Assembly: GCA_947450545.1 (NCBI GenBank)
Contig: CANFVU010000014.1
Location: forward strand, 1-32,533
Direction: 5' to 3'
Source: Actinomycetota bacterium
Lineage (GTDB): Bacteria > Actinomycetota > Actinomycetes > Nanopelagicales > Nanopelagicaceae
DNA: 32,533 bases
In this document: positions 1-32,533 of the stretch, one piece after another
Position numbering within the stretch: the first letter of the stretch is position 1
How the letters are laid out: each line of letters starts with the position of its first letter
Translations under genes and position numbers: made by a program
Notes under the pieces: generated by a model
The model's database searches: none
Told to the model about the DNA's origin: nothing
Seen by the model: the letters and a program-made list of their open reading frames with translations, nothing else

Positions 1-665
1 AGGAACAAGGTGCACGCATTATTGTGAGTATTGCTGGAGAGACCGTTGAGGATTACGCAGCACTTGCCAGACGCGTTCGAGCCATTCCAAACGTGGTTGG
101 TGTAGAAGTAAATATTTCCTGTCCCAATGTAGAAAACCGTGGAATGGTTTTCTCGTGCCAACCTGATACCGCCCGCGCAGCAATAGAGAATGTGCGACGA
201 AACATCGGAGGAGACTTACCGATCATCGCCAAGCTCTCGCCAGATGTCACTGATATTGCGCTCATTGCAAAAGAGGTTGTTAATGCAGGAGCAGATGGTG
301 TTGCTTTGATCAATACGGTTCTGGGAATGGTCATCGACATCAATTCAATGCGCCCAAAACTAGCTCAAAAAACTGGTGGCTTATCAGGGCCAGCCATTAG
401 ACCCATAGCTGTTCGCGCAATTTATCAAGTCCATGCCGCGCTACCTAAGATTCCTATTATCGGTATGGGTGGAGTTTCTAGTGGTAAAGATGCATTGGAG
501 CTCGTGCTCGCTGGTGCAAGTGCAATCTCAGTAGGTACAGCTACTTTTGGAAACCCTATTGCTGCAATGACGATTAAATCTGAATTGAAGGATTTGTTAA
601 TCGAACGTAGCTTTGAAAACTTTATTGATGCTATTGGTTTTGCCCATCGCTTAGAAGATCGTTAA
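1..665 (+). CDS. pyrD: Dihydroorotate dehydrogenase, class 1B catalytic subunit (5'-truncated by window edge)
   Basis: Oxidises dihydroorotate to orotate in pyrimidine (UMP) synthesis. The frame is open from base 3, so about 220 C-terminal residues are visible and the true start lies outside the window. The GTG at 24 is not taken as the start because family-like sequence continues upstream of it. Visible motifs are NISCPNV, carrying the active-site cysteine of class 1 enzymes, then KLSPDVTD, GGLSGPAI, IIGMGGV and SVGTATF, which are FMN-binding strands of the TIM barrel. The pattern matches the class 1B (PyrDB) type of Bacillus and Lactococcus rather than the membrane-bound class 2 enzyme. Class 1B enzymes need an iron-sulfur/FAD partner, PyrK, which would be expected upstream. 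pyrF follows after 10 bases on the same strand. Confidence 0.93.
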   Translation, partial: EQGARIIVSIAGETVEDYAALARRVRAIPNVVGVEVNISCPNVENRGMVFSCQPDTARAAIENVRRNIGGDLPIIAKLSPDVTDIALIAKEVVNAGADGVALINTVLGMVIDINSMRPKLAQKTGGLSGPAIRPIAVRAIYQVHAALPKIPIIGMGGVSSGKDALELVLAGASAISVGTATFGNPIAAMTIKSELKDLLIERSFENFIDAIGFAHRLEDR

Positions 666-675
666 AAGGGGTTCC

Positions 676-1371
676 ATGTCTGCTTCGCCGCTTATTCTCG
701 CTTTAGATACACCAGATTTGGATACAGCACGCTCGTGGATCGAAGCGACGCGTTCGACAATCTCGATTTATAAGACTGGATTGGAATTCTTCTTAACACA
801 CGGTGCAGAAGGTATTGCTCGGCTCCGAGAAGCTGGAGACTTCGATCTATTTTTGGATTTGAAGCTTCACGATATCCCTAACACCGTCGCCTCCGCGACT
901 AAGACAGTGATCGCCATCAATCCACGTTTTCTCACAGTGCATGCATCCGGTGGTCGAGATATGGTGAAAGCCGCTTCTGAAGCTGCACCACATATTGATA
1001 TCACTGCAGTCACGATTTTGACCTCACTCTCTGAGTCAGCTATTCAAGAGATTGGGTACAAAGCGAACGCGCTTGATTCAGCTGTGAATCTTGCAAAGAT
1101 TTCTGTCGAAGCAGGAGCTCGTGCGATTGTGTGTTCACCACTTGAAGTTTCCGCAATCCGCACAGCTGTTGGATTAGCACCCATCATTATCACCCCAGGA
1201 GTTCGTCCTGCTGGTTCAGATCTGGGAGATCAGAGCAGAGTGATGACTCCTAAAGATGCAATCGCAGCGGGATCGACGCTTCTCGTTATCGGCCGTCCAA
1301 TTACTTCCTTGGGGGATCCGCGATTGATGAGCGAGAAAGCAAAAGAGATTTCAGAGAGCGCTTTGGCTTAA
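676..1371 (+). CDS. pyrF: Orotidine 5'-phosphate decarboxylase
   Basis: Decarboxylates OMP to UMP, the last step of de novo pyrimidine synthesis. The 231-residue protein has the catalytic Asp-Lys-x-x-Asp array in DLKLHDIPNT, the phosphate-binding ITPGVRP segment near the C-terminus, and the VIGRPIT loop. Its length and motif spacing are those of the compact E. coli/Bacillus-type subfamily. Mycobacterium and Streptomyces usually carry a longer second subfamily (about 270-280 residues, DVKRGDI-type motif). The ATG is preceded by AAAAGGGG, a good ribosome binding site 5 bases away. The gene follows pyrD by 10 bases and is followed by the mIHF-Gmk gene after 2 bases, so it lies inside an operon. 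Confidence 0.95.
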   Translation: MSASPLILALDTPDLDTARSWIEATRSTISIYKTGLEFFLTHGAEGIARLREAGDFDLFLDLKLHDIPNTVASATKTVIAINPRFLTVHASGGRDMVKAASEAAPHIDITAVTILTSLSESAIQEIGYKANALDSAVNLAKISVEAGARAIVCSPLEVSAIRTAVGLAPIIITPGVRPAGSDLGDQSRVMTPKDAIAAGSTLLVIGRPITSLGDPRLMSEKAKEISESALA

Positions 1372-1373
1372 TT

Positions 1374-2255
1374 GTGAGCTCACGACCTCTTCCACCTGTG
1401 CTCACGCAGGAGCAGCGGAGGGAAAATCTTCTGAAAGCAAAAGCTGCACGGATCGAACGAGCGCAGGTTAAGAATGAGATTTCGCTCAATCAGAAGTCTA
1501 TCTTCGACGCAATTAATGACCCACGAGATTCAATTCAGCGAATGAAAGTGATCGAACTACTCGAATCAATTCCAGGAGTAGGGCCTGCGCGGGCAGAACT
1601 CATCATGGAGAAGCGGAAGATTTCTTTATCGCGTAGAATCGCAGGTCTCGGGCCACATCAATTGCGTGCACTTCGGAAGGAGGTCGGCATTATGAAAGTT
1701 GATCCTCAATATGGATCGCTCATCGTGATGTCTGGACCTGGCGGAGTTGGAAAGAGCACCATCACACAACATTTAAAGAGCGATCCTCGATTCTGGGTCA
1801 GTATTTCTGCGACAACTCGTGAACCACGCACAACTGAGAAAGATGGAGTTGATTACTTCTTCGTAACCGAGAACAAATTTGATCAGATGGTTGCAAAGGA
1901 TGAATTTTTGGAATGGGCTAATTTCGCAGGAGCTCGTTACGGCACCCCACGTTCACCAGTCAATGAGTGGCGCGAGATGGGCAAACATGTCTTGCTAGAA
2001 ATTGAGATAGCCGGGGCTCGACAAATTCGCGTCAGTGATCCCACCGCTAAGTTGGTCTTCATCTCGCCTCCATCATGGGAAGAACTCGAGTCTCGACTAG
2101 CCAACAGAGGTACTGATTCGCCAGAACGTCGCGAAGCGAGGCTCGCTCTTGCGCGTGAAGAGATGGCTGCCGCCTCAGAGTTCGACCTCACCATCGTAAA
2201 TGAGCAGGTCGAGAGCGTTGTCGCTCAGATGGTATCCTTGGCGACTGCACCATAA
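1374..2255 (+). CDS. gmk: Fused actinobacterial integration host factor (mIHF) and guanylate kinase
   Basis: One uninterrupted frame of 293 residues starts at a GTG two bases after pyrF stops. Residues 1-106 form an mIHF-type nucleoid/DNA-binding module: a basic helical N-terminus, then GVGPARAELIMEK and SRRIAGLGPHQLRAL, the helix-turn-helix-like core of that family. Residues 107-293 form a full-length guanylate kinase (GMP + ATP to GDP + ADP) with P-loop GPGGVGKS at 121-128, TTREPR and DYFFV for GMP binding, and a lid around RGTDSPERREARL. In many actinobacteria mihF and gmk are separate adjacent genes. Here no stop separates them, but a strong Shine-Dalgarno and in-frame ATG lie exactly at the junction, so free Gmk (187 residues) may also be made. 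rpoZ follows 18 bases later. Confidence 0.93.
   Translation: MSSRPLPPVLTQEQRRENLLKAKAARIERAQVKNEISLNQKSIFDAINDPRDSIQRMKVIELLESIPGVGPARAELIMEKRKISLSRRIAGLGPHQLRALRKEVGIMKVDPQYGSLIVMSGPGGVGKSTITQHLKSDPRFWVSISATTREPRTTEKDGVDYFFVTENKFDQMVAKDEFLEWANFAGARYGTPRSPVNEWREMGKHVLLEIEIAGARQIRVSDPTAKLVFISPPSWEELESRLANRGTDSPERREARLALAREEMAAASEFDLTIVNEQVESVVAQMVSLATAP
1677..1694 (+). promoter_or_regulatory. Internal ribosome binding site and ATG for stand-alone guanylate kinase
   Basis: AAGGAGGT at 1677-1684 matches the anti-Shine-Dalgarno sequence over eight bases. It is followed by 7 bases and an ATG at 1692-1694, in frame with the long gene (codon 107). Translation from here gives a protein starting MKVDPQYG and reaching the P-loop about 14 residues later, the usual length of an ordinary Gmk N-terminus. 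The stretch also encodes Arg-Lys-Glu-Val, so chance is possible, but strength, spacing and position at the domain boundary argue for a real start. Confidence 0.75.
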
Positions 2256-2273
2256 GAGTTATAAGGGGTTCAA

Positions 2274-2555
2274 GTGTCTAATTTGTCTGCTAACGACGGA
2301 ATTACTAATCCACCAATCGATCAATTGCTCGATAAAGCTGGATCGAAATACAGCCTTGTTCTCTATGCTGCTAAGCGTGCGCGCCAGATCAACGCTTACT
2401 ACTCACAATTGGGTGAGGGGTTACTTGAATACGTTGGCCCACTGGTTGATACATACGTTCATGAGAAGCCTCTCTCTATCGCTCTTCGCGAGATCAACGA
2501 GGGTCTACTCACCATCGAAAATCTCGAGCCAAAGAGCGTCGAAGCTTCAGCTTAA
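2274..2555 (+). CDS. rpoZ: RNA polymerase omega subunit
   Basis: Small subunit that helps fold and stabilise the beta' subunit of RNA polymerase. The 93-residue protein has the family core: [28 protein letters not shown] followed in the C-terminal part by [17 protein letters not shown], the pattern in which omega contacts beta'. GTG is the start; AAGGGG lies 5 bases upstream, very like the site in front of pyrF. It sits between gmk and coaBC, its common position in bacteria. Confidence 0.93.
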
Positions 2556-2569
2556 ATTTTAGGTGAGCA

Positions 2570-3781
2570 ATGGTCCCACCTCTTTTTAACACCTCCCGCG
2601 AGATCATTCTTGGAGTTGGCGGAGGCATTGCTGCATACAAGTCTTGCGACCTATTGCGACGGCTTCAAGATGCCGGTTTCCTAGTTTCGGTTATCCCGAC
2701 TCGGTCGTCACTGAACTTCGTGGGGAAAGCGACGTGGGAAGCCCTTTCAGGTCGTCGCGTTCAGGATGATTTATGGAACAACGTTCACGAAGTTCCGCAT
2801 GTTGCAATGGCAAAAAGCGCTCGTGGAATTGTTATCGCACCGGCTACTGCTGATCTAATCGCACGCATTGCTTCAGGACGAGCCGATGATTTTCTCACAA
2901 ATGTTCTTCTTGCAAGTAGTGCACCTTTGATTGTGGTTCCTGCAATGCATACAGAAATGTGGCTCAATCCCGCAACTGTTGCGAATGTACAGACACTTCG
3001 TGATCGTGGTGTCACGGTCATCGACCCGGCTACAGGAAAACTTACGAGCGGCGATGTTGGGGTAGGGCGTTATCCAGAGAGTTCAGAGATTGTAAAAACT
3101 GTTGAGTCGGTTCTCGGACACGCATCAGATTTGCGGAATCGAAAGGTGTTGATCAGCGCTGGGGGCACTCGCGAACCTATTGATGCAGTTCGCTATATCG
3201 GAAATGCCTCTTCAGGTAAGCAAGGAATTGCACTCGCAATCGAAGCCGCGCAGCGTGGTGCTGATGTAACTCTTGTACTTGCAAATGCGCCAGAAACACA
3301 TCTTGAGGGAATCGACGTTGTGCATGTCTCTACTGCTCACCAAATGTACGACGCTCTTCAATCACACTTCGAAGGCAGTGAGATTGTTGTGATGGCTGCC
3401 GCTGTTTCCGATGCTCGCCCTGCACATCCTTCAGATCAGAAAATTTCGAAAGCGGATTACACAACGATTGAATTGATTGCGAATCCTGACATCATTGCAG
3501 ACCTATGCAAAAAGAAAGAGAAGCAGTTTGTTATCGGGTTCGCTGCCCAAACAGGGGAGCAAGCAGTTGCCCAAGGAGAAAGCAAGCTCAAGGCAAAGAA
3601 CCTTGATTTGATTTATGTCAACGATGTCTCAGGTGGTGCGATTTTCGGAAGCAATCAAACTTCAGGGACCATCATTGATGCATCGGGTAATGTCACTCAA
3701 TTTTCGCAGGGATCAAAGTCGACACTTGCGAGCCAACTCCTTAGTATCGCTATCGATAAGTTAGGTTATGCAAATGACTAA
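2570..3781 (+). CDS. coaBC: Bifunctional phosphopantothenoylcysteine decarboxylase / phosphopantothenate-cysteine ligase
   Basis: Makes 4'-phosphopantetheine from 4'-phosphopantothenate and cysteine in coenzyme A synthesis. The 403-residue protein has both usual parts. Residues 1-180 are the FMN-dependent decarboxylase (CoaC) with [10 protein letters not shown], active-site His77 in [26 protein letters not shown] and the substrate motif PAMHTEMW (His in place of the common Asn). Residues 190-403 are the CTP-dependent ligase (CoaB) with [25 protein letters not shown] and the KISKADY lysine region. A weak AGGTGAG precedes the ATG. Its end overlaps the start of metK. Confidence 0.95.
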
Positions 3782-4967
3782 ACGCCTCTTCACTTCAGAA
3801 TCTGTTACCGAAGGCCACCCAGATAAGATGGCGGACCAGATTTCGGATGCGATTCTTGATTCACTTCTCAGTCAAGACTCCAAGAGTCGCGTTGCTGTTG
3901 AAACCCTCATCACTACCGGGCAAGTACATGTCGCCGGCGAGGTCACCACTAACGGATATGCCGATGTCATGAGCATTGTGCGTGACACAGTCTTGGCAAT
4001 CGGTTATGACTCCTCTGAAAAGGGTTTCGATGGAAATTCATGTGGCGTTTCGCTTTCTATTGGCCAACAGTCACAAGATATCGCTCAAGGAGTCGACTCA
4101 GCTTTTGAGAAGCGTGTCTCTTCATCAGTTGATCCACTCGATTTACAAGGTGCGGGCGATCAGGGGCTCATGTTTGGTTACGCGTGCGATGACACTCCAG
4201 AATTGATGCCTCTTCCAATTCACCTTGCCCATCAGCTCTCGCTGAAGCTTTCTGAAGTGCGCAAGAGCGGAGCGTTGCCTTATCTTCGCCCTGATGGAAA
4301 GACCCAAGTAACAATCGAATACGATGGAGATAAAGCAGTTGCTCTCAATACTGTGGTGATCTCCTCCCAGCATTCTGCCGATGTTGATCTTGAAAAGACT
4401 CTTGCTCCTGATATCAAGAAGTTAGTTATCGATCCGATCATCTCGGGCTTGAATATTGATACATCTGATGTACGCATGCTCATCAACCCAACAGGGCGTT
4501 TTGTTATCGGTGGACCAATGGGAGATGCGGGACTAACAGGTCGAAAGATCATCGTCGATACCTACGGCGGCATGGCACGCCATGGCGGAGGAGCTTTCTC
4601 TGGAAAAGATCCTTCGAAAGTGGATCGTTCTGCTGCTTATGCAATGCGTTGGGTAGCTAAAAACGTTGTCGCGGCTGGTTTAGCATCACGTTGTGAAGTA
4701 CAAGTTGCGTATGCGATTGGTAAAGCTCAACCAGTTGGTCTCTTCGTAGAATGTTTCGGAACCGAAAAGGTTCCTGTACTTGCTATCGAAGCAGCAATTG
4801 AATCAGTTTTTGACCTGCGTCCCGCTGCGATCATTCGAGATTTGAATCTACTTCGTCCAATCTATTCAAAGACAAGCAGTTACGGTCACTTTGGACGCGA
4901 GCTTCCTGAATTTGCGTGGGAGAAGACAGATCGTGCAGCAGCGCTGCAAGCCGCAGTTAAGGGTTAG
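3774..4967 (+). CDS. metK: S-adenosylmethionine synthetase
   Basis: Forms S-adenosylmethionine from methionine and ATP in the cytoplasm. The roughly 397-residue protein carries [22 protein letters not shown] at the N-terminus, [12 protein letters not shown] in the middle and [19 protein letters not shown], the triphosphate-binding glycine-rich loop. I chose ATG 3774 (MTKRLF) because AGG at 3763-3765 is 8 bases upstream; an ATG at 3768 would add two residues but leaves only 2 bases of spacing. The gene overlaps the end of coaBC by 8 bases, which suggests translational coupling. Its product serves the methyltransferases RsmB and TrmI in this window, and MetH can supply the methionine. Confidence 0.96.
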
Positions 4968-4973
4968 TGAGTT

Positions 4974-6791
4974 GTGGCTTTAATACGGCCACTGAAACTG
5001 CGATCAGAAAAGGTTGCGGTTCGTCAGACGCGCGCGTCTCACGATCCCATTGCTTTTGTTCTCGTTGATACGAAAGTCTTTCATCTCGATGAACCGTATT
5101 CATATCTCATCCCAGAAGCTGTATCCGACCGAATCACCGTTGGATCTCTCGTCAAAATTCCTTTTGGTCGCACGACCACTGAGGGAGTCGTTCTCGGAAG
5201 AACGTCAGATGGCTCCACTGCAGGTTTGAAATTTATCGAGTCTCTGATTTCCGACATTGCCCCCATGGGTAAAGGTCAGATTCATCTCACACATGATGTC
5301 GCTAAGAGATATGGAGTCCCGCAGTGGGATGTAATGCGGCTAGCTCTTCCCGCCTATGTTGCCTCCGGCGAAAAACGCGCAAAGGTAGAGAATCTACCCA
5401 AGATTGAGACAGCGGGAAGCATCGATAGGTTTGCACTCACGCTACTTCCAGGGTCATCACTTGTAGACCAAGTGCAGCTCTATGCCGCCCGAAAATCAGA
5501 GCACAAAACCCTTGTGGTTGTCCCAGATCAGAAGACCTTAGATAAGTTTGAAGGGATTGCAGACATTCTTCTATCGGGCACACTCCCGAAAAGCGACAAG
5601 TATCAAAAGTACCTCGAAGCCAATTGCCTTCAGAGCGGTCTTGTAGTTGGTCTTCGAAGCTCGGTATTCCTGGAACTTAACCCAGGTGATCAACTAGTCG
5701 TAGTAAGTGATTCAGATGCAAATTTATACGAACGTCACACACCCACATATAACGTTCGAGATGTTGCGCTGCTTCGTGCAGTAGACGCCTCACTCTGTTT
5801 CATCAGCCCATCGCATTCTTTGGAAATCGAGAGACTTATCGAAATTGGTTATTTGGAAGAGAGGTCGGCGGGGGAGCGAAACCGAAAGGTTCTCAATGAG
5901 TCATCGACAAATCTCCATGCAGTTGTTTCCGAAGGTTTGAAAAAGGGAAATGTTTTGTTGGTGCATGCAAATGCTGGTTATGTGAATTCTTTTCTGTGCA
6001 ATCATTGCAGGAACATGGCTACGTGTTCGTGCGGTGAACGGTTAATTTTGCAGCGAGATGGCAAAGGCACTCAATGCCCGATGTGCGCTACCAAGAGTGA
6101 ATCATGGAGTTGTTTCTATTGCCAGCGTTCAATCCCTCAATCGCTCAGTCAAGGTGTTCTGAAGAGAGCCGAAGATTATGGTCGATCATTTCCCAACACC
6201 CGCGTTGTTGTATCAAGTAGCGATGGAGCACTTACTACTCTTCCCGAGGAGAAGGTATTGGTGATTTCTACACCAGGCATGGAGCCTGATGGTGATTATG
6301 CAGCAGTTTGTTTGCTGGATGGAGAGCAGATATTTGGACGTACCGGTTTACGAAGTGATGAAAGCGGTGAATTGCACTGGGCAAGTGCTGCAAACAAAGT
6401 TTCCGAGGGTGGCACCGTCTTCATTTCCCTCCCGCTCGAACATCCCGTCACACAGGCCTTCACGCGAGGTTCTTTCAAGTTACGCCATCGTTCTGAACTT
6501 GCGTCGCGGCTTTCTGCAAAACTTCCTCCCGAATTTCGGTTGATATCCATTGAAGGTTCCGTCAAGGATTTATCCTCCGTGCTCTCATTCTTAGAGACCG
6601 ACACCTCCGAGATGGAGATCGTGACCATTGGCCCAATCGAGATAGGGAAAGATCTCTCACGCTTGCTTGTTAAATATCCTGTTTCAATGGGCAATAGCGT
6701 CGTTAGAAAAGTTCATGAAATGAATCGAATTCGCAGTCTTCAAGCACTTACTGTGTTGCGAGTGTCTGTAGATCCATACGAGTTCATCTAG
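4974..6791 (+). CDS. priA: PriA-like primosomal protein with degenerate helicase motifs
   Basis: Homologue of replication-restart protein PriA at its usual actinobacterial place after metK. The N-terminal DNA-binding region (AFVLVDTKVFHLDEPYSYLIP, residues 28-48) is well kept. A zinc-binding Cys array is retained: CNHC, CSC, CPMC and CFYC within about 45 residues. The ATPase is not. The Walker A site reads LLPGSSLVDQ instead of GxTGSGKT, the DEEH box reads SDSD inside VVSDSDANLYERHTPTYNVRD, and the RAGRAG-like motif VI is gone. The 605-residue length is short against about 730 in E. coli. It probably binds DNA forks or partner proteins without unwinding DNA. The GTG start lies 6 bases after metK. 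Confidence 0.85.
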   Translation: MALIRPLKLRSEKVAVRQTRASHDPIAFVLVDTKVFHLDEPYSYLIPEAVSDRITVGSLVKIPFGRTTTEGVVLGRTSDGSTAGLKFIESLISDIAPMGKGQIHLTHDVAKRYGVPQWDVMRLALPAYVASGEKRAKVENLPKIETAGSIDRFALTLLPGSSLVDQVQLYAARKSEHKTLVVVPDQKTLDKFEGIADILLSGTLPKSDKYQKYLEANCLQSGLVVGLRSSVFLELNPGDQLVVVSDSDANLYERHTPTYNVRDVALLRAVDASLCFISPSHSLEIERLIEIGYLEERSAGERNRKVLNESSTNLHAVVSEGLKKGNVLLVHANAGYVNSFLCNHCRNMATCSCGERLILQRDGKGTQCPMCATKSESWSCFYCQRSIPQSLSQGVLKRAEDYGRSFPNTRVVVSSSDGALTTLPEEKVLVISTPGMEPDGDYAAVCLLDGEQIFGRTGLRSDESGELHWASAANKVSEGGTVFISLPLEHPVTQAFTRGSFKLRHRSELASRLSAKLPPEFRLISIEGSVKDLSSVLSFLETDTSEMEIVTIGPIEIGKDLSRLLVKYPVSMGNSVVRKVHEMNRIRSLQALTVLRVSVDPYEFI

Positions 6792-6794
6792 AAT
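6789..6794 (+). promoter_or_regulatory. Leaderless -10 box for def
   Basis: TAGAAT fits TAnnnT and ends 6 bases before the ATG at 6801, so transcription would begin at or next to the start codon. Its first three bases are also the TAG stop codon of priA. No clear -35 box is visible. Confidence 0.55.
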
Positions 6795-6800
6795 AGTCGT

Positions 6801-7361
6801 ATGTCCATTCAGCCAATTCGATACTTCGGCGACCCGGTGCTGACGACTCCAGCAGCTCCTGTTACTACCTACGATAAAGAGCTTCGTAACTTGGTCGCAG
6901 ATCTCGTCGAGACCATGCAAGATGCGCCTGGCGCAGGACTTGCAGCGCCTCAAATTGGAGTTTCATTGAGAGTCTTTGTTTGGGATGTGGATGACACGGT
7001 AGGACATTTGATTAACCCGACACTGGATTTGAGCGAAGAAATGCAAGAAGGCGATGAAGGTTGTTTGAGTTTTCCCTCTCTGGTCTACAACACTCCACGG
7101 GCACTTCGTGCAGTAGCTAAGGGTTTCAATATGCACGGCGAACCCATTCTTGTAGAAGGAACAGAATTTCTGGCACGAGCACTCCAGCACGAAACGGATC
7201 ATCTCAACGGGATTCTCTTCATCGACAAACTTTCTGCCGATGATAGGAAAGCGGCTATGAAAGAGATTCGTGAAAGTGAATGGTTCGGAGATGCTGCAAG
7301 CCTAGGAAACTCTCCAACAATTAGGATATCTCCACACGCCACTCGCGGCTTAGGTTTCTAG
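6801..7361 (+). CDS. def: Peptide deformylase
   Basis: Removes the formyl group from the N-terminal methionine of new proteins. The 186-residue protein has the three family motifs: GAGLAAPQIG (44-53), EGCLS (86-90, metal ligand Cys88) and HETDH (130-134, two metal-binding histidines and catalytic Glu131). It is followed by fmt, which adds that formyl group to initiator tRNA; the pairing is widespread. The start is supported by a leaderless-type -10 box 6 bases upstream. Confidence 0.96.
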   Translation: MSIQPIRYFGDPVLTTPAAPVTTYDKELRNLVADLVETMQDAPGAGLAAPQIGVSLRVFVWDVDDTVGHLINPTLDLSEEMQEGDEGCLSFPSLVYNTPRALRAVAKGFNMHGEPILVEGTEFLARALQHETDHLNGILFIDKLSADDRKAAMKEIRESEWFGDAASLGNSPTIRISPHATRGLGF

Positions 7362-7382
7362 GTTTACGGACAAGGTGCCTTT

Positions 7383-8303
7383 TTGAACATTGCCTTAGCG
7401 AGTTCCTCTTTTGTTGGAATTCCTATCCTTGAAGCGCTTATGAAAAGCGACGTTTCAATTTCTTACGTAATAACTAATCCCGACAAAGCTGTTGGTCGAG
7501 GTCAAAAGGTTCTTCCAAATTCTTTCGCTCATGCGGCAGCAGAGATGGATGTAAGGGTTGAGAAACCTCAGAATGGGGATGAAATCACCTCGTTATTGCA
7601 ACAAAATCCTGTGGATCTTGTGTTGACCGTTGCGTATGGACAATTAATTAGGGAACCTGCGCTTTCCATTCCGCCTATGGGTTGGCTCAATATTCATTTC
7701 TCACTCCTTCCTGCTTGGAGAGGAGCCGCACCTGTTCAATATGCGCTCATGAATGGTGAAACGCAGACAGGGATAACTGTTTTTCGCCTGGACGCAGGAA
7801 TGGATACCGGACCAGTTTTTGCTTCATGGACTACAAGTATCAACTCGGAAGAGACCACATCTACTCTTCTTGCAAGCCTTGCACAGAGCGCTGCAGAGCA
7901 TATTGGTGAGATATTGAAGCAAGTTACATCGGGAGTCGCACCCGTTGCACAGTCCGATGTAGGAGTGAGTTATGCACCAAAATTAAAGAAAGCTGATGGC
8001 AAAATCGATCTGCATTCCCCGTCGAAAGTAGCTCTTGCAAAGATTCGCGCCTTAGGGGAGAACCCAGGCGCATTTGTTTCGTTTCGCCGTCAACGACTTG
8101 GAATTACCCGCGCTGAAATTTCGTATGCCTCGCATGAAAACACCCAGCCTGGGGAGCTACAGGCTACCAAAAATGAATTGATTCTTTTCCTAGCCGACGG
8201 AGCCATTCGTCTTCTCGGTGTTATTCCTCAAGGAAAGCAAGAAATGTCCGGGGCGGACTTCGCGCGAGGGGCACGGATTAACGCGGGTGAACTTTGTGAG
8301 TAG
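7383..8303 (+). CDS. fmt: Methionyl-tRNA formyltransferase
   Basis: Transfers the formyl group of 10-formyltetrahydrofolate to Met-tRNA for translation initiation. The 306-residue protein has the catalytic NIHFSLLPAWRGAAPVQ block (Asn103, His105) and TGITVFRLDAGMDTGPVF with the catalytic aspartate, then the C-terminal tRNA-binding domain from about residue 205. The start must be TTG: the upstream in-frame codons run back to the def stop without ATG or GTG. AAGGTG 7 bases upstream is a plausible ribosome site. The N-terminal loop reads ASSSFVG where many homologues have AGTPEFA. The gene overlaps rsmB by 8 bases. Confidence 0.95.
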   Translation: MNIALASSSFVGIPILEALMKSDVSISYVITNPDKAVGRGQKVLPNSFAHAAAEMDVRVEKPQNGDEITSLLQQNPVDLVLTVAYGQLIREPALSIPPMGWLNIHFSLLPAWRGAAPVQYALMNGETQTGITVFRLDAGMDTGPVFASWTTSINSEETTSTLLASLAQSAAEHIGEILKQVTSGVAPVAQSDVGVSYAPKLKKADGKIDLHSPSKVALAKIRALGENPGAFVSFRRQRLGITRAEISYASHENTQPGELQATKNELILFLADGAIRLLGVIPQGKQEMSGADFARGARINAGELCE

Positions 8304-9651
8304 GCCTCGCTATTCGACTTCTCCCGCTCGGTTGCTCGCATATAACTTGATTCGCCAAGTAAACCACGAGGGTGCATACGCAAATTTGCGACTCCCAACT
8401 CTTCTTGAGGAGTCTGATCTTGATGAGAGAGATCGTGGTTTTGCAACAGAACTGAGTTATGGAACTCTCCGAATGCAAGGCAAATACGATTCACTTATTC
8501 AGCGATACTCGAGCAGAGATTTTGCTCGTATCGAGCCCGAATTGATTGATATTTTGCGTATGGGGTTGCATGAGATATTTGGAATGCGTACTCCTGAACA
8601 CGCCTCAGTGAGTCAAACTGTTGATCTTGCAAAACATATAGTGGGTGAAAGTAGCGGTGCATTCGTCAACGCAATTTTGCGTAGCGCCATTCGTGATGAG
8701 GTTCCCGTCGAATACACCAGCGAGCTACAACGTTTGAGTCGTGAATACTCGCATCCCGAATGGATTGTGCAAAGCTTTTACGATCTCACTAAGGATTGGG
8801 GTCGCGTAGAGAGCATTCTCATCTCGGATAATGAAGCCGCAACGCCTCACTTGGTTGCGTGGCCAGGTGAATCCACAGTGGATGAACTGCTTGATATCGG
8901 GGGAGAACCTCTCTCAGATACACGTTTTGGCGTACTTTCAAATCAACCTCCGAGAAATTATCTTCCCGTGAGAGAACGGCGCGCTGGAGTTCAAGATCGT
9001 GGTTCTCAGATTGTTGGAGAAACTTTTCTCAGCACAGCATCTGAAAGTTCGCGCGAACTACATTGGTTAGATATGTGCGCTGGTCCAGGTGGCAAAGCTG
9101 CCTATTTGTACCACTCGCTCCATACTTTACGTCCTCAGGATACTTTCACTGCAAATGAAATTTCCGAACATAGAGCTGCTCTCGTCGCACAAGTGATTCC
9201 GTCCAACCATGTGATTACTGGTGCCGGCCAGGATCTTGAGAAGGCACCTGCGCGTTACGACAGAATTTTGGTCGATGCTCCATGTACAGGATTGGGAGCG
9301 CTTCGTCGTCGCCCTGAAGCGAGATGGCGACGCACATTGAACGATCTCAAAGAGTTGGTTGTTATCCAAAGAGAACTTCTCGATTCTGCTGCAAAGATTC
9401 TTTCGAGTGATGGAATAATTGGATATGTCACGTGCTCACCCCATATTGCCGAAACGCGCCTTCAGGTTGCGGATTTTCTCTATAGACATAAAGATTTCGA
9501 GCTTCTCTCGCTAAATTCCTACTCGCATGATCTTCCTCCAGATTCTCTGCAATCCGATGGAACGCTTCAATTATGGACGGATCTACATAATACAGATTCG
9601 ATGTTTATGGCTCTCTTTCAGCGAAAAGTAGAAACTCCTTCCGGAAAATGA
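8296..9651 (+). CDS. rsmB: 16S rRNA (cytosine-967-C5)-methyltransferase RsmB
   Basis: Methylates a cytosine of 16S rRNA using S-adenosylmethionine. I chose GTG 8296 (MSRPRYSTSPARLLAYNLI), which gives 451 residues and begins just before the NusB-like RNA-binding domain (about 8-140). The frame is open further upstream, but that part lies inside fmt and does not resemble the family. The Rossmann domain has LDMCAGPGGKA (SAM site, from residue 258), DAPCTG with Cys330, and VTCSPHIAET with Cys380. These are the two-cysteine arrangement of RNA m5C methyltransferases. Start and stop of neighbours overlap, so it is cotranscribed with fmt. Confidence 0.94.
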   Translation: MSRPRYSTSPARLLAYNLIRQVNHEGAYANLRLPTLLEESDLDERDRGFATELSYGTLRMQGKYDSLIQRYSSRDFARIEPELIDILRMGLHEIFGMRTPEHASVSQTVDLAKHIVGESSGAFVNAILRSAIRDEVPVEYTSELQRLSREYSHPEWIVQSFYDLTKDWGRVESILISDNEAATPHLVAWPGESTVDELLDIGGEPLSDTRFGVLSNQPPRNYLPVRERRAGVQDRGSQIVGETFLSTASESSRELHWLDMCAGPGGKAAYLYHSLHTLRPQDTFTANEISEHRAALVAQVIPSNHVITGAGQDLEKAPARYDRILVDAPCTGLGALRRRPEARWRRTLNDLKELVVIQRELLDSAAKILSSDGIIGYVTCSPHIAETRLQVADFLYRHKDFELLSLNSYSHDLPPDSLQSDGTLQLWTDLHNTDSMFMALFQRKVETPSGK

Positions 9652-9652
9652 T

Positions 9653-9658
9653 TAGAGT
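9653..9658 (+). promoter_or_regulatory. Leaderless -10 box for rpe
   Basis: TAGAGT, 6 bases before the GTG start of rpe at 9665, in the 13-base gap after rsmB. It has the same geometry as the other leaderless signals in the window. A convincing -35 is not seen. Confidence 0.55.
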
Positions 9659-9664
9659 GCAACT

Positions 9665-10333
9665 GTGAGCACGATCCAGATTTGCCCGAGCATCCTCAAT
9701 GCTGATCGAAGTAATCTTGCCGCTGAAATTCGCAGAATCGAAGCGGATGCTGATTGGTTGCATTTGGATGTAATGGATTCTATTTTTGTTCCAGCCCAAA
9801 CCTTTTCTTTCGATGATTCCGTAAAGATCATCCAGGGAACTTCGTTACCGGTGGACTCGCACTTAATGATCGCGAATCCAGATGAAGTTGCTTCGGAATA
9901 TGCACGGGCCGGATCAAAGAGTGTGACTTTCCATTTAGAAGCGAGTAAAGATCCGAAAGAAACTCTTCGGCGTATTAGAGAAGCTGGTGCGCGAGCATCT
10001 GTCGCCATCAAGCCAGCTACACCCGTTGAGTTTCTTTTCGACCTGCTGGACTTCGCGGATATGTTTCTTGTGATGACTGTTGAGCCTGGCGCGGGGGGTC
10101 AATCTTTTATGCGAGACATGCTGCCTAAAGTGAAAGCTCTTAGGAGCCGAATTTCTGAAATATCTGGTAGCCAATGGATACAGGTGGATGGCGGCATTTC
10201 ACTCGACACGATCTCCGAGGCTCGCTTGGCCGGTGCAGATCTCTTTGTGGCGGGAAGTGCAGTCTATAAATCTGATGACGCAGGAGACATGATTCAAGCG
10301 CTGCGCCAACGTGCGAACGAAGTTGAAGGTTAG
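9665..10333 (+). CDS. rpe: Ribulose-phosphate 3-epimerase
   Basis: Interconverts ribulose 5-phosphate and xylulose 5-phosphate in the pentose phosphate pathway. The 222-residue TIM barrel shows PSILNAD, the metal-site HLDVMD (His33, Asp35), SHLMI (His66), TVEPGAGGQSF and VDGGI. DSIFVP replaces the common DGHFVPN. The GTG start is fixed by the TAGAGT box 6 bases upstream. The transporter gene follows after 2 bases. In many actinobacteria rpe stands at the head of a riboflavin gene run; here only the transporter is present. Confidence 0.95.
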   Translation: MSTIQICPSILNADRSNLAAEIRRIEADADWLHLDVMDSIFVPAQTFSFDDSVKIIQGTSLPVDSHLMIANPDEVASEYARAGSKSVTFHLEASKDPKETLRRIREAGARASVAIKPATPVEFLFDLLDFADMFLVMTVEPGAGGQSFMRDMLPKVKALRSRISEISGSQWIQVDGGISLDTISEARLAGADLFVAGSAVYKSDDAGDMIQALRQRANEVEG

Positions 10334-10335
10334 GT

Positions 10336-11016
10336 ATGTCTATTCTTAAGTGGCTCTTCGAAGCCAATCTTCATTTCGGCAGCAAATCAATTGCGGTTCG
10401 CGAAATCATTGGTGGTGTTCTCGGATTGTCGAGCGCCGTCCTTGGTATGCGTCGCAAAGTTGCTGCATGGCCTATAGGTATTTTGGGAGATGGCTTGCTC
10501 TTCACCGTATTTCTAGGAGCGGTCTTCTCTTTCGGTGACAAGACTCAACATGCAAACTTTTATGGCCAAGCGGGAAGAAATCTTCTCCTCATTATTGTGA
10601 GCGTATACGGTTGGATTCGCTGGGCTGCCCATCGAAAAGCAAATGTGAGTGCTCCGGTTGTTGAACCACGTTGGACAACAGCCAAGGAGAAGGCCTATCT
10701 CATTCCAGCCATCATCGCATTCTTCGTAATCTCATCGAGAATCTTTGTCGCCTTAGGCGAGAGCGGCACATGGCTCTTGGTCGATACATGGATCTTTACT
10801 GGTACTGCACTTGCCACATACGGAATGAGTAGAGGATATGTTGAGTTCTGGCTCGTGTGGGTAGCAGTTGACTTTGTTGGAGTCCCATTTGCCTTCAAGA
10901 ATGGTTATTACCCAACAGGCACTCTCTATGCAATCTATCTGCCATTTGTAATCTGGGGCTTCATTTCTTGGCTCAAGATATCGAAGTATGAAAAGCGAGA
11001 GGTCGCAGCTCTCTAG
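10336..11016 (+). CDS. pnuC: PnuC-family vitamin transporter, riboflavin transporter (RibM/PnuX) type inferred
   Basis: Integral membrane facilitator of 226 residues, rich in hydrophobic segments (about residues 22-40, 46-66, 82-98, 118-138, 142-160, 163-180 and 192-213). Family signs are WPIGILGDGLLF, the NLLLIIVSVYGWIRW segment, and the C-terminal run VEFWLVWVAVDFVGVPFAFKNGYY. PnuC proteins carry nicotinamide riboside, thiamine or riboflavin. Two things favour riboflavin: the VEFW/VDxxGVP..F.NGY pattern recalls RibM of Streptomyces, and RibM lies in the rib operon just before hisE-hisG there, the same neighbour order as here. No FMN riboswitch is visible. Substrate is therefore inferred; nicotinamide riboside remains possible. 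Confidence 0.85.
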   Translation: MSILKWLFEANLHFGSKSIAVREIIGGVLGLSSAVLGMRRKVAAWPIGILGDGLLFTVFLGAVFSFGDKTQHANFYGQAGRNLLLIIVSVYGWIRWAAHRKANVSAPVVEPRWTTAKEKAYLIPAIIAFFVISSRIFVALGESGTWLLVDTWIFTGTALATYGMSRGYVEFWLVWVAVDFVGVPFAFKNGYYPTGTLYAIYLPFVIWGFISWLKISKYEKREVAAL

Positions 11017-11022
11017 TAAACT
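11017..11022 (+). promoter_or_regulatory. Leaderless -10 box for hisE
   Basis: TAAACT directly follows the stop codon of the transporter gene and ends 6 bases before the hisE ATG at 11029. It would let hisEG be transcribed separately from rpe and the transporter. Confidence 0.5.
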
Positions 11023-11028
11023 ATTGCT

Positions 11029-11292
11029 ATGAAGTCATTCGAAGCGCTCTGGTTGGAATTAACCGAAAAGGCACAATCCCGACCAGAAGGCTCCGGAACG
11101 GTCGAAGCGCTCGATGCCGGAATTCACTCAATGGGAAAGAAGATCATTGAAGAAGCAGGCGAAGTGTGGCTCGCAGCAGAACATGAAAGCAACGAGGCTC
11201 TTGCTCTTGAAATTAGTCAACTTCTCTATCGTCTTCAGGTGTTGATGATTGCTCGTGGAATTTCCCTTGATGATGTTTATAGAGAGTTGTAG
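11029..11292 (+). CDS. hisE: Phosphoribosyl-ATP pyrophosphatase
   Basis: Hydrolyses phosphoribosyl-ATP to phosphoribosyl-AMP, the second step of histidine synthesis. The 87-residue, all-helical MazG-like protein has [18 protein letters not shown] and [19 protein letters not shown], where the EExxE and ExxD-type acidic residues bind magnesium. The length is normal for stand-alone HisE. It precedes hisG by 2 bases, the usual actinobacterial arrangement apart from the other his genes. Confidence 0.95.
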
Positions 11293-11294
11293 GA

Positions 11295-12125
11295 ATGATA
11301 AAAGTAGCCGTCCCCAATAAAGGTTCTCTCGCGGAGAGCGCCGCGCTCATTCTGAAAGAGGCCGGCTATCGCCAACGCTCTGATTCCCGAGATTTAACTC
11401 TCTACGATCCAGAAAATGATATTGAGTTTTACTACTTACGACCACGCGATATTGCTGTTTATGTAGGGTCGGGGGAGTTGGATATTGGAGTAACTGGACG
11501 AGATCTCCTCGTGGATAGCGGTGTCACTGCAGTTGAAATTTTATCCTTAGATTTCGGTCGCAGCACTTTTCGTTTTGCTGCAAAAGAAGAAACTGCACTC
11601 AACAACAAACGAATCGCAACTGCCTATCCTGGTTTAGTAGAAAAGTATTTATCCGAGAAGGGGATTGCAGCAACGGTGGTTCGTCTCGACGGCGCTGTTG
11701 AGTCCTCGGTTCGTTTAGGTGTCGCTGACGTGATTGCAGATGTCGTATCTACCGGAGGAACTCTTCGCCAAGCAGGCTTGAAAGTTTTCGGAGAGCCTTT
11801 GCTTGAATCGGAGGCGATTCTTATAGAACGAACCGGCGCAAAGAGAAGTGAAGCGATTGAAACTCTTCTTCGCCGAATTAATGGAGTCGTTATTGCTAGA
11901 CAGTATGTTCTCGTAGATTACGATGTAGAGACGAGCAATCTTGCTGCTGCAACTGCTTTGACGCCAGGAATTGAATCCCCAACAATCTCTCCCTTACAAA
12001 AAGAGGGTTGGAGCGCTGTTCGGGCTATGGTCAAAAGCCGTGAAGTAAATAAGATTATGGATGAGCTCTACAAAGTTGGAGCACGTGGAATTCTTGTAAC
12101 AGATATTCACGCGAGCAGACTCTAA
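11295..12125 (+). CDS. hisG: ATP phosphoribosyltransferase, long form
   Basis: Condenses ATP and PRPP, the committed step of histidine synthesis. The 276-residue protein is the long, self-sufficient type. The catalytic lobes carry [23 protein letters not shown] and the PRPP loop [13 protein letters not shown]. From about residue 205 a C-terminal ACT-like domain ([32 protein letters not shown]) mediates histidine feedback inhibition, so no HisZ is needed. A short AGGA lies before the ATG. It converges on serB with only 9 bases between stops. Confidence 0.95.
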
Positions 12126-12129
12126 GAAT

Positions 12130-12145
12130 CTGATTTAAGAATCAG
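12130..12145. terminator. Small inverted repeat between hisG and serB stops, possible weak bidirectional terminator
   Basis: CTGATT-TAAG-AATCAG is a perfect 6-bp stem with a 4-base loop in the convergent junction, overlapping the serB stop codon. It is AT-rich and the T-run after it is short (CTTTA), so it is at most a weak terminator. Confidence 0.3.
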
Positions 12146-13352
12146 CTTTATCGGCAGCTTCGATCTCTTCCCGGGGAATACCCATCAAGTACAGAATTGA
12201 ATCAAGATACGGGGTGTTGAGAGACGCATCGGCTTGTGCCTTTACAGAGGGCTTAGCATTAAATGCAATACCCAATCCTGCCGCTTTCAGCATATCCAAA
12301 TCATTCGCTCCATCGCCTACAGCGATGGTTTGCGTCAATGCAACGCCTTCTGCCTTCGCAAATTCTTCTAAGAAGCGTGCTTTCGCTGCTCTGTCGACGA
12401 TGTCTCCCACAATTTTACCGGTCAGCTTTCCATCCACGATTTCTAAAGTATTCGCCCTAAAGAAATCGAGTCTCATCTCCTCGATAATAGGTTCGATCAC
12501 ATTGGTGAAGCCACCAGAAACGATCCCAACTTTATGACCCAAACGATGAAGGGTGCGGACCAACGTTCTAGCACCGGGGGTGAGAGTGATTCTCTCTCTA
12601 ATGTTAACGATTGCGCTCTCTGGCAATCCCGCAAGTAGCGCAGTTCGTGCCGAAAGGGATTGTTTGAAATCCAACTCACCTTTCATTGCAGATTCCGTAA
12701 TCGCCTTTACTTGATCTCCAACTCCGGCATCTTCGGCAAGCAAGTCGATGACCTCTTGCTGGATGAAAGTGGAGTCCATATCAAGAAGAACGATTCTCTT
12801 GGATCGACGTGTTAAACCTCCAGCTTCAATGGCCAGGTCGATACCTTCCGTGAGAGCTAAATCTGCTAAATCTCGTTGCAAATCGCGAGAGTTGGAAGAT
12901 TGTGGGATCGCTACGTCGAATTCAATGGCGGTTACTGGATAGGAAGCTGTCCGACGAAAGCGTTCAACATTGCCTTTATGTGCATTGATGACAGATGCAA
13001 CTTTAGCGATTGCGTGAGGTTTCAACTCTTTTGCTAGAACGACTAATTGCAGGGCTTGTGTATTTTCATCTTGAGCCCGCTCTACATCGGTGAAGTCCAC
13101 TGCGACATCGAGCCCGAGTCGCTCACCAAGAGCGAGTAAGTCATCCTCGATACCATCCGAGTGGGCAGGGTCGAGGGAGATGAGTGTTGTAAGAATCAAT
13201 CGTCCACGAATAATTACTTGCTCCATATCCAAGACCACGATGGAGAAGGGGGAGAGTGTTTCAAAGAGAGATTGTGTGACTCCAGGGGCATCTGCGCCTG
13301 AGATGAGGATCAAGCCAGTAAATGTCGGGTGAGGTAAATCTTGCTTGATCAT
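12135..13352 (-). CDS. serB: Phosphoserine phosphatase with two N-terminal ACT domains
   Basis: Releases serine from phosphoserine, the final step of serine synthesis. The 405-residue protein has two ACT-like regulatory domains (about 12-85 and 100-175), then a HAD hydrolase. HAD motifs are DMDST (nucleophile Asp191, acid Asp193), GIVSGG (277-281), the lysine in RAAKARFLEE and GDGANDLDM (346-354). DMDSTFI has Phe where Leu or Val is more common. This tandem-ACT architecture resembles mycobacterial SerB2, which is feedback-controlled by serine; control here is inferred. The ATG is preceded by a leaderless-type -10 box. It is divergent from the ABC ATPase gene. Confidence 0.94.
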   Translation of the reverse strand: MIKQDLPHPTFTGLILISGADAPGVTQSLFETLSPFSIVVLDMEQVIIRGRLILTTLISLDPAHSDGIEDDLLALGERLGLDVAVDFTDVERAQDENTQALQLVVLAKELKPHAIAKVASVINAHKGNVERFRRTASYPVTAIEFDVAIPQSSNSRDLQRDLADLALTEGIDLAIEAGGLTRRSKRIVLLDMDSTFIQQEVIDLLAEDAGVGDQVKAITESAMKGELDFKQSLSARTALLAGLPESAIVNIRERITLTPGARTLVRTLHRLGHKVGIVSGGFTNVIEPIIEEMRLDFFRANTLEIVDGKLTGKIVGDIVDRAAKARFLEEFAKAEGVALTQTIAVGDGANDLDMLKAAGLGIAFNAKPSVKAQADASLNTPYLDSILYLMGIPREEIEAADKADS

Positions 13353-13358
13353 GGCGCT

Positions 13359-13364
13359 ATTTTA
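13359..13364 (-). promoter_or_regulatory. Leaderless -10 box for serB
   Basis: Read on the minus strand this is TAAAAT, 6 bases before the serB ATG. It is one of the best -10 matches in the window; a -35 box is not evident. Confidence 0.6.
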
Positions 13365-13387
13365 GGGTCTTTCGAGCTCTCTACGGG

Positions 13388-13393
13388 TATCTT
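13388..13393 (+). promoter_or_regulatory. Probable -10 box for the ABC ATPase gene
   Basis: TATCTT lies 8 bases before the GTG at 13402, which would give a leader of 0-2 bases. It shares a 49-base divergent region with the serB promoter. Confidence 0.4.
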
Positions 13394-13401
13394 TCACTCT
13401 C

Positions 13402-14184
13402 GTGAGCCAGATTCTTCAATTCCAGAACGCAACAGTGGTCCGCAGTCAGAAAAGGATTCTCGGCCCAGTCTCACTCACAATCAATGAAGGTGAGAGATGG
13501 GTTGTCTTAGGACCCAACGGTGCTGGCAAAACAACATTTTTTCAATTAGCAGGAACAATCATGCATCCCACACAAGGTTCCGTATCGGTTCTTGGTGAAA
13601 CTCTAGGCAAAGTTGATGTCTTTGAACTTCGTCCTCGAATCGGATTAATGACTCACAACACAATTGAACAGATTCCTTTTGATGAAAAGGTGATCGATGT
13701 CGTGTTGACATCTGCCTACGCAATTTATGGACGCTGGGAAGAAGAGTATGACTTATGGGATGAGTCACGAGCTATGGGACTCCTCACAACTCTTGGTGTC
13801 CGGGATTTAGCGCAACGACTTTTTGGAACTCTCAGCGATGGCGAAAAGAAGAGAGCGCTTATTGCAAGGGCTCTCATGCCCAATCCTGAGCTACTTCTTT
13901 TGGATGAACCTGCAGCAGGGCTTGACCTTGGAGGACGTGAAGATCTTCTCAAGCGACTGACCGCACTTGCTCTTGACCCTCTAGCCCCAGCAACAATCAT
14001 CATTACTCATCACATCGAAGAGATTCCTTCAGGCACCACTCACGCGCTATTACTCAATGGTGGTGAGGTGGTTGCAGTCGGACCCATTGCAACTGTAATC
14101 ACTGATACAAATTTGTCGAGTGCTTATGGTCTTCCAGTCGCAGTTACACACGATGCAGGCCGTTATTTTGCTCGAGCTCTCTAA
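13402..14184 (+). CDS. ABC transporter ATP-binding protein (YlmA-like, no permease nearby)
   Basis: A 260-residue ABC ATPase with Walker A GPNGAGKT (37-44), signature LSDGEKKR (Asp and Glu where LSGGQ is usual), Walker B LLLLDEP and the switch histidine in IIITHHIEE. Between Walker A and the signature it has an unusual helical insert rich in Trp and acidic residues (YGRWEEEYDLWDESRAMG). No membrane partner is encoded next to it, so the substrate is unknown; it may serve a distant permease or have a non-transport role. The GTG start is supported by a nearby -10 box. The 3' end overlaps ung by 32 bases. Confidence 0.88.
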   Translation: MSQILQFQNATVVRSQKRILGPVSLTINEGERWVVLGPNGAGKTTFFQLAGTIMHPTQGSVSVLGETLGKVDVFELRPRIGLMTHNTIEQIPFDEKVIDVVLTSAYAIYGRWEEEYDLWDESRAMGLLTTLGVRDLAQRLFGTLSDGEKKRALIARALMPNPELLLLDEPAAGLDLGGREDLLKRLTALALDPLAPATIIITHHIEEIPSGTTHALLLNGGEVVAVGPIATVITDTNLSSAYGLPVAVTHDAGRYFARAL

Positions 14185-14815
14185 AGAAATTCCAGAAGCC
14201 TGGCTCTCACAACTCACTCGCTCACGAACAACAATCGACCGAATATCCGAAAATCTTTTAGGTTCGACATACATTCCAAAGCGCGGTGACGTTTTTCGAG
14301 CACTCGAGGTTGATCCTGACAGAGTCCGAGTCGTCATAGTGGGTCAAGATCCTTACCCTAACCGTGAACATGCGATGGGCTTAGCTTTCTCCGTGCGCAG
14401 CGGTGTTCACCCATTGCCGGCCTCGCTTCGCAATATCTTTACAGAGCTCTATGAAGATGTCGGAGTTCGGAACATGTCAGGCGATTTATCCTCTTGGGTT
14501 GATCAAGGGGTCTTGCTTCTCAACCGTGTTCTTACAACTACCCCTGAAAATTCCCTCGGGCATGCAGGATTAGGATGGGAAAAGGTGTCGGAAGAGATTA
14601 TAGAAATTGCGAGCCGTAGAAAGCCTGTGGCAATTTTGTGGGGAAAGAAAGCACAAGAACTGTCGAAATATTTTGAACCGGACCGAACGATTATTTCAGC
14701 ACATCCCAGTCCTTTGAGTGCCTACCGTGGATTTTTTGGAAGTAAACCGTTTTCACGAACGAACGAACTGTTAGCGAGTGTAGGAACGTCTCCGATTAAT
14801 TGGCAAACCTATTAA
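14153..14815 (+). CDS. ung: Uracil-DNA glycosylase
   Basis: Cuts uracil from DNA, starting base-excision repair of deaminated cytosine. The protein has the water-activating motif GQDPYPN (64-70, Asp66), SLRNIF for phosphate contacts, LLLNRVLT, the uracil-binding WG(K)KAQ region, and HPSPLSAYRGFFGSKPF with the catalytic histidine. The start is uncertain: ATG 14153 gives 220 residues, and TTG 14168 has a better-spaced AGG upstream. Both lie inside the preceding ABC ATPase gene, so translation is probably coupled. The 3' end overlaps the convergent YczE-like gene by 20 bases. Confidence 0.93.
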   Translation: MQAVILLELSKEIPEAWLSQLTRSRTTIDRISENLLGSTYIPKRGDVFRALEVDPDRVRVVIVGQDPYPNREHAMGLAFSVRSGVHPLPASLRNIFTELYEDVGVRNMSGDLSSWVDQGVLLLNRVLTTTPENSLGHAGLGWEKVSEEIIEIASRRKPVAILWGKKAQELSKYFEPDRTIISAHPSPLSAYRGFFGSKPFSRTNELLASVGTSPINWQTY

Positions 14816-15479
14816 CCAAGTTGAAAGAGATTGCGACTGAGTTTCCAATAAGTACCGCAAAAAGAGCTGTACCTATACCTGCACGGCCACCTAAGGCAAC
14901 ACCTATAGATAGAGCAACAACTTCGATACACAGTCGAACACGACCGACTCGAATTCCAGTTTTCTTGTGAAGCGCAGTCATGAGTCCATCTCTCGGTCCA
15001 GGACCAAGTCCACACGTTATATAGAGTGCGGAAGCGAAGCCCACCATTCCAATTCCACAGAGCGACATAGTTACCGAAGTTATCGGCGCGTTATGAACAA
15101 GAGGAATATGCGAAACTCCCAATTCAAGAAAGTATGCAATGACAACCATATTTGCCAAAGTGCCGAAACCCGGACGTTCACCCAAGGGTATCCATAGAGC
15201 CAAAATCACGGCGCTTATGAGAAAAGTTGATTCACCAATATTGAGCGGCGTATGGAGCGATAAACCTTGAGCGAAAACAGTCCAAGGAGAGTTTCCGATA
15301 TTGGACTGAACTAAGAGAGCTTCTCCGATTCCGAAAAATGCCAGACCTGAAATGAGAATCACCAAACGCATTGGGGACAAGTCCCAGCGATGTTTCCCAG
15401 TCCATTTAACGTGAGGAACTGTTTTGTGAGGAGCTAAGAACTGAATAACTCTACGAAACACATTCTTCTGCTCGCTCAC
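14796..15479 (-). CDS. YczE/YitT-like integral membrane protein
   Basis: A 227-residue membrane protein of unknown function. After a soluble basic N-terminus of about 35 residues come four to six hydrophobic segments (about 38-57, 78-97, 104-122, 130-152, 180-200 and 203-220). Family-like sequence is seen in GEALLVQSNIGNSPWTVFAQGLSLHTPLNIG and ITCGLGPGPRDGLMTAL, a duplicated glycine/proline-rich half motif (GxxPW and GPGPRDG). The GTG start is supported by a TAAACT box 6 bases upstream. It is divergent from the DUF554 gene with only 15 bases between the start codons. Confidence 0.85.
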   Translation of the reverse strand: MSEQKNVFRRVIQFLAPHKTVPHVKWTGKHRWDLSPMRLVILISGLAFFGIGEALLVQSNIGNSPWTVFAQGLSLHTPLNIGESTFLISAVILALWIPLGERPGFGTLANMVVIAYFLELGVSHIPLVHNAPITSVTMSLCGIGMVGFASALYITCGLGPGPRDGLMTALHKKTGIRVGRVRLCIEVVALSIGVALGGRAGIGTALFAVLIGNSVAISFNLVNRFAN

Positions 15480-15482
15480 TGT

Positions 15483-15488
15483 TAGAGT
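15483..15488 (+). promoter_or_regulatory. Leaderless -10 box for the DUF554 gene
   Basis: TAGAGT ends 6 bases before the ATG at 15495. It shares three bases with the opposite-strand box of the YczE-like gene (15486-15491), and any -35 would fall in that gene's coding region. Confidence 0.55.
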
Positions 15489-15491
15489 TTA
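15486..15491 (-). promoter_or_regulatory. Leaderless -10 box for the YczE-like gene
   Basis: On the minus strand this is TAAACT, 6 bases before the GTG start at 15479. It interlocks with the plus-strand TAGAGT at 15483-15488. Confidence 0.55.
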
Positions 15492-15494
15492 ACC

Positions 15495-16229
15495 ATGTTC
15501 CATGGGATCGGTACGGTAATAAACATTGCAGCCATTGTTGCAGGTGGAAGCATTGGGATGCTTACCGGCGGACGCCTCAATGTTCGAACGAAAGAACTGA
15601 TCACAGATGTTCTGGGCTGCATCACGCTTATCGCCGCCGCGGATGCCATCTCATCGTTATGGCACTCGCATTTTGTTCAAGCCGTGCCCAAAGGTTGGAC
15701 TCTTCTCGGAACTCTCTTTGCGCTGATTGTTGGCGGAGCTCTTGGAACTCTCTTGAAGATTCAAGACCGTTTAGAAAGTTTCGGAGAGCTTCTTCGACGC
15801 AAATTTGGCAGCAATGACGAGAAGTCCTTCATCTCTGGCTTCATGGCAGCAACACTTCTCTTTGCAATAGGACCGTTAGCGATTCTCGGAAGCATCAGTG
15901 ATGGAATGGGAAGTGGCACAACGCAATTAGCACTGAAAAGTACATTGGATTTCTTCGCATCTATAGCTTTTGCTTCATCGTTTGGCGGGGGAGTAATAGC
16001 ATCAATTTTTCCTGTTGGTCTCTATCAAGGTGCATGGACTGCCGTAGGAGTTTTCCTAGGCAATGTGATGTCCGAGTACCAAGTGGATGCAATGACTGTA
16101 GCTGGTGGAGTATTACTTTTTGGCATCTCTCTTCGACTGTTGGATATCAAAGTCATCCGTGTAGGCGATCTTTTACCAGCACTTTTTCTAGCGCCACTAA
16201 TAGCTCTAGCAGCGCATCAATTCATTTAG
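15495..16229 (+). CDS. DUF554 membrane protein (YdfK-like)
   Basis: A 244-residue membrane protein of the DUF554 family, whose transport or other role is not established. Visible hydrophobic segments run near residues 5-25, 38-56, 68-88, 112-135, 148-168, 172-196, 200-214 and 225-243. Family signature sequence is FMAATLLFAIGPLAILGSISDGMGSG, and glycine-rich AGGSIGMLTGGRLN at the N-terminus. It starts 15 bases from the divergent YczE-like gene, so the two membrane proteins may be expressed in alternation. Its stop codon overlaps the stop of the convergent alcohol dehydrogenase gene. Confidence 0.88.
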   Translation: MFHGIGTVINIAAIVAGGSIGMLTGGRLNVRTKELITDVLGCITLIAAADAISSLWHSHFVQAVPKGWTLLGTLFALIVGGALGTLLKIQDRLESFGELLRRKFGSNDEKSFISGFMAATLLFAIGPLAILGSISDGMGSGTTQLALKSTLDFFASIAFASSFGGGVIASIFPVGLYQGAWTAVGVFLGNVMSEYQVDAMTVAGGVLLFGISLRLLDIKVIRVGDLLPALFLAPLIALAAHQFI

Positions 16230-17272
16230 AAAGTTGAAGCGTCGATAACAAATCGATATTTCACATCGCTCGCTACGGTTCGGGTATATGCCTCGTTGAT
16301 GTATGAAGCGGGAATGACTTCTACATCACTGGTGATGTTGTGTGTTCCGCAGAAGTCCAGCATCTCCTGAAGTTCAGGCATGCCACCAATCATTGAACCT
16401 GCTATCGAACGACGAGCTGGAAGCAGAACATTTCCTTCAAGGGCATATGGTTTTCCAGGGAGCCCGATGAGAACGAGCGTTCCATCTAGTTTCAGTGAAC
16501 GAAGATAAGGATGTAAATCCATATCAGCAGACACTGTATTGAGGATGAGATCAAAAGAGCTTTTGAGGCTATCGAAGACTGATGGGTCTGATGTGAGAAC
16601 AAAGTGATCTGCTCCCATAGCCAACGCATCGGCTTTCTTCGATGCTGAATGTGAAAACACGGTCACTTCAGCACCAAGCGCCGCAGCAAATTTCACTCCC
16701 ATATGTCCAAGTCCGCCTAGTCCGATAACGCCAACCTTCTTTCCTGGACCAGCTTTCCAATGGCGAAGTGGTGAATACAGCGTGATGCCTGCACACATCA
16801 GTGGTGCAACTCCTGGCAACGACAGGTTGGCGGGAACCTTTACAGCATAATTTTCATCAATAACGAAAGCGTTGGAGTAGCCACCTTGAGCTGGTGTAAC
16901 TCCATCTCTTTCATAACCGTTGTATGTACCAGTCATACCTTCTAGGCAATAATTTTGTAGGCCTTGTGCACAGTTCTCGCATGAACCACAGGAGTCGACG
17001 AAGACTCCAACACCGATGAGATCCCCGACAGCAAACTTCTTTGCGCTCTTTCCGACCTGAGTAACAACGCCAACAATTTCATGCCCTGGCACGAGAGGAG
17101 TGAGGACAGAGCCCCATTCTCCAGCAACAGTGTGAATATCTGAGTGGCAGATTCCTGCATAGGTGATTTTCAACTCGACATCGTGATCGCGCAAATCTCG
17201 ACGATTAAAAGTAAAAGGCTGAAGAGATCCCTTGGCTTCCATTGCTGCATACGCGCGTGTAGCTATTCCCAT
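16226..17272 (-). CDS. Zinc-dependent NAD(P) alcohol dehydrogenase (YahK/cinnamyl-alcohol-dehydrogenase-like)
   Basis: Medium-chain dehydrogenase of 348 residues, probably reducing aldehydes with NADPH. Catalytic zinc ligands are Cys42 (CHSD), His64 and Glu65 (VPGHEIVG) and the cysteine in PLMCAGITLYSPL. The structural zinc site has Cys95, Cys98, Cys101 and Cys109 (CGSCENCAQGLQNYC). The nucleotide fold has GLGGLGHMGVKFA. The spacing YNGYERDGVTPAQGGYSNAFV is typical of the YahK/CAD branch; the exact substrate cannot be read from sequence. The ATG has an AAGGAG ribosome site 7 bases upstream. It follows tdk by 33 bases on the same strand. Confidence 0.92.
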   Translation of the reverse strand: MGIATRAYAAMEAKGSLQPFTFNRRDLRDHDVELKITYAGICHSDIHTVAGEWGSVLTPLVPGHEIVGVVTQVGKSAKKFAVGDLIGVGVFVDSCGSCENCAQGLQNYCLEGMTGTYNGYERDGVTPAQGGYSNAFVIDENYAVKVPANLSLPGVAPLMCAGITLYSPLRHWKAGPGKKVGVIGLGGLGHMGVKFAAALGAEVTVFSHSASKKADALAMGADHFVLTSDPSVFDSLKSSFDLILNTVSADMDLHPYLRSLKLDGTLVLIGLPGKPYALEGNVLLPARRSIAGSMIGGMPELQEMLDFCGTHNITSDVEVIPASYINEAYTRTVASDVKYRFVIDASTF

Positions 17273-17305
17273 TGTTTTCTCCTTCAGTATCTTTCAGTTT
17301 GTATG

Positions 17306-17947
17306 TCAAAGATTTTGAAATGGCAGAGGTTGGTTATCTGCTGGCTTCGCAGCTCGAGATGTAACTTTTCGCATATGGTGACGGCGACATAGGACTTCGT
17401 AAGAAACAACCTCTGCGGCAGATGTATCACCAACAACAACCTGTTCGCCTACGGAGACCATCTCACCATTGATGAGACGTGCATTATGCGTTGCGCGTTC
17501 ACCACACCAACACAGGGCTTCAACTTGAAGAGTCAGTACACGGTCTGCGAGCTCAACGAGACGAGCAGATCCTGGGAAAAGAGCGGTTCTAAAATCGGTG
17601 AGAATTCCAAAAGCAAAGACATCGATACCTAAACCATCAACTACTTGAGCAAGTTGTTCAATATGCTCTGGTTCAAAAAATTGTGTCTCATCGCTAATAA
17701 TGAAATCGATACGCTCACCTTGAGACAAACGATCAACCACGAGGCGATGGAGATTCATCTCCGGATCTACTTCGATAGCCTCACTTTTCAAGCCGAGCCT
17801 GCTGGTGATAACACCACGTCCACCGCGATCTTTGTTGGTGAAAATGAGACCTTTGCGGCCTCGAGTCTGGTGATTGTGGGCTGTCTGCAGAGCCAGAGTG
17901 GATTTACCAGAATCCATCGTGCCGCAGTAGTAGATCAATTCAGCCAT
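17306..17947 (-). CDS. tdk: Thymidine kinase
   Basis: Phosphorylates thymidine to dTMP, a salvage route. The 213-residue type II enzyme has P-loop GTMDSGKS (9-16), Walker B/DEAQ-like ISDETQFF, the lasso segment and a zinc site CWCG with the later CRRHH. The P-loop Thr-Met-Asp form is common in actinobacterial enzymes. The gene starts 22 bases downstream of the tRNA-Leu gene on the same strand, so it may be transcribed through the tRNA. A TAGATA lies 5 bases before the ATG but is a poor -10 match. Confidence 0.95.
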   Translation of the reverse strand: MAELIYYCGTMDSGKSTLALQTAHNHQTRGRKGLIFTNKDRGGRGVITSRLGLKSEAIEVDPEMNLHRLVVDRLSQGERIDFIISDETQFFEPEHIEQLAQVVDGLGIDVFAFGILTDFRTALFPGSARLVELADRVLTLQVEALCWCGERATHNARLINGEMVSVGEQVVVGDTSAAEVVSYEVLCRRHHMRKVTSRAAKPADNQPLPFQNL

Positions 17948-17969
17948 GTGGGTATCTAACCATTACTTG

Positions 17970-18053
17970 TGTCCGAGAGGGGACTTGAACCCCTAATCCC
18001 TTGCGGGAACTAACACCTCAAGCTAGCGCGTCTGCCAATTCCGCCACCCGGAC
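17970..18053 (-). tRNA. tRNA-Leu (anticodon GAG)
   Basis: An 84-base gene that folds as a class II tRNA. The 7-bp acceptor stem begins GTCCGGG with one G-T pair. The D arm reads GCGGAATTGGCAGACGC, the anticodon stem is CTAGC/GTTAG around loop TTGAGGT (anticodon GAG at 18017-18019), the long variable arm is TCCC-GCAA-GGGA, and the T arm is AGGGG-TTCAAGT-CCCCT. The discriminator base is A. CCA is not encoded, so it must be added after transcription. It reads CUC and CUU leucine codons. Confidence 0.95.
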
Positions 18054-18063
18054 AAGAGAGGCA

Positions 18064-18069
18064 AAGATA
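18064..18069 (-). promoter_or_regulatory. Probable -10 box of the tRNA-Leu gene
   Basis: On the minus strand TATCTT lies 10 bases before the mature tRNA 5' end. The expected -35 position reads TTCTCC, a weak match. Confidence 0.45.
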
Positions 18070-18144
18070 CCAATTATTTCGGCTGTGGAGAAATTGGCCT
18101 CATGAAGGCTGCGAGTTCACCGTGATGGGTGGCAAGATAAAGGC

Positions 18145-19476
18145 ATGAGCAACCCACAACACATGACCCCTGATCAGATGAACTTTATGGAAGAGGACTG
18201 TGTCCGAATACTCCAGGAGATGATTCAGATTCCTAGCGTCAATTTTGGCGAAGGTAAAGGCGATGAGAAAGCTGTTGCTGAATATGTTGCGGCGCAACTC
18301 GCGGAAGCGGGAATCGAGAGCGAGTTTGTTGTTGCTGCAGATAATCGCGTCAGTGTTGTAGCTCGCATTCCTGGAAGTGACACCTCGCGACCTGGACTAG
18401 TTGTCCATGGTCACATCGATACCGTTCCAGCAGATGCTGCAGATTGGTCTGTCGATCCTTGGTCCGGAGTTATTAAGGATGGATTTATTTGGGGTCGTGG
18501 CGCTGTTGATATGAAAGATGGGTGTGCGCAATTTCTCGCAATTGTTCGAGGATGGAAGAAGTTTGGTTATACGCCACCAAGAAATATTCTCCTCATATTT
18601 TTCGCTGATGAAGAAGCCGGTGGCCTTTTCGGTTCTCGTTGGATGATTAAGAACCGCCCTGAAATATTTGAAGGTTATTCAGAGGCAATCTCAGAAGTAG
18701 GAGGTTTCTCTGTAACCATTACCGGGGGCCATCGTTTGTACTGGGTTCAAACTGCGGAAAAGGGTCTGTCATGGATGAAACTGACAGCAAAAGGAACTGC
18801 AGGGCACGGATCATTCATCAATCGCGACAACCCTGTTACAAAACTTACGCGAGCAATCGCCCGTATCGGGGAATATCAATGGCCGATTCGTGAAACAAAA
18901 ACCGGTGCTAAATTCTGGGGAAAGATCGCAGAATTAGTCGGTGAGAAATACGATCCATCAAATCCTCGTCCACTGCAAAAACACATAGGTGGCGCGGCTC
19001 GAATGATGGGCGCTACGGTACAAAACACTTCTAATCCAACGATGTTAGAAGCTGGTTACAAAGCAAATGTCATCCCACAACTCGCAAGCGCTGTCGTTGA
19101 TGGCCGCTTCTTGCCCGGTTACGAGGAAGAGCTTCTCGCAACCGTTCGTGAATTGGCGGGCGAAGATGCGACTGTTGAGATGCTTGTGCGAGACAAGGCA
19201 CTTGAGGTTGATTTCGATGGTCCACTTGTTCAAGCAATGTGCGACGCACTTCATGCAGAAGATCCAGAGGGTGTGCCTGTCCCATATGTGATGAGCGGTG
19301 GAACAGATAACAAAGCGCTCTCTGATTTGGGGATTATTGGCTATGGATTTAGCCCGCTGAAACTTCCAGCAGATTTGGATTTCTTCGCTCTCTTTCACGG
19401 CGTTGATGAGAGAGTCCCAGTCGATGGTCTGAAATTCGGCGTCAGGACGCTTTCGAGATTCTTGGAAAACTGTTAA
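18145..19476 (+). CDS. M20 family metallopeptidase / dipeptidase
   Basis: A 443-residue zinc hydrolase of the ArgE/DapE/carboxypeptidase group. Metal ligands and catalytic residues are visible: HGHIDTVP (His90, Asp92), WGRGAVDMKDG (bridging Asp122), FADEEAGG (catalytic Glu156, metal Glu157), and a C-terminal FHGVDERVP histidine. The dimerisation lid domain begins near AKGTAGHGSF (about 220). It likely cleaves a peptide or acyl-amino acid; the exact substrate is unclear, and annotated relatives are often called dipeptidase or M20/M25/M40 hydrolase. The ATG is preceded by CAAGAT at 18133-18138, 6 bases away, a weak leaderless-type box. The stop overlaps that of the convergent reductase gene. 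Confidence 0.9.
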   Translation: MSNPQHMTPDQMNFMEEDCVRILQEMIQIPSVNFGEGKGDEKAVAEYVAAQLAEAGIESEFVVAADNRVSVVARIPGSDTSRPGLVVHGHIDTVPADAADWSVDPWSGVIKDGFIWGRGAVDMKDGCAQFLAIVRGWKKFGYTPPRNILLIFFADEEAGGLFGSRWMIKNRPEIFEGYSEAISEVGGFSVTITGGHRLYWVQTAEKGLSWMKLTAKGTAGHGSFINRDNPVTKLTRAIARIGEYQWPIRETKTGAKFWGKIAELVGEKYDPSNPRPLQKHIGGAARMMGATVQNTSNPTMLEAGYKANVIPQLASAVVDGRFLPGYEEELLATVRELAGEDATVEMLVRDKALEVDFDGPLVQAMCDALHAEDPEGVPVPYVMSGGTDNKALSDLGIIGYGFSPLKLPADLDFFALFHGVDERVPVDGLKFGVRTLSRFLENC

Positions 19477-20426
19477 ACGGTCGGTTCTGAGATTTCGTCG
19501 AGCGCTTCGCGCACTTGCGGTGGAAGTTCGATCTCTTCAACTGTGAGCACTCCACGAAGTTGTGCGCCTGTTCGTGCACCAATAATTGCTGAAGTTACGC
19601 CTTTGCTGTCACGAACCCAGGAGAGTGCAACTTCGAGGGGTGAGTAGCCAAGACCTTCTGCGGCGACGCACACTGCATCCACAATTCCACGTGCACGTTG
19701 ATCAAGATATGGCGAAACAAATCCAGAGAAATGTGGACTTGCTCCACGCGAATCAGACGGCGTGCCACCTCGATATTTTCCGGTGAGGACGCCACGGCCT
19801 AGTGGGGACCAGGCAAGGAAACCAGTTTCTAAATACTGTGCCGCGGGAACGACTTCACGTTCTACTCCGCGGTTGAGCAGTGAATATTCAGATTGAATAG
19901 AGATGATAGGGCTCTTGCCGAAAAGAGGATTTTGCAAAGTCTGTGCACGAGCAAGTTGCCAGCCTGAAAAATTTGACACTCCCGCGTATCGAACTTTTCC
20001 ACTCGACACTGCATAATCGATTGCGGAGAGAGTTTCTTCCAAGGGTGTTGCATCGTCCCACGTATGTATCTGCCATAAATCTAAATACTCAACTCCAAGG
20101 CGGACCAAGCTTTTCTCAAGATCGTCGAGAAGTGATGTCCGAGAATTACTGACCTTTCGTTCTCCACCTTTTGCTGATATTCCAGCTTTAGAGGCGAGAA
20201 GAATTTCATCCCTACTGACCAAGGTTCCAAGAAAGCCACCGATCACTCGTTCAGAATCGCCATCGGCATAGACGGCAGCAGTATCGATGAGATTTCCGCC
20301 TGCTTCTATAAATGCGCGAAGTTGGACTGCAGCTTCGTGTTCATCTGTATCGCGACCCCAAGTCATCGTGCCGAGGGTTAAACGAGAGACTTCTAGCCCG
20401 GTTCGACCAAGGGTGCGTTTCTCCAC
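19473..20426 (-). CDS. Aldo/keto reductase
   Basis: NADPH-dependent oxidoreductase with a TIM barrel, 317 residues from GTG 20426. The catalytic tetrad is Asp48 and Tyr53 (NLIDTAAVYADG), Lys80 (LASKAG) and His121 (LWQIHTWD). The sequence begins with the family opening MEKRTLGRTGLEVSRLTLGTM. The frame is open 52 codons further upstream, but that part runs across the divergent phosphatase start and does not resemble the family. A TAGTGT box 7 bases before the GTG supports the short start. The substrate is not predictable. Cofactor-binding sequence near the end (SAIIGARTGAQLRG) is intact. Confidence 0.9.
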   Translation of the reverse strand: MEKRTLGRTGLEVSRLTLGTMTWGRDTDEHEAAVQLRAFIEAGGNLIDTAAVYADGDSERVIGGFLGTLVSRDEILLASKAGISAKGGERKVSNSRTSLLDDLEKSLVRLGVEYLDLWQIHTWDDATPLEETLSAIDYAVSSGKVRYAGVSNFSGWQLARAQTLQNPLFGKSPIISIQSEYSLLNRGVEREVVPAAQYLETGFLAWSPLGRGVLTGKYRGGTPSDSRGASPHFSGFVSPYLDQRARGIVDAVCVAAEGLGYSPLEVALSWVRDSKGVTSAIIGARTGAQLRGVLTVEEIELPPQVREALDEISEPTV

Positions 20427-20433
20427 GGTTCGG

Positions 20434-20439
20434 ACACTA
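20434..20439 (-). promoter_or_regulatory. Leaderless-type -10 box for the aldo/keto reductase
   Basis: TAGTGT on the minus strand, 7 bases before the GTG at 20426. It supports the shorter start over the extended frame. Confidence 0.45.
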
Positions 20440-20463
20440 GCAACAAGGAAGTCGAAGTATCGG

Positions 20464-20469
20464 TAACCT
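20464..20469 (+). promoter_or_regulatory. Leaderless -10 box for the histidine phosphatase operon
   Basis: TAACCT ends 6 bases before the ATG at 20476. It probably drives the overlapping phosphatase, DUF3090 and SCO1664-family genes. Confidence 0.5.
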
Positions 20470-20475
20470 AGCCAT

Positions 20476-21141
20476 ATGACGCTCCGCAGTGGAAGTAAAA
20501 GCACAACAATTTTCTTGTTGCGCCATGCCCATTCTGAAGCAAATCTTCGTGGCACTTTGTCCGGGCGTAAAGCAGGAGTCAATCTCTCTGATGTGGGAAA
20601 GAAACAAGCGGCAGAACTGATTGAAAGACTTGGGACACTAAAAATCCAAGAAATCCATTACAGCCCACTTGAACGATGTTTTCAAACGATCGAACCTTTC
20701 CTCAGGGCAAATCCAAAGATTCCGGCGGTCTCGGAACCCGCGTTCGTTGAAATGGATTATGGAAAATGGTCTGGGTTGAAACTTTCTCTTCTGTCTAAGA
20801 AGAAATTGTGGAGCACTATTCAGCAGTCTCCATCACGAGTGCGTTTCCCGGAAGGTGAGAGCTTCACAGAAATGTCAGCTCGTGTTTTGGAAGGCCTTGA
20901 AAAACTCAGGGGAGATGGCAAGGTACATCTGGTCGTGTCTCATGGTGATGTCATCCGTGTCGCTCTCAATCACTATTTAGGTTCTCAGCTTGACAATTTT
21001 CAACGATTATCAGTCGATCCAGCATCAATCAGCGCACTTTCATTCCACGGAGATAGCGTTCGTATTAACTTCATTAACTCAACTGTTTCAGCTTCAACGC
21101 ACAACAATTCAACGTTGGGCGGAGGCTCAGGAAAACCATGA
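20476..21141 (+). CDS. Histidine phosphatase family protein (phosphoglycerate-mutase-like)
   Basis: A 221-residue phosphatase of the histidine acid/PGM superfamily. The catalytic motif is LLRHAHSEAN (phospho-accepting His with Arg), followed by SPLERCFQT (Arg), EMDYGKWSG (the usual acid-base glutamate segment) and VVSHGD with the second histidine. The C-terminal 20 residues are Ser/Thr/Gly-rich. Lack of mutase insertions suggests a phosphatase. In actinobacteria this gene is often found before DUF3090, a SCO1664-family gene and mshC, as here, so a role connected with that set is possible. Its stop overlaps the DUF3090 start (ATGA). Confidence 0.9.
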   Translation: MTLRSGSKSTTIFLLRHAHSEANLRGTLSGRKAGVNLSDVGKKQAAELIERLGTLKIQEIHYSPLERCFQTIEPFLRANPKIPAVSEPAFVEMDYGKWSGLKLSLLSKKKLWSTIQQSPSRVRFPEGESFTEMSARVLEGLEKLRGDGKVHLVVSHGDVIRVALNHYLGSQLDNFQRLSVDPASISALSFHGDSVRINFINSTVSASTHNNSTLGGGSGKP

Positions 21142-21698
21142 GCCGGATCATCTATTCCCATCACAACGTTGAGCGTTGCGTGGTTGGTACGGTCGGAGTT
21201 CCTGGAGAGAGAGCTTTCTTCATCCAAGTACTTTCATCAAAAGGCCTCAATTGCGTTGCTGTGGAGAAAACCCAAGTTCAAGCTCTTGTTGAGCGACTAC
21301 AGCTGCTTGTCCGTGAAATTCGACGTAACCGGTTGGCTTCGACAGATTCTCTAAACCTCCCTGCAATCAAAGATGATGCCCAACTTGAATATCCCATTAC
21401 TGAAGATTTTCGTGCAGGAGTTATTGCAATAACGTACGAACAAGGCAATCAAACAATTGATCTTCAGATCCAAGGCGTAAGTGATGATGTTGATGAATTG
21501 ATCGAAGCTGGCGATGAAGAGGTTGGCATTGATACGCCTGACTTGCTCATCGTTTCACTTACGATCGCGCAAGTTCGAGGTTTTTGTGATCGTGCACTCA
21601 ATGTGGTGTCTGCAGGAAGATCTCCATGCCCTTTCTGCGGTCTTCCTCTAAATCCAGAAGGACACATCTGTCCGAGAGCAAACGGATATCGTCGTTGA
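21138..21698 (+). CDS. DUF3090 family protein with C-terminal zinc ribbon
   Basis: Conserved actinobacterial protein of unknown function, 186 residues. The body is a mixed alpha/beta domain (GTVGVPGERAFFIQVLSSKGLNCVAVEKTQVQAL, then an acidic stretch DDVDELIEAGDEEVG). The C-terminus ends with CPFCGLPLNPEGHICPRANG, an apparent zinc-binding CxxC...HxC knuckle. It overlaps the upstream phosphatase by 4 bases and the downstream SCO1664-family gene by 4 bases, so the three are very likely made together in fixed proportion. Confidence 0.9.
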   Translation: MSRIIYSHHNVERCVVGTVGVPGERAFFIQVLSSKGLNCVAVEKTQVQALVERLQLLVREIRRNRLASTDSLNLPAIKDDAQLEYPITEDFRAGVIAITYEQGNQTIDLQIQGVSDDVDELIEAGDEEVGIDTPDLLIVSLTIAQVRGFCDRALNVVSAGRSPCPFCGLPLNPEGHICPRANGYRR

Positions 21699-22366
21699 TT
21701 GATCTTCAGAACGGAGAAATCACCATAGTTGGACGCATCACCGACGCATCCAATGCAACGCTTCTTGCACACATAGATGGTGAGCAAGTTGTCTACAAAC
21801 CTATTGCAGGCGAAAGACCGCTCTGGGATTTTCCTGACGGACATTTAGCGTATAGAGAGTATGCCGCTTTTCTTATTTCGGAACATCTCGGTTTTGAAAT
21901 TGTTCCTCCGACAGTGTTAAGGGATGGTCCGTATGGGGAAGGCATGGTTCAGTTGTGGATAGAGCCAAACGCTGAAATCGATGTTGTTGAGATATCCCAG
22001 TCAACTAATGTAAAGATTCGCGAAATGGTTCTATTTGACGCTCTCATCAACAATGGTGACCGAAAATTTGGACACATTCTTCCGCTTGATGAAAGAAACA
22101 TTTATGGGTGCGATCACGGTGTAACTTTTAATGTAGAGAACAAGCTGCGCACTGTCTTGTGGCAATGGAGTGGGGATACGTTCACGCCACACGAGAATGA
22201 AAAGATAGAAATTTTCAAAAAGGTAATTGTTGATTCTCGCTACGAAGCGCTTCTCACGGACGCTGAAATCGCAGCTGCCATTTCCAGGGCGGATAATCTC
22301 TTATCGATGGGCACATTCCCCGAACCATCAGAAGATTGGCCAGCAATTCCATGGCCACCTTTCTAG
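21695..22366 (+). CDS. SCO1664 family protein, PI3/PI4-kinase-like fold
   Basis: A 223-residue protein of a conserved actinobacterial family with no firm function. The residues expected of a PI3K/PI4K-type kinase fold are in order: VVYKP (Lys35), REYAAF (Glu55), NNGDRKFGHIL (Asp122, catalytic-loop-like, resembling GDRHxxNIL) and CDHG (Asp140, DFG-like metal site). Other family sequence is PLWDFPDG, DGPYGEGMVQLWIEP and the C-terminal WPAIPWPPF. TTG 21695 is taken as the start because it overlaps the DUF3090 stop and opens just before the conserved DLQNGEITIVGRI. Upstream in-frame sequence is DUF3090 coding read in another frame. Kinase activity and substrate are unproven. Confidence 0.88.
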   Translation: MIDLQNGEITIVGRITDASNATLLAHIDGEQVVYKPIAGERPLWDFPDGHLAYREYAAFLISEHLGFEIVPPTVLRDGPYGEGMVQLWIEPNAEIDVVEISQSTNVKIREMVLFDALINNGDRKFGHILPLDERNIYGCDHGVTFNVENKLRTVLWQWSGDTFTPHENEKIEIFKKVIVDSRYEALLTDAEIAAAISRADNLLSMGTFPEPSEDWPAIPWPPF

Positions 22367-22377
22367 GTTCAGTTAGA

Positions 22378-22383
22378 TAGGCT
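22378..22383 (+). promoter_or_regulatory. Possible -10 box for mshC
   Basis: TAGGCT lies 8 bases before the mshC ATG, in the 25-base gap after the SCO1664-family gene. The spacing is slightly longer than in the clearest leaderless examples. Confidence 0.35.
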
Positions 22384-22391
22384 CAACCCCT

Positions 22392-23630
22392 ATGAATATC
22401 TTTCCGTGGGCGAAGATCTATATCCCACCTCTCGATTTTTCGCTTCCACCTCTGAAACTCTCAACAGCCCAGGGCGAGAAAGTTTTTACAGAAGAGACAT
22501 TCACTATGTATGTCTGTGGAATAACACCATATGACTCCACGCATTTGGGACATGCTGCGACGTATCTCACCTTCGATTTGATCAACCGATATCAACGCGC
22601 TTCTGGCAAGAGCGTCTCCTTTGTTGAAAATGTCACGGATATTGATGAACCACTTCTTGAACGCGCAACACGAGATGGCGTTGACTGGAAAGATTTAGCT
22701 CTCAACCAAGTCCAACTATTTCAAGGTGATATGGCAGCCCTCCATGTAATCCCACCGCAATTCTTTGTTCCTGCGACAAGTGTCATGGGGTTAGTTGATC
22801 AAGCCATAACAAAAATGACATCGACAGGCTTTGTTTACTCCATTGATAACGATCTTTACTTTGATGTCTCCTCATTCTTGAAAGATCTTCCCATTCCTTA
22901 TGATGAGGCTCTCTCAATTTTTGCTGAACGCGGGGGAGACCCACTCAGAGAAGGCAAGCGCGATCCGCTTGACCCTGTTCTCTGGATTGCTAACCGCAAT
23001 GATGAACCGGGTTGGGAAAGCAGTCACGGATTTGGTCGACCAGGTTGGCATATTGAGTGTTGTGTAATTAGTTTGCGATACCTATTGGGTGAAAGATTTC
23101 TCTCTGAATCAAAGGGGGAATACCTCATCGACCTTCAAGGTGGAGGAAGTGATTTGATTTTTCCTCATCATTTCATGAGTGGCGCGCAAGCCCAAGCAAT
23201 GTTGGGGATTTCGTTTGCTCGCGCCTATGTCCATTCCGGCATGATCGGTTTGGATGGCGAAAAAATGAGCAAATCGAAAGGCAATCTTGTATTCGTCTCT
23301 CGACTTGTTGCGGATGGTGTAGATCCTATGGCGATTCGTTATGCGTTGATGCTCCAGAGATATTCAGAGGACCGAATGTGGACCAACGAATTACTGGAAA
23401 AGGCTCAATCAGCACTCGCGCGAATTCGTCTGAATCTCTCCAAAAGTGAAGTGGCACCGGCTCATACACTGATCTCGCAGTTGGCATCATCCCTTTCTTC
23501 AGACTTAGACACACCTGAGGCGCTAAAAGCCATTGAGCGTTGGTGCTATGAATCTGAAGAAAATCCGACGGTTGATGAGGCTGGAGTAGTCTCACGAGCC
23601 CTCGATTCTCTCTTAGGTTTAGCCCTGTAA
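22392..23630 (+). CDS. mshC: Cysteine:1-D-myo-inositol 2-amino-2-deoxy-alpha-D-glucopyranoside ligase (mycothiol synthesis)
   Basis: Joins cysteine to glucosaminyl-inositol using ATP, the third stage of mycothiol synthesis. The 412-residue protein is a cysteinyl-tRNA synthetase relative. Cys42 in VCGITPYDSTHLGHA begins the zinc site and HIGH-like box (THLGH, 50-54). RPGWHIECC and GGGSDLIFPHH give further zinc and cysteine ligands, and KMSKS is at 291-295. CGITPYD with THLGHA, together with the short C-terminus, marks MshC rather than CysS. Mycothiol is specific to actinobacteria, so this gene supports the lineage call. metH follows after 12 bases. Confidence 0.94.
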   Translation: MNIFPWAKIYIPPLDFSLPPLKLSTAQGEKVFTEETFTMYVCGITPYDSTHLGHAATYLTFDLINRYQRASGKSVSFVENVTDIDEPLLERATRDGVDWKDLALNQVQLFQGDMAALHVIPPQFFVPATSVMGLVDQAITKMTSTGFVYSIDNDLYFDVSSFLKDLPIPYDEALSIFAERGGDPLREGKRDPLDPVLWIANRNDEPGWESSHGFGRPGWHIECCVISLRYLLGERFLSESKGEYLIDLQGGGSDLIFPHHFMSGAQAQAMLGISFARAYVHSGMIGLDGEKMSKSKGNLVFVSRLVADGVDPMAIRYALMLQRYSEDRMWTNELLEKAQSALARIRLNLSKSEVAPAHTLISQLASSLSSDLDTPEALKAIERWCYESEENPTVDEAGVVSRALDSLLGLAL

Positions 23631-23642
23631 ACTTTCTTCTCT

Positions 23643-26600
23643 ATGAGTAGAGAATCCCTGAGAAGTGCGCTGGCAAGCCGCGTCATCGTGGCCGACGGGG
23701 CCATGGGAACGATGCTGCAAGCAGCCAATCCTTCGTTAGACGATTTTCAAAACCTTGAAGGTTGCAATGAAATCCTCAACGTCTCTCGTCCCGACATCGT
23801 AAAAGCTGTTCACGCCCAATATCTCGATGCGGGTGTAGATGCAATTGAAACAAATACCTTTGGTGCGAACTGGGCAAATCTCGCTGAATATGGAATTGAA
23901 GATCGCATTTATGAACTTGCTAAAGCAGGCGCAGTGCTAGCTCGTGAAGTGTGCGATCAATACTCAGCCGATGGACGTACTCGATTTGTTTTGGGCTCCA
24001 TGGGGCCTGGGACAAAACTTCCAACGTTAGGTCACACTCAATATGACCACTTGCGAGATGCATATTGTGAAAATGCACGAGGTTTGCTGGATGGTGGAGC
24101 AGATGCTCTACTGATTGAAACGTCACAAGACTTGCTACAAGTGAAAGCTGCAATTAATGGATCGCGCAAAGCGATTCATGAGTCACATCGAGATGTCGTC
24201 CTTATTGCGCAAGTGACCGTTGAAACAACCGGGACAATGCTTCTGGGATCTGAAATAGGTGCTGCACTCAATTCAATCAGCGCTTTGGGTGTTGATTTCA
24301 TTGGCTTAAATTGTGCGACTGGACCTGCGGAAATGTCCGAGCATCTTCGTTATCTCGGCAAGAGCGCTCAAAGCGGAATATCTGTAATGCCAAATGCTGG
24401 TTTGCCAGTTTTGGGACCGAACGGTGCGAGTTACCCATTAGGACCTGACGAATTGGCGTCAAGTCTCAAAGAGTTTGTTATCAATTACGGAGTTGGATTA
24501 GTAGGTGGTTGTTGCGGAACAACCCCTACTCACCTTGCCGCAGTTGTGAATTCAGTGCGGGAGTTGAAGGTAGCGCCGCGTACAGTGATCTCTGAGCCCG
24601 GAGCTTCTTCGTTGTATCAATTCGTGCCATTTCGCCAAGACAAGACGTATCTTGCGATAGGTGAACGAACCAATGCAAATGGTTCAAAAGCATTTCGCGA
24701 AGCTCTGTTGGCAGATGATTGGCAAACATGTGTTGAAATAGCACGCGATCAAATTCGTGACGGTGCGCATATGCTCGATCTCTCCGTGGATTACGTCGGT
24801 CGCGATGGTGTGGCAGATATGAAGGAGATTGCAGCTCGATTAGCGACCTCGTCCACGCTTCCAATTATGTTGGATTCCACTGAACCTGCTGTGATTCAAG
24901 CTGGCCTTGAAGAACTCGGTGGGCGTTGCATCATCAACTCCGTTAACTTCGAAGATGGAGACGGCCCTCAATCCCGATTTGCACGCATTATGCCTATCGT
25001 CAAAGAACATGGCGCAGCTGTTGTCGCTTTAACGATTGATGAAGAAGGCCAAGCCCGATCGCAAGAATGGAAGATTCGCGTCGCCAGTCGATTGATCGAA
25101 GATTTGACCCAAAAATGGGGGATAGCGATTGGAGACATTCTGATCGACTGTCTCACTTTCCCGATTGCGACTGGGCAAGAAGAGACTCGTCGCGATGGCA
25201 TTGAAACTCTCGCGGCCATCAAAGAGCTCAAAGAACTCTATCCAGATGTTCAAACAACTCTCGGCGTAAGCAATATTAGTTTCGGAATCAATCCTGCTGC
25301 TCGTATCGTTCTCAACTCAGTATTTCTCAGTGAAGCAGTGAAGAATGGTCTTGATTCTGCGATTGTTCACCCATCGAAAATTACTCCCATCGCTCGCATC
25401 GATGAAGAAGTCTTGAAAGTAGCGATGGATCTCATCTACGACAAACGAGAATTCTCCAGTGATGGCAATTGCACATACGACCCATTGCAACGTTTCCTAG
25501 AACTCTTTGAAGGCGTTGAAGCGAAATCGTCCAAGTTATCGCGAGCAGCCGAATTAGCGGCTCTTCCACTCGAAGAGCGGTTGCAGCGACGAATCATTGA
25601 CGGTGAGAAAGTCGGACTTGAAGCCGATTTGCAGAGCGCAATGAGTTCTGGAATCAAACCACTCCAAATAATTAACGATCACCTTCTCGCCGGTATGAAA
25701 GTCGTGGGCGAACTCTTCGGCTCTGGCCAGATGCAGTTGCCTTTCGTACTTCAAAGCGCTGAAGTTATGAAGGAAGCAGTCGCAATTCTCGAGCCTTTCA
25801 TGGAAAAGACTGATTCAGAAGGACGCGGCAAGATTCTGCTCGCCACTGTTAAGGGCGATGTCCACGATATTGGTAAAAACCTAGTCGACATTATTTTGAC
25901 TAACAATGGCTACACAACTGTCAATATCGGAATCAAACAAACGATTAACCAAATCATCGACGCTGCGGAAGCTGAGAATGTTGATGTCATTGGAATGTCC
26001 GGTCTTTTAGTGAAATCAACTGTCATCATGAAAGAAAATCTTGAGGAGATGACGTCGCGAAAATTGAATCAAAAGTGGCCAGTGATACTTGGGGGAGCAG
26101 CGCTGACACGTACTTTCGTTGAAGATGATTTAGCTTCTGAATTCGATGGAACTGTTCGCTATGCAAAGGATGCTTTTGAAGGTCTCTCGTTGATGGACAC
26201 CCTTATGGGTATCAAAAAGGGCGACCCACTTGCCGTTCTACCTCCATTAAAGAAGCGCATTACAAACCCTCGCAAGAGCACCGAACCGATGGAGATTGAT
26301 ACGCGTCGTTCAGATGTAGCGACAGATGTTCCAATTGGGAAGGCGCCCTTTTTTGGCTCTCGCATCGTGAAAGGAATTCCACTCTCGGATTATTCGGGCA
26401 TGCTTGATGAGCGCGCACTTTTCATGGGTCAATGGGGTCTCAAAGGTGCACGTGGTGAATACGAGAAAATGGTCGAAGAGGAAGGTCGTCCACGACTTCG
26501 TTCTCTTCTCAATACCGCACAAGCAAATGGTTGGCTCAACGCAGCGGTTGTCTACGGATATTTCCCTTGCTACAGCGAAGATAATGATCTTGTGATACTT

Positions 26601-27128
26601 CATCACGAGGGACCGAAAAAGGGTGAGGAGCGACTCCGCTTTACTTTCCCACGTCAAACACGTGACAAGCGGCTGTGCTTAAGCGATTTCTACCGACCTA
26701 AATCGAGCGGTGAGATAGATGTTGTTGCATTCCATGTTGTCACAATGGGCTCAGCGGTGAGCGATGCAACTGCGAAATTGTTCAACGAAAACTTGTACCG
26801 CGAATATCTAGAGCTTCATGGCTTATCAGTCCAACTGACTGAAGCACTTGCTGAACATTGGCATGCTCGCATTCGCGAGGAACTTGGTTTTGGGAAAGAT
26901 GATTCCACTGAGTTACCTGAAATTCTGGATCAAGGATATCGAGGCTCTCGTTATTCATTCGGATATCCGGCATGTCCAGATTTAGAACAACAAGTTCAAC
27001 TGTGCGAACTCCTTGAGCCGAACCGAATCGGTGTCGAGCTTTCCGAAGAATTCCAACTACACCCTGAACAGTCCACATCTGCAATCATCACCGTTCACCC
27101 TGAAGCCAAGTATTTCAACGCCTCATGA
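23643..27128 (+). CDS. metH: Cobalamin-dependent methionine synthase
   Basis: Methylates homocysteine to methionine using methyltetrahydrofolate and B12. All four modules are present in 1161 residues: the homocysteine domain (1-320) with zinc ligands Cys224, Cys290 and Cys291 (GGCCG); the folate domain (from about 335) with AIGERTNANGSKAF and LPIMLDSTEPAVI; the cap and B12 domains (about 635-880) with KGDVHDIGKN, where Asp739-His741-Gly744 is the lower-axial DxHxxG motif; and the C-terminal SAM activation domain (about 910-1161). The last residues overlap the HAD gene (ATGA). No cobalamin riboswitch fits in the 12-base gap upstream. TAAACT at 23628-23633, containing the mshC stop codon, is 9 bases from the ATG and may be a weak promoter. 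Confidence 0.96.
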   Translation: MSRESLRSALASRVIVADGAMGTMLQAANPSLDDFQNLEGCNEILNVSRPDIVKAVHAQYLDAGVDAIETNTFGANWANLAEYGIEDRIYELAKAGAVLAREVCDQYSADGRTRFVLGSMGPGTKLPTLGHTQYDHLRDAYCENARGLLDGGADALLIETSQDLLQVKAAINGSRKAIHESHRDVVLIAQVTVETTGTMLLGSEIGAALNSISALGVDFIGLNCATGPAEMSEHLRYLGKSAQSGISVMPNAGLPVLGPNGASYPLGPDELASSLKEFVINYGVGLVGGCCGTTPTHLAAVVNSVRELKVAPRTVISEPGASSLYQFVPFRQDKTYLAIGERTNANGSKAFREALLADDWQTCVEIARDQIRDGAHMLDLSVDYVGRDGVADMKEIAARLATSSTLPIMLDSTEPAVIQAGLEELGGRCIINSVNFEDGDGPQSRFARIMPIVKEHGAAVVALTIDEEGQARSQEWKIRVASRLIEDLTQKWGIAIGDILIDCLTFPIATGQEETRRDGIETLAAIKELKELYPDVQTTLGVSNISFGINPAARIVLNSVFLSEAVKNGLDSAIVHPSKITPIARIDEEVLKVAMDLIYDKREFSSDGNCTYDPLQRFLELFEGVEAKSSKLSRAAELAALPLEERLQRRIIDGEKVGLEADLQSAMSSGIKPLQIINDHLLAGMKVVGELFGSGQMQLPFVLQSAEVMKEAVAILEPFMEKTDSEGRGKILLATVKGDVHDIGKNLVDIILTNNGYTTVNIGIKQTINQIIDAAEAENVDVIGMSGLLVKSTVIMKENLEEMTSRKLNQKWPVILGGAALTRTFVEDDLASEFDGTVRYAKDAFEGLSLMDTLMGIKKGDPLAVLPPLKKRITNPRKSTEPMEIDTRRSDVATDVPIGKAPFFGSRIVKGIPLSDYSGMLDERALFMGQWGLKGARGEYEKMVEEEGRPRLRSLLNTAQANGWLNAAVVYGYFPCYSEDNDLVILHHEGPKKGEERLRFTFPRQTRDKRLCLSDFYRPKSSGEIDVVAFHVVTMGSAVSDATAKLFNENLYREYLELHGLSVQLTEALAEHWHARIREELGFGKDDSTELPEILDQGYRGSRYSFGYPACPDLEQQVQLCELLEPNRIGVELSEEFQLHPEQSTSAIITVHPEAKYFNAS

Positions 27129-27802
27129 CAAAAACATTTGAAGCTGTCTTCTTTGATATGGATGGCACATTCGTAAACTCGGAACCACATTGGTTGGCTG
27201 CAGAGACGGAATTGATGGCTGAGTACGGTCATGCGTGGACGCACGAAGATCAACAATATTGCCTCGGTGGACCTCTCGATAAAGTTGGACGTTACATGGC
27301 CTCGTTATCTGGTGAGCAGAAATCTCCAGAATTTTTCCGAGATGAACTGGTGAAGCGCACTATTGAACATTTCCAATCTGATATCGAATATATGCCCGGC
27401 GCACTTGAACTTCTATTGGAACTTAAGAGCGAGGGAGTGGCTCTCGGTTTAGTAACGGCAAGTCCTGAACCCATGATGCGCGCAACTCTTGGTCGTTTGG
27501 ATGAAAACCATTTCGATGTTGCAATATCTGGTGATGATGTTGCAGTCACGAAACCGAGTCCTGAAGCGTACTTACTGGCTGCCAAGACATTAGGAGTCAA
27601 TATCGAAAATTGCATCGTTCTTGAAGACTCGAATACTGGGATCTCTGCAGCAAAAGCGAGTGGTGCTTTTGTGATCGCTATACCAATGTTCATCTCCGTT
27701 TCACCTGAGGATCGCTTGGTCGTGCTCGATTCGCTCAGCGGCATCTCGGCCAAAGACCTTGAAGAGTTTTATTCGCGTGACTTAACTGAAGAGAGAATAT
27801 AG
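27125..27802 (+). CDS. HAD family hydrolase (beta-phosphoglucomutase-like)
   Basis: A 225-residue phosphatase or phosphomutase of the HAD superfamily. Motif I is FFDMDGTFVNSE (nucleophile Asp11, acid Asp13), with a helical cap at about 17-85, motif II VTASPEP, the lysine in TKPSPEAYLLAA and motif IV LEDSNTGISAA. The cap and TKPxPxxY pattern are of the beta-phosphoglucomutase/CbbY-type subgroup; the substrate is unknown. It overlaps metH by 4 bases, and trmI starts directly after its stop codon. Confidence 0.9.
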   Translation: MTKTFEAVFFDMDGTFVNSEPHWLAAETELMAEYGHAWTHEDQQYCLGGPLDKVGRYMASLSGEQKSPEFFRDELVKRTIEHFQSDIEYMPGALELLLELKSEGVALGLVTASPEPMMRATLGRLDENHFDVAISGDDVAVTKPSPEAYLLAAKTLGVNIENCIVLEDSNTGISAAKASGAFVIAIPMFISVSPEDRLVVLDSLSGISAKDLEEFYSRDLTEERI

Positions 27803-28648
27803 ATGGCAAATTTTCAATATGGTGACAGAGTTCAACTCACCGATGCTAAAGGCAAAGTTCAAACAATTACCCTAAAAGAGGGCGGCGAATACCACACACA
27901 CAAAGGGTGGATTATTCACAATGAACTTATCGGAACTCCCGAAGGATCGGTCGTCGAAACAACGGGCGGCTTAAAGTTTCTTGCATTTAAGCCGTTGCTT
28001 GGAGACTTTGTTCTCTCTATGCCCCGAGGCGCGACAATCGTTTATCCAAAAGACGCTGCATTCATTCTAGGTTTCGCTGATATCGCACCTGGCCTTCGCG
28101 TTTTGGAGGCGGGCGTTGGTTCCGGGGCGTTATCTATTTCTCTATTGCGCGCTGTTGGACCCACAGGCAAAGTGGATTCTTTTGAACGTCGCGATGAATT
28201 TGCCACTGTAGCTCGCAAGAATGTTGAGATGTATTTCGGCGAGTTGCCTGCCCAGTGGTCTTTAACCCTCGGTTCAGTTCAGGATGCCGTTCATCAAAAA
28301 TATGATCGGGTCGTTTTAGACATGCTTGCTCCTTGGGAATGTGTTGAAATGGCAGCTACCGTTTTGGAAGCTGGTGGTGTTCTGTTGGCTTATGTTGCAA
28401 CGACAACCCAGCTGTCGGAAATGGCAGAAACGATAAAGAAGTCGGAAGCATTTACTGAACCCGAGAGCATCGAAACTCTTCTGCGCGGTTGGCATCACGA
28501 GGGGCTAGCCGTACGTCCACAACATAGAATGATTGGGCATACTGGATTCTTGATCATGGCGCGACGATTGGCTCCAGGGGTTATTGCACCACTTCGCAGA
28601 CGCAGGCCATCAAAGGGTTCTTATGGTTTGCCAGAGGATGAAGCGTAA
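27803..28648 (+). CDS. trmI: tRNA (adenine-58-N1)-methyltransferase
   Basis: Makes m1A58 in the T loop of tRNAs with S-adenosylmethionine. The 281-residue protein has the N-terminal small barrel typical of TrmI (FQYGDRVQLTDAKGK, GTPEGSVVETTGG, FLAFKPLLGDFVLSMPRGATIVYPKD), then a Rossmann methyltransferase with VLEAGVGSGALS, ERRDEFA and VVLDMLAPWE. In many actinobacteria it is followed by the proteasome genes arc, dop, pup, prcB, prcA and pafA; here it is followed directly by the convergent FKBP gene. Confidence 0.94.
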   Translation: MANFQYGDRVQLTDAKGKVQTITLKEGGEYHTHKGWIIHNELIGTPEGSVVETTGGLKFLAFKPLLGDFVLSMPRGATIVYPKDAAFILGFADIAPGLRVLEAGVGSGALSISLLRAVGPTGKVDSFERRDEFATVARKNVEMYFGELPAQWSLTLGSVQDAVHQKYDRVVLDMLAPWECVEMAATVLEAGGVLLAYVATTTQLSEMAETIKKSEAFTEPESIETLLRGWHHEGLAVRPQHRMIGHTGFLIMARRLAPGVIAPLRRRRPSKGSYGLPEDEA

Positions 28649-28656
28649 AATTACGC
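28643..28656. repeat. Palindrome spanning both stop codons of trmI and the FKBP gene
   Basis: GCGTAA-AA-TTACGC is a perfect inverted repeat holding the TAA of trmI and the complementary TTA of the convergent FKBP gene. As a hairpin it gives 5 bp with a 4-base loop and no T-run, so a terminator role is doubtful. Confidence 0.35.
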
Positions 28657-29193
28657 GATAGAAATTAGATCCACTACAAAGATCAGAGTTTCATTCGGTC
28701 CGATTGGCCCGGCACCTTGTGCTCCATAACCAAGAGCAGGAGGAATAACTAGGACACGACGGCCGCCAGCTTTCATCCCAGGAATTCCTTGTTGCCATCC
28801 AGGGATAACACCGGAGAGCGCGAAAGTCGCAGGTTGTCCGCCATTCCATGAAGACTCAACAACTTTTCCAGTGGACCATGCCATGAGTGTGTAATGGACG
28901 GTAAGGGTTGATGTTGCTACTGCTTCTGCACCTGTGCCGACAATGACATCATGTGTAAGGAGAGTGGTCGGTGCTGATCCTTTTGGTGCTTCAATGACAG
29001 GTGCACTATTTGCAGCGCCTGTGACTACTGGAATTGATGGATTGGTCGATGTATTCACAGTAGAAGCTCCCTGTTGTGTTGGCTTGATCGCTGACGGATG
29101 ACCTCCATCGGTTGTGCAACCTGCTAGGAGTAATGCTCCAATGCTTGCGATGGAGGCGGCAATTATTGGCTTGGTTTTCGCGCGATTTCTCAT
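28651..29193 (-). CDS. FKBP-type peptidyl-prolyl isomerase, lipoprotein
   Basis: A 180-residue cell-envelope protein. A positively charged start and hydrophobic stretch end in lipobox LLAGC, so Cys26 is probably lipid-modified. A Thr/Ser/Pro-rich linker (about 27-85) leads to one FKBP domain (about 87-180) with TLTVHYTLMAWSTGKVVESSW, GVIPGWQQGIPGMKAGGRRVLVIPPALGYG and a final LIFVVDLISI. It catalyses proline isomerisation in exported proteins. An FKBP gene is often found between pafA and pafB in actinobacteria, which marks this spot as the remnant of that locus. A TATCCT box 6 bases before the ATG indicates leaderless expression. Confidence 0.92.
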   Translation of the reverse strand: MRNRAKTKPIIAASIASIGALLLAGCTTDGGHPSAIKPTQQGASTVNTSTNPSIPVVTGAANSAPVIEAPKGSAPTTLLTHDVIVGTGAEAVATSTLTVHYTLMAWSTGKVVESSWNGGQPATFALSGVIPGWQQGIPGMKAGGRRVLVIPPALGYGAQGAGPIGPNETLIFVVDLISIA

Positions 29194-29220
29194 TGGCAGA
29201 GGATAGCAAAGCCTTATCGT
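29193..29220 (+). promoter_or_regulatory. pafB promoter, leaderless
   Basis: TTGGCA (29193-29198) matches the -35 consensus in five of six bases. It is followed by 16 bases and TATCGT (29215-29220), then 6 bases to the GTG start. This is the most complete promoter in the window. Its -35 touches the first base of the divergent FKBP gene. Confidence 0.65.
29200..29205 (-). promoter_or_regulatory. Leaderless -10 box for the FKBP lipoprotein
   Basis: On the minus strand TATCCT ends 6 bases before the ATG at 29193. It lies inside the spacer of the pafB promoter, so both cannot easily be occupied together. Confidence 0.55.
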
Positions 29221-29226
29221 TCTCCT

Positions 29227-30177
29227 GTGTCCGATCTCAAAACAGAACGTCTTCTGAACCTCACTATGGCTCTACTGGCCTCGAAGCGTCTCCTGACAAA
29301 GAATGAGATTTTCTCCTCAGTCGCGGGGTATGACGGGGCGCAAGAGTCGATGGAAAGAATGTTCGAGCGAGATAAGGATGATCTGCGCTCTCTGGGTATC
29401 GAAATAGAGGTTGCTCCGCTTGATTCACTTTTCGAAGATGAGCTTGGCTACCGAATAACTCCAGATTCGTACTCTTTGAAAATCCCTGAACTCACTCCCG
29501 CCGAGCTTGGCTTGTTGAGCGTTGCCGCTAAATCATGGCGTACAACAGTTTTTTCTGAAGGCGCACAAAAAGCTCTTCGAAAGATTTCGAGTCTCGGAGT
29601 TGATGTCGATATCCAATCTCTGAACACATCAATTATTCCCATTGATGAAGGGTCAGCTGATTTTGAATTAATCTGGAGAGCGATTACTGAGAACCTTCTT
29701 CTTTCATTTGTTTACTCCACAAATCAATCTATCGAACGGAAAATTGAACCGTACGGCTCTACTTTGTTCAATGGCGAGTGGTATTTGGTGGGTCGAGATG
29801 TGGAGAAAGATGACCTTCGTACATTTAAGGTGAAACGTATTTCTCACCTCAAAGCTGCATCGAAGAAAGGTGCCTTCATCAGACCGCACGATTTCAATTT
29901 GAACAAAGCTCTTGTGTATCAAGACGTTTCGGCACCCCTAGAAGTGAAGCTGTTGGTTCCTGTTGGGAAAGCGCTGGCGCTGCGTTATGGGGGAGAGGTT
30001 GCGTCTTTCGATGAGAATTGGGACGAGATCCGGAAGAGCTATCGATATGTAGGTGAAGCTGTTGCGGAGATCCTTTGGTACGCGCCAGATGTATTCGTTG
30101 CCGAACCGTTGGATTTACACGAACATATTATGAGCTTGTTATCCTCACGAGCATCGGGGGTGATGCATGGCAAGTAA
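29227..30177 (+). CDS. pafB: PafB, WYL-domain transcriptional regulator
   Basis: A 316-residue regulator. The N-terminal winged helix-turn-helix (about 5-75: ERLLNLTMALLASKRLLTKNEIF, ERMFERDKDDLRSLGIEI) is followed by a WYL domain with the motif itself at 185-187 (NGEWYLVGRD), then a C-terminal extension. In mycobacteria PafB and PafC work as one complex that activates the RecA-independent DNA-damage response. The gene overlaps pafC by 11 bases. It remains although no pup or proteasome gene is in this window. Confidence 0.93.
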   Translation: MSDLKTERLLNLTMALLASKRLLTKNEIFSSVAGYDGAQESMERMFERDKDDLRSLGIEIEVAPLDSLFEDELGYRITPDSYSLKIPELTPAELGLLSVAAKSWRTTVFSEGAQKALRKISSLGVDVDIQSLNTSIIPIDEGSADFELIWRAITENLLLSFVYSTNQSIERKIEPYGSTLFNGEWYLVGRDVEKDDLRTFKVKRISHLKAASKKGAFIRPHDFNLNKALVYQDVSAPLEVKLLVPVGKALALRYGGEVASFDENWDEIRKSYRYVGEAVAEILWYAPDVFVAEPLDLHEHIMSLLSSRASGVMHGK

Positions 30178-31120
30178 CGCTCTGGAACGAACCGCGCGGG
30201 CTCTCGACTTGATTCCATACATTGTTGACCGCCCTGGCATTCTTATCGAGGATTTAGCTGAGGAGTTCAAGACCACTCCTGCCGAAATATCAGAGATTCT
30301 CAATATTGTTTTTATGTGTGGACTACCAGGCTATACACATCTGGAACTTATTGACTTAACAACTGAGGATGGATCGGTCTCCATTATTGATCCCCAAAAT
30401 TTGAGAGAACCTCGCAAACTTTCTCAAATCGAAATTGTTAGTTCAATTTTCGGGCTCAAGAATCTCATTTCCTTGGGTCTTTCACCAGAGGCAGCTGCGT
30501 TAGCCAACTCACTCATGGAGAAGTTGAAGGAACTATTGAACGACGTTAAGACCCTCGATGTGATTGAAACATCTCGTGCTCTTCCTCAATCTCCACATAA
30601 GCAAACGATTGACGAATCAATTAAGTTGGGAACGACTCTTAAAATCACTTACAAGTCTTTGACGAAAGATGAGATCAGTCAACGTACGATTTCACCTCAC
30701 AGGCTTTATGCAAGGAACGGGCATCTCTTTGTCGAAGCTGTTGCTCATGACGTTGGAGACATCCGAAATTTTCGGGTAGATCGAATCGCTGAAATTCGTA
30801 GTTCAACTGAGCCGCGCATAGAAGCAACTCTTGAGGTATTACCCGATGCCATACAGGTTGAAGTTTTCATTCCAAGAAGCCATTTATTCTTCGTAGAGAC
30901 TCACAGAGAAATCATTGAAAGCCAAGAGATTGTCGGGGAGCGAATGCTTCTAACTTTAAATGTGAAGCACACGGACTGGCTTTTCCGCGCACTTTTCGCA
31001 ATTGATGGCGAGGTGGAAATCATCACTCCCGATTTTCTCGCTGCGAAGTTTCGATCTACAGCAAAGCAAGCGCTAGAGGGCTATAAAGAGCTCGGTGGTA
31101 GGCTTTTATCCGGTAAGTAG
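30167..31120 (+). CDS. pafC: PafC, WYL-domain transcriptional regulator
   Basis: Partner of PafB, 317 residues. The N-terminal winged helix (ALERTARALDLIPYIVDRPGILIEDLAEEFKTTPAEISEIL) is followed by a WYL-like domain in which the motif is degraded to HLFVEA (SPHRLYARNGHLFVEAVAHD, then FRVDRIAEI). ATG 30167 lies in the end of pafB and is preceded by GGGGGTGA, so translation is coupled. An 11-base overlap and matching length suggest equal production of the two subunits. tatA follows after 27 bases. Confidence 0.92.
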   Translation: MASNALERTARALDLIPYIVDRPGILIEDLAEEFKTTPAEISEILNIVFMCGLPGYTHLELIDLTTEDGSVSIIDPQNLREPRKLSQIEIVSSIFGLKNLISLGLSPEAAALANSLMEKLKELLNDVKTLDVIETSRALPQSPHKQTIDESIKLGTTLKITYKSLTKDEISQRTISPHRLYARNGHLFVEAVAHDVGDIRNFRVDRIAEIRSSTEPRIEATLEVLPDAIQVEVFIPRSHLFFVETHREIIESQEIVGERMLLTLNVKHTDWLFRALFAIDGEVEIITPDFLAAKFRSTAKQALEGYKELGGRLLSGK

Positions 31121-31147
31121 GAGCAAGATTCAAAGGCAGGAGTAGAT

Positions 31148-31330
31148 ATGAACGAATTGCGACCTTGGCACATCATTATTGTGGCCTTAGTTTTCGTTGT
31201 GCTTTTCGGGGCTAAACGTCTTCCAGATTCAGCAAAGTCTGTAGCCCGTTCTCTCAAGATCTTTAAATCTGAATTGAAAGATGAGAACGACGGTAAATCT
31301 GGCACGTCTGATAAAGATTCTCACAACTAA
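31148..31330 (+). CDS. tatA: Sec-independent protein translocase TatA
   Basis: Pore-forming subunit of the twin-arginine export system, 60 residues. A single membrane helix ([19 protein letters not shown], about 8-26) is followed by an amphipathic helix ([18 protein letters not shown]) and a short polar tail. The FG-x-K-x-LP hinge is typical of TatA. It is at the short end of the family. The ATG has a good AGGAG site 7 bases upstream. tatC follows, and no tatB is seen in the window. Confidence 0.93.
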
Positions 31331-31366
31331 GTTCACCTCAAGTTCTGGCTTCTCACGGTATTGCCA

Positions 31367-32140
31367 ATGACTGATTCACAAACGCCTGCGCGTGGCACGA
31401 TGCCTCTCTTGGAGCATTTTCGTGAGCTCCGTAAGCGCTTCTTTGCTTCTGCAGTAGCAATAATTGTTGGTGCAGCCGTTGGTTGGTTTTTCTACGATTC
31501 GATAGTTCGAACGCTATCCAAACCTATTTGCGATCTAGCTCTCACAAGCGTTTCCGCTGGTGGCCAATGTGGTTCGCTCTATATCAATGGCGTGCTGGGT
31601 CCACTTAATCTCAAGATCAGTGTCTCCTTTTTTGTTGGAGTGATTCTCTCCTCACCATTGTGGCTCTATGAACTCTGGGCTTTTGTCTCACCTGCTTTGA
31701 AAAAGAAGGAGCGCAGGTATTCACTTCTATTTATTTTTCTCGCAACTCCATTCTTTGCTTTTGGCGTCTGGTTTGCTTATTGGTTATTGCCCGTTGCTAT
31801 CCAACAGATCATGGGCCTCACTCCATCAACACTCACAAATTTGATCAGATTCGATGAATATCTCGTTTTCGTTTTGAAGCTACTGGTGGTTTTCGGAATA
31901 GCTTTCGAGCTTCCAGTCTTTCTGATAGCCCTCAATTTGATGAACATCGTTTCCGGAAAAGCGATGCTTCGACCATGGCGGTATGTGGTCTTCTCAATCA
32001 CACTTTTTGCAGCAATATTTGTTCCTACTGGGGACCCATTTACAATGCTGTTCTTGGCGGTTCCGATGTGGTTTTTCTATTTCCTCGCAGCTTTCATTGG
32101 AGTTCTCCATGATCGAGGCTGGAAGCTTCGCCAATCATGA
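31367..32140 (+). CDS. tatC: Sec-independent protein translocase TatC
   Basis: Receptor subunit of the twin-arginine translocase that recognises RR signal peptides; 257 residues, six membrane helices. N-terminal MPLLEHFRELRKRFF matches the conserved cytoplasmic HLxELRxR signal-binding segment. FVSPALKKKERRY, PFFAFGVWFAY and FVPTGDPFTMLFLAVPMWFFY follow. The last motif lacks the glutamate often seen after PMxxLY. The start is taken as ATG 31367; a TTG six bases upstream is in frame but adds only Met-Pro. It overlaps the next gene by 4 bases (ATGA). Confidence 0.94.
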   Translation: MTDSQTPARGTMPLLEHFRELRKRFFASAVAIIVGAAVGWFFYDSIVRTLSKPICDLALTSVSAGGQCGSLYINGVLGPLNLKISVSFFVGVILSSPLWLYELWAFVSPALKKKERRYSLLFIFLATPFFAFGVWFAYWLLPVAIQQIMGLTPSTLTNLIRFDEYLVFVLKLLVVFGIAFELPVFLIALNLMNIVSGKAMLRPWRYVVFSITLFAAIFVPTGDPFTMLFLAVPMWFFYFLAAFIGVLHDRGWKLRQS

Positions 32141-32533
32141 CCGTTGCACTCGTTGTGAACCCCATCTCAGGCGGTGGTAAAGGCAAAAAGCTTGGTGAAG
32201 CCATAGCGCGCGAGTTATCTCGCAGATCTATTCATTTTGTTCTCATTCGAGAAGGAAGCGCGCAGGAGAATTTGGATTCACTCACCCGAAACTCTCTCAA
32301 AGAATCGTTGACATCCGTTGTGAGCGTTGGGGGAGATGGGTTAGCTCATTCACTCTTTCCTTTTGCAATCGATCGTTCACTTCCCATTCTCGTAGCACCA
32401 GCGGGCACGGGTAATGATTTTGCTCGCTCGGTAGGAACTTTCGGGTTGAGCGCAAAACAGCTTGTTGACCTTTTCACATCGGTCGAACCCATCAAAATTG
32501 ATATGGGCAAAGTAAAGCAGGGAGATTATGAGC
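32137..32533 (+). CDS. Diacylglycerol kinase catalytic-domain protein (3'-truncated by window edge)
   Basis: The first 132 codons are visible and the frame is still open at the window end. Motifs are VALVVNPISGGGKGKK at the N-terminus, VSVGGDG (the nucleotide-binding GGDG of diacylglycerol and sphingosine kinases, about 69-73) and APAGTGNDFARSVGTFG (ATP-site PxGTGND). It belongs to the DagK/YegS/LCB5 family that phosphorylates lipid alcohols. It is coupled to tatC by an ATGA overlap, an arrangement also known in other actinobacteria, where a HelY-type helicase often lies nearby. Confidence 0.9.
   Translation, partial: MTVALVVNPISGGGKGKKLGEAIARELSRRSIHFVLIREGSAQENLDSLTRNSLKESLTSVVSVGGDGLAHSLFPFAIDRSLPILVAPAGTGNDFARSVGTFGLSAKQLVDLFTSVEPIKIDMGKVKQGDYE

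Follow-up and report, generated by a model that had tools for sequence, protein, structure and literature searches.

A fused mIHF–guanylate kinase gene in Nanopelagicaceae with a putative internal promoter and ribosome site for free guanylate kinase

In Mycobacterium tuberculosis, the nucleoid protein mIHF ranks with the most abundant proteins, its gene mihF has a −10 element of the TANNT type, and the deletion of mihF required gmk and rpoZ to be supplied, owing to polar effects (PMC6155035). A second study reports that this bacterium has leaderless transcripts with a TANNNT −10 element, and that TANNNT is found at 50% of the internal start sites, with no −35 motif (PMC3898074). The Tsukamurella and Collinsella records also have mihF and gmk annotated as separate genes. 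The production of a long and a short protein from one gene is known from infB, clpB and cheA, where an in-frame internal start is used. Here we describe a locus in which a single polypeptide combines a nucleoid protein with a nucleotide kinase, an unexpected arrangement, Gmk being a soluble enzyme.

The locus lies in a stretch of 32,533 nucleotides of a Nanopelagicaceae genome, hereafter the window. The fused gene occupies positions 1374–2255 of the forward strand (293 codons, from GTG 1374 to TAA 2255), with no stop between its two parts; the pyrF stop lies at 1371, and the GTG begins two bases later. Residues 8–104 (1395–1685, forward strand) form the mIHF DNA-binding module, which matches NCBIfam actino_IHF NF041260 with 92.5 bits against a curated cut-off of 60 and covers profile positions 3–101 of 102, and residues 114–290 (1713–2243, forward strand) form the guanylate kinase module, which matches guanyl_kin TIGR03263 with 217.7 bits against a curated cut-off of 160.45. 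The Pfam matches are concordant with both assignments, and the initial annotation was right that a single frame covers a complete mIHF and a complete Gmk. The mIHF module resembles the solved structures 4itq (SCO1480) and 6tob (MIHF), and its DNA binding is predicted from this likeness only; the best solved chain for the kinase module is 1znw, and the conversion of GMP and ATP to GDP and ADP is its predicted activity. The full-length fusion has a predicted mass of 32.8 kDa. The gene order is pyrD (partial), pyrF, the fused gene, rpoZ and coaBC, and beyond coaBC there are genes with SAM synthetase, PriA, deformylase and formyl transferase domains. The source genome, which is 88% complete, has one mIHF match, one guanylate kinase match and one HU match.

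Matches were obtained in 55 of 60 genomes, the source genome counted (23 of the 60 are from other families), and in 272 of 296 in a wider search; the fused or split state was scored at loci from part of these matched genomes. From 160 loci we removed three without an mIHF match, one locus of another family (G054) and one repeated genome, which left 155 scored genomes: 118 fused, in 11 genera, and 37 split, in six genera, with no scored genus mixed. The removed G054 had appeared fused by frame length, and was rejected as a fusion because of a TGA between the two genes. Since 118 Nanopelagicaceae genomes, single-contig ones included, carry the fusion, we discard an assembly or frameshift artefact as its source. 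In the split genera mihF and gmk mostly abut, with an ATGA overlap or touching ends in many g35 and g40 loci; gaps separate the two genes in g6. Five-gene trees were built with FastTree on 179 of 180 loci (the repeat dropped) and with IQ-TREE on 49 loci. The split genera g6, g33, g34 and g39 fall outside in these trees, so the split state is ancestral in Nanopelagicaceae. Two groups of fused genera are distinguished below, clade A (g1, g2, g30, g31, g32 and g36; IQ-TREE support 62) and clade B (g3, g4, g5 and g37; support 99). Clade A is grouped with support 100 with g35 and g40, both split, and with g38, which is fused, and this group joins clade B with support 73; g35 and g40 thus nest among fused genera. 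The five g38 loci (L047, L048 and L050–L052) have a linker 11–12 residues longer and a start at −12/−13 without a good ribosome site, and the g38 fusion is perhaps an independent event.

The initial annotation had pointed to a near-perfect ribosome site at the junction, followed after seven bases by an in-frame ATG at codon 107 from which a Gmk of normal length could be read. All of this was confirmed: the Shine-Dalgarno (SD) sequence AAGGAGGT lies at 1677–1684 and the ATG, the predicted start of free Gmk, at 1692–1694, both on the forward strand, and the product from codon 107 would have 187 aa and 20.9 kDa. We then surveyed 432,533 bases of the source genome (the window plus 20 stretches), with 327 frames of at least 200 codons, excluding the first 80 and the last 20 codons of each frame. 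Among 4,653 in-frame internal starts, a ribosome-site match of at least six bases precedes 28, one of at least seven bases precedes three, and the sole match of eight bases is AAGGAGGT before ATG 1692. A chance pairing of ribosome site and ATG is therefore discarded, for the window by this survey and for clade A by the codon bias and SD pairing described next.

To compare junctions, codons were numbered backwards from SGP in the P-loop motif, and expected start counts were derived from the residues and codon usage. In clade A a start codon is present at −16 to −13 in 70 of 71 genes (45.1 expected), and at −14/−13 in 64 of 71 (29.3 expected), whereas the clade B counts are 16/42 (13.5 expected) and 6/42 (3.2 expected), respectively. 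The clade A residue at −14 shifts among Met, Val, Leu and Ile; of the 60 Leu or Val codons in this column, 46 are TTG or GTG, against 13.1 expected (z 10.3). This column ranks first of 65 Leu/Val columns for TTG/GTG bias and, since the other columns share the same tree, kinship alone cannot account for the bias. TTG and GTG are also enriched at +169/+162 in the Gmk part, at or near the putative rpoZ promoter discussed below. The two start positions nearly exclude each other in g2: all 10 genes that lack ATG at −13 have TTG at −14, as does one of the 10 that possess it, the other nine using other Leu codons there (Fisher p 1.2e-4, relatedness uncorrected). Parsimony requires at least 14 changes among five start states, absence included, but only four between presence and absence of a start. 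Five of the 29 g1 genes have no start at −13 to −15 and have one at −16 instead, and the g32 gene of clade A (L044) has no junction start; within clade B some start is present at −5 to −20 in 29 of 41 genes and none in 12. Met107 itself is not conserved; what is kept in clade A is a start codon, mostly TTG or GTG at the neighbouring codon.

The ribosome site follows the same division. GAG is used at −17 in 65 of 70 clade A genes against 38.6 expected, which ranks first of 39 Glu columns, and none of the 861 in-gene positions in this clade ranks above the SD core. Mean anti-SD pairing is stronger than under synonymous re-sampling for g1, g2, g30 and g31, but g37, g4 and g38 show no such excess: the mean pairing strengths are 10.2, 9.6 and 6.9 kcal/mol for g1, g2 and g30 against synonymous nulls of 4.1, 3.7 and 2.6, and 1.1 and 1.7 kcal/mol for g37 and g4 against nulls of 1.1 and 1.4. 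Single genes reach the top 5% of re-samplings in 15/29 (g1), 11/20 (g2), 6/17 (g30) and 1/3 (g31) cases. In the window's own subgroup (L001–L005) the excess is mild, with re-sampling fractions of 0.13–0.34, because the residues there already favour the SD motif. The internal start and the ribosome site are kept beyond what the residues require in clade A and not in clade B.

A synonymous-constraint scan singled out a further kept signal, absent from the initial annotation. Within the codons for Arg87-Arg88-Ile89, CGT-AGA-AT reads TAGAAT, a putative internal −10 box at 1634–1639 of the forward strand, from which a transcript would be predicted to start near 1646. At this Arg-Arg site, 59 of the 71 genes of clade A carry TAnnnT (3.7 expected), including 17/17 in g30 and 20/20 in g2, as do 10 of the 42 of clade B (2.5 expected); the other 12 clade A genes do not have it. 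Among the split Nanopelagicaceae genes it occurs in 3/4 in g40 and in 0/33 of the others. Ranked by the frequency of TAnnnT over the 861 positions of the clade A gene, this site comes second. The first lies at the 3΄ end of the kinase-coding region, where TGGTATCCT (2230–2238, forward strand), of the extended −10 type, is probably the rpoZ promoter: TAnnnT is present there in 70/70 clade A and 41/41 clade B genes, at the top of 861 and 858 positions, respectively. A pairwise comparison of synonymous change placed the best junction windows no higher than ranks 13–19 of 284. A sigma-70 scan requiring a −35 box gave no promoter between 600 and 2700, and shuffled sequences give 2.0. In the source genome (window plus L168–L187), 51 of 313 genes have TANNNT at a distance of exactly 12 bases upstream of the start codon, against about three per position further upstream. 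Because of this sharp peak, TAnnnT would act as a −10 element in this genome, and the peak points to many leaderless mRNAs. As a side observation, among five g37 loci inspected, some (L108 and L109) have TAGAAT directly before the fusion start, as in leaderless genes.

The −10-like box and the internal start tend to occur together. The distance between the Arg-Arg motif and the P-loop is 33 in all but one of the 71 genes of clade A, and varies from 29 to 36 across the 42 of clade B. Considering all 118 fused genes, a start at −13 to −15 is present in 68 of the 70 with the box and in 14 of the 48 without it (Fisher 4e-16). For clade B alone the counts are 9/10 with the box against 7/32 without it (p 2e-4). 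Independent sister pairs gave five concordant cases, one discordant case and seven ties (p 0.22); when SD strength was also required the pairs were four for and two against (p 0.69), and the clade B comparison gave a Fisher p of 0.078. Taken together, the link between the box and the internal start is suggestive, not proven.

The start of the fusion itself was studied in g1, where we took in each gene the candidate nearest to the pyrF stop, a criterion biased towards short distances; so chosen, it overlaps this stop or lies within 3 bases of it in 22 of 28 loci. The overlap was seen in 14 of the 28. The ribosome site of this start is weak (mean −3.4 kcal/mol). With a fusion start placed so near pyrF and so weakly served, Gmk supply need not track mIHF supply.

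The structure model, built from seven sequences, is of low quality (pLDDT 73.6, pTM 0.51); in it the C-terminal helix of mIHF spans residues 94–107, the linker 108–112 has a pLDDT below 50, and Gmk begins at 116, which suggests two modules joined by a short tether. A low-confidence linker, with a length that varies in clade B, may be accessible, and M. tuberculosis has mIHF as a protein of its own (PMC6155035). A protease could thus cut the fusion into mIHF and Gmk, both being free in all species. We consider this very improbable: by eye, the junctions hold no conserved cleavage-like motif, and cleavage leaves the conservation of the start, SD and −10-like signals unexplained.

Are there fusions outside Nanopelagicaceae? 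The initial annotation had allowed for fused versions elsewhere, and they do exist: besides being widespread in Nanopelagicaceae, they are found in nearly all of family f78, which is presumably Microbacteriaceae, and in part of family f76. The protein WP_223172673.1 of Microbacterium sp. NIBRBAC000506063, annotated as 'guanylate kinase' (298 aa), begins with an mIHF part, and has the same domain order in one frame as the window gene. With this protein as query, 98 of the 100 f78 genomes searched gave matches; one uninterrupted frame covers mIHF and Gmk in 90 of the 98 and not in the other eight. With the window's protein as query, one frame covers both parts in 7 of 59 f76 genomes. A class sample gave the fusion in 20/20 f78 genomes among the matches listed, one of them a contig-edge piece. 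These results overturn a fusion confined to Nanopelagicaceae, and families beyond these three may hold fusions too. Two samples without any f78 member gave no fusion: in the relatives sample, all 19 scored loci of other families were split (L199 has no mIHF match), and in the phylum sample mIHF was found in 126 of 138 other genomes, the best-matching frames all being below 280 aa (longest 249). One genome of the phylum sample (G329) has a weak third mIHF match inside a frame of 726 aa. Five f78 genomes (G828, G907, G831, G910 and G896) have a Gmk frame of stand-alone length (186–207 aa) with no mIHF match; in these, mIHF may have been lost or the genes may be split.

Unlike the clade A genes, the f78 fusions mostly do not carry the junction signals. 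Among 49 fused f78 loci (L213–L233 and L274–L301), a junction start is present at −5 to −20 in eight and absent in 41, an SD pairing of −5 kcal/mol or better accompanies a junction start in one, and TAnnnT at the Arg-Arg site was found in none (0/49). The linker differs from that of the window, with few signs of an internal start. As f78 is distant from clade A and codon usage may differ, this is a contrast rather than a matched control. Two of the seven fused f76 loci have a junction start, both with an SD. Fusion without signals is therefore common, and clade A is the case that keeps them.

We propose that an old mihF–gmk pair had its frames merged and that gmk's own expression signals were retained in clade A, where the gene would have a dual product, the fusion and free Gmk, by means of an internal promoter and ribosome site. 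We give this reading a probability of roughly 75%, based on sequence comparison. Translation from GTG 1374, with its weak ribosome site, would yield the 33-kDa mIHF–Gmk fusion. The promoter inside the mIHF codons (TAGAAT) would give a shorter mRNA whose leader measures about 46 bases. On this transcript AAGGAGGT would direct initiation at ATG 1692 and the synthesis of free 21-kDa Gmk; the internal ribosome site could serve on the long mRNA too. As no stop follows the mIHF part, all mIHF would be made with Gmk attached. The single frame, its signals and their conservation beyond the amino acids are observed, and from these we infer that the signals are in use and what roles the two products have. 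In the sister genera g37 and g4 and in f78, the fusion is probably the main or sole form of Gmk. The proposal of the initial annotation that the gene yields two products therefore holds in clade A, where start, SD and −10-like box are kept beyond the residues, and mostly fails elsewhere. Fused relatives lacking both the ribosome site and the start, which would count against two products, largely make up g37, g4 and f78, and are not the rule in clade A; the answer thus depends on the lineage.

The same signals could also be passive remnants, an old gmk start that survives by chance, unused, with the fusion as the only product. The 12 clade B genes without a start, the null-level SD pairing of g37 and g4, and the 41 f78 loci without a junction start are in line with this, since fused genes without signals make it evident that fusion-only Gmk is viable. 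Remnants should, however, have decayed in clade A as they did in clade B, and there the synonymous codons keep the start, the ribosome-site GAG and the −10-like box over several genera, while the start swaps between TTG, GTG and ATG and between two codons. We therefore regard unused remnants as unlikely in clade A, and retain the dual-product gene.

What might the fusion itself be for? One view is that mIHF places Gmk at the nucleoid, for GDP/GTP supply or GMP sensing, while free Gmk serves the rest of the cell. The fusion is kept in 11 Nanopelagicaceae genera and in the 90 f78 genomes, most f78 loci being without internal signals, and a motif of each module is present in all 118 fused Nanopelagicaceae genes: the arginine-rich motif near the mIHF C-terminus reads RR..G[LVI]G in 112 and RK in six, and the P-loop is present in 118/118. 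Crude patterns for two further Gmk motifs, probably too strict, match only 92/118 and 105/118. In addition, g35 and g40 are split though nested among fused genera, so the tether was dispensable there or never gained, and a neutral fusion accounts for the same facts. A functional tether is thus doubtful, and the tether may be neutral. Equally tentative is the broader scenario in which the fusion arose more than once and is functional, with practically all Gmk bound to mIHF in f78 and in much of clade B, so that GDP/GTP supply would be coupled to the chromosome, and with a free pool provided in clade A through the overprinted cassette.

A plain 'guanylate kinase' annotation can conceal a DNA-binding half and a second product, and the Microbacterium record names only the kinase. 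Actinobacteria offer a natural experiment, with genes that are fused with internal expression, fused without it, or split; with these three states, the tolerance of fusions between unequally expressed genes and the value of nucleotide supply at the nucleoid become testable. A literature search, with subscription journals mostly outside its reach, returned no report of an mIHF–Gmk fusion, and the accessible parts of PMC2229807 and PMC9166423 were unrelated to it.

Compared with known systems, the window has the same order mihF–gmk–rpoZ as the Rv1388 region of M. tuberculosis, in one frame here and as separate adjacent genes there. TAGAAT and TATCCT fit the TANNNT promoters without −35 of the M. 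tuberculosis study, where the starts were established by RNA sequencing, whereas here they are deduced from conservation (PMC3898074). Long and short products from internal starts are already known. The infB, clpB and cheA type shares with our locus the single frame, the internal ribosome site and a C-terminal product that is also made alone; our locus differs in that its two domains descend from separate genes, that the short product is an entire enzyme, and that the internal start is accompanied by a promoter-like box. What is new is an enzyme gene merged with a nucleoid-protein gene, its expression cassette kept within the codons.
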